Positions 1 through 64,000 of a stretch of 64,000 bases of DNA are shown here, piece by piece. How positions within the stretch are numbered: position 1 is the first letter of the stretch; every line of letters starts with the position of its first letter. The stretch spans positions 372,001-436,000 of the forward strand of contig JACREY010000008.1 in NCBI GenBank assembly GCA_016218085.1. Reading direction: 5' to 3'. The position numbers and the translations under genes are program-made. The notes under the pieces are model-generated. The model worked only from the letters and a program-made list of their open reading frames with translations. It did no database searches and was not told where the DNA came from. This stretch comes from Ignavibacteriota bacterium. Lineage in GTDB: Bacteria; Bacteroidota; Ignavibacteria; Tepidaquicellales; Tepidaquicellaceae.

Positions 1-245
1 TTTAGTTCACTTTTAAGTTCATTTATTACACTCGGTCCCGGGAATAATGAATAGTGATTCTTGAATGCTGCACAATATATGAGTATTCTCCCTGATAGCT
101 TATAAGCAGGCATACCATAACTTATATATTCTTCTGCTTCCGGTGCACTTTTCTTTATTAAATCTGTTAAATCCTTAATGAATTTACGCGATTTGATCGG
201 TAATTTTCTTATATATTCTTTTACTGATTTCGCTTTATTTTCCAT
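1..245 (-). CDS. DUF1801 / YdhG-like protein (partial)
   Basis: The first 81 codons of a gene whose 3' end lies beyond the left edge. The start is the ATG at 243-245, reading MENKAKSVKEYIRKLP. The segment EAEEYISYGMPAYKLSGRIL followed by a FKNHYSLFPG stretch is the typical N-terminal half of the DUF1801 family, small cytoplasmic alpha/beta proteins related to the frataxin-like iron chaperone YdhG. The molecular role of the family is not firmly established. It lies 10 bp after the stop of the VOC gene in the same direction, so the two are probably cotranscribed. Family assignment is confident; an iron-related function is only inferred. Confidence 0.8.
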   Translation of the reverse strand, partial: MENKAKSVKEYIRKLPIKSRKFIKDLTDLIKKSAPEAEEYISYGMPAYKLSGRILIYCAAFKNHYSLFPGPSVINELKSEL

Positions 246-255
246 TTTCTTTGTA

Positions 256-726
256 TTATTCTCCTTTAAACGCTTTTTCTAAAACAGCTATCTCGAGTTT
301 CTTCATTTTAAATAACACATCCATAACCATTTTATAATTAGGCGTATCACAGAAGTATTTATCGATATTTTCCGGAACAACCTGCCAGGTCACTCCGAAT
401 TTATCCTCGAGCCAGCCACATTGTACCTCTTTTCCTCCATTTTCTGTCAGTTTCTCCCAAAAATAGTCAATTTCTTCCTGATTCTTGCATTTTATTAAAA
501 ATGAAATTGCAGGTGTAATCTTATAATACGGTCCCCCGTTTAAAACTGAAAAATCCTGTCCGTTAATTGTAAAGTTTACTGCCATCAAAGTACCCTTCGG
601 CATCATTGCATTTTCTCCGTAATAACTTTTGGATGTAATTTTACCATCCTTAAATACTGAACAGTAAAACTCGGCTGCTTCCTCCGCTCCCTTTTCAAGC
701 CATATAAATGGAACTATTTTCTGCAT
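256..726 (-). CDS. VOC family protein (PhnB-like)
   Basis: A 156-residue protein of the vicinal oxygen chelate superfamily, PhnB / 3-demethylubiquinone-9 methyltransferase-like branch. It opens with MQKIVPFIWLEKGAEEAAEF, the usual first beta-alpha unit, has the FTINGQDFSVLNGGP strand motif in the middle, and ends with the WQVVPENIDKYF motif typical of this subfamily. Such proteins are usually cytoplasmic dimers of about 130-160 residues and are often of unknown substrate; several are linked to resistance or small-molecule modification. It precedes the DUF1801 gene by 10 bp. No substrate can be read from the sequence. Confidence 0.85.
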   Translation of the reverse strand: MQKIVPFIWLEKGAEEAAEFYCSVFKDGKITSKSYYGENAMMPKGTLMAVNFTINGQDFSVLNGGPYYKITPAISFLIKCKNQEEIDYFWEKLTENGGKEVQCGWLEDKFGVTWQVVPENIDKYFCDTPNYKMVMDVLFKMKKLEIAVLEKAFKGE

Positions 727-866
727 TATTTTTTTACTTTATTTTAATTTACTATTCAAAAGTTATTTTACTTATTTTTATGTCATTTATATTATTATAT
801 ACAAACAATATTCTATTATATACTAAATCTGTTCTTCTACCAACTACTATCTACTAACTACTGCTC

Positions 867-1190
867 TTAATTTATCTTCTCTTTCCCGGGTACCTGGAAT
901 CCGAGAGCATTTTCATTCATAGCTCCCATAACCGGAATTTCCCCGAATTGGTTCTCATACTTTTCTATATTTTCTTTCAATGCTGCAAGAAACATTTTTG
1001 AGTGCTGAGGAGTCATAATTATTCTTGAATGCACCTTGGCTTTCGGAATACCCGGTAAAAGCCTGGTAAAATCTAATATAAACTCAGCCGGAGAGTGGGA
1101 AATTATTACAAGATTCGAGTAAGAACCTTCTGCTTCCTTTTCTCCTAATTCTACATTTATTTGCTGTTGTTGAGGATTGTTTTCTGCCAT
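867..1190 (-). CDS. DUF3467 domain-containing protein
   Basis: A 107-residue protein with a glutamine-rich N-terminus followed by the DUF3467 pattern: a strand containing YSNLVIISHSPAEFILDF, then KAKVHSRIIMTPQHSKMFL and a C-terminal helix with NIEKYENQFGEIP. DUF3467 proteins are small cytoplasmic proteins common in Bacteroidota and relatives; their function is unknown to me. The ATG at 1188-1190 follows an AT-rich leader. The gene stands alone, with non-coding sequence on both sides (727-866 and 1191-1446). Confidence 0.85.
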   Translation of the reverse strand: MAENNPQQQQINVELGEKEAEGSYSNLVIISHSPAEFILDFTRLLPGIPKAKVHSRIIMTPQHSKMFLAALKENIEKYENQFGEIPVMGAMNENALGFQVPGKEKIN

Positions 1191-1446
1191 AATTTTATTG
1201 AATTATTTAAATTTATTTTTATTTTAAAATACTATTTAGAAATTAAATATTCAAAGCATATTTGATATTCATGGCAATTTCAGAGAAAATTAGTGATTTT
1301 AATCCTGTTTTCTATTTATTATATCTTTATTGCTATTTATACTATTTTTTTCTAATTTAAATTAATATTTGCGTTGGAATTTAATAATAATTAATATTAA
1401 AAGAATCGATAAATTCTACTTCGCTAAAAACTTAATTTGAAGCATA

Positions 1447-1917
1447 ATGAACGCAAAAATCATTTCATTAACATTTATCTTTATCGGTTTTTTATTCCTT
1501 AATACTTATGGACAGTTAAAAAAAGATGATATTTTATTAGGAGTCTCAGGTACCTATGAAACTGATAACAAAGTTGCAATAACATCATTTAATTTTGAAT
1601 ATGAAAAATTTGATTTTAATACTGCTATTTTAAGTTTAGGAGCTTCAGCAAATTATTGCAATTTTACAGGTGAAAGTAATAAGAATTTCTTCTTTACACT
1701 TCACGCTAATTTGAATTTCAATAATGTTCCCGGCAGTAAATTTATACCGTTTATTGGATTTTCAGGCGGAACAAATCTGGCTTTGAAAGATAATTTATAT
1801 GGAGCTCACATCGGGTGCAGATATTTTATAGAATATAATGTCCTGCTTTTTGCAAAGTATGGATTAACCAACAGAAGCCTTACTTCACCCGAAATTGGAA
1901 TCGATTTCAGATTTTGA
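1447..1917 (+). CDS. Putative small outer-membrane beta-barrel protein
   Basis: A 156-residue protein with a clear signal peptide (residues 1-22, hydrophobic core IISLTFIFIGFLFL, then NTYGQ). The rest alternates short hydrophobic and polar stretches separated by turns (for example LHANLNFNNVPGSKFIPFIG) and ends in a terminal aromatic (EIGIDFRF). This pattern suits an eight-stranded OmpA-like or porin-family outer-membrane barrel. I do not recognise a specific family. It is a single gene with no close partner. The outer-membrane location is an inference from the signal peptide, strand pattern and C-terminal Phe. Confidence 0.6.
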   Translation: MNAKIISLTFIFIGFLFLNTYGQLKKDDILLGVSGTYETDNKVAITSFNFEYEKFDFNTAILSLGASANYCNFTGESNKNFFFTLHANLNFNNVPGSKFIPFIGFSGGTNLALKDNLYGAHIGCRYFIEYNVLLFAKYGLTNRSLTSPEIGIDFRF

Positions 1918-2069
1918 TTTTTCATAGTAGTTTAAGCTTTTACCCAATAAACTCTATACACTCAACACACTATACGCACTATTTACTCTGCTCTTTTAAC
2001 ATTGAATAAACCCCCGATAATTTTTATTTTTACAAAATTTTATTATACTTTAAATAAACTTAAACTTAT

Positions 2070-2990
2070 ATGAGCCTTTTAGTAATTGGTACTTTAGCAC
2101 TCGACACAATTGAAACACCATACGGCAAGGAAGAATATACACTCGGCGGTTCGGCTACGTTCATTTCAACTTCTGCAAGTTACCTTACAAAAGACATCCG
2201 CCTTGTAGGTATAGTTGGGCACGATTTTCCGCAGAAAGAACTCGATTTTTTCAAATCAAGAGGCATTGATACATCCGGCTTAGAAATCATGAAAGACCAG
2301 AAAACTTTTCACTGGCACGGAGTTTATCATACCGATATGAATCAGCGAGATACGATTACTACAGATTTAAACGCTCTTGCTTACCTGAATCCTGTGCTTT
2401 CTGATAAATTCAGACAGACGGAATATGTATGCCTTGGAAATATAGACCCCGTTATTCAGGAAAAAGTAATAAAGCAGATAGACAAGCCGAAGCTCATAAT
2501 GATTGATACAATGAACTTCTGGATTGAAGGCAACCGCCCTGCTCTGGATAAAGTTCTGAAGCTTGTAGATATTATTATGGTAAATGATTCAGAGGCAAGA
2601 CTGATTACAGGCGAAAATAATTTATTCACTGCGGCAAAGAAGATTATGGAGTATGGTCCCAAAATCCTTATAATAAAAAAAGGCGAGCACGGTGCAATGC
2701 TATTTAATGAAAACCACGTTTTCATAATTCCTGCCTTCCCTCTTGAAAAAGTTTTTGACCCGACTGGTGCCGGTGATTCTTTTGCAGGTGGTTTTATGGG
2801 CTGGATTGACAGAACAAAAGATTTATCATTCGAAAATCTAAAGCTCGCTATTGTATTCGGTACTGTGATGGCTTCCCTGTCGGTCGAAAAATTCTCTCTG
2901 GAAGGACTTAGAAATCTTGAAAATGATACTATTATGAAAAGGTTCAAAGAATTTAAATCAATAACCAATTTTAAGGATATAAGCCTTTAA
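2070..2990 (+). CDS. PfkB-family carbohydrate kinase
   Basis: A 306-residue ribokinase-like sugar or nucleoside kinase. The N-terminus (MSLLVIGTLALDTI) and glycine pair near residues 26-27 (LGGSAT) form the substrate side, and FDPTGAGDSFAGGF at about residues 229-242 is the PfkB signature 2, with Asp236 as the expected catalytic base. The enzyme should phosphorylate a hydroxymethyl group using ATP in the cytoplasm; the substrate cannot be told from sequence. The next gene, recO, starts 27 bp downstream on the same strand. Family is certain; sugar specificity is unknown. Confidence 0.88.
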   Translation: MSLLVIGTLALDTIETPYGKEEYTLGGSATFISTSASYLTKDIRLVGIVGHDFPQKELDFFKSRGIDTSGLEIMKDQKTFHWHGVYHTDMNQRDTITTDLNALAYLNPVLSDKFRQTEYVCLGNIDPVIQEKVIKQIDKPKLIMIDTMNFWIEGNRPALDKVLKLVDIIMVNDSEARLITGENNLFTAAKKIMEYGPKILIIKKGEHGAMLFNENHVFIIPAFPLEKVFDPTGAGDSFAGGFMGWIDRTKDLSFENLKLAIVFGTVMASLSVEKFSLEGLRNLENDTIMKRFKEFKSITNFKDISL

Positions 2991-3017
2991 ACGCAACATT
3001 TTTTTTATAATTTTCGT

Positions 3018-3710
3018 ATGGCATTATTAGAATCGGAAGCATTCGTTCTTAATGGTTTCAGGTACGGTGAATCGAGCAAAATTATTACTCTTTACAGCAA
3101 GGAATTCGGTAAGTTCAATGCCATCGTAAAAGGCGTAAGAAATGTTAAGGCAAGGCACAGCGGCGTTTATGAAAATATGAACCTGATTAAGATTTTCCTG
3201 AATAAAAAGGAAAACAGAAGCCTTCAGGTAATTTCTAAAGCGGAAATTATAAAACAGTTCGAATGCGTAAAATCCGACCTCGATAAGCTCGCAATCGGAT
3301 TCAGCATGCTGGAAATACTGAATAAAACTTCTGAGGAATACGATACTGCATATAATGCATTTGCTCTTTTAAAAGAAGTTTTTGAAAAACTTGAAAATCT
3401 GAAAACAAATTTCGGATTAATATTGTTATACTATTTGTATAAACTTTCCCTTGTGCAGGGTCTTGACTTTCTCTCTTATATTGAAAACGGAACCTTTGTA
3501 AGGGATTCGGCATATAAAATCAGTAAGGAACAGGCTGAATATCTCGAAATTTTCAGAGATAACGATATTTCAGGGATTTCACCTGAACTTATTGACGGAA
3601 ATGACGTAAAATACTTATGTAAAGTTCTGTTTGGTTTTTACTCGATGAACTATAATAAGTTTAATTTTTTAAAAACAAATAATTTTTTAAACGAAATCTT
3701 GAATATGTAA
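3018..3710 (+). CDS. recO: DNA repair protein RecO
   Basis: A 230-residue protein whose N-terminal OB-fold (ESEAFVLNGFRYGESSKIIT, then YSKEFGKFNAIVKGVR) is characteristic of RecO. RecO works with RecR (and RecF) to load RecA on SSB-coated single-stranded DNA during gap repair. The alpha-helical C-terminal domain is present but lacks the CxxC zinc knuckle found in many RecO proteins, which is common in Bacteroidota. Length is normal for the family (about 240). It lies 27 bp after the PfkB gene and 55 bp before the htrA gene. Confidence 0.88.
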   Translation: MALLESEAFVLNGFRYGESSKIITLYSKEFGKFNAIVKGVRNVKARHSGVYENMNLIKIFLNKKENRSLQVISKAEIIKQFECVKSDLDKLAIGFSMLEILNKTSEEYDTAYNAFALLKEVFEKLENLKTNFGLILLYYLYKLSLVQGLDFLSYIENGTFVRDSAYKISKEQAEYLEIFRDNDISGISPELIDGNDVKYLCKVLFGFYSMNYNKFNFLKTNNFLNEILNM

Positions 3711-3750
3711 ATTTTTATTGCTTAAATTTTTTTAAAAGCAAAAAAATATA

Positions 3751-3756
3751 AAGGAG
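3751..3756 (+). promoter_or_regulatory. Strong Shine-Dalgarno site of the HtrA gene
   Basis: AAGGAG lies 9 bp ahead of the ATG at 3766. Most genes in this window lack a recognisable Shine-Dalgarno motif, so this one stands out and fixes the start of the protease gene. A second purine-rich site (GGAGAA at 25271) precedes the lysine transaminase. Confidence 0.7.
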
Positions 3757-3765
3757 AATATTAAA

Positions 3766-5265
3766 ATGTCTAAGAAATCCATTATTGCAAGCGCAATTGC
3801 AGTCGTTGCAGTTCTATTTTTCTCTGCTGTTTTAATTGCCAATTTCAGCGGCATTAAAAAGCTGATAGCAGGGTCGCAGATTGATTTCAAAACCGACCCA
3901 CCCATTCAGAATTCAAATCCCAATATAAAGGGCCTTAACGATGCCTTCGTGGAAATCTCAAAAGCCGTTACCCCTTCAGTGGTTTTTATTGATGTTACAA
4001 CCGATGCTAAGAAAAGCGATGATAAAAATGACAAGGCATTCGAGTTTTTCTTCGGACCGGATTTTAAAATGGACCAGCCTCCCCAGCACGGCTCAGGCTC
4101 GGGTGTTATTATAAGCAAAGACGGCTATATTATGACAAATAATCACGTGGTAAAAAATGCATCAGATAAGGGAATTAAAGTTATTTTGACGGATAAACGC
4201 GAGTTTAGTGCAACACTCATCGGCACTGACCCTAATACCGATATTGCCGTGATTAAAATCGAAGCGGATAATCTTTCTGTTGCTTCTGTCGGTAATTCCG
4301 ATGAAGTTCAGGTAGGACAATGGGTTCTTGCTATCGGAAACCCCCTCGGTCTGAATAATACCGTAACTGCTGGTATAGTTTCCGCTCTCGGTAGAAATGT
4401 GAACGTAAGCGGCGATACTTATGCAATCAATAATTTTATTCAGACTGATGCAGCCATTAATCCGGGTAACAGCGGAGGTGCACTGGTTGATATTAACGGT
4501 TTTGTAATCGGAATTAATGCCGCTATCCAGACAACAAACGGGTATTATCAGGGCTATGGTTTTGCAATTCCGATAAATATTGCAAAAAGTGTTGCAGCAG
4601 AACTGATAAAATCCGGAAAAATTGAAAGAGGATATATTGGCGTTTCAATCAAAGACGTGGATACAAAAGAAGCTAAAGGACTCGGCCTCGATAAGGCAAA
4701 AGGCGTGCTTGTTCAGAATGTAATAAAAGGCGGTGCAGGCGACGAAGCCGGAGTTAAAACAGGTGATGTTATTTTATCGGTCGACGGCAAGGAAGTAAAC
4801 GCAGCAAACCAGCTCCAGACCATCATTGGCTCCCATAAACCCGGTGAATCCGTAAATCTTTCGGTTTTCAGGGACGGGAAAACAATTAGCATTCCCGTTA
4901 AATTAAAGCCAAGAGATGACCAGCAGGCAAATTTTGTTGATAACGGAAAAAAAGAAGATAACTCTGAACTTAAATCTAAGAAATTTGAACAGGCAGGATT
5001 CACGGTTTCAGATATTCCTGCAAGCATGAAAAGAGAACTTGATATTGAATCCGGAGTTGTTGTAAAAGATGTAAAGCAGTTTTCCGAAGCTTTCAACAGA
5101 GGATTAAGAGCAGGATATGTGATACTTGAAGCTGATAAAACAAAAATTGAATCAACAGACCAGCTCTCATCGATTTTAAGCAAAAAAGATAAAAGCGATA
5201 TCCTTGTTCTTAAAGTAATTACACAGAATAAGGAAATAAGGCTGATAGCCCTTGAAATTCAATAA
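3766..5265 (+). CDS. degP: Do/DegP-family periplasmic serine protease (HtrA)
   Basis: A 499-residue S1C protease. An N-terminal hydrophobic segment (residues 5-27) acts as a signal or anchor. The trypsin-like domain holds the triad His127 (MTNNHVV), Asp159 (DPNTDIAVIKI) and Ser236 (NPGNSGGAL). Two PDZ domains follow: PDZ1 at about 285-385 (RGYIGVSI start) and PDZ2 at about 405-495. This Do/DegQ arrangement degrades or refolds damaged envelope proteins in the periplasm. A strong AAGGAG sits 9 bp upstream, and a perfect intrinsic terminator follows at 5285-5319, so it appears to be the last gene of its transcript. Whether it is DegP- or DegQ-like cannot be decided here. Confidence 0.93.
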   Translation: MSKKSIIASAIAVVAVLFFSAVLIANFSGIKKLIAGSQIDFKTDPPIQNSNPNIKGLNDAFVEISKAVTPSVVFIDVTTDAKKSDDKNDKAFEFFFGPDFKMDQPPQHGSGSGVIISKDGYIMTNNHVVKNASDKGIKVILTDKREFSATLIGTDPNTDIAVIKIEADNLSVASVGNSDEVQVGQWVLAIGNPLGLNNTVTAGIVSALGRNVNVSGDTYAINNFIQTDAAINPGNSGGALVDINGFVIGINAAIQTTNGYYQGYGFAIPINIAKSVAAELIKSGKIERGYIGVSIKDVDTKEAKGLGLDKAKGVLVQNVIKGGAGDEAGVKTGDVILSVDGKEVNAANQLQTIIGSHKPGESVNLSVFRDGKTISIPVKLKPRDDQQANFVDNGKKEDNSELKSKKFEQAGFTVSDIPASMKRELDIESGVVVKDVKQFSEAFNRGLRAGYVILEADKTKIESTDQLSSILSKKDKSDILVLKVITQNKEIRLIALEIQ

Positions 5266-5284
5266 TTTTGAGGAAATTAATCTC

Positions 5285-5319
5285 CCATTCCGGAGTTAAA
5301 CCTCCGGAATGGTTTTTTT
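5285..5319 (+). terminator. Rho-independent terminator after the HtrA gene
   Basis: A perfect 11-bp stem (CCATTCCGGAG / CTCCGGAATGG) with a 6-nt loop is followed by seven T residues, 20 bp past the stop codon of the protease gene. Confidence 0.92.
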
Positions 5320-5395
5320 GTCTTATTTTAAAGGTTTTGGGCTGATTTTTTACTTGAATTAATAAATAAAGATTCGTATATTTTTCTCAACTTTT

Positions 5396-5800
5396 ATGAT
5401 AAAAGCTAAATATTTTAATATTGTTTTTGTTTTGGTGTTTCTTTTTATCGGATTCAATTATGCTTCCGGTAGTAATAAACACTTCTACAATCCTATAAAC
5501 GGAGACGGCGGCTCTGATATTACAATCGGTACTGCAAATGATTATAAATTATTTCAGAACTACCCTAATCCGTTTAACCCGACCACCAAAATCAGTTATA
5601 AAATAAACGTAGAAGGATATGTTGTCCTTCAGGTTTATAATCTGGTTGGTCAAGTCATAAAAGTGCTGACCAGCGAAGTTCAGGCACCGGGAAGATACGA
5701 AGTCGAATTTGACGGATCTGAATTAACATCAGGCGTGTACCTGTATAAGCTTCAGATTAACGGTTATACTTCGGTGAAAAGAATGACGCTGCTCAAGTAA
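5396..5800 (+). CDS. T9SS type A sorting-domain protein with almost no cargo
   Basis: A 134-residue secreted protein. Residues 1-25 form a signal peptide (IVFVLVFLFIGFNYASG). From about residue 50 to the end it consists only of the Por-secretion-system C-terminal sorting domain: LFQNYPNPFNPTTKISY, then VYNLVGQVIKVL and a final SGVYLYKLQ...MTLLK strand. Such domains route proteins through the type IX secretion system and are normally attached to large cargo; here only about 25 residues separate the signal peptide from the domain. It is followed by another T9SS gene 33 bp downstream, probably cotranscribed. It may be a decayed gene remnant or a small surface protein. Confidence 0.85.
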   Translation: MIKAKYFNIVFVLVFLFIGFNYASGSNKHFYNPINGDGGSDITIGTANDYKLFQNYPNPFNPTTKISYKINVEGYVVLQVYNLVGQVIKVLTSEVQAPGRYEVEFDGSELTSGVYLYKLQINGYTSVKRMTLLK

Positions 5801-5833
5801 TTCACACTATTTCCATTAACTAAAAATTTTGAA

Positions 5834-6736
5834 ATGAAGAAAACAGTATTTCTTTTTCTTTCTTTATTCATTTTAGTTTCTGCCGCTAAAGTATTTTCAC
5901 AGGGCACAATTTATGATGACTTTTCCAAAAAAGATATGCCCGGTTGGATTTGGGGCGGTCTCGAAATGAAATATTCCCACGAAACCGATAATAAAGAAAA
6001 CGGATTCGCGGATTTATATACTACAAATACGGTAAAGGCAAAATCCCTGATAGGTAAAATCACAAAAAGTAATCCTTTCCTTTTTTCTGCAGGTAACTAT
6101 ATCAACGTTATGTTCAAAGGCGTCAGTAACGACGTAACAGTAAAGTTTATTTTGCAGTATGATATAGACAACAACGGAAAATATAATGAAGATAAGGATA
6201 TTCTCCTTATATCAAAACCTCTTTCAATGAACTTCAGCGGCTGGAAAGAAATTAAAGTTAAACTCGACCAGGAAAATTTCAAATTGATTTCAAAGTTCGA
6301 TGACGACTTCTCCGTTACGGAAGAAGAAGCACTTGCAATGCAGTTCGAGTTCGATGCGGGCAAAGATTATAAAGAATCTAAATTCGAGTCAGGCATAGCT
6401 CTTATCTCAGAAATTATCAGCAAGGATAACCTTAATGACTTTGCAAAGGATGATAAAGAAACTAAAGAGGCTGAATCTTATTTCGATGCAAAAAACTATC
6501 CCAATCCGTTTAATCCGGTAACTACTATAAGCTATACGCTTAAAGAAAACGCAAGCGTCAGACTTACGGTTTATGACAGGCTTGGACGTGAAGTAAAAGT
6601 TCTTATCGACGAAAACCAGGGAGCGGGAACCCATACAGTCGAATTCAATGCTTCTAATCTGCCCAGCGGAATTTATTTCTACAGGATTAAAGCTAATGAC
6701 AGAACGGAAGTCAAAAAAATGATTTTAGCAAAATAG
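5834..6736 (+). CDS. T9SS type A sorting-domain protein
   Basis: A 300-residue secreted protein with a signal peptide (residues 1-22, ending in KVFSQ) and a C-terminal type IX sorting domain from about residue 215 (YPNPFNPVTTISYTL, then VYDRLGREVKVL and SGIYFYRIKA). The central 190 residues look like a beta-sandwich module (DDFSKKDMPGWIWGG start, an acidic DNNGKYNEDKD turn that could bind calcium) but I do not recognise the family. It lies directly after a second T9SS gene and is followed by a stem-loop at 6767-6800. Confidence 0.85.
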   Translation: MKKTVFLFLSLFILVSAAKVFSQGTIYDDFSKKDMPGWIWGGLEMKYSHETDNKENGFADLYTTNTVKAKSLIGKITKSNPFLFSAGNYINVMFKGVSNDVTVKFILQYDIDNNGKYNEDKDILLISKPLSMNFSGWKEIKVKLDQENFKLISKFDDDFSVTEEEALAMQFEFDAGKDYKESKFESGIALISEIISKDNLNDFAKDDKETKEAESYFDAKNYPNPFNPVTTISYTLKENASVRLTVYDRLGREVKVLIDENQGAGTHTVEFNASNLPSGIYFYRIKANDRTEVKKMILAK

Positions 6737-6766
6737 TTTATTACTACTACACACTCTTACAAAAGC

Positions 6767-6800
6767 GGGCTGTAAACTTATTAAGTTTCCAGCCCTCTTT
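6767..6800 (+). terminator. Terminator-like stem-loop after the T9SS pair
   Basis: GGGCTG and CAGCCC close a hairpin whose inner arms (AAACTT / AAGTTT) also pair, with one T-C mismatch between. A T-rich tract (TCTTTCT) follows. It lies between two convergent genes (5834-6736 and 6876-7322). Confidence 0.65.
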
Positions 6801-6875
6801 CTATTATATAAAAAACTTACTGCACTTCAACCACTAAACACAAATCACTAAGTACAAACTAATATCTGGTATTTG

Positions 6876-7322
6876 TTATTTGTTATCTGTTATCTGCAAT
6901 TTCTTCCCTTCAAAATTTTCCATTTCGATTATAAACTTTTCTTCAATAGTTTCGGGCTGATTTGTTTTCGGATTCAGATTCACTAGTATCCCCTTCCCTT
7001 CGCATACAATAGTGCCGTCTTTTACTTTTTCGATTTTCTGCTCGAAACAGAAACTTGAATTTTTTATCCAGGCAATACGGGTGAAAATATTCAACTCTTC
7101 ATCAATGAATGCAAATCCCTTGTAGTCAATCGAATTGTGTACAACCACTACCTTCAACCCGTCGTCAAATAGTCCGTTTTTCAGAATTTTATAACCCAGA
7201 TTTCTTTTATATTCCACGCGGCCGATTTCCAGATATTTCAGGTAATTCGAGTTATGCACGATTCCCTGCGAATCAATTTCGAATGTCCTCACGCGTACGG
7301 TTGTTTTGTGCTTAAATTCCAT
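6876..7322 (-). CDS. Acyl-CoA thioesterase, YbgC/4-hydroxybenzoyl-CoA thioesterase hotdog family
   Basis: A 148-residue single hotdog-fold protein. The segment RVRTFEIDSQGIVHNSNYLKYLEIGRVEY is the 4HBT/YbgC active-site region, in which an Asp usually precedes the helix; here FEIDSQGIVHNSNY carries it. Length fits the family (about 135-150). Such enzymes hydrolyse short or aromatic acyl-CoA thioesters in the cytoplasm, or act on acyl-ACP. The gene stands alone on the minus strand. The acyl substrate is not predictable. Confidence 0.85.
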   Translation of the reverse strand: MEFKHKTTVRVRTFEIDSQGIVHNSNYLKYLEIGRVEYKRNLGYKILKNGLFDDGLKVVVVHNSIDYKGFAFIDEELNIFTRIAWIKNSSFCFEQKIEKVKDGTIVCEGKGILVNLNPKTNQPETIEEKFIIEMENFEGKKLQITDNK

Positions 7323-7486
7323 ATTATTAGTGTTATAAGTTATCTTCTCGTTCCCAAAGTCCTCTTTGGGAACGCATAATATATATTCTTTTTGCCTTAT
7401 TTCTAAATTTTATAATAGCTATATTTATCAAATTAACACTTTTTTTTATTAATTAATATTTATAAATGTAAAAACTATTTTATTTT

Positions 7487-8824
7487 ATGGACAAAATTAA
7501 AGTTCTAATCATGGGTGCCGCAGGCAGAGATTTTCACAATTTTAACGTATTCTACAGAGATAACCCCCTCTATGAAGTTGTTGCGTTCACAGCCACACAG
7601 ATTCCTTACATCGACGACAGAAAATATCCCGCAGCTCTTTGCGGAAAATTATATCCCAAAGGTATTCCGATTTTCCCTGAAGAAGAATTGCTCGACCTAA
7701 TTAAAAAATACAAAGTAAAGGAAGTCGTATTCGCATATTCAGACGTTAATTCACAGTATGTGATGGCAAAAGCCGCAATTGTTAACGCCGCAAACGCTTC
7801 TTTCAGAATTATGGGCTACAAGGAAACTGCTGTAAAATCCACAAAACCCGTCATCGCGGTAGTTGCGGTTAGAACAGGCGCCGGCAAAAGCCAGACTTCC
7901 AGAAAAGTAGTAGAAATTTTACAGAGCCTTGGCAAAAAAGTCGTGTCAGTTAGGCATCCGATGCCCTACGGCGATTTAGTTAAACAAAAAGTTCAGAGAT
8001 TCGCTACAATAGCCGACCTTAAAAAGCACAAATGCACAATCGAGGAAATGGAAGAATACGAACCGCACGTAGCAAGCGGTAAAGTGATTTATGCAGGAGT
8101 TGATTATGAAGCTATCCTCCGCGAAGCAGAAAAAGAAGCAGACGTAATCGTATGGGACGGCGGAAATAACGATATGCCATTCTATCAGGCAGATTTAGTT
8201 ATCACAGTTGCAGACCCGCACAGACCCGGACACGAATTAAGTTACTACCCGGGTTTAACCAATATCAATATTGCCGACGTAATAGTATTAAATAAAATTG
8301 ATTCCGCATCACCGGAAAATATTCAGATAGTAAGAGACAGCATACAGAAAATAAATCCAAAAGCAGTCATAGTCGATGCCGCTTCACCGCTTTCACTCGA
8401 TAAAGAAGGCGATATCAATTTAATAAAAGGCAAGAGAGTCCTCGTAGTTGAAGACGGTCCGACACTCACACACGGCGGAATGAAATACGGCGCAGGTACA
8501 ATAGCCGCAAAGAAATTCGGCGCAAAAGAATTAGTTGACCCGCGTCCTTATGCAGTAAAAAGCATCCGCGAAACTTATGAGAAATATCCCGATATCGGAA
8601 TATTGCTCCCCGCAATGGGCTACGGCGATCGGCAGGTGAAAGACCTCGAAACAACGCTCAACAGGGTCCCCTGCGATACAGTAATTATCGGAACACCAAT
8701 TAACCTGAAGAGATTAATAAAAATCAAGAAACCTTCAGTGACAGTTAATTATTCATTGCAGGAAATCGGTAAACCGGATTTAACTGATATCATTACAGAT
8801 ATGTTCAAGAAAAAGAAAAAATAA
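7487..8824 (+). CDS. Cyclic 2,3-diphosphoglycerate synthase-like GTPase/ligase
   Basis: A 445-residue protein of the cyclic 2,3-diphosphoglycerate synthetase family, known from thermophilic archaea, where it makes a thermoprotectant solute, and also found in diverse bacteria. A Rossmann-like N-terminus (KVLIMGAAGRDFHNFN) is followed by a P-loop NTPase core with RTGAGKSQTSR at about residues 127-137, the IVWDGGNNDMPF motif and an NKID-type guanine-recognition motif (VLNKIDSA). The later VVEDGPTLTHGGM and AAKKFGA motifs are family hallmarks. It is a single gene ending in a lysine-rich tail and followed by a hairpin terminator at 8913-8945. The bacterial role is unproven. Confidence 0.8.
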   Translation: MDKIKVLIMGAAGRDFHNFNVFYRDNPLYEVVAFTATQIPYIDDRKYPAALCGKLYPKGIPIFPEEELLDLIKKYKVKEVVFAYSDVNSQYVMAKAAIVNAANASFRIMGYKETAVKSTKPVIAVVAVRTGAGKSQTSRKVVEILQSLGKKVVSVRHPMPYGDLVKQKVQRFATIADLKKHKCTIEEMEEYEPHVASGKVIYAGVDYEAILREAEKEADVIVWDGGNNDMPFYQADLVITVADPHRPGHELSYYPGLTNINIADVIVLNKIDSASPENIQIVRDSIQKINPKAVIVDAASPLSLDKEGDINLIKGKRVLVVEDGPTLTHGGMKYGAGTIAAKKFGAKELVDPRPYAVKSIRETYEKYPDIGILLPAMGYGDRQVKDLETTLNRVPCDTVIIGTPINLKRLIKIKKPSVTVNYSLQEIGKPDLTDIITDMFKKKKK

Positions 8825-8912
8825 ATATATGTTGTTGGTGACATTCCGGAGAGCGAAATTAAACACCAACAACGGCGGATTTTAATATCCCATATCCCTT
8901 TACTAATAAAAG

Positions 8913-8945
8913 CCGTTTTCAAAGAAATTTGAGAACGGTTTTTTT
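8913..8945 (+). terminator. Rho-independent terminator after the cDPG synthase-like gene
   Basis: CCGTTTTCAAA pairs with TTTGAGAACGG (one G-T wobble) around a short loop and is followed by seven T residues. It lies 88 bp past the stop codon at 8824. Confidence 0.85.
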
Positions 8946-9310
8946 GTTTCATAAGTCAGCGGAAACACCGGTCATTTTTAATAAAAATAAATAGCTGATA
9001 ATTCAACAAAAGCACTCAGAACAACGTTTCCGCGTTGTAATTTGCTGCAGTTTTGCTTTCCTCACTTATTATTTTCTGTTTATTTCAGTAGTTATACAGC
9101 GGTTAAAACTTAAAAAGTGTTGCAGAATCCGGAAACAAGAGCAATGCAAGATTTACTTTACATAATAATTGCACTTTCTTTCATTCTGAAGTGCATAAAT
9201 AGTGCAATTTTATTCGGATAAAATTGAGTTATTTAAAAGAACATATACCCATATTAATATATGGCTATTAAATTGAATTGTCAAGAGGATATTTTATATT
9301 TTGATTTGAT
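8946..9310. other. Non-coding stretch ahead of the repeat block
   Basis: No convincing gene. It contains small dyads such as CAACG...CGTTG near 9023 and GCACTT...AAGTGC near 9171, but nothing that matches a known RNA family by eye. A short ORF starting at 9261 runs into repeated DNA and is not credible. Confidence 0.5.
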
Positions 9311-9386
9311 TTTTTGCACTCCGGAGGAGTGGAATATTTATAGCACAGAATTCCTCTGCCTTGCGGCTCCGGAGGAGACGGATATA
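9311..9386 (+). repeat. Palindromic intergenic repeat, family 1, copy 1
   Basis: A unit of about 75 bp starting TTTTTGCACTCCGGAGGAGT, with the core palindrome GCACTCC...GGAGTG, then an AT-rich linker (AATATTTATAGCA) and a second palindrome CGGCTCCGGAGGAG. Two further copies lie at 9721-9796 and 10387-10461 in the same orientation. Differences between copies are point changes, so the family is moderately young. Confidence 0.85.
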
Positions 9387-9458
9387 AAATTATCATTATT
9401 TTTTTTTAAAATAAAAAATATAGTGAAATTATACTCACAAATGTATTGAAAAATAAAT

Positions 9459-9629
9459 TAGCCCCGGAGGGGCTGCCTGTTTGTAGATGATTTGATGTTT
9501 CTGAAAACAAAGCTCCGTAGGAGCGACCTATGATTATAATCTCATAAAACAATTGTTACAGGTCGCTCCTACGGAGCTTAGAAATTTTTTTCATTCATAT
9601 TCTACAAACAGTTCGCCCCTACGGGACTC
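9459..9629 (+). repeat. Nested inverted-repeat element, family 2, copy 1
   Basis: A unit of about 171 bp. It starts with the palindrome GCCCCGGAGGGGC, then has an outer inverted repeat CTGTTTGTAGA / TCTACAAACAG, and inside it a perfect 20-bp inverted repeat beginning AAGCTCCGTAGGAGCGACCT, whose loop is AT-rich. The other end carries CGCCCCTACGGGAC. Further copies are at 10129-10299 and 10468-10639. No ORF. The architecture resembles a MITE-like or large BIME-like element. Confidence 0.9.
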
Positions 9630-9720
9630 TTTTTTATTGAATATTATTGCTAGAGTTTTCTTGAAGAGCAGGGAGATTCGACGAGACGAGAAAAATTGTC
9701 AAACGAATATGTTGATTAGC

Positions 9721-9796
9721 TTTTTGCACTCCGAAGGAGTGCAATATTTATAGCATAGAATTTCCCTGCCTTGCGGCTCCGGAGGAGACGGATATG
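9721..9796 (+). repeat. Palindromic intergenic repeat, family 1, copy 2
   Basis: Second copy of the GCACTCCGAAGGAGTGC unit with the same AATATTTATAGCA linker and CGGCTCCGGAGGAGACGG second palindrome as the copy at 9311-9386. Here the first palindrome is perfect around a GAA loop. Confidence 0.85.
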
Positions 9797-9880
9797 ATTT
9801 TTTTGTAAACCGTTGAAACGGTTATGATTTCGATTGAAATTTTACCCATGGTTAAAACCGTGGGCTACATTTAAAAAACA
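9797..9880. repeat. Short hairpins ACCGTTGAAACGGT and CCATGGTTAAAACCGTGG
   Basis: Two small dyads stand in tandem: ACCGTT-GA-AACGGT at about 9817, and CCCATGGTT...ACCGTGGG at about 9845-9864. They are GC-rich hairpins in AT-rich DNA, of the same general style as the neighbouring repeats but with different sequences. Confidence 0.6.
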
Positions 9881-9932
9881 ATAAAAGCCCCTACGGAGCT
9901 CTTTTTTATTGAATATTATTGCGAGAGGGAGA

Positions 9933-10010
9933 CTATAATACTTTCACCCCTTCGGGGTTTGTATATTAGATTCAATTTTTTCTATAATATTTTCACCCCT
10001 TCAGGGTTTG
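9933..10010 (+). repeat. Two REP-like units with CTATAATA head
   Basis: Two units, 9933-9961 and 9982-10010, each consist of CTATAATA, a 4-6 nt spacer and a small hairpin (CACCCCTTCGGGGT, and CACCCCTTCAGGGT with one mismatch). The same head plus hairpin arrangement occurs five or more times around the transposase gene at 23308-23781, linking this block to that element. Confidence 0.75.
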
Positions 10011-10128
10011 CGGTTTTATAATTTTGCAGATTCTTCTTGAAGAACAAGGAGACTCATCGCGACATAAAAGAATATATATTAAGAGCTAAAAATAAAATAA
10101 ATATTTTCTAATTTATTATACAATAATT

Positions 10129-10299
10129 TAGCCCCGGAGGGGCTGCCTGTTTGTAGATGATTTGATGTTTCTGAAAATAAAGCTCCATAGGAGCGACCTG
10201 TGATTATAATCTCATAAAACAATTGTTACAGGTCGCTCTAACGGAGCTTAGAAATTATTTTCATTAATATTCTACAAACAGATCGCCCCTACAAGGCTT
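10129..10299 (+). repeat. Nested inverted-repeat element, family 2, copy 2
   Basis: Second copy of the 171-bp element, same orientation as 9459-9629. Outer arms CTGTTTGTAGA / TCTACAAACAG are intact. The inner arms carry independent changes (GCTCCATAGGAGC on the left, GCTCTAACGGAGC on the right), so the long inner stem is weakened in this copy. Confidence 0.88.
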
Positions 10300-10386
10300 A
10301 TATTTTTTATTTTTCCGAAAGTCCCTTTTAAGAGCAGGGAGATTCGACGAGACGAGAAAAATTGTCAAACGAATATTTTGATTATC

Positions 10387-10461
10387 TTTTTGCACTCCGA
10401 AGGAGTGCCATATTTATAGTACGGAATTCACCTACCCTGCGGCTCCGGAGGAGCCGGATAT
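10387..10461 (+). repeat. Palindromic intergenic repeat, family 1, copy 3
   Basis: Third copy of the GCACTCCGAAGGAGTGC unit; its second palindrome reads CGGCTCCGGAGGAGCCG, a more perfect dyad than in the other copies. A family-2 copy follows after 6 bp, and the same two families are also associated at 9311-9629. Confidence 0.85.
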
Positions 10462-10467
10462 TTCAAT

Positions 10468-10639
10468 TAGCCCCGGAGGGGCTGCCTGTTTGTAGATGAT
10501 TTGATGTTTCAGAAATTAAAGCTCCGTAGGAGCGACCTTTGATTATAATTTCATAAAAAATTGTTACAGGTCGCTCCTACGGAGCTTAGGAATTCTTTTT
10601 ATTTATTTTCTACAAACAGATCTCCCCTTCGGGGCTTAT
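10468..10639 (+). repeat. Nested inverted-repeat element, family 2, copy 3
   Basis: Third copy of the element of about 171 bp. The inner 20-bp inverted repeat (AAGCTCCGTAGGAGCGACCT and its complement) is again perfect, and the outer CTGTTTGTAGA arm is kept, with TCTACAAACAG on the far side. It ends 68 bp from the stop of valS. Confidence 0.9.
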
Positions 10640-10707
10640 CAATAAAAAAAGCGGCTCGACTGAACCGATTTTAATTGTACATTGTACATTTGAAATTGTA
10701 AATTGAG

Positions 10708-13329
10708 CTATATCAGCTTTTTCAGTTTCTCCAGCTTCGACACCGCATCTTCCCTCTTGGCTTTCTCTGCTTCTACCAGATTTGCAGGCGCTTTAGCAAC
10801 AAAACCCTGATTGGATAATTTCTTGTCGATTCCTGCTATATATTTTTCGAGGTTTTCTATTTCTTTTTTATACTTTTCTATTTGCTTTTCATTTATTTCA
10901 AACGGAATGTGAATTTCGAAATCCGCAAGGACCTTGCTGAGGTATTTATCGCCGTCGAGTTTCTTTATCTTATCCAGAGATTCAAGATTGCAGAGCTTGA
11001 AAATATATGCATTATATTCATCGAGAGTCTTTTCGGCTATTTCGCTCGAGCAGACTGCATAGACTTTGCATTTTTCGGAGAAAGAAATGTCATTTTCCGC
11101 TTTCAGATTTCTGATACCGCTTACTATTTCCTGGAAGATTTCGAATTTCTTTTCGCTCTCTTCGTTGATTTTCGATTTATCTATTCCGGGAAATTCAGAG
11201 AAAGACACGCTCTTCCCGTCCCTGTCGCCTTCGAGTATATGCCATATTTCTTCAGTCACGAAAGGAATCACAGGATGCAGTAGTTTTACAATGCTTTCAT
11301 AAATATGTAGAGCTTTCGTGATTATATTCTTTGCCGAATTCGGATATGTGTTAATCTTTACTTTTAAAATCTCAATATACCAATCGCAGAAGTCGCTCCA
11401 GACGAAATTATAAAGAGATTTTGTATAATCATTCAGCTTGTATTCGGAAAGATTTTTTTCAACTTCATCCAGCACGGTATTGAACCTGCTGTCTATCCAT
11501 TTATCGATAAAATCATCTTCGATTACTTCATCGCCAAATTCACCCGAAGTGAATATCTTTTCTTTATTCATCAAAAGGAACCTGCCCGCATTAAAAAGTT
11601 TCGTAACAAAATTTCTACCGATTTCTGTCTTTTCTTCATCGAAGAGCACATCATTCCCCAGCGGAGCGAGGTAAACCATTGTAAACCTGAGCGCATCGGT
11701 GCCGTATTTATCCATTACAACGAGCGGGTCGGGAGAATTTCCAAGCGTCTTGGACATCTTTCTGCCTTTTCCGTCCCTGACTATGGAATTGAAATACACT
11801 TCCTTGAAAGGAATCTGTTTCCTGTATTCCAACCCGGACATAATCATCCTTGCAACCCATAAAAATATGATATCGGCTGCTGTAGCGAGGAAATCAGTCG
11901 GATAGTAGTAATTTAATTCTTCATTTTTGTCCTCATCGGGCCTGTTTTCCCATCCGAAAACGCTAATCGGCCATAGCCAGGAAGAAAACCACGTATCGAG
12001 CACGTCGGGCTCCTGAAACCAGTTCTCTATGTCCGCCGGAGGCTTCACGTCACAGTAAATCTCGCCCGTATCCTTTTTATACCATATCGGAATCTGATGC
12101 CCCCACCAGAGCTGACGCGAAATGCACCAGTCCCTGATATTATCCATCCAGTGGAAATAAACTTTTGTGTATCTATCCGGGAAAAACTTCACTTTTCCGT
12201 CTTTTACGACCTGAATTGCGGGTTCTGCAAGCTTTTTCATAGAAACAAACCACTGGTCAGAAACCATCGGCTCTATTGTAGCACCTGATTTTGAGGCTAT
12301 CGATACGTTGTGCACATATTCGTCTTCTTTTATGAAAAATCCTTCTTCTTTGAGCTTTTTTACAGTCCTTTTACGGGTTTCATTCACGCCCATACCCTTA
12401 AATTCCAAACCGTATTCATTCAGTTTTGCATCTTTTGTGAGAATATTTATCTGCTCCAGATTGTGTTTTTTGCCAAGTTCAAAGTCATTCATATCGTGTG
12501 CAGGAGTAACTTTCAACGCACCCGTACCGAATTCCGTATCCACATACGAGTCAAATATAATAGGTAGTTTTTTGTTTACTATTGGCAGTATAACAAACTT
12601 ATTTTTAAGGTGATTATATCTTTCATCGGAAGGATTTACTGCCACAGCCGTATCGCCGTACATTGTCTCAGGTCTTGTAGTGGCAATCGTCAGAAACTCA
12701 TCCGAATCCGCAACTGGATACTTTACATAATACAGTTTGTCCTTCATTTCCTTGAACTCAATTTCATCATCACTCAAAGCCGTCATAGTAACCGGGTCCC
12801 AGTTTATAATCCTCTTTCCCTTATAAATCAAACCCTTCTTGTATAGGTCAACAAATACCTCTTTTACCGCCCTGGAAAGTCCATCATCCAGTGTAAACCT
12901 TTCTTTTGACCAGTCAACCGATACTCCGAGCTTTTTTAGCTGTTTTAAGATAATTCCGCCGTGTTTTTCCTTCCATTCCCAAACTTTTTTGGTAAATTCT
13001 TCCCTTCCGATTTCTTCTTTTTTTATTCCCTTTGCAGCAAGGTCTTTTTCAACCATAAGCTGTGTAGAAATTCCTGCGTGGTCGGTTCCGGGCACCCAGC
13101 ATACTTCAAAACCCTTCATCCGTTTCCATCTGCAATAGATATCCTGAATCGTATTGTTTAAAATATGCCCGATATGCAAAATTCCCGTAACATTCGGCGG
13201 AGGTATTACGACTGAGTACTTTTCTCTGTTTTTATTAACTGATGATTTGTAAACTTCATTATCTTCCCAAAAGCTCTGCCACTTTTGTTCGACATTCTTT
13301 ATATCATATTTATTCGGTATTTCTGCCAT
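10708..13329 (-). CDS. valS: Valyl-tRNA synthetase
   Basis: An 873-residue class Ia synthetase that charges tRNA-Val with valine. The HIGH motif lies at residues 52-55 (PPPNVTGILHIGHILN), KMSKS appears as GRKMSKTLGNSPDP in the catalytic core, and the CP1 editing domain includes TTRPETMYGDTAVAVNP. The C-terminal coiled-coil arm typical of ValRS is present (residues about 805-873, ending in AKREDAVSKLEKLKKLI). Length is usual for the enzyme. Its start overlaps the 3' end of the parA gene by 20 bp, so it is probably translated from the same transcript. It is the last gene before the repeat block. Confidence 0.97.
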   Translation of the reverse strand: MAEIPNKYDIKNVEQKWQSFWEDNEVYKSSVNKNREKYSVVIPPPNVTGILHIGHILNNTIQDIYCRWKRMKGFEVCWVPGTDHAGISTQLMVEKDLAAKGIKKEEIGREEFTKKVWEWKEKHGGIILKQLKKLGVSVDWSKERFTLDDGLSRAVKEVFVDLYKKGLIYKGKRIINWDPVTMTALSDDEIEFKEMKDKLYYVKYPVADSDEFLTIATTRPETMYGDTAVAVNPSDERYNHLKNKFVILPIVNKKLPIIFDSYVDTEFGTGALKVTPAHDMNDFELGKKHNLEQINILTKDAKLNEYGLEFKGMGVNETRKRTVKKLKEEGFFIKEDEYVHNVSIASKSGATIEPMVSDQWFVSMKKLAEPAIQVVKDGKVKFFPDRYTKVYFHWMDNIRDWCISRQLWWGHQIPIWYKKDTGEIYCDVKPPADIENWFQEPDVLDTWFSSWLWPISVFGWENRPDEDKNEELNYYYPTDFLATAADIIFLWVARMIMSGLEYRKQIPFKEVYFNSIVRDGKGRKMSKTLGNSPDPLVVMDKYGTDALRFTMVYLAPLGNDVLFDEEKTEIGRNFVTKLFNAGRFLLMNKEKIFTSGEFGDEVIEDDFIDKWIDSRFNTVLDEVEKNLSEYKLNDYTKSLYNFVWSDFCDWYIEILKVKINTYPNSAKNIITKALHIYESIVKLLHPVIPFVTEEIWHILEGDRDGKSVSFSEFPGIDKSKINEESEKKFEIFQEIVSGIRNLKAENDISFSEKCKVYAVCSSEIAEKTLDEYNAYIFKLCNLESLDKIKKLDGDKYLSKVLADFEIHIPFEINEKQIEKYKKEIENLEKYIAGIDKKLSNQGFVAKAPANLVEAEKAKREDAVSKLEKLKKLI

Positions 13330-14104
13330 TTAGAGAGTTGTTATTATTTTTTAGTATTAATTCGTGTGCAAGGTTCAAATATGCTATTGCTCCGAGTGAA
13401 TTTATTTTATATAAACAAAGCGGCTTGCCGTAAAATGTAGCTTCATTCAGCAGGTTGGAAGCCGGTATATTTGATTTCAAAAGATATTCACTGTACTTTA
13501 ATTTTAATTCCCTTTCCGATATTTCCGTTACTTTGGAATTCTTCTCGTACATTGTCATTATTATTCCTTCTACATCCAAATCAGGATTCGAAATTTCGTG
13601 TATCCAGGAAATGTATTGAAATAATTTATCCACCGCATCGAGCGATAAATGTCCGCATTTAACAGGAATCAAAACCGAATCGGATGCAGTCAAGGCATTC
13701 GTAGTAATTCCTCTTAAAACAGGCGGACAATCTATTATAATATAATCATATAAACTTCTTATTTCTTTCAGAGCATTCTTCAGTATTATCCTGTTCTCCG
13801 ATGACTTTGCAAATTTTTCATCCAGGGAAATTGAATTTATATTTGCCGGAACAAAATCAAGAAAATCCAAATCCGTTTTATGAATTGTGTACTGAATTGA
13901 CTTTGTAAAGCTGAATATCTCGTATATACCGCCTTTAATTTTATCGGAAGTAAATCCAAGCGCAATAGCCGCCGAGCCAAACGGGTCAACATCAATAAGG
14001 AGTGTTTTCTTTTCTGCTACTGCAAGCGATGCCGCAAGATTCACAGCTGTCGTGGTTTTTCCGACTCCCCCCTTCGATATGCAGACTGAAATTATTTTTC
14101 CCAT
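13310..14104 (-). CDS. ParA-family ATPase
   Basis: A 264-residue MinD/ParA-type P-loop ATPase. The deviant Walker A motif (KGGVGKTTTAVNLAASLAVA) starts at residue 11, and the Walker A' region (LLIDVDPFGSAAIALGF) and Walker B (YIIIDCPPVL) follow. Such proteins position chromosomes, plasmids or large complexes in the cell. No ParB gene or parS site is seen nearby, and the gene lies between pyrC (1 bp gap) and valS (20-bp overlap), so it may be an orphan ParA rather than the chromosome-segregation pair. Confidence 0.85.
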   Translation of the reverse strand: MGKIISVCISKGGVGKTTTAVNLAASLAVAEKKTLLIDVDPFGSAAIALGFTSDKIKGGIYEIFSFTKSIQYTIHKTDLDFLDFVPANINSISLDEKFAKSSENRIILKNALKEIRSLYDYIIIDCPPVLRGITTNALTASDSVLIPVKCGHLSLDAVDKLFQYISWIHEISNPDLDVEGIIMTMYEKNSKVTEISERELKLKYSEYLLKSNIPASNLLNEATFYGKPLCLYKINSLGAIAYLNLAHELILKNNNNSLNGRNTE

Positions 14105-14105
14105 T

Positions 14106-15386
14106 TTATAATTTGCAATAATGAATTTTATTATTGTTTATTGCCGCAAACGGTTTACATTGCACTTTGTAACCGTTAAACGGAGTATTAAGGCTCTTTG
14201 TTAAAAATTTATTTTTATCAATTACCCATTCTTCATTCTCATTTAAAATTGTCAGGTTTGCCTTTTCGCCTTCTGCAATTTTTATTTCGGGTAATCCCAA
14301 TATCCTTCTCGGATTCGCCGACATCATATTTATCATTTTTTCAAAACTTATCACGCCTTCTTCCACAAGATATTTATAAGATAGTCCCACACACGTTTCC
14401 AGTCCGATTATCCCGAACGGCGCTTTTTCCATCCCTCTTGCTTTTTCTTCTTCTGTATGAGGTGCGTGGTCTGTGCAAATTACTTCGATTACATTTTCAC
14501 TTATTCCTTTTTTAATCTTCTCAATATCTTCTTTTGTTCTTAATGGAGGATTCATCTTTGCATTTGCTCCCTGCTTCTCGATCTCATTATCCGTAAGTAT
14601 AAAATGATGCGGACAGACTTCCGCAGTAATATAATTATTTTCTTTCTTTCCTTCTGCAATAATATCCACGCTTCCTTCGCAGGAAATATGCTGTACGTGA
14701 TATCTCGAATCCTTAATCTTCAGCGCATTTGCGACGTCCTTTTCTATCACTATTGTTTCGCTTTCAGAAGGTATTCCGGCAATTCCAAGCCTCCTCGATA
14801 CTTCTCCCTCATTCATCACGCCGTTTTTCATCAGCGCGTGGTCTTCGCAGTGCTGGAGTACGGGAATTTTTTTCTCAGCACTTACTTTAAGAATCTCTTT
14901 CATTATTTCTTCATCATTCACGGGACTGCCGTCATCTGTAAATGCTCTTATTCCTGATTTAATAAGTTCATCAATTCCCGAAACTAATTTTTTTCCTTCC
15001 CTGTCTTCGGTAATGCATCCCGAATAATAAACATCAACCAAGAAATCTTTTGCTTTCTCTTTCAAATCTTCAATTACTTCTTTTGAAGCCATCGGAGGTT
15101 TTGTATTTGGCATGCAAAGCACACCTGTAAACCCGCCGTTCATTGCCGCGTTGCTCCCGCTTACCAGGTCTTCTTTATGAGTCTGTCCCGGTTCCCTGAA
15201 ATGCACGTGCATATCGAAAAGACCCGGAACGCTGGTAAGATTTTTTCCGTCTATTACTTCGGCATCATTTACATTTAAATCTTTTCCAATTTTTTCAATA
15301 ATACCATCGCGGATATATAAATCAAATCTTGCATTAATTTTATCACCCGGAGATACTATCAGGATATTTTTAAATAGGAGATTCAT
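14106..15386 (-). CDS. pyrC: Dihydroorotase
   Basis: A 426-residue class I dihydroorotase, third enzyme of pyrimidine synthesis, which cyclises carbamoyl-aspartate to dihydroorotate. The metal site DMHVHFREPGQTHKEDL is near residue 60. HCEDHALM, HVQHISCEGS and ICTDHAPHTEEEK give the further His and Asp ligands expected of the amidohydrolase fold. Length matches the family. The parA gene begins 1 bp after its stop. The upstream neighbour, 9 bp from the start codon, is tRNA-Val, which ends at 15396 on the same strand, so the operon may be read through from the tRNA promoter. Confidence 0.95.
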   Translation of the reverse strand: MNLLFKNILIVSPGDKINARFDLYIRDGIIEKIGKDLNVNDAEVIDGKNLTSVPGLFDMHVHFREPGQTHKEDLVSGSNAAMNGGFTGVLCMPNTKPPMASKEVIEDLKEKAKDFLVDVYYSGCITEDREGKKLVSGIDELIKSGIRAFTDDGSPVNDEEIMKEILKVSAEKKIPVLQHCEDHALMKNGVMNEGEVSRRLGIAGIPSESETIVIEKDVANALKIKDSRYHVQHISCEGSVDIIAEGKKENNYITAEVCPHHFILTDNEIEKQGANAKMNPPLRTKEDIEKIKKGISENVIEVICTDHAPHTEEEKARGMEKAPFGIIGLETCVGLSYKYLVEEGVISFEKMINMMSANPRRILGLPEIKIAEGEKANLTILNENEEWVIDKNKFLTKSLNTPFNGYKVQCKPFAAINNNKIHYCKL

Positions 15387-15395
15387 CGATTTTTG

Positions 15396-15470
15396 TGGGC
15401 AATACTGGACTCGAACCAGTGACCTCTTCCGTGTGAAGGAAGCGCGCTAACCAAACTGTGCCAATTGCCC
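15396..15470 (-). tRNA. tRNA-Val (anticodon CAC)
   Basis: A complete 75-nt cloverleaf on the minus strand. Acceptor arms GGGCAAT / ATTGCCC pair perfectly, the anticodon stem is CTTCC / GGAAG around the loop TTCACAC, giving anticodon CAC for valine GUG codons. The T arm (ACTGG TTCGAGT CCAGT) is canonical. The discriminator is A and CCA is not encoded. It lies 9 bp upstream of pyrC. Confidence 0.95.
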
Positions 15471-15594
15471 ATTATGTTACAAAGTTAATCAATTTTCAAA
15501 TTAACTTAAATGTAAAGTTTGTTCTTATTATTTCAAAAATAATCTGTTATTTCTGTTTCTTTCTGCTCTTTCTGTTTGCAATGTCTTCCGAAAA

Positions 15595-16362
15595 TCACCC
15601 AATCAGGAAGTTCCAGAGCAGAGCATCGAGAATCAGAATCGTAGCCGCACAAATAACAAATGATTTAATTGTCGAAAGACCAACTCCCTGTGCACCGCCT
15701 TCAGTATGAAATCCAACGAAACAGCCTATTGTAGAAATTGAAAATCCGAAAAACAGCGCCTTGATTGCACCTGAATAAATGTCTTTATATTCGAGGGATT
15801 TTCTGAAACCGTTCATAAAAACTTCGCCCGACACATCGAGGAAGAGAACTGCAACCAAATAACATCCTAATATTGCAATTGCACTTGCATAAATTACAAG
15901 AACGGGCATCATAAGCGTAGTCGCAACGACTCTGGGCATTGCAAGATATCTTGCGGGATTTATTGCCATAGATTCCAAAGCATCTATCTGTTCGGTAACC
16001 TTCATCGTTCCGAGTTCTGCGGAGATAGACGCTCCCACCCTGCCTGCCAAAACTATAGCTGCAAGCACCGGACCAAGCTCGATTATGATTGCTTTTGGAG
16101 TTGCAGAACCAAGATAACTCAATGGCATAATTCCCCTTATCTGATATGCAACCTGCCAGGCAGAAACGGCACCTGTAAACAATCCGATTATCGAGACCAG
16201 TACAAATGAGTTCACTCCGATGTGAACCATCTGTTCTATTATCAGATTTCTGTCCTTGAAGACTCTCGGAAGACTTTTAATTACATTGAAGAACAGTATA
16301 GCATAATTCTGCACATCTTCAAAAAAAGTATAAGTCTTTTTTTCTATTAAATTCAAAATCAT
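15595..16362 (-). CDS. MlaE-family ABC transporter permease
   Basis: A 255-residue integral membrane protein of the MlaE/YrbE family, the permease of phospholipid or lipid transport ABC systems (Mla, Mce-type). The signature stretch IIELGPVLAAIVLAGRVGAS and AELGTMKVTEQIDALESM is diagnostic. Five to six hydrophobic segments are visible. Its start overlaps the stop of the CorC-like gene by 4 bp (ATGA), suggesting coupling. No MlaF ATPase or MlaD/MCE gene is adjacent in this window, so its partners must be encoded elsewhere. Confidence 0.92.
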   Translation of the reverse strand: MILNLIEKKTYTFFEDVQNYAILFFNVIKSLPRVFKDRNLIIEQMVHIGVNSFVLVSIIGLFTGAVSAWQVAYQIRGIMPLSYLGSATPKAIIIELGPVLAAIVLAGRVGASISAELGTMKVTEQIDALESMAINPARYLAMPRVVATTLMMPVLVIYASAIAILGCYLVAVLFLDVSGEVFMNGFRKSLEYKDIYSGAIKALFFGFSISTIGCFVGFHTEGGAQGVGLSTIKSFVICAATILILDALLWNFLIG

Positions 16363-17672
16363 AAAACCATCCTTTGTATTTTAACCTGTAAAAGTGTATT
16401 GCCTGCTTTTTTCATTACAGTGAAAATTAAATCTTTATAATCAATTCTTTCGTAAATTTCGGGTATATGTCCTGTTACCATCTGAAGAAAACCGCTTAGA
16501 GTCAGGTACTCATCTGGATTTTCGGGAATGTCGCTTTTGAATTTCCTGTTAAACTCTTCAATCTGTATTTCAGGATTTACCAGGTAAATTCCAAGCTTGT
16601 CTTTCGCGATATCCCTTGTTTCGGTATCATATTCATCCTCGATTTCACCCACAATTTCTTCAATAATATCTTCAAGCGTTACCAACCCTTCCACTCCTCC
16701 GTGCTCGTTTACAACTATTCCCAGATGCACATGCTTTCTCTGAAACTCTTTCAGTAACTCGCCGATATGCTTCGTTTCAGGTATAAAATTCGCAGGCCTT
16801 AAAATATCCTGAAGCAGAATCAGTTCCCTGTGCTCTGCGGCGCTGATTAAGTCTTTCGAATAAAGCACTCCGATAATATTATCGATGGTTTCTTTGTAAA
16901 CGGGAATTCTGGAATATCCTTCCTCAATTATCGTCTGCAGAATTTTTTCTCTCTGGTCATCTATGTCTATTGCAACTAATTTATTCCGCGGTACCATGAT
17001 GTCTTTCGCAGTCTTGTCATTGAAATCAAAAATTTTTTCGATAAGCTGATGCTCCGTGGAATCAATCACACCTGTTTTCCTGCCCTCATCAATCAGGAAA
17101 CGTATCTCTTCTTCGGAATGAGTCATCTCGTCCTTTGTTACAGGCTCAATTCCGATTAATTTTAGAAATCCGTTTGCACTGACATTAAAAGACCAGATAA
17201 GAGGCTTGAATATTTTATTGAACATTATCAAAGGAATTGCAAGCCATAAGGATACTGTCTTCGGATATTTTATTGCTATTGATTTCGGAATTAATTCTCC
17301 GAATGTAACGGCAAGGTATGTTGCTATTAATATTCCTATTAGAAGAGAAAGATTGTGAACATAAGGGAAATTAATATCGAAGTAACTAAAAATCGGACCA
17401 ATTATTTTATCTGAAATCAGTCCTTCGAAAAGCCACCCTAAAATTAAACTGACTACCGTAATACCCAATTGGGCTGCGGATATGTACCAGTCTATGTGCT
17501 CTTTAATTTCTTTTACTTTCTTCGCCTTTTTATTGCCTTCCTCTATCAGCGGCTCGAGTTCGGAATTCCTTACTCTTATAATGGAAAATTCCATCGCAAC
17601 AAAAATTGCGCTCAGGAATATCAATACCACGACTATTATTACTTCAAAAAATATATTCTGTATTTGCTGCAT
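16359..17672 (-). CDS. CNNM/CorC-type (hemolysin C family) membrane protein
   Basis: A 437-residue protein with the domain order DUF21/CNNM transmembrane domain (about residues 8-190, four hydrophobic helices), two CBS domains (about 205-330, around IMVPRNKLVAIDID and GVLYSKDLISA) and the CorC_HlyC domain at the C-terminus (about 345-430). Proteins of this family are linked to magnesium or cobalt efflux and ion homeostasis at the inner membrane; the name hemolysin is historical. It overlaps the MlaE gene by 4 bp. Confidence 0.92.
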   Translation of the reverse strand: MQQIQNIFFEVIIVVVLIFLSAIFVAMEFSIIRVRNSELEPLIEEGNKKAKKVKEIKEHIDWYISAAQLGITVVSLILGWLFEGLISDKIIGPIFSYFDINFPYVHNLSLLIGILIATYLAVTFGELIPKSIAIKYPKTVSLWLAIPLIMFNKIFKPLIWSFNVSANGFLKLIGIEPVTKDEMTHSEEEIRFLIDEGRKTGVIDSTEHQLIEKIFDFNDKTAKDIMVPRNKLVAIDIDDQREKILQTIIEEGYSRIPVYKETIDNIIGVLYSKDLISAAEHRELILLQDILRPANFIPETKHIGELLKEFQRKHVHLGIVVNEHGGVEGLVTLEDIIEEIVGEIEDEYDTETRDIAKDKLGIYLVNPEIQIEEFNRKFKSDIPENPDEYLTLSGFLQMVTGHIPEIYERIDYKDLIFTVMKKAGNTLLQVKIQRMVL

Positions 17673-17735
17673 AATATCATATAAAATAAGATACTTAAAA
17701 CGAAAAATATCTTCAATCTAAATTGCTGAATTCTG

Positions 17736-18395
17736 TTACTTTGTGAAAATCATTTTCTTGATATCTGAAGAATGATTCGTCCGAAGTTTATAAAAATAAA
17801 TCCCGCTTGAAAGTTCCGAATTTTTTCCTGCAGAAAAATCTACTTTGAATTTCCCCGGCTGCTGGAATTCATCCACCAGAGTTTCAATTTCCTTGCCGTC
17901 GAGAGAATAAACTTTCAGGGTTACCTTAGCTGCCGTGAATAACTCGTAAGAAATGCTCGTTGTCGGGTTAAATGGGTTTGGTGAGTTTTGAAATAAATTG
18001 AATTCCGTTATATCCGATACGCCGATTTTTATTTCGCTCTCGCTTATTGTTCTAAAGTTCTTATCGTTCAGTCTGATTCTGAAAATATAAACGCCGTTTA
18101 TGTCCGGTTTATAAGTATAGTCATATTCCGATGTTGTTTCCGATTCCGCTGTAATTTTCTTTGAATAATTCTCTGCAGCTATTTCATCAAGATACCTGAA
18201 TGCATTTTCATTCGGGCTTTTAACTTCAATTCTGATTCTATTTAATTCGGTTTTATAATTAATTTTCCAGTGAAGGTAAATCTTCCCCTTTTTTAATCGG
18301 GCTGAGAATTCCGAAATTGAAGATGTGCTGTCCTGCATTGAAAAGACATTTATAGCAAACAACATAAGAAACGGTATGAAAATAAATTTTTTCAT
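17736..18395 (-). CDS. T9SS type A sorting-domain protein
   Basis: A 219-residue secreted protein with signal peptide (residues 1-19, FIFIPFLMLFAINVFS) and C-terminal sorting domain from about residue 133 (LFQNSPNPFNPTTSISYEL, then VYSLDGKEIETLVDEF and SGIYFYKLRTN). The middle part (residues 25-125) resembles a fibronectin-like beta domain. It starts 1 bp after the nuoI stop, so the two are very likely cotranscribed. Cargo function unknown. Confidence 0.85.
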   Translation of the reverse strand: MKKFIFIPFLMLFAINVFSMQDSTSSISEFSARLKKGKIYLHWKINYKTELNRIRIEVKSPNENAFRYLDEIAAENYSKKITAESETTSEYDYTYKPDINGVYIFRIRLNDKNFRTISESEIKIGVSDITEFNLFQNSPNPFNPTTSISYELFTAAKVTLKVYSLDGKEIETLVDEFQQPGKFKVDFSAGKNSELSSGIYFYKLRTNHSSDIKKMIFTK

Positions 18396-18396
18396 A

Positions 18397-18888
18397 TTAT
18401 CTGTTTTCCCGAAGGAAATTCAGCCTCTTTTCCAGCTTCGCCTTCGGAATTAGTAATTTATCCTTGCCGAACAATGCTTCTTTCTGGGAAGAAAAAACAA
18501 GCTCGAATTCATCGCTCATAACTATCGCTTCTTCAGGACAAACCTCTTCACAGAATCCGCAGTAAATGCATCTGACCATGTTAATTTCGAATTTCTCAGG
18601 ATACCTTTCCTTTTCATCAAGCGTTTCAGCTGCCTGAACTTCAATTGCAAGCGCCGGGCAAACTCTGGAACATAATCCGCACGCCACGCATCTTTCCTTT
18701 CCGTTTTCCTCCATAACAAGAACAGGTCTTCCCCTGAACGAATCGGGAGAAGACCATTTAACTTCAGGATACTGCCTTGTGAATTTCTTGCGGAATATCT
18801 GCCTGAATGTCAGAACAAGCCCGCTGAAAATCTGAGGTATATAAGTCTTTTCGAAAAAAGATAAATCTTTTAACTTTGTTACCGGCAT
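18397..18888 (-). CDS. nuoI: NADH-quinone oxidoreductase subunit I
   Basis: A 163-residue protein with two 4Fe-4S clusters of the ferredoxin type: CVACGLCSRVCP at about residues 56-67 and CIYCGFCEEVCP at about 105-116. The order, spacing and the N-terminal amphipathic segment (PQIFSGLVLTFRQIFRKKFT) match NuoI, the arm subunit that passes electrons toward the quinone site in complex I. The Cys-Pro-Glu (VCPEEAIVM) end of the second site is typical. No other nuo gene is in the window; it sits between two T9SS cargo genes with 1-3 bp spacing. Confidence 0.88.
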   Translation of the reverse strand: MPVTKLKDLSFFEKTYIPQIFSGLVLTFRQIFRKKFTRQYPEVKWSSPDSFRGRPVLVMEENGKERCVACGLCSRVCPALAIEVQAAETLDEKERYPEKFEINMVRCIYCGFCEEVCPEEAIVMSDEFELVFSSQKEALFGKDKLLIPKAKLEKRLNFLRENR

Positions 18889-18891
18889 ATA

Positions 18892-19638
18892 CTACTTTGT
18901 TAGTATCATCTTCTTTGTTATCGAAAAATCGCTTGTTACCAGCTTATAGAAATAAACACCGGAACTCAGATTAAAGTCACCTGAATTAAAATCATATTTA
19001 TATGTGCCGGGCGTAAGCTTTGTATTGTTGATGAGTCTTGCTACTTCCCGTCCCATTATGTCGTATACAACAAGGTTCACTTCCGCTGACTTAGGTAATG
19101 AGAAATTAATCGATGTGCTTGGATTAAAAGGATTCGGATAATTCTGAGTCAGTTCATAATCCTTTACAACCGATGAAATCTGGCTGATTCCGATATGTGC
19201 TCCCAGATAAACCCTGACTGAATCCTGTATGAAATTTCCTGGATTTGTTTCAGGAAATGCTCTCATTACTACCCTTCCGTATCCGATAGTGTTACCGAGA
19301 AAATCGATAATTACCGTGTCAACTGCTCCGGCAGAAAGAGTATACTTTCCGGGAAAACTAGAGGGTGGTACTGTATCCACAAAACTCGGAAGACATCCTA
19401 TCAAACAGCATATGGAAGTTGTCCAGGATGCAGGAATATCATTTACAACTCTGACCAATTTAAAATTAATTGCCGTTGAAGAAGTGTTTTTTAACACAAA
19501 ATGCGCAGGGACCAAATTTATCATAGATGTGTCTCCTGATATGTTATAGTTGCCTACCCTGTAAAACAAAAAACTCTGGCTCATTCCCATCGTGGCTGTG
19601 AATAAAATAATCGCGGAAATTATTATTAATTTTTTCAT
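18892..19638 (-). CDS. T9SS type A sorting-domain protein
   Basis: A 248-residue secreted protein. Signal peptide at residues 1-20 (LIIISAIILFTATMGMSQ). The middle part is beta-rich and contains a closely spaced Cys pair (TTSICCLIGCLPSFV), which may be disulfide bonded outside the cell. The C-terminal sorting domain begins at about residue 165 (LTQNYPNPFNPSTSINFSL, VYDIMGREVARLI, SGVYFYKLVTSD). It is the first gene of a minus-strand run of three (this gene, nuoI, a second T9SS gene). Confidence 0.87.
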   Translation of the reverse strand: MKKLIIISAIILFTATMGMSQSFLFYRVGNYNISGDTSMINLVPAHFVLKNTSSTAINFKLVRVVNDIPASWTTSICCLIGCLPSFVDTVPPSSFPGKYTLSAGAVDTVIIDFLGNTIGYGRVVMRAFPETNPGNFIQDSVRVYLGAHIGISQISSVVKDYELTQNYPNPFNPSTSINFSLPKSAEVNLVVYDIMGREVARLINNTKLTPGTYKYDFNSGDFNLSSGVYFYKLVTSDFSITKKMILTK

Positions 19639-19760
19639 TTATTTTTTTTTAAATTAATACTTTAACTGTAAATTTACAAAAGTTTCATCAAAGAAACACT
19701 GCAATTTTAGTTTAAATTTATGTTTAGAATATACACAAAAAAATCATTATTTTGAATCCT

Positions 19761-20462
19761 ATGAAAAGAATAGGCATAATACTTGGCTCAGGACTGGATA
19801 AATTTTCCAAAGAACTGAAAAATGCAGACCTTTTATATGAAGATTCGGTCGGAATTCATCATAAGAGAATTACCAGAGGATTCATCGGCGGAAAGGAAGT
19901 TACGATATTCCAGGGCAGAAACCACTTTTATGAAACGCAACTGCTCAATAAAATTTATTTTAATGTTAACAGCGCAAAGGAACTCGGAATCGATTTGCTG
20001 ATTATTACAAATGCGGCAGGCGGAGTAAATCCAAACTTTAAAGTAGCTGACCTGATGCTCATAACTTCACATTTAAATTTTATACTAAAAAAAATCAGTT
20101 TCAGAAAGCACAAAAAACTTTATGATAAGGAACTGATTGGCTGGGTAAGAAATGTTGCCATGAAAAATCACATAAAACTGCATACGGGAGTCTACTGCTC
20201 GAGTACAGGACCTGTCTATGAAACAAAATCTGAAATCAATCTATGGAAAAAAATAAATATTGACTCAGTGGGAATGTCAACCATTCCTGAAATTCTTCTA
20301 GCCGGTAAACTGGGATTGAAAACCATTGCTATATCGTGCATCACAAACCTGCTGAGCGGAAATATGGAAGAAAAAATAGACCATTCCGAAGTAATGGAAG
20401 CCGGAAAAAAAGCTTATCCTGTATTTTCAAGATTATTAAAAGCCATCATCAATGATTATTGA
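19761..20462 (+). CDS. Purine-nucleoside phosphorylase-like protein
   Basis: About 233 residues from the ATG at 19761 (a TTG three codons earlier, at 19752, is also possible). It has the PNP family signature: IILGSGLDKF at the start, the phosphate/ribose site GRNHFYE, TNAAGG at about residue 77, TGPVYETKSE and the VGMSTIPE...ITNLLSG block. It should split purine nucleosides with phosphate to free base and ribose-1-phosphate. It is shorter than the usual 270-290 residues and has a divergent segment where YEGH normally stands (here YETQLLNK), so substrate preference may differ. It overlaps the TatD gene by 11 bp. Confidence 0.8.
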   Translation: MKRIGIILGSGLDKFSKELKNADLLYEDSVGIHHKRITRGFIGGKEVTIFQGRNHFYETQLLNKIYFNVNSAKELGIDLLIITNAAGGVNPNFKVADLMLITSHLNFILKKISFRKHKKLYDKELIGWVRNVAMKNHIKLHTGVYCSSTGPVYETKSEINLWKKINIDSVGMSTIPEILLAGKLGLKTIAISCITNLLSGNMEEKIDHSEVMEAGKKAYPVFSRLLKAIINDY

Positions 20463-21219
20463 TACTCACGCACATCTGTTCTATGAAGATATAGTAAAAG
20501 ATATTGATAGTGTGCTCGAAAGAGCTGCTGAATCGGGCATTTCGAGAATAATTATTCCTGCTGTCGATTATAAAACATCAATACGAACTTTAAAGCTCTG
20601 TGATAAATATGAAATGCTTTACGGTGCTGTCGGATTTCATCCCTGCGATATAAAAGAAACTAATCCTGATGACATAAAGCTATTGGAGGAGCTTACATCG
20701 CATCATAAAATTGTTGCTATCGGAGAAATAGGACTGGATTACTACTGGGACAAAACTTACATAGACAAGCAGGTTTTTTTCTTTAAAGAGCAGATGGAGC
20801 TTGCAAAGGATAAAAACCTTCCTGTAATTATTCACACCCGCAATTCAACTTCAGATGCTGTGGAAATCATAAAGCAAAGCTATAATGAAAAACTCAAAGG
20901 ACAATTCCATTGCTTCAGCGGAAATGAAACTGACCTGAATGAAATCCTCAAGCTTTATGGATTTTATTTGTCTTACTGCGGAAATGCTACATATAAGAAA
21001 TTCGGAGACCTAAATTCACTTCTGAATACACCTGTTGAAAGGATGCTGTCCGAAACCGATACGCCATACCTTACTCCCGAACCGCACCGCGGCCGGAAAA
21101 ACGAACCTTCATATTTAAAATATACTCTGAAAAAAATTGCCGAACTTAAGAATATCGATAACAATGTACTCGAAGAAACCGTATATAATAACTGTATGAA
21201 GTTATTTTTTACTATTTAA
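20452..21219 (+). CDS. tatD: TatD-family metal-dependent hydrolase
   Basis: A 255-residue TIM-barrel DNase/hydrolase of the TatD family. The metal ligands are visible: THAHLF at residue 4, GEIGLDYYWD with the bridging Glu, IHTRNST, HCFSG, and the Asp of SETDTPYL followed by PEPHRGRKNEPSY. TatD enzymes are cytoplasmic nucleases acting in DNA repair and fragmentation, with roles in quality control. The start overlaps the PNP gene by 11 bp, so the pair is translationally coupled. Confidence 0.93.
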   Translation: MIIDTHAHLFYEDIVKDIDSVLERAAESGISRIIIPAVDYKTSIRTLKLCDKYEMLYGAVGFHPCDIKETNPDDIKLLEELTSHHKIVAIGEIGLDYYWDKTYIDKQVFFFKEQMELAKDKNLPVIIHTRNSTSDAVEIIKQSYNEKLKGQFHCFSGNETDLNEILKLYGFYLSYCGNATYKKFGDLNSLLNTPVERMLSETDTPYLTPEPHRGRKNEPSYLKYTLKKIAELKNIDNNVLEETVYNNCMKLFFTI

Positions 21220-21272
21220 ATTAATCTTTTAAAATTATATTTTTAAACGATTTAAAAATTAAATCAAATTCT

Positions 21273-21674
21273 ATGAATAATAATGTACTTTATAGTCAGG
21301 ATGGCAATATGGGCGGATATCAGCCTCCTCCTCCGCCGCCACCACCAACAGGTTATGCTCCGCCTCCTCCACCGCCTCCTCCAAGCTATGGCGGTCAATA
21401 TACACCTCAGGATAAAGCAAGCTCTGCCGCAATATGGGCGCTAGTACTCGGAATAGCTTCCTGGGTTCTTTGCGGAATAATTGCTGCAATTCCCGCCTGG
21501 ATTATAGGTAAAAAGGAATTGAATGCAATCAACGAAGGACGCTCTTCGCAGGCAGGTAAAAGTATGGCGCAAGTAGGAATGTGGCTCGGAATTATTCAGG
21601 TTATAATCGGAGTTCTGGCCATTATAGCAGTTATAGTTTATTTCATTTTTATAGCAATTTTAGTTTCTAATTAA
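21273..21674 (+). CDS. Proline-rich DUF4190 membrane protein
   Basis: A 133-residue protein with a long proline-rich N-terminus (two P-runs, each followed by Gly-Tyr, residues 15-45) and a DUF4190 domain of two transmembrane helices (residues 53-75 AAIWALVLGIASWVLCG, and about 95-125 with GMWLGIIQVIIGVLAIIAVI), joined by a loop IGKKELNAINEG. DUF4190 proteins are small membrane proteins of unknown function. A terminator follows 8 bp after the stop. Confidence 0.82.
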   Translation: MNNNVLYSQDGNMGGYQPPPPPPPPTGYAPPPPPPPPSYGGQYTPQDKASSAAIWALVLGIASWVLCGIIAAIPAWIIGKKELNAINEGRSSQAGKSMAQVGMWLGIIQVIIGVLAIIAVIVYFIFIAILVSN

Positions 21675-21682
21675 TTATTTAA

Positions 21683-21714
21683 CCATTCCGGCATTAAAAC
21701 CGGAATGGCTTTTC
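21683..21714 (+). terminator. Rho-independent terminator before dut
   Basis: CCATTCCGG pairs perfectly with CCGGAATGG around an 8-nt loop, followed by CTTTT. It closes the transcript of the DUF4190 gene. The stem sequence is shared with the terminator at 5285, which suggests a recurring terminator motif in this genome. Confidence 0.8.
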
Positions 21715-21724
21715 CATATTTATC

Positions 21725-22168
21725 TTGAAAATTTTTTATAAAAAATTCGACGACACAAAAGATGCCGTAATGCCTGTTTATATGTCAGAGCATGCGGCAG
21801 GAATGGACATTTGCTCTTCATCGAAGGAAAAAATTACCATTCAGCCGTCTGAAACATATTTGGTTCCTACAAATCTTATAATTGAACTCCCTGTTGGTTA
21901 TGAAGCTCAAATCCGCCCCAGAAGCGGACTTGCGCTTAAGCATAAAATTACAGTTCTTAATTCTCCCGGCACGATTGATGCGGACTACAGGGGTGAAGTA
22001 AAAGTACTTCTGATTAATCACGGCAAGATTCCTTTCGAAATTAATTTCGGCGATAGGATAGCCCAAATGGTAATTGCTAAACACGAAAGAGCCGAATTCG
22101 TCTTTTCAGAAAAACTTAGCGATACATCGAGAGGTGAAGGCGGATATGGAAGCACAGGACATAAATAA
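21725..22168 (+). CDS. dut: dUTP diphosphatase
   Basis: A 147-residue trimeric dUTPase, which hydrolyses dUTP to dUMP and keeps uracil out of DNA. All five motifs are present: [35 protein letters not shown] and [10 protein letters not shown]. The start is taken at a TTG (21725), because the residues it adds ([10 protein letters not shown]) are the usual first beta strand and the next in-frame ATG would remove it. The 3' end overlaps the start of the RsmI-like gene by about 23 bp, and a terminator ends 10 bp upstream. Confidence 0.93.
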
Positions 22169-22865
22169 TACTCAAAACGCTCTATACCTTGTTTCTACTC
22201 CAATCGGTAACTACGCAGATATGACTATTCGCGCACTTAAATCTCTTCAGGAAGCAGATATTATTGTTTGCGAAGAATACAAAGAAGCCGCAAGGCTCCT
22301 GAAATTTTTCGATATAAAAAAAGACCTGCTCCAGCTTAACGAGCATAACGAATCAGAAGAAGCCGAAAAAATTGCTATTGAAATCCTGAACGGAAAAAAA
22401 GTTGCCCTGATATCAGATTGCGGAACTCCCCTTTTTGCCGACCCGGGAAAACTCCTGCTCGAAAAATGCTTAGAGTTTAATATCAAAATCGAATTCCTGC
22501 ACGGAGCAAATTCTGTTCTGACAGCTCTTGTAATTTCAGGCTTCGATATCAGCCGCTTCCATTTTCTCGGATTCCTTTCTCCTAAAAAAGACATACGCGA
22601 AAGAGAATTGAAAGACTTAAAATATATCGAGCGCACTTTCGTAATCCTCGATACTCCGTACAGACTTACTACTTTAATTCAGGATATGGAAAAACATCTT
22701 CCCGATAGAAATATATTTCTCGGAATTGACTTAACTATGAATAATGAAATGCAGTTACGCGGCACAGCCTCTAAAATCCTTAGCGAGATTAATACCCTCT
22801 CACCCGATAAAAAACTCAAGGGAGAGTTTGTGCTGGTGGTGGAGAAAAAGAATAATAAAATTTAA
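22146..22865 (+). CDS. rsmI: RsmI-like 16S rRNA (cytidine-2'-O) methyltransferase
   Basis: About 239 residues when started at the ATG at 22146. This is a tetrapyrrole-methylase-fold enzyme with [20 protein letters not shown] at the start, [15 protein letters not shown], and a [15 protein letters not shown] block, matching RsmI, which methylates C1402 of 16S rRNA. The site is divergent: the usual CEDTR reads CEEYKEA, and the EAPHRL motif reads DTPYRL, so it may be a second RsmI-type paralogue with another target. It overlaps dut by about 23 bp. REP-like repeats begin directly after it. Confidence 0.75.
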
Positions 22866-22886
22866 AGATTTGCAATATTGCAATAA

Positions 22887-22979
22887 CACCCTTTCAGGGT
22901 TTTAAATTTTTGTATTTCATTTTTCTATAATAATTACATCCCTTCGGGATTTTTATAATCTTATCCCGTTTACATCTTT
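22887..22979 (+). repeat. REP-like repeat unit A, copy 1
   Basis: A unit of about 92 bp starting CACCCTTTCAGGGTTTT, then TTTCTATAATAATTACATCC with the hairpin ATCCCTTCGGGAT, and ending TATCCCGTTTACATCTTT. It begins 21 bp after the stop of the RsmI-like gene. Copies 2 and 3 are at 23792-23883 and 23962-24053 on the other side of the transposase gene, in the same orientation. Confidence 0.88.
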
Positions 22980-23114
22980 GTTGTAAATTATAATAATTTT
23001 AATTCTCCCAGACGTTGTAAATTGTAATATTTTTTACTTCTCCCGGACTTTGTTTATTTCGGCTTTGATTTTTTGTTCGTAATGATTTATGAGAATTGCG
23101 AATTGTAATTATCT
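22980..23114. other. AT-rich spacer between REP units
   Basis: This stretch holds two related pieces around TTCTCCCAGACGTTGTAAATT and CTCCCGGACTTTGTTTATTT. The second, followed by CGGCTTTGATTTTTTG, recurs at 23909-23943, so it belongs to the same repeat cluster. No gene. Confidence 0.55.
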
Positions 23115-23301
23115 TAATCCCGAAGGGATGACACTATTATAGAAATGTGATTTGCAATATATTCAACCCAGTAGGGGTGGCATTGTTATAGGAATGTTAT
23201 TATTATAGAAATGTAAATTGTAAAAATCTAATCCCGAAGGGATGACACTATTATAGAAATGTGATTTGCAATATATTCAACCCCGAAGGGGTGGCATTAT
23301 A
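23115..23301 (-). repeat. REP-like repeat unit B, two copies, inverted orientation
   Basis: Two units (23115-23190 and 23229-23301) read ATCCCGAAGGGATGACACTA then TTATAGAAATG, then TTGCAATATATTCAACCC and a GGGGTGGCATT hairpin. On the minus strand they show the same CTATAATA head next to an ATCCC...GGGAT hairpin as the plus-strand units at 22925, 23830 and 24000. They lie directly beside the 3' end of the transposase gene. Confidence 0.88.
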
Positions 23302-23307
23302 AAAAAT

Positions 23308-23781
23308 TTATTCATACGGATTCACAATCCAATCAAATAAATATTTTTCATTAAAATCTACTTCATATTTTTTCAAAAAATCATAATATTCTTCTTGAAA
23401 TGTTTTTTTCTTGTGATGCTTTTCCTGATTTAATATATAATTATATACGACCGCAACTTGTGATTGCGCATAAGAAAATGCACCATATCCCTCCTGCCAC
23501 GAAAATTTTCCACTTACAAATTTCTTATCATTTATAAAATTTGTTGAATTATTTTTTACATCTCTGACCAAATCTGAAATTGCCATAACCGGTTTCAATC
23601 CAATGAATGCGTGAACGTGGTCAGGCATACCGTTTACAATTATAGATTTCTGACCTTTTGCTTTTATTATGCCTGCAATGTATTTATTTAATTCGTATTT
23701 CCAATTTTCACCGATTAAATTTTCCCTTCCTTTAAAGGCAAAAACAATTTGTATATAAATTTGTGAAAATGTACCTGCCAT
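23308..23781 (-). mobile_element. IS200-type RAYT transposase (TnpA_REP)
   Basis: A 157-residue Y1 HUH-family protein. The HUH motif is HVH at residues 55-57 (GMPDHVHAFIGL), the catalytic Tyr is most likely Tyr115 in NYILNQEKHH, and WQEGYGAFSYAQSQV is the usual linking motif. These are the features of IS200/IS605-type TnpA, and of the REP-associated tyrosine transposases (RAYT) in which the gene is flanked by short REP palindromes instead of its own ends. Here REP-like units lie on both sides within 10 bp, in opposite orientation to each other. It has no accessory tnpB. The ORF is intact. Confidence 0.88.
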
Positions 23782-23791
23782 AAATCAATGT

Positions 23792-23883
23792 CACCCTTTC
23801 AGGGTTTTAAATTTTTGTATTTCATTTTTCTATAATAATTTTATCCCTTCGGGATTTTAAAATCTTATCCCGTTTACATCTTT
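23792..23883 (+). repeat. REP-like repeat unit A, copy 2
   Basis: Same unit as 22887-22979: CACCCTTTCAGGGTTTT, then CTATAATAATTTTATCCCTT with the ATCCCTTCGGGAT hairpin, then TATCCCGTTTACATCTTT. It begins 10 bp upstream of the transposase start codon. Confidence 0.88.
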
Positions 23884-24251
23884 ATTTTTATATAATATTT
23901 TTGTTTCTCCCAGACTTTGTTTATTTCGGCTTTGATTTTTTGTTTATAGAGCTTTAAATGTCACCCTTTCAGGGTTTTAAATTTTTGTATTTCATTTTTC
24001 TATAATAATTTCATCCCTTTGGGATTTTAAAATCTTATCCCGTTTACATCTTTAAAGTGATATAAAATTAATATAATATTTTACGAACTTTCGATATTAA
24101 ATAAAATACAAAAAAAACAATAGCGCAATAAAACTAAATACTCGACAGAATAATGGATTTCCGCACCCCCAGGCGCATTTTCGACTTAAAATCGTGCTAT
24201 ATCCTGCTCTTTCTGAATTGAATTAAATGTTTAATTTAGATAGCTTTGTAT
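23884..24251. repeat. REP-like unit A copy 3 and flanking AT-rich DNA
   Basis: Copy 3 of unit A occupies 23962-24053, with the hairpin varied to ATCCCTTTGGGAT. The stretch before it (23909-23943) repeats TCCCAGACTTTGTTTATTTC from the other side of the transposase. The remaining DNA up to purM is AT-rich, has no gene and contains no obvious further dyad. Confidence 0.75.
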
Positions 24252-25247
24252 ATGTCTATTTCATACAAATCTTCCGGCGTAAACATCAAAAAGGCGGATG
24301 ATTTTGTCCACAGAATAAAGCCACTTGTAAAGAGTACTTTTTCAAAAAGCGTTCTGAGCGGAATCGGAAATTTCGGAGCATTTTTCAAACCTGACCTGAA
24401 GAAATTCAAGAATCCGGTACTGGTTTCGAGTGTGGATGGAGTCGGTACAAAAATCAAACTTGCCGCAATGTTTAACCGCTTCGACACGGTCGGAGAAGAC
24501 CTTGTCAACCACTGCACAAATGATATTGCCGTTTGCGGTGCGGTTCCCCTCTTTTTCCTGGATTACTACGCTATGGGCAAGCTCAACACGCAGAATGCTG
24601 TTGATATAGTAAAAGGACTGACCAGGGGAAGCAAAAATAATAATCTCTCGCTTATCGGCGGAGAAACAGCCGAAATGCCCGGACTCTATGATGAAAATGA
24701 CTTCGATCTTGCAGGCGCAATAGTGGGTGTGGTCGATAAACACAAAGTCGTTAACTATTCCAAAGTTAAAAAAGGCGATGTACTGATAGGGCTTAAATCA
24801 AACGGACTGCATACAAACGGCTATTCGCTCGTGAGAAAAGTTTTCGACACAAAAGTAAAACTGAATAAATTCTATCCCGAACTGAAACATAAACTGATTG
24901 ATGAATTTCTGAAAGTTCATAAATCATATTTAAAAATTATACAGAGTTCTTTAAGCAAGTTTAATATCAAATCAATCTCACATATCACCGGAGGAGGAAT
25001 TGTAGGCAATACATCGAGGGTTATTCCAACTAATACTTCCCTATCGATTGACTGGAATTCCTGGGAAAGACCTTTCATATTCGATTTAATCCAGAAGAAA
25101 GGCAATGTTCCCGAAAACGATATGCGCCGCACGTTTAATCTCGGCATTGGTCTGATATTCATAGTATCAAAAAATGAATCGGATAATTTTAAATCATTTC
25201 TTTCAAAAAATAAAGAAGAGAGTTACATTATCGGACACATAAAGTAA
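24252..25247 (+). CDS. purM: Phosphoribosylformylglycinamidine cyclo-ligase (AIR synthetase)
   Basis: About 331 residues from the ATG at 24252 (a TTG at 24246 would add two residues). PurM makes aminoimidazole ribonucleotide from FGAM with ATP in purine synthesis. Family motifs: SYKSSGVNIKKADDFV at the start, SSVDGVGTKIKLA, the metal-binding HCTNDIAVCGA, GGETAEMPGLYDE, GLKSNGLHTNGYSL and HITGGGIVGN. Length is a little shorter than typical (about 345). It starts just after the REP cluster; its stop is 31 bp before the lysine transaminase start. No other pur genes lie near. Confidence 0.92.
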   Translation: MSISYKSSGVNIKKADDFVHRIKPLVKSTFSKSVLSGIGNFGAFFKPDLKKFKNPVLVSSVDGVGTKIKLAAMFNRFDTVGEDLVNHCTNDIAVCGAVPLFFLDYYAMGKLNTQNAVDIVKGLTRGSKNNNLSLIGGETAEMPGLYDENDFDLAGAIVGVVDKHKVVNYSKVKKGDVLIGLKSNGLHTNGYSLVRKVFDTKVKLNKFYPELKHKLIDEFLKVHKSYLKIIQSSLSKFNIKSISHITGGGIVGNTSRVIPTNTSLSIDWNSWERPFIFDLIQKKGNVPENDMRRTFNLGIGLIFIVSKNESDNFKSFLSKNKEESYIIGHIK

Positions 25248-25278
25248 TTTATAACCCAAACTTTTTAAACGGAGAATT

Positions 25279-26604
25279 ATGAATAAAGGTATTTTTATCA
25301 AACCCGACCAGGTACAGGAAGTACTAAAGAAACATATGCTGGTTGACGGATTCGACATTACAATAGATTTACAGAAGTCCACAACGTCCCACATCACTGA
25401 TTCAAGAACAGGAAATAAACTTCTCGATTTTTTCACTTTCATAGCTTCAAATCCCCTCGGATTGAATCACCCGAAGCTTAATAATGAAGAGTTCATCAAA
25501 AAAATCGGAAAAGTCGCTATATCAAAACCATCACTTTCGGACGTCTATCCCGTGGAGCAGGCTGAATTTGTAGATACATTTTTCAGAGTTGCTGTACCCG
25601 ATTATTTCAAGTATGCTTTTTTCATTGAAGGTGGAGCGCTTGCAGTGGAAAACGCATTGAAGGCGGCATTCGACTGGAAGGTAAGAAAGAATTTCAAAAA
25701 AGGATATAAGGAGGAAAAAGGAACAAAGATTATTCACTTCAAGCAGGCATTCCACGGCAGGTCGGGATATACGCTTTCCCTGACAAATACAGACCCGAAT
25801 AAGATTATGTACTTCCCGAAATTCGACTGGCCGAGAGTTACAAATCCGAAAATAATTTTACCGCTTAATGAAGAAAACCTTGCGAAAACAATTCAGGCGG
25901 AAAACCAAACAATCGATGAAATTAAAAAGGCAATATTAAATAATAAAGATGATATAGCCGGATTAATCCTCGAACCAATACAGGGCGAAGGCGGCGATAA
26001 CCATTTCAGAAAAGAATTCTTCCAACAGCTTCGCCAGATATGCGATGAAAACGAAATTCTTTTCATACTCGATGAAGTCCAGACCGGAATAGCAATGACA
26101 GGAAAAATGTGGGCGCATATGCACTACGTACAGCCCGATATTATTTCATTCGGAAAGAAAACACAGGTTTGCGGAATTCTCTCGACAAACAGAATTGACG
26201 ATATAGAAGAAAATGTATTCCATAAATCAACAAGAATAAACTCAACCTGGGGCGGTAACCTCGTGGATATGTTCCGCTTTAAACGCATACTTGAAATAAT
26301 CGAAGAGGACAATCTCGTCGAAAACTGCGCAACGGTCGGCAAACATCTCCTTGCTAAAATGACGGAGCTTTCTGAAAAATATCCCGATAAGGTATCAGCA
26401 CCGCGCGGACTCGGACTCTTCTGCGCATTCGATTGCCGCGATGCTGAAATGAGAAATAAGATTCATACCGAATCAATGAAAAACGGAATGCTGATACTCG
26501 GCTGCGGAGAAAATTCAATCAGATTCAGACCTCCGATTACCGTGAAAAAAGAACATATAGATGAAGGTATTGAATTACTCGATAAGATAATCAAAGATAT
26601 CTAA
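25279..26604 (+). CDS. lat: L-lysine 6-transaminase
   Basis: A 441-residue class III PLP aminotransferase that removes the epsilon-amino group of lysine, giving 2-aminoadipate semialdehyde (piperideine-6-carboxylate). The N-terminus (VLKKHMLVDGFDITIDLQKS) and SNPLGLNHPKL are typical of LAT. The active site shows DEVQTG at residues 265-270 and the PLP lysine in FGKKTQVCGI (293/294). Length matches LAT. A purine-rich GGAGAA site precedes the start. It is probably the last gene of a short run with purM, and a terminator follows at 26627. No lysine-degradation partner is adjacent. Confidence 0.88.
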   Translation: MNKGIFIKPDQVQEVLKKHMLVDGFDITIDLQKSTTSHITDSRTGNKLLDFFTFIASNPLGLNHPKLNNEEFIKKIGKVAISKPSLSDVYPVEQAEFVDTFFRVAVPDYFKYAFFIEGGALAVENALKAAFDWKVRKNFKKGYKEEKGTKIIHFKQAFHGRSGYTLSLTNTDPNKIMYFPKFDWPRVTNPKIILPLNEENLAKTIQAENQTIDEIKKAILNNKDDIAGLILEPIQGEGGDNHFRKEFFQQLRQICDENEILFILDEVQTGIAMTGKMWAHMHYVQPDIISFGKKTQVCGILSTNRIDDIEENVFHKSTRINSTWGGNLVDMFRFKRILEIIEEDNLVENCATVGKHLLAKMTELSEKYPDKVSAPRGLGLFCAFDCRDAEMRNKIHTESMKNGMLILGCGENSIRFRPPITVKKEHIDEGIELLDKIIKDI

Positions 26605-26626
26605 TAGTATATTAGACCAAAACACA

Positions 26627-26655
26627 AACCCCGTCAAAGAACGGGGTTTTTTATT
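26627..26655 (+). terminator. Rho-independent terminator after lat
   Basis: AACCCCGT and ACGGGGTT form an 8-bp stem with a 6-nt loop followed by a T-rich tract (TTTTTTATTT). It lies 23 bp after the lat stop codon. Confidence 0.88.
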
Positions 26656-26732
26656 TCTCCGTGCCTCTGTGGCAAATAATAAAACCAAATAAATGTCTTT
26701 AGCACTAAAATAATTATTTCTATATTGAAGTT

Positions 26733-27200
26733 ATGGTTTCCGAAGAAATAAAAAATGTATTTATTAAATACCTTAAAGATAAAAACCACCGCATCACGAA
26801 TGAGCGATTCCTCATTCTGGATGCCGCGATTAATATGGAAGGACATTTCGATGCGGATGAGCTTTACCTGAAAATGCGTAAAGATTTGATGAGGGTATCT
26901 CGCGCGACGGTTTACAACACGCTCGAACTGATGAGCGACTGTAAAATCCTTACAAAGCATAACTTCAAAGGCGACCGCTCACGCTACGAAACAAAATACG
27001 GAAGAAATAATCACTATCATATACTCTGCCTCTCCTGCAATATGATACTGGAATTTGAAAATAACGACATTGAAAATCTGCTTGAAAAAACCTGCAAGAA
27101 GCACGATTTAAAACTTATGGACCACTCGCTTCAGGTCTTCGCCTCCTGCAAAGATAATTCGAACTGCAAGAACTGTAAAATCTATCCGAAGAAGAAATAA
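26733..27200 (+). CDS. Fur-family transcriptional regulator (PerR/Fur type)
   Basis: A 155-residue Fur-superfamily repressor. The winged-helix N-terminus includes NHRITNERFLILDAA and VSRATVYNTLELM (recognition helix), the metal-sensing part has HYHILCLSC with the first CxxC zinc pair, and the C-terminus has CKDNSNCKNC, the second Cys-rich zinc site. Ligands of the Fur/PerR regulatory site are partly present (NHYHILC). The gene is 112 bp upstream of feoA and in the same direction, so it may control iron uptake or peroxide stress. Metal specificity cannot be assigned. Confidence 0.88.
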   Translation: MVSEEIKNVFIKYLKDKNHRITNERFLILDAAINMEGHFDADELYLKMRKDLMRVSRATVYNTLELMSDCKILTKHNFKGDRSRYETKYGRNNHYHILCLSCNMILEFENNDIENLLEKTCKKHDLKLMDHSLQVFASCKDNSNCKNCKIYPKKK

Positions 27201-27279
27201 GGAATAAATCTTCTCGTGAACATTTGTGATTCTCTGAGTTAAATGCACTCTCCCTTTCCCCTTGAATCTTCAATTCCTT

Positions 27280-27302
27280 TTATTTAGATTAAGTCTAAAT
27301 AA
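27280..27302. promoter_or_regulatory. Operator-like dyad ahead of feoA
   Basis: A perfect inverted repeat with 9-bp arms (TTATTTAGA / TCTAAATAA) around a 5-bp spacer TTAAG. It ends 10 bp ahead of the feoA ATG (27313). Size and TTAG-type half-sites resemble iron- or manganese-dependent DtxR/MntR operators, or a Fur site. The presence of a Fur-family gene next to it makes a metal-responsive role likely but not proven. Confidence 0.7.
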
Positions 27303-27312
27303 GAATAACAAA

Positions 27313-27537
27313 ATGACTGCCGCTGATTTAAAATTCGGACAAAAAGCAAAAATCGATTCACTCGATGTGGAGCATCCTTCATCTTTCAGACTGCTTGAAT
27401 ACGGTTTTACGCCGGGCGAGGAAATCGAATTAATCAATACTCCCCTTTTCAAAGACCCTATTCAGCTATCCATAAGAGGCGCGCTTATTGCCATAAGAAA
27501 ATCAGATGCAAAATGTATTAACATAAAATTGAACTAA
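27313..27537 (+). CDS. feoA: Ferrous iron transport protein A (FeoA)
   Basis: A 74-residue SH3-fold protein, started at the ATG at 27313. Family features: LKFGQKAKIDSLD at the start, then RLLEYGFTPGEEIELINTP and a final DPIQLSIRGALIAIRKSDA. FeoA is a small cytoplasmic partner of the FeoB iron transporter. An upstream TTG frame (27262) exists but runs through the operator, so the ATG is preferred. feoB starts 26 bp downstream. Confidence 0.9.
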   Translation: MTAADLKFGQKAKIDSLDVEHPSSFRLLEYGFTPGEEIELINTPLFKDPIQLSIRGALIAIRKSDAKCINIKLN

Positions 27538-27563
27538 CGCAGACGTGAATATTTAAAGCATTT

Positions 27564-29579
27564 ATGCCTGATAAAACTACAATCCAAAAAACAAAATTAA
27601 TCTCCCTTATAGGTCCGCCGAATTCCGGCAAAACCACAATCTTCAATTACCTGAGCGGACAGAATTACCGTACGGTTAATTATCCCGGCGCAACCGTTGA
27701 ATACTCGGTTTCTGATTTTCTTAAATCGTTCAATATAAACGCAAAGCTTCTCGATTCTCCCGGTATTATCAGTCTCAGCCCGAAATCACCCGATGAAAAA
27801 GTAACGGTAGATTCTTTTTTCAATCACCCGAAATTCGGAGTAGCTGACCTTGTGCTTCTGACAGTAGATGCATCACAGCTTTCGAGACATCTTTTCCTTG
27901 TCGAGCAGGTTATCCGCTCGGGTTATAATGTTATAGTTGTGCTGACCATGTGCGATATACTAAATTCAAAAGGTTTCGATATATCTCTCGATAAATTAAA
28001 ATCAATGCTCGGATTCGATGCGGTAAAATTGGACGGAAGAAACGGCGATGGACTTGATGAACTTGTAAATAAAATAAAATTAAACCACGAAAAAAGTGAA
28101 AATAAAAAAATCGTAAAGCACGAGTTTAATGAAAAAGATTTGATGGATATTTTTAATAAGACGGGAAATATCGAACAGGAAGTTCTTTTCAGCCTGAACG
28201 AATATGTTCCCGATGTCTGCAAAGCCAATCTTCAGTTAAATGTCATCTCTGATGCAAAACTCAGAAATAAACCGGACGCTAAGACAATTCGGTATGATAA
28301 AGTGTTTCTACATAAATACTGGGGCATAATTATTTTTATTTTAATAGTATCGCTTACTTTTACATCTATATTCTGGCTTTCCACTCCTTTGATGGATTTG
28401 ATTGATATGTTATTTACATTTCTTTCCGCTCAGGCAGATGACCTGCTCGGAAAAACTATTTTCGCAGATTTTATTTCGAATGGACTTATATCCGGCTCAG
28501 GTTCTGTGCTTGTATTTCTACCTCAAATCATAATTTTATTTTTTATTCTCGGAATACTCGAGGATACAGGCTATCTTGCGCGCGGCGCAATGCTTATAGA
28601 TAAGCCGCTTTCGAAAATCGGACTTAACGGACGCTCCTTTGTCCCTATGCTTTCGGGTTTCGCCTGCGCTATACCTGCAATCATGGCAGCTCGTACAATT
28701 CAGAATAAAAAAGAAAGATTGCTTACTATATTCATTATTCCCCTGCTAAGCTGCAGCGCGCGTCTGCCGGTTTATTCCCTGCTTGTAGCTTTTTTATTCC
28801 CCGGAAGCCCTTTTTCAAGCGGACTGGTGCTTGCTGCGATTTATTTATTCAGCATAATAAGCTCTGTAATTGTTTCCGGCTTTGTGAATAGGTTTCTCCC
28901 AAAAATAGTCAATGTAAGCGATAAAACTTCTTTCATAATGGAACTTCCGGCTTACAGAGTACCAAAATTTAAATTTGTATTAAAAAATACACTCGATAAT
29001 GCAGGGCAATATCTTAAAAAAGCAGGTCCGGTAATAGTTATTTTTTCGACAGTTTTGTGGTTCCTGACTTATTTTCCGAATACAAATCCTGTTATTGAAA
29101 ATCAGGAAAATATTCCGCAAACCGAGCTTGAGCATAAAATTAATTCGGAAAGAATTTCTACTTCCTATGCTTCTAATTTAGGAAAAGTGCTTGAACCTGT
29201 GATGAGACCAATTGGTATGGACTGGCGAATCGGAGTATCTTTGATTGCGACTTTTACCGCAAGAGAAGTTTTTGTAAGCTCGCTGGCGTTAATACTAAAA
29301 GCGACCGATAGCGAAGAAGACCTTCAGCAATCCATTATCAACCAGATGAATCAGGCGAAAATAGAATCTACGGGAAATAAAATGTTCACAACTTCCACAA
29401 CAATCGGCTTGATAGTTTTCTTTGTTTTTGCTCTTCAGTGCATCTCTACAATTGCCATTATAAAAAAAGAAACCGGAGGATGGAAAATTCCGGTTATACA
29501 AGTTTTAGTTTTCACTTTCGTTGCTTATCTCTTTACTTTCCTGACAGTTAACGGGCTCCGTTTAATGGGGATTCAATAG
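27564..29579 (+). CDS. feoB: Ferrous iron transporter FeoB
   Basis: A 671-residue inner-membrane GTP-dependent Fe(II) transporter. The cytoplasmic G domain has G1 (GPPNSGKTT), G3 (LLDSPGI) and G4 (TMCDIL, a TxCD variant of NxxD); G2 is in NYPGATVEY. The membrane region holds the Nramp-like gate segments, including GFACAIPAIMAARTIQ and LLSCSARLPVYSLL, in which conserved Cys residues line the pore. With feoA and the dyad upstream it forms a metal-regulated Feo operon. Length is usual. Confidence 0.95.
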   Translation: MPDKTTIQKTKLISLIGPPNSGKTTIFNYLSGQNYRTVNYPGATVEYSVSDFLKSFNINAKLLDSPGIISLSPKSPDEKVTVDSFFNHPKFGVADLVLLTVDASQLSRHLFLVEQVIRSGYNVIVVLTMCDILNSKGFDISLDKLKSMLGFDAVKLDGRNGDGLDELVNKIKLNHEKSENKKIVKHEFNEKDLMDIFNKTGNIEQEVLFSLNEYVPDVCKANLQLNVISDAKLRNKPDAKTIRYDKVFLHKYWGIIIFILIVSLTFTSIFWLSTPLMDLIDMLFTFLSAQADDLLGKTIFADFISNGLISGSGSVLVFLPQIIILFFILGILEDTGYLARGAMLIDKPLSKIGLNGRSFVPMLSGFACAIPAIMAARTIQNKKERLLTIFIIPLLSCSARLPVYSLLVAFLFPGSPFSSGLVLAAIYLFSIISSVIVSGFVNRFLPKIVNVSDKTSFIMELPAYRVPKFKFVLKNTLDNAGQYLKKAGPVIVIFSTVLWFLTYFPNTNPVIENQENIPQTELEHKINSERISTSYASNLGKVLEPVMRPIGMDWRIGVSLIATFTAREVFVSSLALILKATDSEEDLQQSIINQMNQAKIESTGNKMFTTSTTIGLIVFFVFALQCISTIAIIKKETGGWKIPVIQVLVFTFVAYLFTFLTVNGLRLMGIQ

Positions 29580-29631
29580 GTAAGAAATTACTTTTTTTTC
29601 AATCTCTAACCACTAATCACAAACCACTTAA

Positions 29632-30735
29632 CTACACATTAAATCTGAAATAGACTATATCTCCGTCTTCTACGATATACTCTTTTCCCTCTACGTGGAT
29701 TAGACCTTTTTCCTTAACAATTGATTCTTTTTTATATTCAAGAATATCTTTATATTTCATTATCTCAGCTCTTATAAATCCATATTCGAAGTCAGTGTGA
29801 ATCTTCCCTGCTGCCTGAGGTGCTTTTAATCCGTTAAGGATAGTCCAGGAATGCAATTCCTTTTCATTTGCCGTAAAGAATGTAATCAGATTCAATAAAT
29901 TATAGCTTTCTTTAATCAACCTGCTCAATCCCGATTCTTCGAGTCCTAAATCCTTCAAAAACTCCTGCTTTTCTTCTTTTGTCTCCAAATTTGCAATTTC
30001 TGCTTCTATCTGAACCGATAAAACAAGGCATCTTTCGCCTTCTTTTTGAGCAATTTCTTCAACTATTTTGGTATATTCATTGCCTTTTACGTGCTTTTCG
30101 TCCACATTTGCAACATATAAAACCGGAACATCGGTAAGTAATCTAAGGGTTCTTACAATTTCCCTGTCTTCAGGTGTTAACTCTTTTGTGAAATAATGAG
30201 CAAGTCTTGAATCAGATAAGTGAATTTTTAATGCTTCGAGCAATTCGAGCTCCCTTTTTTGGCTTTTATCTGCAATTCTGACTGCCTTGGATACTTTTTC
30301 AAGTCTCTTTTCAAGCGAATCCAAATCCCTTAGAATTAATTCAGTCTCAACGATTTCAATATCGCTTGCCGGGTCGATTTTATTATTGACGTGAATAATA
30401 TTTTCATCTTCGAAGCACCTTACAATATGGATTATCGCATCTACTTCCCTGATGTGAGATAGAAACTGGTTGCCAAGTCCTTCGCCTTTCGAGGCGCCTT
30501 TCACAAGTCCTGCTATATCCACAAATTCTATTGTGCTCGGAACAACTTTTTTCGATTTATATATCTCAAGAAGTCTATCGAGTTTTTCATCGGGTACAAT
30601 GATTGTCCCTACATTCGGCTCGATTGTGCAAAACGGATAATTCGATGCTTCAGCATTTACTGATTCAGTCAGCGCATTAAAAAGTGTTGATTTCCCAACA
30701 TTAGGCAGCCCTACAATTCCTGCTCTTAAAGCCAT
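29632..30735 (-). CDS. ychF: Ribosome-binding ATPase YchF
   Basis: A 367-residue Obg-family P-loop NTPase that, unlike its relatives, prefers ATP and binds the ribosome; it acts in stress response and translation control. The G domain starts MALRAGIVGLPNVGKSTLFN, continues with PFCTIEPNVG and the G3 DIAGLVKGASKGEGLGN, and a TGS domain closes the C-terminus (about 285-367, FTANEKELHSWTI to VYFRFNV). A purine-rich AAGGAG lies ahead of the start. It is the last gene of the run ftsH, DGK-like, ychF. Confidence 0.95.
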   Translation of the reverse strand: MALRAGIVGLPNVGKSTLFNALTESVNAEASNYPFCTIEPNVGTIIVPDEKLDRLLEIYKSKKVVPSTIEFVDIAGLVKGASKGEGLGNQFLSHIREVDAIIHIVRCFEDENIIHVNNKIDPASDIEIVETELILRDLDSLEKRLEKVSKAVRIADKSQKRELELLEALKIHLSDSRLAHYFTKELTPEDREIVRTLRLLTDVPVLYVANVDEKHVKGNEYTKIVEEIAQKEGERCLVLSVQIEAEIANLETKEEKQEFLKDLGLEESGLSRLIKESYNLLNLITFFTANEKELHSWTILNGLKAPQAAGKIHTDFEYGFIRAEIMKYKDILEYKKESIVKEKGLIHVEGKEYIVEDGDIVYFRFNV

Positions 30736-30744
30736 TTTTCTCCT

Positions 30745-31368
30745 TTAAATAAAATATAATAAAATTGTGTAAATAATTCCGAATGAAACAGGTATCATCA
30801 CATTATCATCCAGTTCCCACGGCAAAGCTTCAATCGCAGTTACTGCAAGCAAAGCAAACATAGCAAAAATATATTCAGTAAAATCTGCCGTAACCTTGGG
30901 AGTTAAAAATATTATCACTGCTCCAGAAATAAAAAACGCAATGCTACCTTCAAATGTCTTGTTCCAGAGGCTGTGCTTGCCGTAAAATTTTCCCACCAGT
31001 GCCGCAAGTGTATCGCTGATTATCATTATCATCAGCGCAGGTGCGGCAATCTCTTTTTTAAATAACAAAAGAGTCAGGAAAAATCCGATTGCATAAAACG
31101 TTCCGCCTGTGAAAAAATGCTTCTTCACATCCGTTTCGTGTTTCCTTAAAACAAATCCCATCACTTTTACATAAAAATCATTTATAACCGGATTTAATTT
31201 CCTTGCCAGGTCCAGCAAAATCATAAAAGCAGTGCCTGCTCCGACTATTGCAAGCAGGAAATTTTTTTCAAGAAAATAATAAGAAATTGGAATTACAACA
31301 GAACTCAGATGAATTGCTTTTCTAAGCAGTTCATTCTTAAGCCCTATTTGTTGATTTTTGTCTTCCAA
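30745..31368 (-). CDS. Diacylglycerol/polyprenol kinase-family membrane protein
   Basis: A 207-residue polytopic protein of the SEC59/DGK1/VTE5 family, which includes CTP-dependent diacylglycerol, dolichol and phytol kinases. The motif ELLRKAIHLSSVVIPI at the start, the ISDTLAALVGKFYGKH segment and NKTFEGSIAFFISG are family hallmarks. About six transmembrane segments. Bacterial members often serve lipid or isoprenoid phosphorylation, but the substrate here is unknown. It lies 23 bp after ftsH and 9 bp before ychF, probably in the same operon. Confidence 0.8.
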   Translation of the reverse strand: MEDKNQQIGLKNELLRKAIHLSSVVIPISYYFLEKNFLLAIVGAGTAFMILLDLARKLNPVINDFYVKVMGFVLRKHETDVKKHFFTGGTFYAIGFFLTLLLFKKEIAAPALMIMIISDTLAALVGKFYGKHSLWNKTFEGSIAFFISGAVIIFLTPKVTADFTEYIFAMFALLAVTAIEALPWELDDNVMIPVSFGIIYTILLYFI

Positions 31369-31391
31369 AAATATGAGGCTTAGTATAAGTA

Positions 31392-33401
31392 TTAATTTGC
31401 TAAAGCAGGATTATCCTGAACTTTAGGTTCCTGTTTATTCTCTTCTTTCACTTCTTCTTTGTGCGCACCGTTATTCCCGTTGCTTTTTTCAACCGGAGGA
31501 AGTTCTTTTCCGTGCATCACCAGGTCAATTTCTTCTGCATCCAGTATTTCACGCTCGAGCAATACTTCTGCCAGCCTGCGCATCACATCGATATTGTCCC
31601 TTAATATCTTTTCAGCCCTGCTCATTCCCGCTTCGACAATTTTCTTGATTTCATCATCTATCAAAATCTGAGTTGTCTCGCTGTAATTCTTGTGCTCGTG
31701 CAGTTCCTTTCCAAGGAATACTTCTTCCTGTTTGTTTCCGTAAGTAATCGGTCCCAGCTTTTCGCTCATTCCGAATTCGCACACCATCTTTCTTGCTATG
31801 GAGCTTGCTCTTTCTATATCGTTGCTTGCACCCGTAGTATATTCATTGAATACTATCTTTTCAGCAGCCCTGCCGCCCATTGCATATGCTATCATGGCTT
31901 CGAGATATTCCTTCGAATAAGTATGCTTCTCGTCCATCGGCAGATACGTGGTGACGCCCAGTGCCCTGCCTCTGGGAATGATTGTTACTTTATGAACTGG
32001 GTCAGCTTCGGGTATCATCCTTGCCACAAGCACGTGCCCGATTTCGTGATAAGATGTTGTCTTCTTTTCCTTTTCAGAAATTATCAGGCTCCTTCTTTCA
32101 GTTCCCATCAGCACTTTGTCCTTTGCATCTTCGAGGTCTCTCATCGCAACTGAATCCGAATTCTTTCTTGCCGCAAGCAGTGCTGCTTCGTTTACAAGGT
32201 TTGCAAGGTCTGCTCCCGAAAATCCCGGTGTTCCTTTTGCTATCACTTCAATCTTCACATCGGGTGCAAGAGGAATTTTTCTCGTATGTACTTTAAGTAT
32301 TCCTTCCCTTCCTTTTACGTCAGGTCTGTCTACGACAACCTGCCTGTCAAACCTACCCGGCCTTAACAATGCGGGGTCAAGAATATCAGGCCTATTCGTT
32401 GCTGCAATAATAATTACGCCGCTGTTCTGTTCGAATCCGTCCATCTCTATCAGAAGCTGATTAAGTGTCTGCTCTCTTTCATCGTGTCCGCCGCCGAGTC
32501 CTGCGCCTCTGTGCCTTCCGACTGCATCTATTTCATCAATGAAAATTATGCACGGAGCGTTTTTCTTTCCCTGGTCGAATAAATCCCTTACTCTCGATGC
32601 GCCTACTCCGACAAACATTTCCACAAAGTCCGCGCCGCTGATTGAAAAGAACGGCACACCAGCTTCGCCTGCTACTGCTCTTGCCAGTAATGTTTTTCCC
32701 GTTCCCGGAGGTCCTAAAAGAAGCACACCTCTTGGAATCTTTCCGCCTAATCTCTGGAATTTTGCCGGGCTTTTTAAAAATTCTATAATTTCTGTTAACT
32801 CCGTTTTCGCTTCATCTGCACCTGCAACATCCTGAAATGTTACCTTTGTTGCATTTGCACTGAGCATCTTTGCCTTTGACTTTCCGAATGAAAATATTCC
32901 CTTGGTCCCTCCTGCGCCGCCCTGCATCCTGCGCATGAATATTATCCATACAATAATTATTAATATCCAGGGAAGTGCTCCGAGCAGCGGTCCCATCCAG
33001 CCGACTTCCTGCTTTTCAACATTATATGTCCTTATATTTTCATTCCACGATTTTATTATGTTATCGTCTATGTTTGTGTACGGCAGGTAAAGATAAAACT
33101 TATCCACGTTTAATGTCTTGCCGTTAATATTTATCGTCTCAGCTGCTTTCAGCTTTCCATGAAATTCATAATTATTATCGGACTTTTTAACTACCGCATA
33201 ATCAATTTTTTTCTCGGTTAAAAATTTCTGGTACTGGTCGAAAGGAATTTCCATTCCTTCGGTGTCTGTACTCTTCGTGTATATCATTATCAGGAAAAAG
33301 CCGACAAGAATTGCGCTCCATCCCAGTACAATCTTAAATACACGGTTCCAGTTGAAATCGTCACCGCCTTTGTTTTTATTTTCCTTTTTTGGATCTTCCA
33401 T
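31392..33401 (-). CDS. ftsH: ATP-dependent zinc metalloprotease FtsH
   Basis: A 669-residue membrane AAA+ protease that degrades misfolded membrane proteins and short-lived regulators. Two transmembrane segments bracket the N-terminal periplasmic domain (near residues 25-45 and 135-155). The AAA domain has Walker [15 protein letters not shown], Walker [10 protein letters not shown] and the SRH. The zinc site is HEIGH (the usual form is HEAGH; the essential HExxH is kept). The C-terminus is rich in Lys/Glu/Asn. It starts 24 bp after the hpt stop, a common hpt-ftsH arrangement. Confidence 0.96.
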
Positions 33402-33425
33402 GTTTTCTCTGAAAATGTTTAAAAA

Positions 33426-33944
33426 TTATAACACATAAATACCATTTAAATTCCTGTATTTCTGAGCAAAATCCAGCCCGTAACCCACTACAAATTTATT
33501 CTCTATTTCAAATCCTATATAATCAATTTTGAATTTTAAATTTGATATATCTTTCTTGAATAACAATGTTGCTACTCTGAATGATTTCGGCTTCTGCTTC
33601 ATTATTATCTTCCTGATGTATGTCATCGATAATCCCGAATCAATAATATCCTCAACAATTATTATATCCCTTCCTTTCACTTCGCAGTTCAAGTCTTTCA
33701 GCATCCTCACTTCTCCTGATGAAATTTTGCTGTCTCCGTAGCTTGACAACTTGAAAAAATCTATTTCGCAGTGAATATTGATATCCCGGATTAAATCTGA
33801 CAAAAATATAAAAGAACCGTTCAGCACTCCAATAAATATCGGAATGCTGTCCCTGTAATCGTGGTTAATCTGCTTTGCCAGTTCCTTTATACGCTTTTTT
33901 ATTACAGACTGTTTTATAAATATTTGCGGTTTGCCTTTTTCCAT
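33426..33944 (-). CDS. hpt: Hypoxanthine phosphoribosyltransferase
   Basis: A 172-residue purine salvage enzyme that makes IMP or GMP from hypoxanthine or guanine and PRPP. The PRPP-binding motif is IIIVEDIIDSGLSM at about residues 93-106, the core has a VLNGSFIFLSDLIRDI loop, and EIDFFKLSSYGDS is typical of HPRT. Family length is 170-185 residues. ftsH begins 24 bp downstream, as in many bacteria. Confidence 0.93.
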   Translation of the reverse strand: MEKGKPQIFIKQSVIKKRIKELAKQINHDYRDSIPIFIGVLNGSFIFLSDLIRDINIHCEIDFFKLSSYGDSKISSGEVRMLKDLNCEVKGRDIIIVEDIIDSGLSMTYIRKIIMKQKPKSFRVATLLFKKDISNLKFKIDYIGFEIENKFVVGYGLDFAQKYRNLNGIYVL

Positions 33945-34030
33945 ATTGAGATTTTATATAACAATATATTTTTTTTATATCTTAAATTCAATGTATCACA
34001 TAAAGCGCTGTAAAAATATAAATCAGCACA

Positions 34031-34068
34031 AACAAAAAACCCACAGAAAAACTCAATCTCCTGTGGGT
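34031..34068 (-). terminator. Rho-independent terminator after rpsU
   Basis: On the minus strand, ACCCACAG and its complement CTGTGGGT form an 8-bp stem with a 14-nt loop, and a U-tract follows (A-run at 34034-34038 on the plus strand). It lies 20 bp after the rpsU stop codon. Confidence 0.85.
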
Positions 34069-34088
34069 AAAAATTCCTTTTTTATAGC

Positions 34089-34286
34089 CTATACATTCTC
34101 TTCATCAATGATTCTCTTAGCCTTTCTTACGGCTCTTTCTTTCAACATCTTCTTTTCAACCGATGGTTTTGAGAAGAATTGCCTTTTCCTGAATTCCTTT
34201 AAAATTCCGGCTTTTTCGTATTTCTTTTTGAATCTCTTAAGAGCCTTGTCTAATGACTCATTGTCCTGTACAACTACTTTTATCAA
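34089..34286 (-). CDS. rpsU: 30S ribosomal protein S21
   Basis: A 65-residue basic protein, MIKVVVQDNESLDKALKRFK at the start, then FRKRQFFSKPSVEKKMLKE and a Arg/Lys-rich tail, the standard S21 pattern. S21 joins the small subunit next to the anti-Shine-Dalgarno region; in Bacteroidota S21 and bS18/bS6 occlude the anti-SD tail, which fits the scarcity of SD sites in this window. It is a single gene with its own terminator at 34031-34068. Confidence 0.95.
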   Translation of the reverse strand: MIKVVVQDNESLDKALKRFKKKYEKAGILKEFRKRQFFSKPSVEKKMLKERAVRKAKRIIDEENV

Positions 34287-34404
34287 AGAAAATTACCCCT
34301 TTAGGTTTAATTAAATTTTTAAATAATCAATAAATTTAACATTTATTTTAATTTCTTTCAATATGTAAATTTATGCACTAATTCCCTGGTATTTTTGTCA
34401 TATA

Positions 34405-36858
34405 TCAGAAATTAAACGATGTTTTCACATAGAAATTTCTCGGCATATATGTACCACCGAACATTTCATAGTGCTGTTCGTTTAGAATATTAAAAACATA
34501 TAATCCAAGCTGTAGATTTTTCATTAAATAATATCCTGCATTGAAATTAAATATTTTATATGCCGGAACAACTCCGGTATATGCACCTGCCAGCCAGTCG
34601 AATTTATCCGAATACTGGAAGCTTAGTGTTGCATCTAATTTATCGGTTTCCTGGTATGTTGCGGATAAATTGGCTTTATTGGGCGAAGCATTCGGAAGTA
34701 TGCCCGGGTCTGTGCTGTTTAATTCAATACTATATTCGTACCTGGAAAAATTCCCGGTTACAAAAAAGTTTTTAGAGAAATTATATTGAAGCGTTAAATC
34801 AATTCCGTACTGCCTTACTGTTCCGATATTTGTATTCGATACTATGAATGCAGGTGTCCCATTCAGGCTCGATAATCTCTGCTTGTCCCTTGCAGAAAGC
34901 TGACTATAAACTATTGAAGTTGCAAGTCCGTTCCACTTTGCAAGCGAATCAGGTAAATTCGCTGACCACGAAGTAAAGTTCTTGTTTACTGCAGGTAAAA
35001 AGTTCGTGATAAAATCATTTAGCACATTGTAATATACATCAACTGCGATGAATAATTTATTTTTAATATTACCATTATAACCGAATTCAAAACCCAGATT
35101 TTTTTCAACCTTAAGCTCGCTGTTCCCCACTGCAAATGACCTTGTTCCGTCAAGATTAAGATTAATTAACGGGGCAGTTGAATACCCTGCAACTTTCCTG
35201 ATGGAATCCGCAACAATATTATTGATTCCGAGCAGTGCAGGTTTAGGCGGTCCCGGATTATTAATCGCAAATGCAGGCGCATCAGGCGTCTGCCTGTATA
35301 AATCAGAATAATTCGGTCTCTGGAACGAACGGCTTACCGTAAGCCTGAACTGATGCTCTTTCACGGGAGAGAATACAAGTGCTGCCCTTGGAGAGAATTG
35401 TGCATCGTGAATGTTTGTTCTGTCAAATCTTATTGTTCCTACGAATTTGAACTTCTCACTGAACCTGTGATTAATCTGTCCGTACATACCCGTGAAATTT
35501 GCGTGTACGGCATTCGGAATAGAAGTGCCGTATGTTTCGATATTCTGAAACTGCTGTGATAATCCGAATATAAACTGCGACCTTTCTTTCTTATCTGCGA
35601 AGAAATTATACTGAGCATCTACAAATATATCGTCGCTGTTATCCAGCAGAGGCGAGCCTAATTTGTTTCCTGCTTTCGGAAGCAGAAGCCACATTGTATC
35701 AAGCGTGTGCCTCTTCATGTAATGAGCGTGAAGATACAAATTATCCGAACTAAATGTAGTCGATATCGACGGTCTTTCTGTATTCTTCACAAGTGTTCTT
35801 CCCAACCCGAATACGAATGCCTCATTTCCATTATTTGCATACGAACCTTCCACAGATAGTTTCCTGTTGCTTGTTAAATCATAATCAAGTCTCGCAGTTC
35901 CGTAATTCGAAAAAGTTTTTCTTTCATCGGAGCTTATCGGTCTTGCTTCCACAATCAAACCCGGGTATTCAAGATATTTTACCGAGTCTCTTCTGTTTGC
36001 AAGATTTTGCGACTGAGAGCGGCCAAGAGTCAGCTTGTATGAAAACTTCTCACCAATTGTACCAGCGTGCCTTATATCTCCTCTGAATGTCTGATAATCG
36101 CCACCGAGCAAGGAAATTTTCGTGCCTTTTGACTCTCTTGGCGAAAGTGAAATTAAATTCAAAACTCCGTTAAATGCATTTGCCCCGTAAAGCGATGTTG
36201 AAGGACCTTTTAGAAACTCCATGCGTGAATACTCATCAAGCGGCAGCGGAAATGAATTCCATTCAATCGCACCAAGCAGCGGCATTGCAACATCCCTTCC
36301 GTCCTGAAGCACGAGTATCCTTCTGTTTAATCCCGAATTGAATCCCCTTGCATTTACTATGTAATCCGACGAGCCGTTCCTTAAAACATCAACTCCTGAA
36401 ATCCCTGCCAGCGCGCTTGCAATCTGGTTTCCGCGTGACAGGCTGTTGATTTTATCCTTATATAAAACAACGACAGATGCAGGAGACTCGGTTACTTTCT
36501 CAAATGATTTCGTTACACCGTAAACATAAATCTCATCGAGATTGTATTCTTTTGGCTTTAACTGAACAGACAGAAAATGATTTTCGGAATTGTCAACTTT
36601 GAATTTTGTCTCAAATGCCTCGTATGAATTATCGGAACTTCCTGCATATTCAAGAGTATATTCACCGGGTTTTACATCTTTAAATATGAAAATGCCTTTT
36701 TCATCTGAAAAAGTTTTCAAATCCGTGTTCTTAAGCGTGAATGTTATTCCTTCAATATTCTTTCCGCTGTAAGAGTTGCTTACAGTACCTGTTATGCTGC
36801 TCTGTGAATGTGAAACCGTATAAGCAAAAAGTAAAATAATAAGTAAATATTTTGTCAT
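34405..36858 (-). CDS. TonB-dependent outer-membrane receptor
   Basis: An 817-residue receptor with signal peptide (residues 1-18, LLIILLFAYTVSHS). Domain order: a carboxypeptidase-regulatory-like domain (about residues 20-105), a plug (about 115-240, from SPASVVVLYKDKI to FLKGPSTSLYGANAFNGVLN), and a 22-stranded barrel to the C-terminal Phe (NFYVKTSFNF). It imports a TonB-energised ligand such as an iron chelate, vitamin or carbohydrate; nothing in the sequence defines the ligand. The start is 7 bp from the stop of the MFS gene, which lies upstream on the same strand. Confidence 0.92.
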   Translation of the reverse strand: MTKYLLIILLFAYTVSHSQSSITGTVSNSYSGKNIEGITFTLKNTDLKTFSDEKGIFIFKDVKPGEYTLEYAGSSDNSYEAFETKFKVDNSENHFLSVQLKPKEYNLDEIYVYGVTKSFEKVTESPASVVVLYKDKINSLSRGNQIASALAGISGVDVLRNGSSDYIVNARGFNSGLNRRILVLQDGRDVAMPLLGAIEWNSFPLPLDEYSRMEFLKGPSTSLYGANAFNGVLNLISLSPRESKGTKISLLGGDYQTFRGDIRHAGTIGEKFSYKLTLGRSQSQNLANRRDSVKYLEYPGLIVEARPISSDERKTFSNYGTARLDYDLTSNRKLSVEGSYANNGNEAFVFGLGRTLVKNTERPSISTTFSSDNLYLHAHYMKRHTLDTMWLLLPKAGNKLGSPLLDNSDDIFVDAQYNFFADKKERSQFIFGLSQQFQNIETYGTSIPNAVHANFTGMYGQINHRFSEKFKFVGTIRFDRTNIHDAQFSPRAALVFSPVKEHQFRLTVSRSFQRPNYSDLYRQTPDAPAFAINNPGPPKPALLGINNIVADSIRKVAGYSTAPLINLNLDGTRSFAVGNSELKVEKNLGFEFGYNGNIKNKLFIAVDVYYNVLNDFITNFLPAVNKNFTSWSANLPDSLAKWNGLATSIVYSQLSARDKQRLSSLNGTPAFIVSNTNIGTVRQYGIDLTLQYNFSKNFFVTGNFSRYEYSIELNSTDPGILPNASPNKANLSATYQETDKLDATLSFQYSDKFDWLAGAYTGVVPAYKIFNFNAGYYLMKNLQLGLYVFNILNEQHYEMFGGTYMPRNFYVKTSFNF

Positions 36859-36865
36859 AATTAAT

Positions 36866-38029
36866 TTATTCTTTATCTAAAAACTGAGATATAATTAAGG
36901 TCAGCAGCGATAAAGCAGACCCAAAATAAAAAATATAGCTATATCTTTCAATTGAATTTGAGAACATATATAACACCAATCCCGAAATCAGCGGTCCCGT
37001 AAACTGTCCCAGCAGTGTACATGTTCGGTTAATAGAAACTATTGAGCCTCTCTGATTTTCGGGGGAATGCTTGATAATCAATGCCTGCATGTTCGGCAGG
37101 TTTAAGCCGAATCCGACTCCGAATATCACCATCGGTATAAAAAGCATGTACCACGATGACGCAAAGTTGACAAGCACAAGCGCAATTGCATTCATCAAGA
37201 ATACAAATGCAAATAATTTCCTGTGTCCCGTCCCGGCCGAAATCTTTCCGTAAAACATAGAAGTAACAGCAGCGGTAAAGGATAATGAAGAAATCACAAC
37301 CGCATTTACTACTGTCGATGAGACAAAATTCTTCTCTATAATGAATGAAGTATAATTCCAGATTGAACCGAAGAAAATTATGTATGTCAGGATATTGATA
37401 ATATACACGAGAAATATTGTCTTTTCCTTTATGGCCTTTATGAACTCCCTGAAATAATTCAGGGATTTTCTTGAAGTAATTTCAGGTTCTTTAAAAGAAA
37501 AAATCATCCACATTCCGAGTAAAACCGCAAGTGATGGAAGTATGAAAACATAGTTCCAGCTTATCTTTGCAAGAAATCCTCCAAGCAATGGAATAACCGT
37601 TGTGCCTAAATTCAGTACACCGTTGTTATAACCCAGCACTTTTTTCCTGTCAGCATCGCTGAAAAAATCCCCTATCAGCGTCACGTTCAGCGCTCCCAGC
37701 GACGCCGCTCCCGTCCCGGATAAAAATCTTAAAATTAATAGAAAATTAAAATCATTTACGAAAAAAGTAAGCGTACCGAATATTCCAAAAACAAAAAGTG
37801 AAGGAACAATTACTTTTTTTCTTCCATATTTGTCAGCAAGAAATCCATATACAGGCGTGAAGATAATTCCGGGCAACGCGAACATCGAAACTACAAGCCC
37901 GATTCTGTCTTTTGGAATATTCAATGAATTGCTGATTTCGGTAAGGGCAGGCGTTACTGCTACAATGCCCAGAATTGCCATTACTGATATGGAGTATATG
38001 AAAACGATATTCCTGCGATGCGATATCAA
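36866..38029 (-). CDS. MFS transporter
   Basis: A 387-residue 12-helix major facilitator. The motif after helix 2 (GFLADKYGRKKVIVPSLF) is the MFS A-like signature, and the ISGTGAASLGALN region falls in helix 4. The overall pattern is that of a drug:H+ antiporter or sugar efflux pump (DHA1-like). It lies 16 bp after menA and 7 bp before a TonB receptor gene. The substrate is unknown. Confidence 0.88.
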   Translation of the reverse strand: MISHRRNIVFIYSISVMAILGIVAVTPALTEISNSLNIPKDRIGLVVSMFALPGIIFTPVYGFLADKYGRKKVIVPSLFVFGIFGTLTFFVNDFNFLLILRFLSGTGAASLGALNVTLIGDFFSDADRKKVLGYNNGVLNLGTTVIPLLGGFLAKISWNYVFILPSLAVLLGMWMIFSFKEPEITSRKSLNYFREFIKAIKEKTIFLVYIINILTYIIFFGSIWNYTSFIIEKNFVSSTVVNAVVISSLSFTAAVTSMFYGKISAGTGHRKLFAFVFLMNAIALVLVNFASSWYMLFIPMVIFGVGFGLNLPNMQALIIKHSPENQRGSIVSINRTCTLLGQFTGPLISGLVLYMFSNSIERYSYIFYFGSALSLLTLIISQFLDKE

Positions 38030-38045
38030 GCTCTATTTTGCCATC

Positions 38046-38918
38046 CTATTTAATGAAGAATAAAATTGAACTTGCTATGCCGTAAAGTACAAGCAGCATA
38101 CCCGTCTGGGCAAGAATCCTGTTCAGCCTTGCACCGGAACTCCTGAAAAGATTCAAGCAGATTAGAATTGAAATAGGAAACACCAATAACGGAAGCAGGA
38201 AATATGCATTATCGAGAGTGTAATATAAAATCACAGGAACAATGAAAGCGGACAGGTTTATCACAACATATAATATCTTCGATGCCCTTTCGCCTATCCT
38301 GACGGCAAGAGTCATCTTGCCCGCTTTTCTGTCTGTTTCTATATCCCTGATGTTGTTTACACCCAGTATATTCATCGATAAAAATCCGGGTGCAAGAGAA
38401 GCAATCAGAACTTCGGGAATAAGCCTGTGTGCCTGCAGATAATATGTTCCCGTGACAGCTACTATTCCGAAAAATATTAAAACAAAAATATCACTCAAAC
38501 CCTTGTAAGCAATAGGATAAGGTCCACCGGTGTACGCCCAGGCAAAGAATAAGGAAATCAAACCTATTATAAAAATGAAAACACCGCCGCCGTTTAAAAC
38601 AAGATAATTTCCTAAAATCAGTGTAACTAAAACAAGCACCGTAACAACCTTAATCATCAAGGCAGGTTTAATTAAGCCAAGTGCAACAGCCCTTCTTGGT
38701 CCGAGCCTTTCCGGTGTATCCGCTCCGCGCCTTGAATCATATACTTCATTTAAAAAATTTGTGATAACCTGAATTAACAGTGCGCAGATAAATGTCAGCA
38801 ATAACGTTAATAAATTAAAATATCCGTCGTAATATGCCATTGCCGTACCTATCAGCACAGGAATTACACTTGCCGGTAATGTCTTGAGCCTTAAAGCCCC
38901 TATCCAGATTTTAAACAT
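38046..38918 (-). CDS. menA: 1,4-dihydroxy-2-naphthoate prenyltransferase (MenA-like)
   Basis: A 290-residue UbiA-superfamily membrane prenyltransferase. The first Asp-rich site is NFLNEVYDSRRGADTPER (NxxxDxxxGxD type), the second is NNIRDIETDRKAGKMTLA (DxxxD). MenA attaches the polyprenyl tail to DHNA in menaquinone synthesis. The wording LGPRRAVALGLI follows the first site as in MenA proteins. No other men genes are adjacent. It lies between the TPR gene (13 bp) and the MFS gene (16 bp). Confidence 0.88.
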   Translation of the reverse strand: MFKIWIGALRLKTLPASVIPVLIGTAMAYYDGYFNLLTLLLTFICALLIQVITNFLNEVYDSRRGADTPERLGPRRAVALGLIKPALMIKVVTVLVLVTLILGNYLVLNGGGVFIFIIGLISLFFAWAYTGGPYPIAYKGLSDIFVLIFFGIVAVTGTYYLQAHRLIPEVLIASLAPGFLSMNILGVNNIRDIETDRKAGKMTLAVRIGERASKILYVVINLSAFIVPVILYYTLDNAYFLLPLLVFPISILICLNLFRSSGARLNRILAQTGMLLVLYGIASSILFFIK

Positions 38919-38931
38919 TAAATATTAATTT

Positions 38932-40062
38932 TTATTTATATCCGTTTTTCTTGTATAACTCTGCCTGCCTGTGAGTATTGAAATCTTTCATGGACAGCAC
39001 CTTATCATAATAATCCTCCGCCTTTCCGTGATTCCCCTTTGCATCATAATAAGCTCCCAGCAAAAGAAAAGTGTTAGCGGTAAAAGATGATTCATTATTC
39101 CTGTCTATTTCACTGTTGATTGACTCACAGTCTTTCAGGTATACTTCTGCCTCGAGAATCCTCTTCATATTAAAAAGTGCTACGGCTATGTAATAATTTG
39201 CCTCGCGCAGGGTGTGCTTGTTGTCATATCCAGTCTGCTTGTTTGCGCCTTTCTCAAGAACTTTCTTCCAGCCGTCAATCGCATCAATCAGCCTGCTCAA
39301 ACCAATATAACTAGTATACAGAAACCTCTCAAATACTGCATTCTCGGAAAATTCAGTAAAAAGCTTTTTTGAATATGCTTCTGCTTCCGAATAATTTTTC
39401 TCGTAATTTATGTACAAATATGCCAGAATATAATTTGCCTCTGTTTTTGCAAACCTGGAATTTATCGCAACTTCCTTTATCTGCAAAAGTCCTTTGACCT
39501 TATCACCCCTGGGAAATAGCAGCATCAGCGGCTTTACAACGGGATACCGGTCAGGGACATATTCTGCAAAGTAATTGTATATACCTATTCCAAGCAGCGC
39601 ATCCTTATTATTCGGCTGTAACTCTGCGGCTTTATCAAGCAGATTAAGGGCCTCCCTGCCGTCTTCCGCTGCCCTCAGCCAGCTTTCCCTTATGCTCTTC
39701 AAAAGTCCCCTGTAACCGAGCGCTCCGCCTTTGTAAAATGTTGCCCTGAAATCATTATCATCCTTGTCGAGAATCCTGTCGCATACTTCCAGTACCTTAT
39801 TTACTTTGTTTGTAAAATTCTCGTCGTTCGATTCGTTGTTTTTATCAAGATTAATCTTCCACCATTCCAGCATTGCCTGAAAAAAATATCCTTCGGGAGC
39901 ATCGGGATTCTGTTTGGTGAATTCAGTAAACTGCAACTGTGCTGAATCGAACTGAACACGGTATATGTAATTTATCCCTCTGTCCAGAAGGTAATCATTT
40001 ACCTGTGAATAGGAAGCCGTGCTGATTAAAAAAAGAAAAATGTAAATTGCAATTCTCTTCAT
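38932..40062 (-). CDS. Secreted TPR protein
   Basis: A 376-residue protein with signal peptide (residues 1-19, IAIYIFLFLISTASYSQ) and several degenerate tetratricopeptide repeats, seen as NYLLD, FTEFTKQNPDAPEGYFF, LDKAAELQPNNKDALLGIGI, YSKKLFTEFSENAVFERFLY and GKAEDYYDKVLSM. It is presumably periplasmic or outer-membrane associated and a protein-binding scaffold. Its start lies 4 bp after the SpoIIE-type phosphatase gene. Confidence 0.8.
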   Translation of the reverse strand: MKRIAIYIFLFLISTASYSQVNDYLLDRGINYIYRVQFDSAQLQFTEFTKQNPDAPEGYFFQAMLEWWKINLDKNNESNDENFTNKVNKVLEVCDRILDKDDNDFRATFYKGGALGYRGLLKSIRESWLRAAEDGREALNLLDKAAELQPNNKDALLGIGIYNYFAEYVPDRYPVVKPLMLLFPRGDKVKGLLQIKEVAINSRFAKTEANYILAYLYINYEKNYSEAEAYSKKLFTEFSENAVFERFLYTSYIGLSRLIDAIDGWKKVLEKGANKQTGYDNKHTLREANYYIAVALFNMKRILEAEVYLKDCESINSEIDRNNESSFTANTFLLLGAYYDAKGNHGKAEDYYDKVLSMKDFNTHRQAELYKKNGYK

Positions 40063-40066
40063 AAAA

Positions 40067-41314
40067 TTATTTTATCCTTTTTATAACCACCATAGTTTTA
40101 TCATCTGAATATTTTCCCCTCGCTGAAAATTGCTGCACTTCCTGAATAATTTTCTCGCACATTTCCTTTGCGCTTCTTTCTTTATATTTCAATACACATT
40201 CCTTAAGCCTTTTATCACCGAAAAATTCAAACTTCCTGTTTGCCGCTTCAACTATCCCGTCAGTGTACAAAACCAGAAAATCTCCTTTGTTAATGTAAAT
40301 GCTGTCCGTGTTGTATTTTTGATTAGGAGCAGGTCCTAACACAGGTCCCGTTGCGGGAAGCTCTTCCACTGCTCCGGTATTTGAATTGTAGTAATACGGC
40401 GAATTGTGACCTGCGTTTACATAAACGCATAAACCTTTAGCATCATTGTATAATTCGCAGAAAAATAATGTCACGAATCTTTCATAGGGAAATGTGTCAT
40501 TCACAAGGTCGCTGATTTTTCTCATCAGAGAAGTCATGTTTACCTCATAACCAACTCCCATCTTCAGAGCACCGGATACGTATAATGCCTGTGCCGCCGC
40601 TGATATTCCCTTCGATGCCGCATCACCAATAGCCACACATAATTTGAAATCGTCCGAAGTGGTCAGGTAATCGAAAAAATCCCCGCCTACAATCTGCTCT
40701 GGCACCGATATTCCGAATATTTCATAATTCTGGAATGTGTATGAATGTTCAGGCAGAATGCTTCTCTGTATCTCGCTGGCCTTTTCCAGTTCGACTATGT
40801 TTTGCCTTGCCTTTGTCTCTATCTTTCTTGTTCTGATTATTGATGATAAAGTCGTGCTGATAATATTCAGGGTGTATAAGAATGCATCGTCTATCATACG
40901 TGCATTTATTGCAAGAAGAAATTCATATAAATAATAAAATTCATTTTCTGTCCTGAATTTATACCTGTCGCCGACTCCGGTCGCCGTGTACCTGTTAATT
41001 CCTTTAGTCCTTAAATACCTGTCCGTTTCCTTCCCTATTATTGTCCTGTTTTTTCCGATATCTTTAAATGAAGGAGAGTTTTTAACCTTTAGTTCATAAT
41101 TGCTTTCTATTATATCCACTTCTCCAAACTGCTCAATTAAATTGTAGGCGTCCCTGGATTCATTTAATTTCCAGATTCTGCCGCCCATAATATTAATCTC
41201 TTCGTTCTTTATTATTTCATTTAAAACATATATCAGCAGTTCCTCTGTTGTATTAAAATTCGGCGCTGCTTTTGTAATGCTGTCTATTGTTCTGTAAAGT
41301 TTTCTCTGTTCCAT
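40067..41314 (-). CDS. SpoIIE-type serine phosphatase
   Basis: A 415-residue signalling protein. Residues 1-185 look like a GAF-like sensory region followed by a helical linker (RTRKIETKARQNIVELEKAS). The C-terminal PP2C/SpoIIE domain (about 190-415) has the metal sites IVGGDFFDYL, IGDAASKGISAA and VNAGHNSPYYY, and the closing LYTDGIVEA and SDDKTMVVIKR. Such phosphatases act on anti-sigma antagonists in partner-switching control. No anti-sigma or STAS gene is adjacent, so its target is unknown. It overlaps nothing; 3 bp separate it from the BrkB gene. Confidence 0.88.
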   Translation of the reverse strand: MEQRKLYRTIDSITKAAPNFNTTEELLIYVLNEIIKNEEINIMGGRIWKLNESRDAYNLIEQFGEVDIIESNYELKVKNSPSFKDIGKNRTIIGKETDRYLRTKGINRYTATGVGDRYKFRTENEFYYLYEFLLAINARMIDDAFLYTLNIISTTLSSIIRTRKIETKARQNIVELEKASEIQRSILPEHSYTFQNYEIFGISVPEQIVGGDFFDYLTTSDDFKLCVAIGDAASKGISAAAQALYVSGALKMGVGYEVNMTSLMRKISDLVNDTFPYERFVTLFFCELYNDAKGLCVYVNAGHNSPYYYNSNTGAVEELPATGPVLGPAPNQKYNTDSIYINKGDFLVLYTDGIVEAANRKFEFFGDKRLKECVLKYKERSAKEMCEKIIQEVQQFSARGKYSDDKTMVVIKRIK

Positions 41315-41317
41315 TTT

Positions 41318-42235
41318 TTATGATTTTTTCCTTTTATATGCAGGTTTTAACCCATTTTTCTCAAGGTAAATGCTTCCTATTGCAGCCGAAGTCGAAAAAA
41401 TTACCGAAATGTAATAAATCCAGAATATCGAAATGACAATGAATGCATAAGCTCCGTAAATTCTTTTAAGGCTAGAAAACCTAAGTACATATAAAGTATA
41501 TAAATACTTCATTAATTCAAACAAAATTGTCGATAATAAAGTTGACAGCTGAATAACTTTTATCGGAAGCTTAAACTGTGGTATATATTTGTACATTACC
41601 AGAAACATAATGTATGTTGTTATTAAAGATGCTATTATAGTTATAGCGGTACTTGTATATACCGAAGGTATTATTTCTCCAAAAAGATCTTTTGAAATAA
41701 GCTCAAAAATCTGAAAAATTGATGTGAAAAAAAGAGATATCAGAAATAGGGTTAAAGTTACCAATACCAGTGCAAAATCCCTCAGTTTTCCGTAAAAAAA
41801 GTTAATATAACCATCAAAAACGAATATTCTGTTTAAAACATCCCTCATTGTGCTGAATAGTCCGCTCATCGTCCACATAAGTGCAATAATCCCAATACTG
41901 CCGGTTAAAAATGTATTGTTCGTTAGCTCCTTTGCAAGCTCGAAAATCTGCATAATGATTTTATCTTTGTGTGTATCTTCCATCGGAAGTATGTTTGTGA
42001 GGTAAGAATTTATCTTCTCAAGCACATTTGAGGAATCGATATATATTCCAAGTACCGTTAAGGCAATTAACAGAAAAGGTATTATGCTGATTAATATATT
42101 GAATGCAATACCAGACGACAATACCCATATGTGGTCTTTTTCAAATTTTTCATATAACTTTTTCGAATAATAAATTGTATTCGAATAAGTTGAACTGAAA
42201 AATTTTTTTACCTTATTTTTATCGAAGTTACTCAA
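41318..42235 (-). CDS. YihY/BrkB-family membrane protein
   Basis: A 305-residue integral membrane protein of the YihY/BrkB family (formerly ribonuclease BN), with about six hydrophobic helices. Typical segments are VLSSGIAFNILISIIPFLLI near the start and YTSTAITIIASLITTYIMF. The C-terminus is basic. Function is uncertain; some members are linked to envelope or virulence traits. Its start overlaps the 3' end of hutH by 8 bp, suggesting coupled translation. Confidence 0.85.
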   Translation of the reverse strand: MSNFDKNKVKKFFSSTYSNTIYYSKKLYEKFEKDHIWVLSSGIAFNILISIIPFLLIALTVLGIYIDSSNVLEKINSYLTNILPMEDTHKDKIIMQIFELAKELTNNTFLTGSIGIIALMWTMSGLFSTMRDVLNRIFVFDGYINFFYGKLRDFALVLVTLTLFLISLFFTSIFQIFELISKDLFGEIIPSVYTSTAITIIASLITTYIMFLVMYKYIPQFKLPIKVIQLSTLLSTILFELMKYLYTLYVLRFSSLKRIYGAYAFIVISIFWIYYISVIFSTSAAIGSIYLEKNGLKPAYKRKKS

Positions 42236-43766
42236 GTTTACCTGATACCTTTTCTATGCTTTTTAGAAAATCTTTATCGAAAATTACCAGCATTGCATTT
42301 TGTATGTCATCCGAAATTATCCTGTCTTCGTCAAGACTGCTTACTTTCTTTCTTATTAATCCGTATGCCCGCTCTATACCTTTACCGGCTTTGAGCGGTC
42401 TTAAAAGAGTTATTCCCTGCATCGCACAGAGAAATTCGATTGCGATAATTTTCCTGACGTTGTTCACAATATTCAGGCATTTCCTCGATGCTATCGATCC
42501 CATCGAATTATGGTCTTCCTGGTTTGCGCTTGTGGGAATCGAATCCACGGAAGCAGGATGGGCAAGAACTTTATTCTCGCTTGCAAGGGAAGCGGCTGTA
42601 TATTGAGCAATCATCATACCTGAATTTATCCCGCCTTTCTTTGTCAAGAACCTTGGCAATCCGCTCAAACTTCCGTCCACAAGCCTTGCGATTCTTCTTT
42701 CTGATATGCTTCCAAGTTCGCTTACTGCTATTCCCAGAAAATCCGCTGCCAGTGCAAGCGGCTCACCGTGAAAATTGCCTCCCTCTATATGCTCCCCGGT
42801 TTCCGGAAATATCAGCGGATTATCATTCGCAGAATTTATTTCCGTCTCAAGAACTTTTTTACAGTATTCAATCGTGTCTTTTACGGCACCGTGTACCTGC
42901 GGTATGCACCTTATTGAATATGCATCCTGTACTTTTGCGCATTCCTTGTGACTCTTCATTATTCCGCTTCCTGCAAGAAGTTTTCTTAAGTTTTTTGCAG
43001 TTACGATTTGCCCTTTATGCGGTCTTGCCTTCTGCAAAATATCTGAAAATGCCTTTGATGTTCCCCTGGATGCTTCTACAGATGCCGATGCCGAAATATC
43101 CGACAGCTTTGAGAGTAAAATCGAATCATATAATGACTTGCAGAGAAATGCGCTCATCATCTGTGTTCCGTTTGTCAGGGCAAGCCCTTCCTTGCTCGAT
43201 AATTTTATGGGCTTCATTCCGCATTTTTTCAATGCATCCCTGCTTCCCATAACTTCACCGTTTAACTTGCATCTTCCTTCACCAATAATAGTCAGAGCCA
43301 TGTGAGAGAGAGGTGCCAGATCACCCGAGCTTCCGACCGAACCCTGAGATGGTACAAGGGGTACAATATTTTTATTGAAAATATTAATCAAAAATTCAAT
43401 TAGCTCTATTCTTATACCTGAATTCCCTTTTGCGAGAGAATTTATCCTGAAAAGCAGCATCAGCCTCACTATTACATCGGGTAGGTATTTTCCGATACCC
43501 GATGAATGAGATAAAATCAGATTTCGCTGAAGCTTTTCTGTGTCCTCAGGCGAAATTATTATATCCTTAAACTCACCAAAACCTGTATTAATGCCATATA
43601 CGACTTCCTTTTTGCGTATCCATTTTTCCACCAATTTTCTTGACGCATTAATTTTACTTACCGAACTCCTGCTAAGTTTTAATTTAATATTGTTTTCAAC
43701 AATTTCTGCCGAGTTCTCAACTGTTAGTGATTTGCCATCGATATAAAAAATCTTTTTCTTCATCAT
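42228..43766 (-). CDS. hutH: Histidine ammonia-lyase-like enzyme (MIO class)
   Basis: A 512-residue aromatic amino acid lyase that removes ammonia from histidine to give urocanate. Tyr57 (VVYGINTGFG), His87 (NLILSHSSGIG, the SH pair typical of histidine lyases, where PAL/TAL have FH) and NQEDHNSMG fit HutH. The MIO-forming triad reads Ser146-Ser147-Gly148 (GSVGSSGDLAPLSH) instead of Ala-Ser-Gly. Ser in the first place can probably still cyclise, but is unusual. No hutU, hutI or hutG is nearby, so a hut pathway is not shown. It overlaps brkB by 8 bp. Confidence 0.87.
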   Translation of the reverse strand: MMKKKIFYIDGKSLTVENSAEIVENNIKLKLSRSSVSKINASRKLVEKWIRKKEVVYGINTGFGEFKDIIISPEDTEKLQRNLILSHSSGIGKYLPDVIVRLMLLFRINSLAKGNSGIRIELIEFLINIFNKNIVPLVPSQGSVGSSGDLAPLSHMALTIIGEGRCKLNGEVMGSRDALKKCGMKPIKLSSKEGLALTNGTQMMSAFLCKSLYDSILLSKLSDISASASVEASRGTSKAFSDILQKARPHKGQIVTAKNLRKLLAGSGIMKSHKECAKVQDAYSIRCIPQVHGAVKDTIEYCKKVLETEINSANDNPLIFPETGEHIEGGNFHGEPLALAADFLGIAVSELGSISERRIARLVDGSLSGLPRFLTKKGGINSGMMIAQYTAASLASENKVLAHPASVDSIPTSANQEDHNSMGSIASRKCLNIVNNVRKIIAIEFLCAMQGITLLRPLKAGKGIERAYGLIRKKVSSLDEDRIISDDIQNAMLVIFDKDFLKSIEKVSGKLE

Positions 43767-43824
43767 TTCAATATAAATATTTAAACTGTAATGTTTATGA
43801 TAAAAATGTTAATGTTTTGTTATT

Positions 43825-45309
43825 TTACCTGTTCTCCTGAACTTTAAAAATCGAAAACAGCATTTCGTATTTCCTGGTCAGTTCCTTGTTAATCTCCTTG
43901 TTCTGCTTTATGTCAGGAAGGTATCTCCATTCCTCAGACAAAAGCTTCAGCCTGTCTGAAATCTGCCAGTTGTGCTTGAAATATTCATTGTGGAGCTTCT
44001 TTACAGTTTCAATCTGCTCCCTTGAAAAATAATTCGGGCTTAGCTTTTGAATCGCTAAATTGGAATCAATCCTGTAATTTTCTATCTTTGCTGCCTGGAA
44101 AATCTTGAATATTGTCCTCTCCTTGTCAATATTTATCTGGTTTAAACTTTGCCTGAATTCAGACTGGTTCTGGTATTCTTTCCCTTCAAGCTTGCTTAAT
44201 TCCGCTGTCGAAACTCCTGAGTTTTCAAGTTCAGCCAGAACTGGAATTGTAACTTCGAATTTAATCGGATTAACTACTTTCTGCTGGAATACATTTTGAA
44301 CAAAAAACAGGGATACAAGACAAATCAATGCCGCCGAAACCGGAGTAATCAGCCATCCAATTGCAATCTTTCCTAATATTTTATAGTTAATGTACCTTCC
44401 CCCCTTTGCAAAACCTATTCCGGTAACAGCTCCTACCATTGCCTGGGTAATTGAAACAGGAACAAGCGGAATAGCAGGCAGCCCTGCAAAAAATAACAAT
44501 TTAGACAGACTGTCTGAAGAAAATATGAATAATACAACGGAAGCCGCCGAAATCGTGGCAAATGCAGATATCGGAGTCAGCTTGAATATCTGACTACCGA
44601 TTGTGGAAATCGTCTTGTGAGAATATGTTATTACACCAAGAGCCATCGATAAGGCGCCTACAAGATATAACTGATTGACTCCGGATATGTTAATGAAATC
44701 AAAAAAAACCATATCCTTGAATGGTGACGATGTTATATACACACCTACTACTTTAGCTATGTTGTTCGCTCCCAGACTGTATGAACCAAATGCCGCTACC
44801 AGTATAAGTCCGTATCTTGTGTAAATATCTATCTCGAGCATATGTATTTTTGACTTAACAACAGCATATTTAACTATATTAAAAATAAGGAAAGAAATTC
44901 CGCACGCTAAAGCCGGACTTACTATCCAGGTCGTGACAATATTCAAAAGTGATTTAATGTCTGTGGGCGAGGCAGTAAAAATATTCCAGCCGATAATTGC
45001 CCCAACTATTGCCTGTGATACGGAAACCGGCAGACCTCTTTTAATAAGAAGTGTTACGGAAACAGCCGCCGCAAGAGCTACTGTAAAAGAACCTGCTAGT
45101 GCATTTACATCACCAAGAACTCCAAGAGTGTGAGTAGCTCCCGAACCGTCTACCATCGCGCCAATTATGATAAAAATACAGGCAATTCCGGCTGCAACCC
45201 TGAATTTTATCATCCTCGTGGTTACCGCGGTTCCGAATATGTTTGCCGCATCATTAGCACCCAATGACCAGCCTAAAAACAATCCTGATGTAATTAAAAA
45301 CCAGATCAA
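43825..45309 (-). CDS. PiT-family inorganic phosphate transporter (extended C-terminus)
   Basis: A 494-residue permease of the PiT family (phosphate symport). Signature regions GANDAANIFGTAV near the start and SMALGVITYSHKTI in the second half correspond to the inverted repeat of PiT proteins. The last 140 residues (about 355-494) form a Glu/Lys-rich helical extension not seen in the shorter paralogue at 61068-62057. The preceding gene, 18 bp upstream, encodes a DUF47/PhoU-like protein, the usual partner of PiT. Confidence 0.92.
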   Translation of the reverse strand: MIWFLITSGLFLGWSLGANDAANIFGTAVTTRMIKFRVAAGIACIFIIIGAMVDGSGATHTLGVLGDVNALAGSFTVALAAAVSVTLLIKRGLPVSVSQAIVGAIIGWNIFTASPTDIKSLLNIVTTWIVSPALACGISFLIFNIVKYAVVKSKIHMLEIDIYTRYGLILVAAFGSYSLGANNIAKVVGVYITSSPFKDMVFFDFINISGVNQLYLVGALSMALGVITYSHKTISTIGSQIFKLTPISAFATISAASVVLFIFSSDSLSKLLFFAGLPAIPLVPVSITQAMVGAVTGIGFAKGGRYINYKILGKIAIGWLITPVSAALICLVSLFFVQNVFQQKVVNPIKFEVTIPVLAELENSGVSTAELSKLEGKEYQNQSEFRQSLNQINIDKERTIFKIFQAAKIENYRIDSNLAIQKLSPNYFSREQIETVKKLHNEYFKHNWQISDRLKLLSEEWRYLPDIKQNKEINKELTRKYEMLFSIFKVQENR

Positions 45310-45327
45310 ATCTTTTTAAATATTTTT

Positions 45328-45975
45328 TTAACCATACCTCTTTATGACTGCTATAGCCAGCCTGTCGCATACGTCTTCTGCGGCATCGGCTATATTTTCG
45401 ATGTGATATGCATAATACCGCATATGTATCTTTCTTGCAAGCTCGATGTTATCATTCCCAAATATCATTCTCTTTATCTTATCACTTAGCTTATCAGATT
45501 CTTTTTCGAAAAAAATTGTCTTATTTATATAATCCCTGACTAAATTCACATCCCTGAAATATGAGCGAATTGCCGATACCATAGATTCAACAGCAGAAAT
45601 GGATACATCCGTTAATTCAAGAAAAAGCTGCTCGAGTTCGGGCAGTATCTCAGGTGATTCTACATCAAACTGATATAATGTCTCCTGCGTAATATTAAGA
45701 ACTTTATCAGAACTCTCCAGCAGGCCAAGTACATCGCCCCTGTGCTCGGGAATCAGCGTATGCATGTACAGCTTTGTCTCAATTGTCCTTCTCAATGTAT
45801 CAGCATCATTCTCAAGCATTGCAATTTCCTCAAGCCTTTCCTGGAATAAATCATTCTGCTTCATCAGGTAATATTTTACGCCCTGCTTGAATACGAGCGC
45901 TCCGTTTAATACCTTGTCAAGAAATTCATCTATCTGAATTTCCAGTTTCTTAGTTTTGTTCGATAATACTGCCAT
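45328..45975 (-). CDS. DUF47 (PhoU-like) protein, partner of PiT
   Basis: A 215-residue all-helical protein of the DUF47/Pit accessory family, related to PhoU. Family-like segments include GVKYYLMKQNDLFQERLEEI and LLESSDKVLNITQETLYQF. DUF47 proteins usually stand next to PiT transporters and are thought to regulate them. It is 18 bp before the PiT gene and 17 bp after the gamma-carbonic anhydrase gene. A paralogue with its own PiT partner lies at 62059-62679. Confidence 0.88.
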   Translation of the reverse strand: MAVLSNKTKKLEIQIDEFLDKVLNGALVFKQGVKYYLMKQNDLFQERLEEIAMLENDADTLRRTIETKLYMHTLIPEHRGDVLGLLESSDKVLNITQETLYQFDVESPEILPELEQLFLELTDVSISAVESMVSAIRSYFRDVNLVRDYINKTIFFEKESDKLSDKIKRMIFGNDNIELARKIHMRYYAYHIENIADAAEDVCDRLAIAVIKRYG

Positions 45976-45992
45976 TGCCTTATTATTAATAT

Positions 45993-46505
45993 TTATTTTT
46001 GCTTCCTGTATGTTTCAACATACATTAAATAATTTCTCGAACTCCTGCTTATCTTATCAATTTCCTTTTCTGTAAGGTCCCTTACAATTCTTCCCGGCAC
46101 TCCGGCAACAAGAACTCCTTCGGGTACTACAAATTTCTCTTTTACAAGTGTTCCTGCCGCTATAAATGAATTCGAATTAATCACGCAGCTGTCAAGCAAT
46201 ACCGCTCCGATACCGATAAGCACCAGGTCTTTTATCGTGCATCCGTGAATCGATACGCTGTGCCCTATGGTTACATCGCTTCCTATTATAAGAGGATATT
46301 TCTTGTAAGTCACGTGCAGCATGCTTAAATCCTGAACGTTAGTTCGCTCTCCTATTTTTATGTAATTCACATCGCCCCTGATTACCGTATTGAACCAGAT
46401 GCTCGAGTTCTTCCCGATTTCAACATCGCCGATTATCTTGGCTCCTTCACAAATAAAAACACTCTCATCTACTTTCGGTTTAATTCCGTTATAAGGTATT
46501 ATCAT
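45993..46505 (-). CDS. Gamma-carbonic anhydrase-family protein
   Basis: A 170-residue left-handed beta-helix (hexapeptide repeat) protein of the gamma-carbonic anhydrase/PaaY/YrdA family. The zinc-type His residues appear in LHVTYKKYPLIIG, VTIGHSVSIHGCTI and the loop that follows; hexapeptide repeats run through residues 15-150. Many such proteins are enzymes or complex I-associated subunits; activity here is not shown. Its start codon overlaps the E2-like gene's stop as ATGA (46502-46505), so the two are translationally coupled. Whether that reflects shared function is unknown. Confidence 0.9.
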   Translation of the reverse strand: MIIPYNGIKPKVDESVFICEGAKIIGDVEIGKNSSIWFNTVIRGDVNYIKIGERTNVQDLSMLHVTYKKYPLIIGSDVTIGHSVSIHGCTIKDLVLIGIGAVLLDSCVINSNSFIAAGTLVKEKFVVPEGVLVAGVPGRIVRDLTEKEIDKISRSSRNYLMYVETYRKQK

Positions 46506-47047
46506 ATTAATTCTATTTTTATGTTATTCTCGTTATTAAATGAAATATCCGGTTCTCCTGACCTGATGTTCGTGCTGTCGACAGGAAGAAGATTTTTATT
46601 TTCTCTAGCCCACTTTGCAGCAATCCCGTTCAGCGGATTCTGAATCCCGTAATTTTTGTATTGAATCATCTCACCTATCTGATAAATTATATCAACCAGC
46701 GTTTCCCCTGATGCCCAGAAATCTCCGATGCAAATATCGTGCGGATGCGCCATCCTGAAATTCGGATGGAATATCCCGGTATGTATGTAACACTGAGGTT
46801 TTAACCTTGGATAATCTATGTGTAAATAAATCTCGATTCTGTGCTCGCTGATAAATTCAATAATCTTATTCTGAGGACCGGAAAGATTTGAAAGCTTAAT
46901 TCCCCTTATATTCCTGTAATTCACGAAATACCTTTCAGGCACGGAATCTTTCTTATTCTCAAATTCAACGGTTATAAAAGGATGCCTTATAAACTCGTTC
47001 ATTAAATTTTCATAATCCGCATTTAATCTTCTTTGTCTTGGTGTCAT
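46502..47047 (-). CDS. Ubiquitin-conjugating E2-fold protein
   Basis: A 181-residue protein that matches the eukaryotic UBC fold in order and motifs. An N-terminal helix (RQRRLNADYENLM) and beta strands precede YLHIDYPRLKPQCYIHTGIF, the equivalent of the YPxxPP region, then HPN at 94-96, a single candidate catalytic Cys106 in DICIGDFWASGETL (compare ICLDIL...W in E2 enzymes), and a C-terminal helix with QNPLNGIAAKWARENK (compare NPxxPLNxxAA). HPN to Cys spacing is 10 residues against 8 in UbcH5. Only one other Cys (86) exists. It lies 4 bp after a JAMM protease gene and overlaps the gamma-CA start. No E1 or ubiquitin-like gene is visible. Confidence 0.82.
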   Translation of the reverse strand: MTPRQRRLNADYENLMNEFIRHPFITVEFENKKDSVPERYFVNYRNIRGIKLSNLSGPQNKIIEFISEHRIEIYLHIDYPRLKPQCYIHTGIFHPNFRMAHPHDICIGDFWASGETLVDIIYQIGEMIQYKNYGIQNPLNGIAAKWARENKNLLPVDSTNIRSGEPDISFNNENNIKIELI

Positions 47048-47051
47048 TTTT

Positions 47052-48047
47052 TTACTTCTCCGTAGGAATTTCGATTTCCTGACCTACCGTAATATCATTT
47101 TCGTCTTTCAGGTTGTTGTGCCGTATTAACAAATTATACTTGCCTTCATCTTTCAGATATGCAGATGCTATCATACGCAGCGTTTCACCGTGCTTAATCT
47201 GGTGTTTAATGATATACTGACTTGATAAAACCGTGTCTTTTTCTGTGTTCAGTAATGATATTATATTCTCGAGCTTTGTATTAAGTTTTGTATTTTCTTC
47301 CTTTTGTGCCTGAATCTTTCCGCTTAAGTCGCTTATTTCCTTTTTCAGCTTTTTTTCTTCATTATATTTTACAGCAAGAAAAAAGGATAGAACAAGCACA
47401 AGCAGTGATAGTGCAAAAATCAAGAATAATGAAATACTATTTTTCTTTGTTTTTTTTTCCGCATTATACTCTTCCTTTTCCTTTTCCGGATTTAAACCGC
47501 TTGTCCGAAAATTTGAATACACGTAATAACAACCTGCCTTAACCAGACCTGCTTCTTTCATAAAAAAGAATCCGTCATCGTTATTAACCGGGTCAAAAAC
47601 ATATGCAACGTTATATTCCTGCGTGAAAAAGTTCTCGTGAATAAATTTATCATATGAAGATAAAAATACCGTGTGACCGGGATGCGAATGAAACCATCCG
47701 AGAATCTTTTTTCCCGGATACTCCTTGTCAATTTTATTGTTCATGTATTCCCACGAACTGTGTGTGAAAGTCAGCCTTGTAATGCTTGCCTCTGTATATA
47801 ATGCGATAACAAATTCATTCAGTATAATAAATATCCTGCCGTCAAAATCAGTATATACCTCCCCTAATAATACCCCTCCAAGTTCCTTTTCCTTATCACT
47901 CGATAAAAATGCCTTGATATCATTTAATACAATATCATTTATAAAAATCCTGAAATCCTCATCTCCGCTTCCGATTTTATTGAAATCAGCAGGATAACTG
48001 CCTTCGGATATTGGATTTCCAATATTCTTATCTTTTATTTCAGACAT
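47052..48047 (-). CDS. Membrane-anchored JAMM/MPN metalloprotease with LysM domain
   Basis: A 331-residue protein with a novel-looking architecture. Residues 30-180 form a JAB/MPN domain: Glu63 (GGVLLGEV), then His120, His122, Ser130 and Asp133 in HSHPGHTVFLSSYD, an exact JAMM motif (HxH, x7, S, x2, D). A single transmembrane helix follows at 204-226 (SISLFLIFALSLLVLVLSFF), then a coiled coil (about 228-268, EKKLKKEISDLSGKI) and a LysM peptidoglycan-binding domain (about 278-328, with KHGETLRMIA and NDITVGQEIEIP). The JAMM domain should lie in the cytoplasm and LysM in the periplasm. The start follows a 100-bp gap that begins the operon with the E2-like gene. JAMM enzymes remove ubiquitin-like modifiers in other systems; here the target is unknown. 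Confidence 0.85.
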   Translation of the reverse strand: MSEIKDKNIGNPISEGSYPADFNKIGSGDEDFRIFINDIVLNDIKAFLSSDKEKELGGVLLGEVYTDFDGRIFIILNEFVIALYTEASITRLTFTHSSWEYMNNKIDKEYPGKKILGWFHSHPGHTVFLSSYDKFIHENFFTQEYNVAYVFDPVNNDDGFFFMKEAGLVKAGCYYVYSNFRTSGLNPEKEKEEYNAEKKTKKNSISLFLIFALSLLVLVLSFFLAVKYNEEKKLKKEISDLSGKIQAQKEENTKLNTKLENIISLLNTEKDTVLSSQYIIKHQIKHGETLRMIASAYLKDEGKYNLLIRHNNLKDENDITVGQEIEIPTEK

Positions 48048-48147
48048 TTTGAAAGATAATTAGATTGAATGACATAAGAAATCACATTACTCATTCCTTA
48101 TGATTCTTCAAACAGCTGTAATTTTAGTGGCTTAATCGGCAGTGCGG
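48048..48147 (-). other. Candidate promoter region of the JAMM-E2 operon
   Basis: The 100 bp upstream of the JAMM gene has no gene and no clear terminator from the preceding cobalamin operon. It is the only long gap in the run between 36.9 and 49 kb, so a promoter for the JAMM, E2 and gamma-CA genes is expected here, but no canonical element can be picked out by eye. Confidence 0.4.
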
Positions 48148-49212
48148 TTAATTATCAAGAATCATCAGCCTTCTTGGAACATATCCCGTACTGTATGTGG
48201 CTATCAGTGAATTATCGAATCCGAATATATGTATCCATCCGTTTGAAGTAAAAGTTCTTGCATTTGCGATGTAATGCTTTTTCCTCTTTGAATCAAATAT
48301 ATAACCGTAATAATAAGTGGATGCAGGGTTGCTGTTGTGAATCACTATTTCTGCGATTTTTGTGGAAAGATTCAGCCTGCAAATTTCATTTGCAAATGAT
48401 ATGAAATATATATTATCCGAATTTTTATCTATTGAGATATCCCTCGCGAATCCTCCCGTCGCTCCGAGCGAAACAGAATCGAGAATCGCAAAAGTGACAG
48501 GATCAATCGTAAAAACATACCCTGTGATGCTGTAACATCCAACCAGGATTTTATTACTCCTGCTTAAAGCTATAGATGCCGGTTCCCTTTTTAATGTTAT
48601 CCTGCTGATAACCGTATCCGCATTTGCATCTATAACATATACAGTCGAATCATATGGACCTCCCCAGTTGCTCGTATTGCAAACAAATACTTTTCCGTTG
48701 AAAGACAATATTTCCTGCGGATAAATTCCGGTGTTAATCGTTTTCAAAGTTGCCAGACTGCTAAAATCAAGCACGGATACATTGTTTGCGGGTCCGTTTG
48801 TAACATAAATCTTGCTGTTTGATGTGCACAGGGAATAAGGATTTGTTCCGACAATCTGTGATTGCTTTACGGTTCCGCCCGTATCAATCCTGTAAATCTT
48901 TCCTGCGCTGTTAAAATTTCCCTGCTCCGTTATTAAAATATCCGAACCGTCGTAAATCATCCCGTCAGACGCATTACCTAAATTACCCGGCCTGAATATA
49001 TTCTGATAAAATGCAGTGTCAAAATCGTAAAATGACAGCATAGATGAACCGGTAACTGACATCGAACCTTCCGATAGAATGTATAATCCTTTTTTTGAAT
49101 TAATCGCAATGGGATTGTTATTTGAGCCGACTATCTCCTCCCTGCTGCATCCGCCTATTGTTAATAAAAAAATATAAGAAGTAAAAATTAAGATTACTTT
49201 GGTCATTTTCAT
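48148..49212 (-). CDS. Beta-propeller lipoprotein, BtuG-like
   Basis: A 354-residue lipoprotein: signal and lipobox LLTIGGCS (Cys near residue 22), then a series of YncE/NHL-type propeller blades (VTNGPANNVSVLDF, VYVIDANADTVISRI, VFTIDPVTFAIL and others) that would form a seven-bladed beta-propeller on the cell surface. It is the third gene after a cobalamin riboswitch and follows a CobO/BtuR homologue by 13 bp. In Bacteroides a surface propeller lipoprotein, BtuG, binds B12 with very high affinity and hands it to BtuB, so the same role is a good inference from fold and context. Direct homology cannot be tested here. Confidence 0.75.
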   Translation of the reverse strand: MKMTKVILIFTSYIFLLTIGGCSREEIVGSNNNPIAINSKKGLYILSEGSMSVTGSSMLSFYDFDTAFYQNIFRPGNLGNASDGMIYDGSDILITEQGNFNSAGKIYRIDTGGTVKQSQIVGTNPYSLCTSNSKIYVTNGPANNVSVLDFSSLATLKTINTGIYPQEILSFNGKVFVCNTSNWGGPYDSTVYVIDANADTVISRITLKREPASIALSRSNKILVGCYSITGYVFTIDPVTFAILDSVSLGATGGFARDISIDKNSDNIYFISFANEICRLNLSTKIAEIVIHNSNPASTYYYGYIFDSKRKKHYIANARTFTSNGWIHIFGFDNSLIATYSTGYVPRRLMILDN

Positions 49213-49225
49213 TGATTATAAAATT

Positions 49226-49879
49226 TTAAAATTCAATTCCTTCCCTTGCGGGAATTCCTTTGTCAAAATAGTGTTTTACTTTTTTCATCTCCGTAATTAA
49301 ATCCGCACAGTCTTCAATCTCCGGCCATATTTTATGACCTGTCATTACAAGCTCGAACCTTTTATTCTTATTGAATAATCCGGCAAGCTCTTCGATGTCT
49401 TTCTTATCAAGCAAATTATAAGCGGCGGCGGCAATCACCTCATCGAGAATCAATAAATCCTGCTTGCCTCCGTTTATATATTCTTTCGAAATCTTCAGTC
49501 CTTTTTTTGCTTCGGAAAAATCACTTTTTGTGTTCTTGAACCTGAATGTTCCGTCTGAATTCATCCTCTCGCAACCCGTTGCGATCATCTCAATTGGATA
49601 ACCGTCTGCTTTCAGCTTCCTTAAAATATTTCTCTCGGAATAATGCTCGTTTCTGCCATCGTATCCCTTGTCAAACTGAATCATAACAACTTTTTTTCCG
49701 GCTCCCAGTGCACGGATTGCCAGACCGATTGTACTGGTTGTCTTCCCCTTGCCGTAACCATAATAAATATGCAGGCAGTGCTTGTCTTCTTCGCTAAGAT
49801 TTTTATAACCTTCTATTGTCTTGAGCATTTTCTCGCGAAGCTTCTTTCCTCCATCGGCTTTCTTTAATGTTGTTTTCAT
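49226..49879 (-). CDS. cobO: Cob(I)yrinic acid a,c-diamide adenosyltransferase (CobO/BtuR)
   Basis: A 217-residue P-loop corrinoid adenosyltransferase of the CobA/CobO/BtuR family. The nucleotide-binding loop is YYGYGKGKTTSTIGLAIRAL at about residues 45-64, with KVVMIQFDKG and LLILDEVIAA further on. The enzyme transfers adenosyl from ATP to Co(I) of B12 or its precursor in the cytoplasm. It stands between the BtuB-like receptor (1 bp) and the propeller lipoprotein, in the riboswitch operon, so it probably serves B12 salvage. Confidence 0.9.
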   Translation of the reverse strand: MKTTLKKADGGKKLREKMLKTIEGYKNLSEEDKHCLHIYYGYGKGKTTSTIGLAIRALGAGKKVVMIQFDKGYDGRNEHYSERNILRKLKADGYPIEMIATGCERMNSDGTFRFKNTKSDFSEAKKGLKISKEYINGGKQDLLILDEVIAAAAYNLLDKKDIEELAGLFNKNKRFELVMTGHKIWPEIEDCADLITEMKKVKHYFDKGIPAREGIEF

Positions 49880-49880
49880 T

Positions 49881-51800
49881 TTAGTATATTAAACTTAAAT
49901 TAATTTTGTAATTTCTGAGCGGCATAGGGTATCCTTGAATTATAATGTAATCTTCATTCAAAACGTTATTTATCTCGAATTTCGTATTAATCGTAATTTT
50001 GTTAACTTTTATTGTGTACCCTATATTTCCATCAAGCAAATCAATCACGGGAAGCCTCTCCTTATTTTCAAAATCCGAATACCTCTTGCCTGTAAAGCTG
50101 TAAAAGAAATTTAGAGATACATTCCTGTAATTAACTCCGAGATTCATTTTCGATAATTCAACCGGAATGAAAAATATCTGCTTTCCGTATGAAGCATCAC
50201 CCGGATAATCGTATGATTTCTTTACTGAGCTGTTGTATGTATAACCATATCCGATTTCCATCTCAAAATCATCATTAAACCTTTTCCTTGAGTTTATCTC
50301 AATTGAAAAAATGTTCGATTCGGATATATCAATGTTGAATGGCTTCCATAATCCGAATTCCGCCGGCTTCCAGACAATCTTGTCTTCCAGTCTTATCCTT
50401 GTGTAATTCAACTCAATTATATTTTGCGTAATTAAGTCAAACCTGTAAATCAATCCCGCATCGAAGTTGACCGAACTCTCAGGCCTGAGATTCCTGTTTC
50501 CTATATTTTTCCAGTATAGTTCATTGAATGTCGGAGCGCTGAAATTATTCCCGATGCTTGTCCTTAAATTCAAATTTATTCCTGTAACAGGCTTGAAATT
50601 CAGCCCGAACTTTCCTGTATAAACATCCCTACCTATGTCAGAAATATAATCATACCGTAAAGACGGAAATAACTTGAGGAAATCAGAAACATTAATTTCT
50701 CCTGCTGTGAATATGCTGCATTGCTTCCTGCTGGCAGTTTCATCAAAACTGCTTCCGCTTATATCCGCATATGTGACTTCAAAACCGGATGTATTTTTGA
50801 AATATTTATTTTTAAATGATAAAGTAGTAAGGCCCGTAAGAACCCTGTTTCTGTAATGGCTTTCATCCAGCCCGGGTTCAGTGTATTTCATCAGGTTATT
50901 CTGATAATTCAAATCGGATGAAATAGAAACTGCTTCATTTAAAAAATGGCTGTAACTCAGGTTGTTGTTCCAGTTGATATCCCTTTGCTGTGCAGAGGAA
51001 GACGGTGTCCCTGCTTCTATTCCCGGCAAATCCCTTTTCTGTGAAAAAAATCCCGAATTAAATCTTATTTCATTCTTTTTTCCTGTCCTGTAATTCAAAT
51101 CGAGGTATAAATTGTCCGCAACGAATCCGTTGTTGTTTCTTTCCCTTTCATTCCTGCTTGTTCCGTCGTAGTAAATGTATTTGAAATTCCCCTTCGACTT
51201 TTCCCTCGAATAAAATAAATCATACTTTAAGTTCCCTGTCGAATTTCCGTAATTCACCGAATATTTATTGTAACCGTAAGAGCCGAGTGTACCGCTTAAT
51301 TCCGCTTTTGGATTATCGTTCCTTAAAGACTTTGTTATAACATTTATCACTCCTCCGATAGCGTTGCTTCCGTATAACGAACTTGCTCCGTTGCTCATTA
51401 TTTCAATTTTTTCTATTTTGTCTTTCGGTATCAAAGACAAATCCGCTTGAGAATTCTGGAATGAATTAATTTTTTTCCCGTCTATCAGCACGAGCGTATG
51501 CTCGGCGCCCAGCCCGTTTAATGATATCGTGCTTAGCGAGCCGTCTCCTCCGTATGTTTTCATAAATACATTTCCGGTTGTTTTTAAAATATCCGACAGC
51601 CTGCTGCCGTTTACAGTCGAAATCTTCCTTTCGTCCAGTACCTTTACAGATGAGGGAGACCAGTATATTCCCGTTTCGATGCGGCCGCCTTTTACAACTA
51701 TTTCTTCAATACTGTAAACGGTATCCCTCGAGGATGCAACCTGAGAAGATGCATTACTGCAAATTGCAAACAATAATATTTGTATTAATAATGTTTTCAA
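49881..51800 (-). CDS. BtuB-like TonB-dependent cobalamin receptor
   Basis: A 639-residue outer-membrane receptor. Start: a TTG at 51798-51800 preceding KTLLIQILLFAICSNASSQ; no in-frame ATG is available upstream (a stop lies at 51831-51833). Signal peptide 1-20, plug (about 30-160, with GSRLSDILKTTGNVFMKTYG and ASSLYGSNAIGGVINVITKS), then a barrel to the C-terminal LSLIY. It is the first gene behind a cobalamin riboswitch, which identifies its ligand as B12 more surely than its own sequence. Regulation: low B12 allows expression, high B12 should fold the riboswitch and stop the transcript. Confidence 0.88.
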   Translation of the reverse strand: MKTLLIQILLFAICSNASSQVASSRDTVYSIEEIVVKGGRIETGIYWSPSSVKVLDERKISTVNGSRLSDILKTTGNVFMKTYGGDGSLSTISLNGLGAEHTLVLIDGKKINSFQNSQADLSLIPKDKIEKIEIMSNGASSLYGSNAIGGVINVITKSLRNDNPKAELSGTLGSYGYNKYSVNYGNSTGNLKYDLFYSREKSKGNFKYIYYDGTSRNERERNNNGFVADNLYLDLNYRTGKKNEIRFNSGFFSQKRDLPGIEAGTPSSSAQQRDINWNNNLSYSHFLNEAVSISSDLNYQNNLMKYTEPGLDESHYRNRVLTGLTTLSFKNKYFKNTSGFEVTYADISGSSFDETASRKQCSIFTAGEINVSDFLKLFPSLRYDYISDIGRDVYTGKFGLNFKPVTGINLNLRTSIGNNFSAPTFNELYWKNIGNRNLRPESSVNFDAGLIYRFDLITQNIIELNYTRIRLEDKIVWKPAEFGLWKPFNIDISESNIFSIEINSRKRFNDDFEMEIGYGYTYNSSVKKSYDYPGDASYGKQIFFIPVELSKMNLGVNYRNVSLNFFYSFTGKRYSDFENKERLPVIDLLDGNIGYTIKVNKITINTKFEINNVLNEDYIIIQGYPMPLRNYKINLSLIY

Positions 51801-51809
51801 TTTTATACC

Positions 51810-51873
51810 AAAAAAAAACTCTTTTCTTATTCATATTCCCGTTTGAATCGTGCCTATGAAGAAAAAAAGAGTT
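51810..51873 (-). terminator. Riboswitch-linked intrinsic terminator
   Basis: Between the riboswitch and the btuB-like start. On the minus strand AACTCTTTT pairs with AAAAGAGTT across a loop of about 30 nt and is followed by a run of nine T residues (A-run at 51810-51818 on the plus strand). The start codon lies 10 bp beyond. It could act as the expression platform of the B12 riboswitch. The stem is AT-rich, so its strength is uncertain. Confidence 0.6.
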
Positions 51874-51924
51874 ATTCTTGTTTAATCCATATATCTTTTC
51901 CATCGAAGAATATGAAATTGCATA

Positions 51925-52087
51925 TTCTGGCAGGTCTCCTGACTCGTGTGCTTTTTTTAGTCTGCCTTCCCATCCATTTAAGAACAGTGGCAAAAAGTTA
52001 GACTAATCTTCACACTTACAGTTGCGTGGACAGTCCCGGATTTTCACCGGATTCCCTTTTAATCACTACAACGAGTGAACCGGAATA
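51925..52087 (-). promoter_or_regulatory. Cobalamin (AdoCbl) riboswitch
   Basis: On the minus strand, 5' to 3': a TCCGGTTCACTCG start, then GGGAATCCGGTGAAAATCC, GGGACTGTCCACGCAACTG, GCCACTG, and the B12 box GAGTCAGGAGACCTGCC at 51929-51945. These are the conserved elements of the cobalamin riboswitch in the expected order. It is about 125 bp upstream of a btuB-like gene, with a dyad GAATATG / CATATTC (51908-51927) directly after it. An ORF of 79 codons that spans it is not a gene. Confidence 0.95.
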
Positions 52088-52091
52088 TTAT

Positions 52092-52583
52092 TTAAAGAAC
52101 TTTTTCGAAGTCTAACTTAATCAATTTATTTTTTATTATCAACTGCCTTTCCTTTACACTGGCTTTCTCAAACATTCTTCTCGATGCCTTCACCGAATCT
52201 GTATCTTTGTATTTGTCCGATAAATATATAATCTCAGTAATACCTGACTGGATTATCAGCTTGGCGCATTCATTGCAGGGAAACAACCCTACGTAAAGTT
52301 TTGCGCCGTGCAAATCCTTCGTCGAATTTAAAATTGCATTCGCCTCCGCGTGTACTACATACGGGTACTTGGTTGCATTTACGTTTTCTCCGGTTCTTTC
52401 CCAGGAAAAATCATCATCACTGCACCCTATCGGAAATCCGTTGTATCCGATACCAACAATCTTGTTGTTCTTACCCACTATGCATGCTCCAACCTGTGTA
52501 TTCGGGTCCTTGCTTCTCTGCGCTGAAAGCAAAGCAATGCCCATGAAATACTCATCCCAGCTTATGTAATCTTTTCTTTTCAA
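52092..52583 (-). CDS. dCMP deaminase
   Basis: A 163-residue deaminase that turns dCMP into dUMP for thymidylate synthesis. The zinc site is visible: HAEANAIL (His and catalytic Glu) and PCNEC with the two Cys ligands. The N-terminus (DEYFMGIALLSAQRSKDPNTQ) and VGACIVGKNNKIVGIGYNGF are typical, as is FSWERTG. Its start overlaps the stop of the UPF0200 kinase gene by 4 bp, so a short operon with the kinase and a lipoprotein gene is likely. The ComEB-type uptake role is not implied. Confidence 0.93.
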   Translation of the reverse strand: MKRKDYISWDEYFMGIALLSAQRSKDPNTQVGACIVGKNNKIVGIGYNGFPIGCSDDDFSWERTGENVNATKYPYVVHAEANAILNSTKDLHGAKLYVGLFPCNECAKLIIQSGITEIIYLSDKYKDTDSVKASRRMFEKASVKERQLIIKNKLIKLDFEKVL

Positions 52584-53119
52584 AATAATTTCCCCAGCTT
52601 TATTTTTAACTCTTCCAGAGTCGAATCGTTAATCAAAGTATAATCCGCATATGCTATCGGTCCGCCCTTGTCAAGATTCTGTATCTCGCTTAAATCTCTC
52701 GACATCGCTTCTTCATTTGTAAGCGGTCTGAAATCCCGCCTGCCAAGTCTTTCATATCTTAAACTCTTAGTCGTATATATTGCCAGAACTTTAAAATCTT
52801 CTCCGAATGCTTCTTTAATAATCTTAAACTCTTCCCAGGAATACATGCTCTCGATTACAACATTATCGGTTCTGAAATACTCTTTTATTCTGCCTATACT
52901 TTTTATTGCCATCACACCCATTCCGTATTCAGCTCTTAATTCTTCTCTTATTTTTCTTTCGTTCTTCTCGTTTATTTCGAGTCCTCTTTTTTTCAGTTCG
53001 CTTATGACCACATCGCCGAAATATACTTTCTTAAAACCCTTATCTGTAAAGTATTTTACGGCTTCGGATTTCCCCGAGCCGCACATCCCTACTACTGCAA
53101 TTATTCTATTCCCGCTCAT
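52580..53119 (-). CDS. UPF0200-type P-loop kinase
   Basis: A 179-residue P-loop kinase close in pattern to archaeal UPF0200 and dephospho-CoA kinase-like proteins: IIAVVGMCGSGKSEAVKYF (Walker A) and GDVVISELKKRGL, then IESMYSWEEFKIIKEAFG with a lid (RLGRRDFRPLTNEEA). It probably phosphorylates a nucleotide or coenzyme, in the cytoplasm. It overlaps both neighbours by 4 bp: dCMP deaminase downstream and a lipoprotein gene upstream. Pairing with a dCMP deaminase suggests a role in nucleotide metabolism. This is inference. Confidence 0.78.
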   Translation of the reverse strand: MSGNRIIAVVGMCGSGKSEAVKYFTDKGFKKVYFGDVVISELKKRGLEINEKNERKIREELRAEYGMGVMAIKSIGRIKEYFRTDNVVIESMYSWEEFKIIKEAFGEDFKVLAIYTTKSLRYERLGRRDFRPLTNEEAMSRDLSEIQNLDKGGPIAYADYTLINDSTLEELKIKLGKLF

Positions 53120-53538
53120 TGTTTTAAAAATTGTTTTACAGCGTCGCTCTGCACATCGCGCTTTTCAAAAAAATATTCATCCTTTAAAGGATTGTAAAAC
53201 TTCTGTATAAGTATGTTCCTGGTATTTCCTCCCTCTTCATACTGGAATAAATACAGCGACGAAGAAACCCTGTCTATCGTTGCCTTGCTTGATTTTGAAG
53301 CCAATGGATAAATTGTCTCTTCAAGATATACCTGAAGCTCTTCATCATAATCATTCAGTATGTTTGTTGTCAATGCATCACTGAAAATTTCTGCGGGAGT
53401 CATTACCGTTGTATCACTTTCTTCTTCATCGTTTTCCGTTATTATCTTTTTTTCAATTTTCTTTACTTCTTCCTTGCCGCAGGAAAAAAATCCAAGAACC
53501 AAAAATCCGAATATTATGTATTTTAGATATTTTGTCAT
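53116..53538 (-). CDS. Small lipoprotein of unknown function
   Basis: About 140 residues if started at the ATG at 53536-53538, which gives a good lipoprotein signal: MTKYLKYIIFGFLVLGFFSC with the lipobox Cys at residue 20. A longer frame exists upstream (to 53631) but its N-terminus is not signal-like. The mature part is acidic at first (ITENDEEESDTTVM), then mixed. I do not recognise a family. It overlaps the UPF0200 kinase gene by 4 bp and is likely the first gene of that operon. Confidence 0.7.
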   Translation of the reverse strand: MTKYLKYIIFGFLVLGFFSCGKEEVKKIEKKIITENDEEESDTTVMTPAEIFSDALTTNILNDYDEELQVYLEETIYPLASKSSKATIDRVSSSLYLFQYEEGGNTRNILIQKFYNPLKDEYFFEKRDVQSDAVKQFLKQ

Positions 53539-53605
53539 AATACTGTTTAAAATCTCTTTAAAATTTATTTCTTTAAAAATTGTTATGTAAAAACAACCAA
53601 TCCAT

Positions 53606-53639
53606 AAAAAAACCCCCACCGGAATTACCAATGGAGGTT
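53606..53639 (-). terminator. Terminator-like hairpin after the SPT-like gene
   Basis: On the minus strand AACCTCCA and TGGGGGTT form an imperfect stem (one mismatch) followed by a T-run. It lies 18 bp after the stop of the acyltransferase gene at 53657. Confidence 0.6.
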
Positions 53640-53656
53640 ATATAATTAATAATATT

Positions 53657-54850
53657 CTACTTTATTATTCCCATTTCTTTTCCGATATCTCCGAATATTT
53701 CCAATATCCTGTCCAGATGCTGTTTTTCGTGTGTTGCCATATAGGATGTACGCAGCATTGCAAGATTCTGTGGCACTCCCGGAGATACGAATGCGTTGAC
53801 AAATACTCCTGCATCGAATAGCTTTCTCCAAAACTGGAATACTAGCATATCTTCACCAAGAATTACAGGGACTATCGGAGTCTGTCCTTCGAGCGTACTA
53901 AATCCCATTGCCTTAAATCCGTCTCTCATATATTTTGCGTTCGAGGAAAGCTTCTGTACTCTTTCAGGCTCTTCCCTTAAAATCTCGAGCGCCGCTTCCG
54001 CCGCCGCTACTGCTGCCGGTGTTGGAGATGCGGAGAAAATTAAAGCAGGTGAATGATGCTTTAAAAAATTTATTACCGGCTTTTCAGAAGCCACAAATCC
54101 CCCAAGTGATGCAAAAGTCTTCGAGAATGTTCCCATTATCATATCTACATCTTTTGTAATTCCGTAATGAGATGCTGTTCCCCTGCCGCCTTCACCGATT
54201 ACACCTGTTGAATGAGCATCGTCAACCATAATCCTTGCATTGTACTTTTTGCAAAGCGCAACCAGTTCAGGCAAATGAACAATTTCACCCGTGGTTGAAA
54301 AAACACCGTCAGTTACTACTATTTTTCCCGAATCGAGAGGAAGATTTTTCAATACCGTTTCAAGACTCTTCATATCATTGTGATGATACCTTCTTACATC
54401 ACCAAAAGCACCTTTTGCCATTAAATTAGCTGAAACTATGCATGCGTGGTTATCTTTATCCGATACCACATACTCTCCTTTTGTTATTAAAGTCGGAATA
54501 ATACCCTGTGCTGTCTGAAACCCTGTCGAGTACAGCAGAACTGATTCTTTCTGGAGAAAATCAGCCAGTTTTTCTTCGAGTCTTATGTGCAAATCCAATG
54601 TACCTGTCAGGTATCTCGAACCCGAACATCCTGTTCCGTATTGCTTTAACGCCTTTTGGGCAGCTTCCAGTACCTTTGGATGTATCGTTAAACCGTGATA
54701 ATTGTTTGAACCTGCCATTATTACAGGTCTGCCTTCAATATTTACAACAGGACCTTCGTTTTGCTCAATTGCCCTGAAATAAGGATATACCCCAAGCGCT
54801 TTAACCTCATCGGCTCTTGTAAAACTGTAACATTTCTGAAATAAGTCCAT
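53657..54850 (-). CDS. Serine palmitoyltransferase-like alpha-oxoamine synthase
   Basis: A 397-residue PLP enzyme of the alpha-oxoamine synthase family (KBL, BioF, HemA, SPT). The start CYSFTRADEVKALGVYPYFR, IMAGSNNYHGLTIHPKV and GTGCSGSRYLTGT are typical of the serine palmitoyltransferase-like branch in Bacteroidota. PLP sites: DDAHSTGVIGE and the lysine in GTFSKTFASLGGF. It would condense an acyl-CoA with serine (or glycine) to give a 3-keto product. Divergently transcribed next to it is an NAD-dependent epimerase; in Caulobacter and Bacteroides sphingolipid clusters such an epimerase acts as ketosphinganine reductase. So sphingolipid synthesis is a fair but unproven reading. Confidence 0.82.
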   Translation of the reverse strand: MDLFQKCYSFTRADEVKALGVYPYFRAIEQNEGPVVNIEGRPVIMAGSNNYHGLTIHPKVLEAAQKALKQYGTGCSGSRYLTGTLDLHIRLEEKLADFLQKESVLLYSTGFQTAQGIIPTLITKGEYVVSDKDNHACIVSANLMAKGAFGDVRRYHHNDMKSLETVLKNLPLDSGKIVVTDGVFSTTGEIVHLPELVALCKKYNARIMVDDAHSTGVIGEGGRGTASHYGITKDVDMIMGTFSKTFASLGGFVASEKPVINFLKHHSPALIFSASPTPAAVAAAEAALEILREEPERVQKLSSNAKYMRDGFKAMGFSTLEGQTPIVPVILGEDMLVFQFWRKLFDAGVFVNAFVSPGVPQNLAMLRTSYMATHEKQHLDRILEIFGDIGKEMGIIK

Positions 54851-54950
54851 TATATAATATGTGAAATTAAATTTATTTTAATAATATGAAAATTATCATA
54901 GAAAATACATAATAAAATCAATAATTTCTATGTTAATAGAAAAAAAATAT

Positions 54951-55934
54951 ATGAAAGCGTTAATTACAGGTGCAACGGGATTCGTCGGCAGTCATCTTGC
55001 TGATAAATTACTCGAAAAAGGATATGATGTTTATTGCCTTACCAGAAAAACATCCAACCTTCAATGGCTTAAAGGAAAAAATGTGCATTTAGTCGAAGGA
55101 GATTTGTTTTCCAATGACGTGCTGTCGGAAACAATAAAAGACATGGACTTTATTTTTCACGTAGCAGGTGTTGTTAAGGCAAAAAATAAAGAAGGATTCG
55201 AAAAGGGAAATTACCTCACAACCAAAAATCTTCTCGAACTTACTCTGAAATTTAAACCGGGTATTAAAAAATTCATTCACATATCTTCCGGTGCCGTCTG
55301 CGGACCAAATCCGGATGATAGTCCTATTGTTGAAACCTATATCCCCAATCCTAAAACAACTTATGGCAGAACAAAAAAAATGGCTGAAGATGAAGTTGCG
55401 AAGTTTAAAGATAAATTCCCGGTCATTATAGTCAGACCTCCGGCTGTTTTTGGTCCCCGTGATACCGAAATATTCATTTATTTCAAGACATTCGCCGGTG
55501 GACTTAACAGTGTTATCGGTCTTAGAGAAAAATATCTCAGTCTCATTTATGTTGAGGACCTTGTTGATGGAATAATCCTTGCCGCAGAAAAGGATACTCT
55601 AAGCGGAAGTATTTACTTTATCTGCTCAGATAAGGAATACAACTGGAATGATATCGGAAACGTAACTTCAAAACTTCTCGGAAAAAAAGCATTTAAGGTA
55701 AGAGTCCCGCACTGGATTGTATATACAGTCGGCGCAATCGCACAGTTTTTTTCAGTGTTCTCTAAAAAAGCTGCAACCCTTAATCTTGAAAAATGCTTCG
55801 ACATTACAAGAAAAAAATGGGTGTTTTCAAATGAAAAGGCAAAACGCGAACTCGGCTTTAAGGAAAAATATACTCTTGAAGAATCGTTCGGCAAGACTAT
55901 AATGTGGTATAAAGAAATGAAATGGCTAAAATAA
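54951..55934 (+). CDS. NAD-dependent epimerase/dehydratase (extended SDR)
   Basis: About 327 residues if started at the ATG at 54951; an ATG at 54930 adds seven. Extended SDR with the NAD-binding TGATGFVGSHLADKLLEKG, the Asp-rich VEGDL, the AGVVKAKN motif, and the catalytic Ser-Tyr-Lys (SSGAVCGP, YGRTKKMAED). The PPAVFGPRD motif follows. The substrate is a sugar nucleotide, or, by context beside a serine palmitoyltransferase-like gene, a keto-lipid. It is divergent from that gene across an 80-100 bp intergenic region that holds both promoters. argS follows 16 bp downstream. Confidence 0.85.
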   Translation: MKALITGATGFVGSHLADKLLEKGYDVYCLTRKTSNLQWLKGKNVHLVEGDLFSNDVLSETIKDMDFIFHVAGVVKAKNKEGFEKGNYLTTKNLLELTLKFKPGIKKFIHISSGAVCGPNPDDSPIVETYIPNPKTTYGRTKKMAEDEVAKFKDKFPVIIVRPPAVFGPRDTEIFIYFKTFAGGLNSVIGLREKYLSLIYVEDLVDGIILAAEKDTLSGSIYFICSDKEYNWNDIGNVTSKLLGKKAFKVRVPHWIVYTVGAIAQFFSVFSKKAATLNLEKCFDITRKKWVFSNEKAKRELGFKEKYTLEESFGKTIMWYKEMKWLK

Positions 55935-55950
55935 ATTAAACAAAGACAAA

Positions 55951-57591
55951 TTGAAAGATTATATCAGAAATTCCATAATTGCCGTATTAAATGAACTCGG
56001 ATACCCCGTAAAGGATTTTGTGATAGATGAACCGAAAGACAGCAGTTTTGGAGACCTCTCTGCAAATATTGCATTGGTAATTTCAAAAGAACTCAAAAAA
56101 AATCCACGCGAAGTTGCAGGAAATATTCTTGAAAAACTTTTGTTCGATGAATCTAAAATATCAAAGTCCGATATAGCCGGACCGGGATTTCTGAATTTCT
56201 TTGTTTCCGATGATTTTTACCGAAATGAACTGATTAATATTCTTTCAAATGAGAATTACGGCAAGATGAATAAAAATTCCGGAAAAACCGCAAACCTCGA
56301 ATGGGTAAGCGCTAACCCAACCGGTCCGCTCCACGCAGGACACGGCAGACAGGTTTGCCTCGGAAAAGCAATCGCAAACCTGCTCGAATGGACTGGCTTT
56401 GAAGTCACAAGAGAATACTATTATAACGACGCAGGAAACCAGATGAATAACCTCGCTAAATCAATTAAAGCAAGGTATGAGCAAATAATGAATCCTGATT
56501 ATCCATTCCCCGAAGACGGCTATGTCGGGGAATACATAAAGGAAATTGCTGAAAAAATTTTTTCTGATTATAATGATAAATACAGAAATTCCGACGACCT
56601 CGGATTTTTCAAATCTGCCGGTGAACAGGAAAACTTCGGCAAGATTAAAGCTACTCTGAAAAGCTTTGGAATACAACATGATGTGTTCTTCAACGAAACG
56701 TCCCTTTATAAAGATGGAAATATCGATAAGCTGAAAACAATATTTAAAAATAAAAACCTTTCATATGAAAAAGATGGTGCTACCTGGTTGAAAATGAATG
56801 AGAAGAAATTCGATAAGGACAAGGTTATCGTGAAAGCTACCGGCGAACCTACATACAGACTCCCCGATATGGCTTATCACATTGATAAAATTCTTCGCGG
56901 ATATAATCTCATTGTCGATATATTCGGCTCCGACCACTTTGACACCTATAAGGAAGTCCTCTACGGCGTGCAGTCTGCTGGCTTCAATACCGATAATATT
57001 AAAGTTATTATTCATCAGATGGTTACTTTTAAAAAAGGAAATGAATCGGTAAAAATGAGCAAGCGCAGCGACAATGTTTATTATCTTGATGATTTGATTA
57101 AGGATGTCGGGATTGACGCTACACAATTCTTTTTCATTATGCGGGCTGCCAATACACACCTCGACTTCGATATCGAACTTGCAAAAGATCAGTCAGATAA
57201 AAATCCCGTGTATTACCTGCAGTATGCCCATGCAAGAATCTGTGGAATACTTCGAAATGCTGAGGAGAATTTCAGTAATATTAACAGTATGAACGTTAAC
57301 GAACTTGATACATCTTTATTAATAAACCAATCGGAAATTAACCTGCTGAAAACATTGTCAAAATTTCCGTTTGAAGTAGAAGATTCTGCCAAATCACTGG
57401 AACCCCATAAATTAATAGTGTTCCTTAATTCGGTTGCAGAGTCTTTCCATAAATTTTATCACAACAACAGAGTACTCGATAACGAAAATCCAAAGCTTTC
57501 ATTTGCAAGATTATTAATCTGCAATGCCGTAAAAAGAGTGTTAAAAAATGGTTTCTGCATTATAGGAATAAACGCCCCCGAGCGTATGTAA
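55951..57591 (+). CDS. argS: Arginyl-tRNA synthetase
   Basis: A 546-residue class Ia synthetase charging tRNA-Arg. The start is a TTG at 55951; the residues it adds (KDYIRNSIIAVLNELGYP) are the ArgRS-specific N-terminal domain, and no ATG is closer than the catalytic core. HIGH-type motif: NPTGPLHAGHGRQV, KMSKS-type motif: VKMSKRSDN. The C-terminal anticodon-binding helical domain is present (NKFYHNNRVL region). Length is usual (about 550). It starts 16 bp after the epimerase gene. Confidence 0.95.
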   Translation: MKDYIRNSIIAVLNELGYPVKDFVIDEPKDSSFGDLSANIALVISKELKKNPREVAGNILEKLLFDESKISKSDIAGPGFLNFFVSDDFYRNELINILSNENYGKMNKNSGKTANLEWVSANPTGPLHAGHGRQVCLGKAIANLLEWTGFEVTREYYYNDAGNQMNNLAKSIKARYEQIMNPDYPFPEDGYVGEYIKEIAEKIFSDYNDKYRNSDDLGFFKSAGEQENFGKIKATLKSFGIQHDVFFNETSLYKDGNIDKLKTIFKNKNLSYEKDGATWLKMNEKKFDKDKVIVKATGEPTYRLPDMAYHIDKILRGYNLIVDIFGSDHFDTYKEVLYGVQSAGFNTDNIKVIIHQMVTFKKGNESVKMSKRSDNVYYLDDLIKDVGIDATQFFFIMRAANTHLDFDIELAKDQSDKNPVYYLQYAHARICGILRNAEENFSNINSMNVNELDTSLLINQSEINLLKTLSKFPFEVEDSAKSLEPHKLIVFLNSVAESFHKFYHNNRVLDNENPKLSFARLLICNAVKRVLKNGFCIIGINAPERM

Positions 57592-57841
57592 TTATTAAAT
57601 GAACCTGACTTTTGGTATAAATATTTATTTTTATGCAATATATTTTATTTATTTACGTCAGAAATTTAATTAAAATAACCGTTTCGGTTTTATTATAAAA
57701 AAATAAATAATTTCCTTATATTGAAAGTTTTGTATTGATTTTTTAAATATTTTTGACAATCTTGATATGTATTATATTAAAAGAATATATATTTAATCAT
57801 AATTTAATTCACAACTATTTTATTAACAAAAAAAAAAGACT

Positions 57842-58366
57842 ATGCTTGACAACCAAAAATTAAACAGGAGACTCAAAAGAATCATCAAAGATTTAAAAGA
57901 AAAATGGGGCATAACACCTTACAGGATTGCTGTTGAATCCAACATCCCCCATTCAAGCCTTAAGTATATGCTTGATGGAAAATTTGAGTGGAAATTAAAC
58001 CACCTTTTATCTTTTCTTGATTTCTTAAACAGGAATAATGCAAAAGTCTCTCTTGAAGACTTGCTTGATTTCGAGAACAAAAAATCACTTTCTGAAATTA
58101 TGGACGCTAACAAGGCGGATTTCAGGGAAGTAATTTACGCGGCTAAGGATGATTTCAAAACCACTAAGAGCGGAAAAATAATCAGACAGCAAAAGCCGGT
58201 TGACTTCATCTATGAAGCCGAAAATCTTTGTAATGACATAACTGATGTGCTTAAAGAAAGCGCATTATTTAAAAATACCAAGATTATTGTTAATATAAAG
58301 CTTACAGGCAAAAGCCAGGAATATTCAAAGGAATTCGGCTTTGCAAACGCAAAACCTATTAAATGA
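57842..58366 (+). CDS. Putative HTH DNA-binding protein of unknown family
   Basis: A 174-residue protein. The first 60 residues (IIKDLKEKWGITPYRIAVES, then IPHSSLKYMLDGKFEWKLNH) have the look of a XRE-type helix-turn-helix, with an Ile-Pro-His-Ser-Ser-Leu turn and a following helix. The rest is mixed and contains no recognised domain. A Lys/Asn-rich basic N-terminus supports nucleic-acid binding. It is a single gene with a terminator after it. The family is unknown to me. Confidence 0.6.
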   Translation: MLDNQKLNRRLKRIIKDLKEKWGITPYRIAVESNIPHSSLKYMLDGKFEWKLNHLLSFLDFLNRNNAKVSLEDLLDFENKKSLSEIMDANKADFREVIYAAKDDFKTTKSGKIIRQQKPVDFIYEAENLCNDITDVLKESALFKNTKIIVNIKLTGKSQEYSKEFGFANAKPIK

Positions 58367-58403
58367 TAATATAAATAATTTATTTAATACGGTGTATTTT
58401 TAA

Positions 58404-58462
58404 CCGCCGGTTACGATTCTTTCTCTAAATCACTTCTAGAATCCTGACCGGCTGTTTTTTTT
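58404..58462 (+). terminator. Rho-independent terminator after the HTH gene
   Basis: GCCGGT and ACCGGC form the base of the stem, GATTCT and AGAATC pair inside, and a run of T residues follows (58455-58462). It lies 38 bp after the HTH gene stop. Confidence 0.75.
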
Positions 58463-58467
58463 ATATA

Positions 58468-58499
58468 AAAAAAACGGCGGTATAAAAACCGCCGTTTTT
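58468..58499. terminator. Bidirectional terminator
   Basis: A perfect 10-bp stem AAAACGGCGG / CCGCCGTTTT with an 8-nt loop, A-rich to the left and T-rich to the right, so it can end transcripts from both sides. It lies 22 bp from the end of the minus-strand gene at 58521 and shortly after the plus-strand terminator at 58404-58462. Confidence 0.85.
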
Positions 58500-58520
58500 G
58501 TAAAAACAATTATTGTTTGA

Positions 58521-59024
58521 TTATTTCTTCTTTTCGTCTTTCTTTTCTTCTTTCTTGGTTTCTTTCTTCTCTTCTTTTTTTGTTTCTTTCTTTACGTCTT
58601 TCTTTTCATCTTTCTTCACTTCCTTAGTTTCTGTAGTGGTTTCGTCTTTCTTTACTTTTTTGACTTTTTTCTTCATGCTCATCTTGAAGAATTTGTCTTT
58701 CATCGGGGTAAATTTTGTTACCTGATCTTTGTTTAATACCTTTTCAATATCACCTAAAGCTGTTTTCTGCATGTTTGCACATTCTGTTTTGCATTTATCA
58801 TCGCATTTGTGACCTTTTGCATGGCATTTACTTGCAACCTTTGTTTCATAATCAAATAATACCTGATATACTTTTGTATACTGGTCATTTGTAAGTGCAA
58901 GTTTTTTGTAAAGATAATCGGCTTTCTTTCCGGCTTTGTCTCCGGGAAATTCTTTTGCTAACGTTGTTCCTACGAAAGCAATCAAAATTGCAAAAATAAC
59001 TAATAAGGATTTTGCTTTTAACAT
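58521..59024 (-). CDS. Secreted Cys/His-rich protein with Lys/Glu-rich tail
   Basis: A 167-residue protein. Residues 1-23 are a signal peptide (LLVIFAILIAFVGTTLA). Residues 30-110 are helical, with LALTNDQYTKVYQVLFDYE resembling the LTxxQ motif of Spy/CpxP-type periplasmic chaperones, and a Cys/His cluster (CHAKGHKCDDKCKTEC) that could bind metal. The last 50 residues are almost only Lys, Glu, Asp and Thr, in repeats such as KKEEKKETKKEEKK. I do not recognise a family. A metal-binding or chaperone role is a guess. Confidence 0.7.
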   Translation of the reverse strand: MLKAKSLLVIFAILIAFVGTTLAKEFPGDKAGKKADYLYKKLALTNDQYTKVYQVLFDYETKVASKCHAKGHKCDDKCKTECANMQKTALGDIEKVLNKDQVTKFTPMKDKFFKMSMKKKVKKVKKDETTTETKEVKKDEKKDVKKETKKEEKKETKKEEKKDEKKK

Positions 59025-59240
59025 AAAGTTTTTTAAATTTTAATTAATTAAAATGATTAAAATAATCAATAATAAATATCTTAAAATTTATTTTAAAAAT
59101 AAAGTATTTTTTTAATCCCACTGCTTAATTGATTTATTTTCTTTTTTTATTATTAGTGTCCATTTTTTTATAATATAATTCTAAATTCAACATGGATTTA
59201 ATCGGGATATATCTTTATATTTAATATTAATTTTATATGT

Positions 59241-59948
59241 ATGCTTGATATTTTGATAAAAGAACCTTTCCTTGGCTTTACTGAAGAAAGCCTCGGATTC
59301 CTTAAAAAACTTGAAAATAAGAAATTCAATAATAAAGATTGGTTTGATAAAAACAGGGATGTTTATGAGCAATTTATAAAACACCCTATGAGAACTCTTA
59401 TCGATACTCTCGCAGGCGAACTCTATAAAGTTGATCCGGATATTGTTGTAAATTATAAATCAATTTTCAGGATAAACAGAGATGTAAGGTTTTCCAAAAA
59501 TAAGGAGCCCTATAAAAATATGACATCAGCTTCATTCTGCTTCGGAACAATTAAGAAACCCGAACTGCCCCAGTTTTATTTTCATCTTTCCCCTTCTGAA
59601 TTCCTCTTTGCGGCAGGTCAGTATAGTACCGATCCGGGTTATCTTAAAAAAATCAAGAACCGCATTTACTCCGATTTTGACCGCTTTAAAAAAATTATTT
59701 CAGATAAAAAACTTGTATTTGAACTGGGCAGTATCTGCGGAGATAAACTTTCAAATTTTCCCAGGGGATTTCCCGGTATCCCGAAGGAAAACAGTCTTCT
59801 TGCAGAACTGCTTAAAATGAAACAATACTATTTCTACAAGTCCTATAAACCGGGTGTCGCCCTGAATCCTGATGTCGTAAACCTGATTGTGGATAATATA
59901 AAAATCAGTTATGACTTCACAAAATTCTTAAATGATTCTGTAAAATAA
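59241..59948 (+). CDS. DUF2461 (TIGR02453) family protein
   Basis: A 235-residue protein with the DUF2461 pattern: LGFLKKLENKKFNNKDWFDK near the start, FRINRDVRFSKNKEPYK and the FYFHLSPSEFLFAAGQY core, then EPVKKIKNRIYSDFD-like helices. It is a cytoplasmic protein of unknown function found widely in bacteria and some fungi. It lies 17 bp before the hydrolase gene in the same direction. Confidence 0.85.
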   Translation: MLDILIKEPFLGFTEESLGFLKKLENKKFNNKDWFDKNRDVYEQFIKHPMRTLIDTLAGELYKVDPDIVVNYKSIFRINRDVRFSKNKEPYKNMTSASFCFGTIKKPELPQFYFHLSPSEFLFAAGQYSTDPGYLKKIKNRIYSDFDRFKKIISDKKLVFELGSICGDKLSNFPRGFPGIPKENSLLAELLKMKQYYFYKSYKPGVALNPDVVNLIVDNIKISYDFTKFLNDSVK

Positions 59949-59965
59949 AAATAAAGTTAAAATTA

Positions 59966-60754
59966 ATGAAGGAAATTTATTTCAACAACCTGAAAATCTC
60001 AGATTACGAAGGCAGTGGAAAACCTCTGGTTTTTATACATGCGTTTCCGCTAAGCAGTGAAATGTGGAATCCCCAGACGGAATATTTCAGCAGTAAATTC
60101 AGAGTTATCACTTATGACGTCCGCGGACTCGGAAAAAGCAAATCGGAACATAACCAGTTTACTATGGAAACATATGCCAATGACTTACTTTCCGTATTAA
60201 ATCACCTGAATCTTGAAGATGTTTTTGCTTGCGGACTTTCAATGGGCGGATATATACTTCAAAGAGCATATATAAAAAAACCCGAATCTTTCAAAGCACT
60301 GGTACTTGCTGATACCAGGTCCGAACGTGATGATAATAACGGTCTGATTAACCGCTCAAACGTGATTGAAAATCTTAAAGCAGGGAAAAGAAAACAATTT
60401 ATTTCGGAATTTCTGCAAAAGCTTGTAAATAAAAAAAGTTACGAAAATCCCCTGATAAGAAATTTTCTTGAAAATATTATAGAAGGAAATTCAACGGAAG
60501 GTATTTGCGGTGCTCAACTGGCTCTTGCAACAAGAATTAATGCAACAGAATATTTAAGAGATTTTAAGGTGCCTGTTTTGATTCTGGTCGGTGAAAATGA
60601 CATTCTCACTCCCGTTTCTTCTGCGGAATCTATGAAAAGCCGGATTCCCGAATCGGAAATGAAAATCATTAAAAATTCCGGTCATCTCAGCAATATCGAA
60701 AATACAGAAGAATTTAACAGATGCCTTTCGGAGTTTCTGGAAAAGTTTGTTTGA
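59966..60754 (+). CDS. Alpha/beta hydrolase
   Basis: A 262-residue alpha/beta hydrolase of the carboxylesterase/3-oxoadipate enol-lactonase-like type. The triad is Ser92 (GLSMGGY), Asp212 (VGENDILTP) and His240 (NSGHLSNIE), and the oxyanion-hole motif is FIHAFPL at about residues 23-29. The substrate is not predictable. It forms a pair with the DUF2461 gene 17 bp upstream. The gene is followed by tRNA-His with its own promoter. Confidence 0.87.
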   Translation: MKEIYFNNLKISDYEGSGKPLVFIHAFPLSSEMWNPQTEYFSSKFRVITYDVRGLGKSKSEHNQFTMETYANDLLSVLNHLNLEDVFACGLSMGGYILQRAYIKKPESFKALVLADTRSERDDNNGLINRSNVIENLKAGKRKQFISEFLQKLVNKKSYENPLIRNFLENIIEGNSTEGICGAQLALATRINATEYLRDFKVPVLILVGENDILTPVSSAESMKSRIPESEMKIIKNSGHLSNIENTEEFNRCLSEFLEKFV

Positions 60755-60761
60755 AATTACA

Positions 60762-60792
60762 TTGAAAAAGAATAAATAATAAGCTATTTTTG
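60762..60792 (+). promoter_or_regulatory. Bacteroidota-type promoter of tRNA-His
   Basis: A TTG at 60762-60764 and TATTTTTG at 60785-60792 are separated by 20 bp, matching the Bacteroidota consensus TTG-N19-21-TAnnTTTG. The tRNA begins 11 bp after the second element. This supports the placement of the genome in or near Bacteroidota. Confidence 0.7.
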
Positions 60793-60803
60793 TCTTTTAT
60801 TAC

Positions 60804-60877
60804 GGCGAGCATAGCTCAGTTGGCAGAGCATCAGATTGTGGCTCTGAGGGTCACGGGTTCGAGCCCCGTTGCTCGCC
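60804..60877 (+). tRNA. tRNA-His (anticodon GTG)
   Basis: Acceptor arms GCGAGCA / TGCTCGC with the extra G-1 (60804) pairing to discriminator C73 (60877), as expected for tRNA-His. The anticodon stem is CAGAT / CTCTG-like with loop TTGTGGC, anticodon GTG. The T arm (ACGGG TTCGAGC CCCGT) is canonical. CCA is not encoded. Confidence 0.96.
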
Positions 60878-60959
60878 CTCTTTTTTTACCACTCTACTGT
60901 ATTTATCCCAATTTACATAAAAAATAATATTTATTTGTAAATACTATTTATTGTAAAAT

Positions 60960-61042
60960 GTAAATAGTAAATCGTAAATAGATTATACATCATTTTTCAC
61001 AATTTACTATTTACAATTTACTATTTACAATTTACTATTTAC
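60960..61042. repeat. Tandem 14-bp repeats with inverted partner
   Basis: Three perfect copies of AATTTACTATTTAC lie at 61001-61042. The complement, GTAAATAGTAAAT, occurs just upstream at 60960-60972. The whole stretch is AT-rich and has no gene, and could form a hairpin. Confidence 0.75.
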
Positions 61043-61067
61043 GTTTTATAAATTGCCGGATTTCTTA

Positions 61068-62057
61068 TTATAAAAAAAGACTGATTAAAAGATATGCAAG
61101 AGCTCCGCATAATCCAGAAATAGGAATGGTTAATACCCAAGCCCAAATTATTTTACCGGCAATTCCCCATTTTACTGCAGTTAACCTCTTAATTATACCA
61201 ACACCCATAACGGATCCTGTAATAGTATGTGTAGTGCTAACGGGTATTCCGGCTAAAGCAGTTCCAACCAATACTACAGCCCCGGCCGTTTCAGCACAAA
61301 ATCCTCCGACAGGTTTTAAATGAGTTAGTTTCATTCCCATAGTCTGAATTACTTTCCATCCACCCGCTAAAGTTCCTAATCCAATAGCAGTATGCGAAAT
61401 TATTACAACCCAAAAAGGTACGTAAAATTCGCTGCCTAAATAACCGTTTGTAAACAATAATATCGATATAATACCCATCGTTTTTTGTGCATCATTTGTT
61501 CCGTGTCCTAAACTGAATGCTGCCGATGATATTAGCTGTCCTATTTTGAAAACCTTATCAACTTTTCTGTTACTTGAATTCCTGAATATCCAGGTCACAG
61601 CTATCATGAAAATTGAACCAAGAATAAGCCCGATTATTGGCGATAAAAAAATAAAAATTGTAACTTTAATTATTCCGGAAGATATCAATGAGTTAAATCC
61701 TGCCTTAATAATTGCTGCTCCGGCTAATCCTCCTATCAATGAATGCGATACACTAATTGGAAATCCGTATTTTGTGCATCCGTGAGTCCATATTACAGCA
61801 CCTATTAATGCTGATAATATTATGTATTGATCAACTACTTCCGTTACAACTATTCCTTTACCAATAGTATTTGCAACATGGACTCCAAAACCAAATGCTG
61901 CAGCAAAATTGAAAAACGCAGCCCACAAAACGGCAATCTTTGGTGTAAGTACCCTTGTTGCAACAACCGTTGCAATTGAATTTGCAGCATCATTCATACC
62001 ATTTAAAAAATCAAACAATAATGCAATTAAAATTATAAAGAGTGTTAATTCGAACAT
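61068..62057 (-). CDS. PiT-family inorganic phosphate transporter (short paralogue)
   Basis: A 329-residue PiT permease. The repeated signatures are GMNDAANSIATVVATRVL near the start and SLGHGTNDAQKTMGIISIL in the second half. Length is typical for bacterial Pit proteins, and it lacks the 140-residue tail of the paralogue at 43825-45309. The gene immediately upstream (1 bp gap) encodes its DUF47 partner. Phosphate or phosphate-metal symport is expected. Confidence 0.93.
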   Translation of the reverse strand: MFELTLFIILIALLFDFLNGMNDAANSIATVVATRVLTPKIAVLWAAFFNFAAAFGFGVHVANTIGKGIVVTEVVDQYIILSALIGAVIWTHGCTKYGFPISVSHSLIGGLAGAAIIKAGFNSLISSGIIKVTIFIFLSPIIGLILGSIFMIAVTWIFRNSSNRKVDKVFKIGQLISSAAFSLGHGTNDAQKTMGIISILLFTNGYLGSEFYVPFWVVIISHTAIGLGTLAGGWKVIQTMGMKLTHLKPVGGFCAETAGAVVLVGTALAGIPVSTTHTITGSVMGVGIIKRLTAVKWGIAGKIIWAWVLTIPISGLCGALAYLLISLFL

Positions 62058-62058
62058 T

Positions 62059-62679
62059 TTATTTGGGATTTTTGATTATTATACTTTCGATTGCAATTGC
62101 AACTCTTTGACATCTGTCAACTGCTTTTTCCGTTATCTCTAATATTTCCTTTTCTTTTATTAATTCTATAACATCATTTTGCTTCTCAAATAAATTCGCT
62201 AATGCATCTTTAAATACTTCATCACCTTCTGTTTCCAAATTTCTTATTTCAACTATCTTTCTCATTGCATCCTTATTATCATGCAAATCCTCTATTATTT
62301 GAACTATTATTTCCGATTGTGAATATAAAATCCCGGATAATTGCGGTCCAAGCATAATATTGTTCTTTAGCTTATATATTCTCAGCCTCGTAACTATTGT
62401 GTCTATACTGTCTATAATATCATCAAGTGAATTCGTAAGATTATAAATATCCTCTCTGTCCAGAGGTGTTATAAACGTTTCATTTAGTTCGTTTATAATT
62501 TTATGGGTCAACTCATCACATTTGTTTTCCAAAATATGAATCTTTGATGCATTTTCAAGCAGTAAATTCTGGTTGTTCATGGTTTCATGAAACAATTTCA
62601 CTCCTTCATGAATATTTTTTGCTAATTCATTTAGTAAAATAAAAAACTTTTCTTTTTTTGGTAAAAATTTTCTAAACAT
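62059..62679 (-). CDS. DUF47 (PhoU-like) protein, partner of PiT
   Basis: A 206-residue helical protein of the DUF47 family. Typical segments: MFRKFLPKKEKFFILLNELA at the start, the ILENKCDELTHKIINELNET helix, and LDDIIDSIDTIVTRLRIYKL. It precedes the PiT gene by 1 bp. It is distinct in sequence from the other DUF47 protein at 45328-45975, so the two pairs are paralogous and not a recent duplication. Confidence 0.9.
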   Translation of the reverse strand: MFRKFLPKKEKFFILLNELAKNIHEGVKLFHETMNNQNLLLENASKIHILENKCDELTHKIINELNETFITPLDREDIYNLTNSLDDIIDSIDTIVTRLRIYKLKNNIMLGPQLSGILYSQSEIIVQIIEDLHDNKDAMRKIVEIRNLETEGDEVFKDALANLFEKQNDVIELIKEKEILEITEKAVDRCQRVAIAIESIIIKNPK

Positions 62680-62912
62680 GTTTTTATATAATTTAGTGAA
62701 ATGAAAATTGAATAAAAATAAATATTAAATAATTATAAAACAATTATTAAATAATTATTATTTTATTGTAAAAATACAAAAAAACTTTATAACATCTTTG
62801 AAATTATCAATTCATTTACGATTTTTTTATTTTTCGGGAACTTAAATAAAATAAATTACTTCTTACCTTGATAAATTTTCTATAAATAAGTAGTTTAACT
62901 TGTTGATAAAAG
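62680..62912. other. Divergent intergenic region
   Basis: Very AT-rich 233-bp region between the divergent DUF47 and sigma-factor genes, which should hold promoters for both. No clear consensus element, no gene and no dyad was identified. Confidence 0.4.
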
Positions 62913-63632
62913 ATGAATAAAACAGCGGAAAAAATAAAAAAGCAGAAAAAGGAAAAGAATAAACAAATTCCGAAGAAAGATGTTCCCTTAAAAGAGGAAG
63001 TAATCGAAAATGAAGAAGGATTTCTCGAGGATGAAGAAGATGGGTTTTTATCCGATGCGGAAATCGCTGATTTAACGGAGGAATTTAAAAAGGAAGCTCT
63101 GCCTCATATCGGCATATTGCGGAACTATGCCTATAAAATGACCGGTAATGAACTCGATGCTGACGATTTGCTTCAGGAAACCTATTTGCGGGCTTTCCGC
63201 TTTTTCCATAAATTTGAAAAGGGTACCAACTGCAAAGCCTGGCTTTTCAGAATAATGAAAAACCTTTTCATCAATAACTACAGGAAAAATCAGAAATCAC
63301 CAGGTAAGGTTGACTATGAGGAAATTGAAAACTTCTTCGAAAATATTAAATCGGATAAAATTGACTCCTCCGACCTTCAGGAAAAAGTTTTCTCTAACCT
63401 TCTCGATGACCATGTGACAATTGCCCTGAATTCCCTGCAGGACGATTTTAAAACCGTAATCATTCTATGCGACCTCGAAGGACTTAGCTATGAAGAAATT
63501 GCTGAATTCGTCCAGTGCCCTATCGGTACTGTCAGAAGCAGGCTTCACCGTGCAAGGAAACTCCTGGCTCAGAAACTGTATAAATATGCTAAGGCCAAAG
63601 GCTATGATGTTGATAATACTCCCGATTATTAA
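62913..63632 (+). CDS. ECF-type RNA polymerase sigma factor
   Basis: A 239-residue sigma factor. Region 2: ILRNYAYKMTGNELDADDLL, QETYLRAFRFFHKFEKGT and KAWLFRIMKNLFINNYRK. Region 4: DDFKTVIILCDLEGLSYEEI and GTVRSRLHRARKLLAQKL. It has an unusual N-terminal extension of about 50 residues, first Lys-rich (KIKKQKKEKNKQIPKKD), then acidic (EENEEGFLEDEEDGF-type). The downstream gene is a TlpA-like lipoprotein and not an obvious anti-sigma factor, 46 bp away. Targets are unknown. Confidence 0.9.
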   Translation: MNKTAEKIKKQKKEKNKQIPKKDVPLKEEVIENEEGFLEDEEDGFLSDAEIADLTEEFKKEALPHIGILRNYAYKMTGNELDADDLLQETYLRAFRFFHKFEKGTNCKAWLFRIMKNLFINNYRKNQKSPGKVDYEEIENFFENIKSDKIDSSDLQEKVFSNLLDDHVTIALNSLQDDFKTVIILCDLEGLSYEEIAEFVQCPIGTVRSRLHRARKLLAQKLYKYAKAKGYDVDNTPDY

Positions 63633-63678
63633 TATTTTTAAAAATTAATTTCTTTTTTATAAAATAAAATATAAAATA

Positions 63679-64000
63679 ATGAGAAAAATTCAAATCCTTT
63701 CTTTCTTAATCGTTGCGGCTCTTCTGTTCGGCTGCGGCAAGAAAGAAGAAAAAAAAGAAACTCCTAAAGATACTCCTAAAACAGAAACTAAAACTGAAAA
63801 TAAAACTTCCGACCTGAAACTCTATAAAATGGAATCGGTCGAAACATCAAAAGAAAAAAATGTTGCACCTAACTTCACCTGGACTGAAAATGGTACAAAA
63901 AAATCACTTAATGATTATAAAAATAAAGTTGTGTTCATAAACTTCTGGGCTACCTGGTGCGGACCGTGTAAAAAAGAAATGCCGGACCTTTCGAAAATTT
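63679..64000 (+). CDS. TlpA/ResA-like lipoprotein thioredoxin (partial)
   Basis: The first 107 codons; the 3' end lies beyond the right edge. Signal and lipobox: ILSFLIVAALLFGCGKKE with the lipid Cys near residue 19. A Lys/Glu/Thr-rich linker (KEETPKDTPKTETKTEN-type) follows, then the start of a thioredoxin fold with FINFWATWCGPCKKEMPDL, the WCGPC active site. This would be a membrane-tethered thiol-disulfide oxidoreductase of the TlpA/ResA/CcmG type. It lies 46 bp after the ECF sigma gene. Confidence 0.88.
   Translation, partial: MRKIQILSFLIVAALLFGCGKKEEKKETPKDTPKTETKTENKTSDLKLYKMESVETSKEKNVAPNFTWTENGTKKSLNDYKNKVVFINFWATWCGPCKKEMPDLSKI

Follow-up and report, generated by a model that had tools for sequence, protein, structure and literature searches.

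The window analyzed here is a stretch of 64,000 nucleotides from an Ignavibacteriota bacterium (contig JACREY010000008.1). Within it, the convergent genes for a GTPase and valS are separated by a gap of 1883 bp that holds tetrads, half-elements, and hairpin units of at least four families. By tetrad we mean four hairpin units, two leftward and two rightward (9457–9632 for the first), laid out as outer hairpin, GTAG, inner hairpin, 30-bp core, inner hairpin, CTAC, and outer hairpin. Three tetrads are present, at 9457–9632, ~10128–10304, and 10466–10640. The features are listed below.

9311..9385, minus strand: half-element of another family, with outer hairpin GCACTCC.., head CTATAAATATT on the minus strand, and a second hairpin (by reading)
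9457..9632, no strand: tetrad 1, a four-hairpin mini-element without a gene (sequence and fold)
9460..9474, minus strand: left outer hairpin AGCCCCGGAGGGGCT, centre 9467.5
9477..9486, minus strand: left head CTGTTTGTAG, which is CTACAAACAG on the minus strand
9510..9529, minus strand: left inner REP-like unit, one side of the perfect 20-bp stem, with hairpin GCTCCGTAGGAGC centred at 9518.5
9530..9559, no strand: core separating the inner units; the gene position in transposase-bearing relatives
9560..9579, plus strand: right inner REP-like unit, with hairpin GCTCCTACGGAGC centred at 9571.5
9602..9611, plus strand: right head CTACAAACAG
9615..9627, plus strand: right outer hairpin GCCCCTACGGGAC, stem partly decayed
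9804..9868, plus strand: single REP-D arm, hairpins AACCGT..ACGGTT and CCCAYGG..CCGTGGG, as beside the L026 transposase (by reading)
9933..10010, plus strand: two single REP-C-like units, CTATAATA-N8-CCCCTTCRGGG
10128..10304, no strand: tetrad 2, inner stem decayed, in a ~365-bp duplicated block with tetrad 1
10466..10640, no strand: tetrad 3, homology stops at its outer hairpins
23326..23781, minus strand: intact gene for a REP-C-family Y1 transposase, lying between outward REP-C units

A preliminary description of this DNA had reported an outer inverted repeat enclosing a perfect 20-bp inner one, and both are there in tetrad 1. The outer repeat is CTGTTTGTAGA (9477–9487) / TCTACAAACAG (9601–9611), and the inner repeat lies at 9510–9529 / 9560–9579. 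The repeats are nested because each arm is made of two short hairpin units approximately 50 bp apart, with the arms facing away from each other. The hairpin centres are 51 bp apart in the left arm and 50 bp apart in the right arm, where the inner hairpin centre and the outer hairpin's CTAC served as reference points. GTAG in the left arm and CTAC in the right arm sit between the two hairpins, closer to the outer one. At the head-to-head units, the window copies read CCTATG / CCTTTG. Folded as single-stranded DNA, tetrad 1 gave –50.7 kcal/mol as compared with –15.1 ± 2.9 kcal/mol for 200 dinucleotide shuffles (z –12.2). It is possible that the tetrad also forms a very stable hairpin as RNA, as had been proposed, yet the evidence presented below points to recognition of the tetrad as DNA by a transposase.

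Also as described before, copies 1 and 3 have a perfect inner stem, and that of copy 2 is altered. In copy 2, three of 22 positions are non-Watson–Crick (86% paired). We looked for the compensatory changes that had been suggested as a check and found none between the two arms; the mismatches read A·C, A·A, and G·T, and therefore reflect decay, not compensation. An earlier concern was that the copies might all lie in larger duplications. This applies to copies 1 and 2, which have a duplicated block of ~365 bp in common (9431–9795 / 10101–10461), but not to copy 3, where the similarity runs from outer hairpin to outer hairpin only.

A search of the bacterium's own genome with the tetrad gave 24 matches, and the only full-length ones are the three window copies. 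The remaining matches are single units or arrays, besides the reverse-strand self-matches of the palindromes. All full tetrads of this genome are at one locus, two of the three within the duplicated block, and they are outnumbered by single units and tandem arrays with a period of ~50 bp. One of these arrays (G000 C14:189172–189499), built from the hairpin unit of the window with a 52-bp period, might be misread as a CRISPR array. The clustering at one locus, the duplicated block, and the excess of units and arrays are what one would expect from ordinary REP/BIME sequences, that is, static clusters of inverted REPs that grew in place through recombination or replication slippage and in which no four-hairpin unit is mobile. 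The boundaries of copy 3 at its outer hairpins argue against this, as do data from other genomes that we describe below.

The gap itself also has something to say about what these sequences are. Among 30 fetched loci, counting the window's own, an adjacent convergent pair of the GTPase gene and valS was found within the fetched DNA of nine relatives, and there the gap is only 47–148 bp. The locus from the same genus (G001) was left out of this comparison, since its contig breaks 354 bp past the GTPase gene. From the difference between 47–148 bp in relatives and 1883 bp here, we conclude that insertions accumulated in a formerly short spacer. These data bear on whether the hairpins are transcription terminators or RNA-stabilizing structures kept for host function. 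The position between two convergent genes and the strong folding are in line with such a role, but the relatives with the same gene pair manage with their short spacers, the hairpin sequence tracks the transposase rather than the neighbouring genes, and we know of no termination role for a CTAY-N9 head. We therefore regard a host function of this type as very improbable.

Other sequences have entered the same gap. The 75-bp half-element with head CTATAAATATT is present in three copies (9311–9385, 9721–9795, and 10387–10461), and we identified no cognate transposase for it in the own genome. The transposases of the REP-D family (L026 and L136), whose arm is also found here, have only ~33% identity to our query, and in this family a classical GTAG seems to be present at the foot of the outer hairpin. 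Elsewhere in the same genome, the start of contig C8 and the end of contig C20 (G000; L271, L272) share one tetrad of the REP-B family. Because both end in this tetrad, the two contigs are probably neighbours and the repeat broke the assembly. The window further contains a cobalamin riboswitch (51912–52099, minus strand) and proteins with YPNPFNPTT-type C-terminal tails, which we take to be a mark of type IX secretion. These tails and the named matches to the window's hairpin family both indicate Bacteroidota.

To connect the hairpins with an enzyme, the Y1 transposases (PF01797) of the own genome were examined; there are six matches, five of them above the cut-off. The cognate of the window hairpin family is at C12:194566–195023. 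It carries CTACAAACAG-N-TCGCTCCTACGGAGC on both flanks and is frameshifted, which may conceivably be an assembly artefact. Its closest relatives are intact, with 73% and 69% identity. Other transposases of this genome are flanked by other hairpins: the L025 gene by a different family (CTATTAACAGG..ACCCCTACGGGGT), the L027 gene, which is the one at 23326–23781, by CTATAATAATTTCATCCCTTCGGGAT, and the L026 gene by CCCACGGTTTTAACCGTGGG with AACCGTTTTAACGGTT. With its units, the gene at 23326–23781 is a complete gene-bearing element inside the same window as the tetrads. In the two related genomes with the closest relatives of the C12 gene (G031, locus L179; G043, locus L180), tetrad arms with heads CTACAAACAG surround the intact transposase gene, which takes the place of the 30-bp core. 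An isolate, Flavobacterium branchiophilum NBRC 15030, likewise has an intact gene between two arms of the tetrad type.

The transposases are ~150 aa long and of the IS200-like Y1 (HuH) type. They exceed the NCBIfam cut-off for IS200/IS605 and are below that of the NCBI REP-associated transposase. The nearest solved structures by sequence are the TnpA proteins of ISDra2 and ISHp608. A predicted model of medium confidence (mean pLDDT 72) agrees with this, with ISDra2/IS608 TnpA as the top fold matches and the REP-associated transposase 4er8 at rank 30. In an alignment of 20 proteins, D-H-x-H, W-Q, and Y-x-x-N-Q-x-x-H-H are invariant, and the third HuH position varies between T, A, I, and V.

The hairpins next to these genes follow rules of geometry and orientation. 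In the window family, the units have the form CTAY-N9-hairpin and point outward from the Y1 gene. A fixed geometry, CTAY-W-A-N9-YCC-TWC-GGR, is common to three of four hairpin families, and the family of L026 departs from it. The spacing from inner to outer hairpin is 48–53 nt in 25 of the 28 arms with a second hairpin detected by script; the arms outside this range are L112 upstream, L116 upstream, and L108 downstream, where the inner hairpin is within the reading frame. With 20 loci excluded for lack of an intact transposase frame, 56 genes were counted; 20 of these have a strict unit pointing outward within 300 bp and one has a unit in the wrong orientation. In a sample from the phylum (29 loci, 26 of them new, with L221, L224, and L227 duplicating earlier loci), a relaxed unit pointing outward was found at 28 of 29, with wrongly oriented units at seven and a distant one at one. 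Over 20 loci, distances between transposases were correlated with distances between units (Mantel r 0.72, p 1e-4), which shows matching rather than repeated co-evolution because related sequences are not independent. At 15 loci with an inner hairpin of the window type, the seven core-side bases of the two arms agree within a locus at 85 of 105 positions as compared with 65 expected; L064 and L073, in which one of the inner units has a different stem, are absent from this set.

We then asked how units and transposases are distributed over whole genomes. The strict pattern gave 354 matches, in 29 of 59 related genomes, whereas the reversed pattern gave nine. The own genome has 52 strict units belonging to several families. 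At least three units were found in 16 of 17 genomes with a strong transposase match (≥170 bits) as compared with 7 of the 42 others. Because the strict pattern came from the flanks of the first genes, there is some circularity in counts made close to them, and less of it in the genome-wide counts and in the phylum sample. The latter comprises 395 genomes, 89 of them with the pattern and 174 with the transposase profile (E ≤ 0.001). Three or more units were counted in 25 of the 82 genomes whose best match reaches E ≤ 2.5e-60 but only in 7 of 313 others (p 3e-13), and the association of units with transposases persists when the window's own order is removed. The other 57 of the 82 genomes with a strong transposase have fewer than three strict units, probably because the strict pattern covers some hairpin families only. 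Viral contigs gave no match to the family motif.

Tetrads without a gene are present in other genomes as well. In 44 genomes of the own order, inner hairpins placed head to head across 25–55 bp were found in 29 cases, as compared with none for the reversed control. The GC-richer rest of the class showed no excess, with nine matches versus 19 for the control. Twenty-six distinct matches outside the window were fetched and checked (some others were not fetched, and L264 and L268 were left unevaluated). Both outer hairpins are present in six of these, four of which also have both heads, and the complete anatomy is missing in the other 20. By comparison, random placements gave both outer hairpins in 10 of 7000 trials and in addition both heads in none of the 7000. 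A separate head-to-head pattern recovered two of the three window tetrads; an outside match to it, L173 in G034, resembled a transposase remnant but was dropped, since on reading it appears to be the start of a truB-like gene.

By reading, tetrads of the window family were recognized in a Brocadiaceae bin (L069), a Cytophagales bin (L079), and an Acidobacteria bin (L064, L073), although this spread across phyla depends on the bin labels because metagenome bins can be mis-binned. The two Acidobacteria copies are 92% identical over 233 bp and their flanks differ. In G048, two copies of another tetrad are 96% identical over 165 bp, again with different flanks, except that one copy ends at a contig end. 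Of 35 stretches matching the window's hairpin family, three have a transposase nearby, among them the one in F. branchiophilum NBRC 15030. Whole gene-less units that are dispersed in G048 and in the Acidobacteria bin, together with tetrads of one family in separate phyla, make ordinary REP/BIME sequences an unlikely explanation for the window tetrads. The L064 and L073 tetrads are enclosed by a further inverted repeat, AGTAACTRCTC / GAGTAGT, which adds one more level of nesting and may represent a target that is palindromic or else another element.

The tetrad had been likened to a MITE or a large BIME. MITEs are short, non-coding, and have ends in common with a gene-bearing element, and the tetrads resemble them in all three respects. 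The part of the likeness that stands is the inverted REP-like units, the ends common to a transposase-bearing element, and the gene-less copies in other genomes; the part that does not is the classical REP/BIME structure, as the hairpin foot is without GTAG. Inspection by eye of tetrad 3 and of both Acidobacteria copies revealed no target-site duplication, and none is expected if the element is IS200-like. We also found no target site, nor a base-resolved pair of empty and filled sites, for the tetrads. An alternative is a classical DDE-type MITE, bounded by terminal inverted repeats and by duplications of the target site. Such an element would share the inverted ends and the short non-coding body, but the ends of the tetrads are those of HuH/Y1 elements. 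Given this, and as no duplication was seen, we consider a DDE origin the least probable of the alternatives.

As a comparison with known one-gene systems, the element is like IS200/IS605 members such as IS608 and ISDra2 in the sequence and fold of its HuH/Y1 TnpA and in its subterminal hairpins. It is unlike them in having the same hairpin pair at both ends as inverted repeats and a low copy number. REP/BIME/REPIN sequences with RAYT/TnpA_REP (PMC3733652; PMC8266576; see also PMC3116915) resemble our system in their short hairpin units and inverted pairs, in the one Y1 protein that matches each family, and in their dispersed intergenic copies. Our units are short, palindromic, and present in many extragenic copies (their position relative to genes having been checked at the loci that were read), the units dispersed through the genome are those found on either side of the Y1 gene, and the tetrad contains inverted pairs of units, as in a REPIN or BIME. 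The differences are the four-hairpin tetrad and the signal itself, since REPs have GTAG or GTGG 0–2 nt 5′ of the hairpin by the criteria of Quentin et al. (2018), and here CTAY lies 9 nt before the stem. The GTAG in the tetrads is on the opposite strand, 3′ of the outer hairpin. CTAY contains CT, which is the cleavage site given for TnpA_REP in PMC8266576; we mention this as a lead only.

In Quentin et al. (2018; PMC6006769), TnpA_Y1 subclass 1.2 is listed with "REP: no". Our transposases resemble this subclass in its DHxH, WQ, and Y---Q--HH motifs, their length of ~150 aa, the few copies per genome, and their occurrence in Bacteroidetes; they carry the signature DH[IV]H, WQ, Y---Q--HH at ~148 aa, a likeness in printed motifs only. 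They are unlike it, as there described, in that most members examined here have outward hairpin units, with dispersed copies in the genomes. The search in that study demanded GT[AG]G 0–2 nt from the hairpin and likely missed the present units because they have none there. In the open-access literature searched, we found no description of hairpins of the window family or of REPs of subclass 1.2, and the group names had no match in PMC8049555.

Together, these data make it likely that the tetrad is a non-autonomous, gene-less derivative, similar to a MITE or REPIN, of an IS200-like HuH/Y1 element with one gene. The intact element is symmetric, with outer hairpin, GTAG, ~26 nt, inner hairpin, and gene, followed by the mirror image with CTAC. 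We found nothing convincing by eye as a remnant of transposase code in the 30-bp core of the window tetrads, so that an origin by internal deletion is inferred from the anatomy. By analogy with the TnpA of IS608 and ISDra2 and with TnpA_REP, the transposase probably binds the hairpins of its own family in single-stranded form, for which replication forks are the most likely place, and would cut near CTAY with a choice of strand. Repeated joining at CTAY could give rise to the tandem arrays with a period of ~50 bp. The four-hairpin gene-less units seem to be parasites that have lost their own gene. Those in the window are probably inactive relics, because the cognate gene in the own genome is frameshifted.

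With less assurance, we lean toward the broader idea that a transposase subclass without known REPs drives symmetric four-hairpin elements with one gene across phyla by a hitherto unrecognized CTAY-N9-hairpin signal, as well as gene-less tetrads that spread in trans, and that its REPs have been overlooked by searches for a GTAG foot. On this account, a subclass described without REPs would gain a specific, testable DNA substrate, IS200-like elements would be tied to REP/REPIN systems through an anatomy common to gene-bearing and gene-less forms, and a common type of hairpin-rich intergenic DNA in Bacteroidota would be explained. Because the two forms coexist, they may offer a way to test how REP-like sequences originate and spread.

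Follow-up and report, generated by a model that had tools for sequence, protein, structure and literature searches.

A JAMM protease joined to a LysM domain across a transmembrane helix, encoded beside an E2 gene in an Ignavibacteriota genome and probably part of a bacterial ubiquitin-like system

The window, that is, the whole stretch of 64,000 nucleotides that was analysed, carries on its minus strand a gene whose product combines a JAMM protease domain, a transmembrane (TM) helix, a coiled coil and a LysM domain. An E2 gene and a gamma-carbonic-anhydrase-like gene lie next to it. The features are the following.

47052..48047, minus strand: JAMM-TM-coiled coil-LysM protein, 331 amino acids (ORF with ATG start; Pfam JAB and LysM; AlphaFold2)
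47514..47960, minus strand: JAMM/MPN+ catalytic domain, residues 30-178 (Pfam, AlphaFold2, Foldseek, profile match to Rpn11)
47649..47690, minus strand: JAMM motif H120-S-H122-P...S130-x-x-D133, with E55 at 47883-47885 (conservation in orthologues)
47370..47441, minus strand: single TM helix, residues 203-226 (hydropathy peak; same place in 40 of 40 proteins)
47229..47369, minus strand: coiled-coil stalk, residues 227-273 (continuous AlphaFold2 helix 204-273; weak DivIC match to the TM and coil region)
47064..47204, minus strand: LysM domain, residues 282-328 (PF01476; profile matches solved LysM proteins)
46502..47047, minus strand: E2 (ubiquitin-conjugating fold) with HPN 94-96 and catalytic Cys106 (Pfam, profile, Foldseek, conservation)
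45993..46505, minus strand: gamma-carbonic-anhydrase-like hexapeptide protein (conserved neighbour)

The JAMM-LysM protein matches JAB (PF01398, E=3.5e-8, residues 40-140) above the Pfam cut-off, and likewise LysM (PF01476, E=5.2e-6, residues 282-328; 26.8 bits against a cut-off of 20.9). The residues of the JAMM motif (E, HxHP-x6-SxxD), namely E55, H120, H122, the proline, S130 and D133, do not vary among 18 orthologues from the host family. A set of 40 JAMM-LysM proteins drawn from several phyla shows HxHP, S and D without exception and E55 almost without exception. These 40 were chosen with our own LysM profile, so the finding that all of them match both JAB and LysM in Pfam is a confirmation and not an estimate of prevalence. 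The sole strong hydropathy peak (19-residue maximum 2.99 at position 207, residues 207-225) was equalled in 1 of 20,000 shuffles of the protein, and each of the 40 has a TM window behind its JAMM domain. The AlphaFold2 model, built from the alignment of the 40 sequences, has a mean pLDDT of 88.6. It shows the JAMM domain (about 20-178) and, after an uncertain linker, a single continuous helix (204-273) spanning the TM segment and the coiled coil, then LysM (279-328). The nearest known relative of the JAMM domain is Rpn11, including that of Caldiarchaeum. The predicted structure aligns with the Caldiarchaeum Rpn11-ubiquitin complex 6fnn (TMt 0.80, rmsd 2.3), and the sequence profile matches yeast Rpn11 at about 1e-15 and Caldiarchaeum Rpn11 at about 1e-14.

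An earlier note, made from the letters alone, had placed an MPN domain at residues 30-180 and a TM helix at 204-226, followed by a coiled coil and LysM. Pfam, hydropathy and AlphaFold2 reproduce these boundaries essentially exactly, and both the TM helix and, by profile search, the LysM domain are present. An isolated oddity or a chimeric ORF was ruled out, as the JAMM gene is kept in 21 of 29 genomes of the host family and in several phyla. No NCBIfam name was returned above cut-off for the JAMM, E2, ubiquitin-like (Ubl) or RING protein, and a promoter and terminator scan found sites no more numerous than in shuffles.

The E2 gene starts after a 4-nt gap behind the JAMM stop codon and overlaps the gamma-carbonic-anhydrase-like gene by 4 nt. 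Its product is a true E2. The match to PF00179 (UQ_con) falls just below the gathering cut-off (E=2.7e-5; 24.2 bits, cut-off 27), a profile of 30 sequences matches yeast Ubc13 (E=5.5e-9), the predicted structure (pLDDT 86) matches many E2s in Foldseek (best 9.6e-8), and HPN 94-96 and Cys106 are invariant in the 30 sequences. The gamma-carbonic-anhydrase-like protein probably stands outside the conjugation chemistry. Upstream of the JAMM gene, on the same strand (48148-51800), is a set resembling B12-uptake genes: a TonB-B12 receptor family member, BtuR/CobO and a DUF5074/YncE-like beta-propeller lipoprotein. The order TonB-BtuR-DUF5074-JAMM-E2-carbonic anhydrase recurs in the six host-family loci with enough flank, one of which has an extra DUF5074 gene.

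A second locus of the same genome has consecutive genes for three further components, a Ubl, the E1 and a RING protein with a membrane helix, in an order (Ubl-E1-RING) conserved in the host family; a linkage of the JAMM to the E2 alone is thereby superseded. The Ubl has 91 residues and a beta-grasp type of fold by its family, belongs to the YukD family (5.7e-16) and is encoded adjacent to the E1, which is the single full ThiF-family protein of the genome. The E1 has a glycine-rich ATP motif, a CxxC...CxxH zinc site (C167/C170/C254/H257) that is at least 95% conserved, and a presumed catalytic cysteine, Cys186, that is invariant in 66 of 66 relatives; it also resembles ThiF/MoeB. The RING protein (281 residues; 8646-9491 of locus L056, on contig C8 of this genome) contains Prok-RING_1 (PF14446, 2e-12), a zinc ribbon, a TM helix and a C-terminal Cds6_C/NTF2-like domain, possibly an extracytoplasmic sensor on an E3. 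By sequence, the E2, E1, Ubl and RING components of a eukaryote-like E1-E2-RING Ubl system are all present. No other JAMM proteins were found in the genome except two of RadC type, to which the remaining JAB-like matches were assigned by their HNHPSGD motif. A proteasome-family match elsewhere in the genome (190 residues) is probably HslV.

The components occur together in the host family. JAMM and Ubl are present in the same 21 of 29 genomes; 20 of these 21 have the E2 (the JAMM of the 21st lies at a contig end), and a close E1 is found in 20, the remaining one having an E1 fragment. The remaining eight genomes are without JAMM, E2, Ubl and E1 alike (Fisher p=2.3e-7 for the 21-0/0-8 distribution, with phylogeny not corrected for). 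The adjacent E2 and the co-occurring Ubl and E1 support the link to modifier conjugation, in line with the earlier note. Prok-RING_1 domains are found in 28 of the 29 genomes, non-carriers included, which leaves the E1-adjacent copy as the informative one; RING presence was rejected as a marker of the system. A frameshift interrupts the JAMM gene in G008, and contig ends break it up in G027. LysM is kept in 18 of the 20 host-family orthologues with a readable C-terminus. In the other two, G014 and G020, the protein ends behind the coiled coil, and the E2 gene follows too closely for the domain to fit in between. The loss of the C-terminal part that the earlier note had named as evidence against its reading thus occurs in these two orthologues and not in the other 18.

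At least 79 loci were returned when 84,980 species genomes were scanned. Among the matches listed, the order JAMM-TM-LysM is found in Ignavibacteriota, Bacillota (Lachnospiraceae, Oscillospiraceae, Clostridium weizhouense, Tindallia and Syntrophomonas), Armatimonadota/Zipacnadia and WS1, and the JAMMs of Planctomycetota mostly keep the TM helix and have other C-terminal parts. The 15 listed JAMM-LysM loci outside Ignavibacteriota with long flanks were selected by JAMM only; Ubl is present in 15, E1 and E2 in 14 each and RING in 13. The recurrence of the architecture and its pairing with an E2, which the earlier note had proposed to look for, are therefore both seen. In operons of this type many JAMMs have no LysM. 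Explaining the LysM label on the JAMM tree takes about 10 changes, of which 7 are forced, whereas shuffled labels take 31; some of the apparent losses may be contig ends or short ORFs. These counts rule against a single origin of LysM on JAMM and suggest that gain and loss are frequent, though clustered far beyond shuffles. The TM helix is steadier than LysM in these proteins.

In several operons of Clostridia (L118-L135) membrane JAMMs come in pairs of which only one member has LysM, and the two kinds fall in separate clades. At a Clostridium locus (L124:4613-6352) the E2 is fused to a TM helix and a C-terminal FHA domain, and further E2s of Bacillota are of comparable length and also have a TM helix. 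An FHA protein also lies within the operon of an Armatimonadota locus (L149:12416-13498). These FHA domains hint at phosphothreonine control. Trypsin-like peptidases (PF13365) with a signal-like N-terminus are encoded inside Ubl operons at L124:6379-7194, L118:5126-6028 and L149:5386-6321.

Ubls of the host family are 79-93% identical to the copy in this genome and have an invariant PEITAG at the C-terminal end; the tail behind it is variable, 0 to about 20 residues long, and could be removed by a JAMM. In this genome the Ubl precursor ends in ITAG-RF. PEITAG endings also occur at loci of Bacillota and Armatimonadota and at most of those of Planctomycetota; PEIVAG, PEITTG and AEITAG are among the rare variants. 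In profile alignment Gly89 of the Ubl corresponds to the terminal Gly of mature SUMO-1. Eight of 18 host-family Ubls end at the PEITAG Gly and need no trimming, and their genomes retain a JAMM with its active site.

The charges that flank the TM helix suggest that the JAMM domain is cytoplasmic and LysM outside. Net charge before and after the helix averages +2.05 and -0.20 in the 40 proteins (Wilcoxon p=7.6e-6, relatedness not corrected). The bias favours N-in over N-out by 28 to 7 in the 40 and by 12 to 0 in 14 Ignavibacteria. The flanks of the protein in the window are themselves neutral (net +1/+1), and the bias is significant only over the family. None of eight JAMM-LysM proteins tested has a signal-peptide-like N-terminus, nor is there an N-terminal hydrophobic signal. 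The partners are likewise soluble or N-in: nearly all E1 and Ubl proteins are without a TM helix, and the TM helix of the RING protein in the host family has a flanking charge of +3 to +9 on the inner side against about 0 on the outer side. The N-in topology of the earlier note is thus the predicted one. The charge data for JAMM and RING suggest a shared plan of cytoplasmic ubiquitin-enzyme domain, TM helix and extracytoplasmic domain. LysM may also occur in cytoplasmic proteins, as a weak match to the PRK11198 LysM family indicates.

On these features, the protein probably serves a complete bacterial Ubl system as its protease for processing and deconjugation, anchored in the membrane and with LysM directed to peptidoglycan. 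The system would consist of the YukD-family Ubl, the E1 with Cys186, the adjacent E2, the membrane Prok-RING_1 E3-like protein and the JAMM, and would tag proteins at the membrane. Working on the cytoplasmic side of the inner membrane, the JAMM domain would trim the Ubl tail after the Gly of PEITAG where a tail exists, and would cut the Ubl off conjugated proteins, preferentially membrane-located ones. The TM helix and the coiled-coil stalk would bring LysM through the periplasm to peptidoglycan, which it is expected to bind; the stalk, 47 residues and roughly 7 nm if helical, could reach that layer. LysM may hold the protease at the cell wall or tune it to the state of the wall. Its absence from two of 20 host-family orthologues and from many JAMMs in operons of this kind suggests that the core reaction can proceed without contact to the wall.

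It could be argued that the JAMM only matures the Ubl precursor, that the Ubl is non-covalent or sulfur-carrier-like, and that the membrane helix and LysM are incidental anchors. Many Ubls do have a tail after the PEITAG Gly, the E1 resembles ThiF/MoeB as well, and YukD proteins of type VII secretion systems (T7SS) are reported as not conjugated (PMC1779556, PMC11217815). However, the JAMM is kept although 8 of 18 host-family Ubls are tail-less, which a pure maturation role fails to explain, and an E2 with HPN and the invariant Cys106 is present, whereas sulfur carriers need no E2. A search for WXG100 (PF06013) gave no match in the genome, which rules against a T7SS role via YukD. We regard maturation alone as unlikely, and deconjugation as the likelier core role of the JAMM on the pattern of Ubl endings.

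An anti-phage system of the Bil or CBASS Cap2-Cap3 kind would use the same toolkit (Ubl, E1, E2 and JAMM), and weak PADLOC JAB matches were obtained. They are confined to the generic JAB domain, however, and NCBIfam cap2_3 is far below cut-off. The genes occupy one conserved place beside B12-uptake genes in the host family, no phage-defence neighbours were seen around the locus, and the closest JAMM is Rpn11 and not a defence JAMM. A defence island is therefore unsupported and a role in phage defence improbable. Least probable is the other topology, which the earlier note had offered as its alternative, in which an exported JAMM domain would act on cell-wall or surface proteins. LysM is common in exported enzymes and the TM flanks of this protein are neutral, but the lack of an N-terminal signal, the charge bias of the family, the nearly TM-free E1 and Ubl proteins and the strongly N-in RING partners all argue against it.

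BilC of BilABCD and Cap3 of CBASS are bacterial JAMM proteases that act on Ubls; they are soluble and found in defence islands, whereas the JAMM described here is membrane-anchored with LysM and lies in stable chromosomal synteny. AMSH (STAMBP), Rpn11 and CSN5 share the JAMM fold and motif with this protein, and also the deconjugating role proposed for it; these enzymes are localised by protein partners, in contrast to the TM helix and cell-wall domain of this protein. Conjugation of YukD-like Ubls is reportedly put forward as a possibility in the 2011 abstract of Burroughs, Iyer and Aravind.

Two citing articles (PMC4197634, PMC11354881) attribute bacterial Ubl/E1/E2/RING/JAB operons to Burroughs, Iyer and Aravind (2011, Mol BioSyst 7:2261). 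The YukD-like Ubl/E1/E2/Prok-RING/JAB operons agree with the present system in component list and family names, including the Prok-RING_1 (PF14446) found here, but the phyla cited are Actinobacteria, Planctomycetes and Acidobacteria. The system of Caldiarchaeum subterraneum (PMC6043591, PMC5654768), whose Rpn11 is among the nearest structural matches, has, like the one proposed here, an Rpn11-like JAMM, a tailed Ubl precursor cut after a C-terminal Gly, and E1, E2 and RING E3. Its Rpn11 cleaves its own ubiquitin precursor after Gly-Gly and removes ubiquitin from conjugates (PMC6043591). No TM helix, coiled coil or LysM is described for that enzyme, however; its ubiquitin ends in Gly-Gly and is nearest human ubiquitin, whereas the Ubl here is of the YukD family and ends in ITAG, and the genes here are split over two loci. 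LysM is absent from Iyer 2006 (PMC1779556). The legend of Fig. 1 in Fuchs et al. 2018 names "bacterial lysM-associated JAMM sequences", excluded from the map and unstudied (PMC6043591). They have the same domain pairing and are very likely the same proteins, but they are only named, with no operon, topology or function given. The earlier note had called the arrangement unfamiliar. Our literature search found no functional study or analysis of a JAMM-TM-LysM fusion, and no functional account of a deubiquitinase-like enzyme bound to membrane and cell wall, but the fusion itself had already been mentioned in that legend.

More tentatively, and at somewhat less than even odds in our judgement, this may be a widespread bacterial Ubl system at the envelope, in which the deconjugase takes the PEITAG modifier off membrane or cell-wall-synthesis proteins under the control of its own contact with peptidoglycan, a transmembrane and wall-sensing form of regulation. 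The E3, the deconjugase and, in Bacillota, also the E2 (the TM and FHA fusion) would then be membrane proteins. If so, bacterial ubiquitin-like modification has a dedicated envelope branch across several phyla, and E3 and deconjugase are both built as cytoplasmic enzyme domain, TM helix and extracytoplasmic domain. Lysines modified in this way should keep eight residues, LxPEITAG, after trypsin digestion: LYPEITAG from the Ubl of this genome and LQPEITAG from most others. That remnant could be searched for in the proteomes of cultured carriers such as Clostridium weizhouense and Massiliimalia massiliensis.

More divergent relatives were also seen. At L159, labelled uncultured archaeon, the stretch covered contains only a JAMM. 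The Ubls of Chloroflexota (L151, L178) are divergent and end in DVTAG or EVTAG, and L151 encodes an E2-like protein with an N-terminal Ubl domain.
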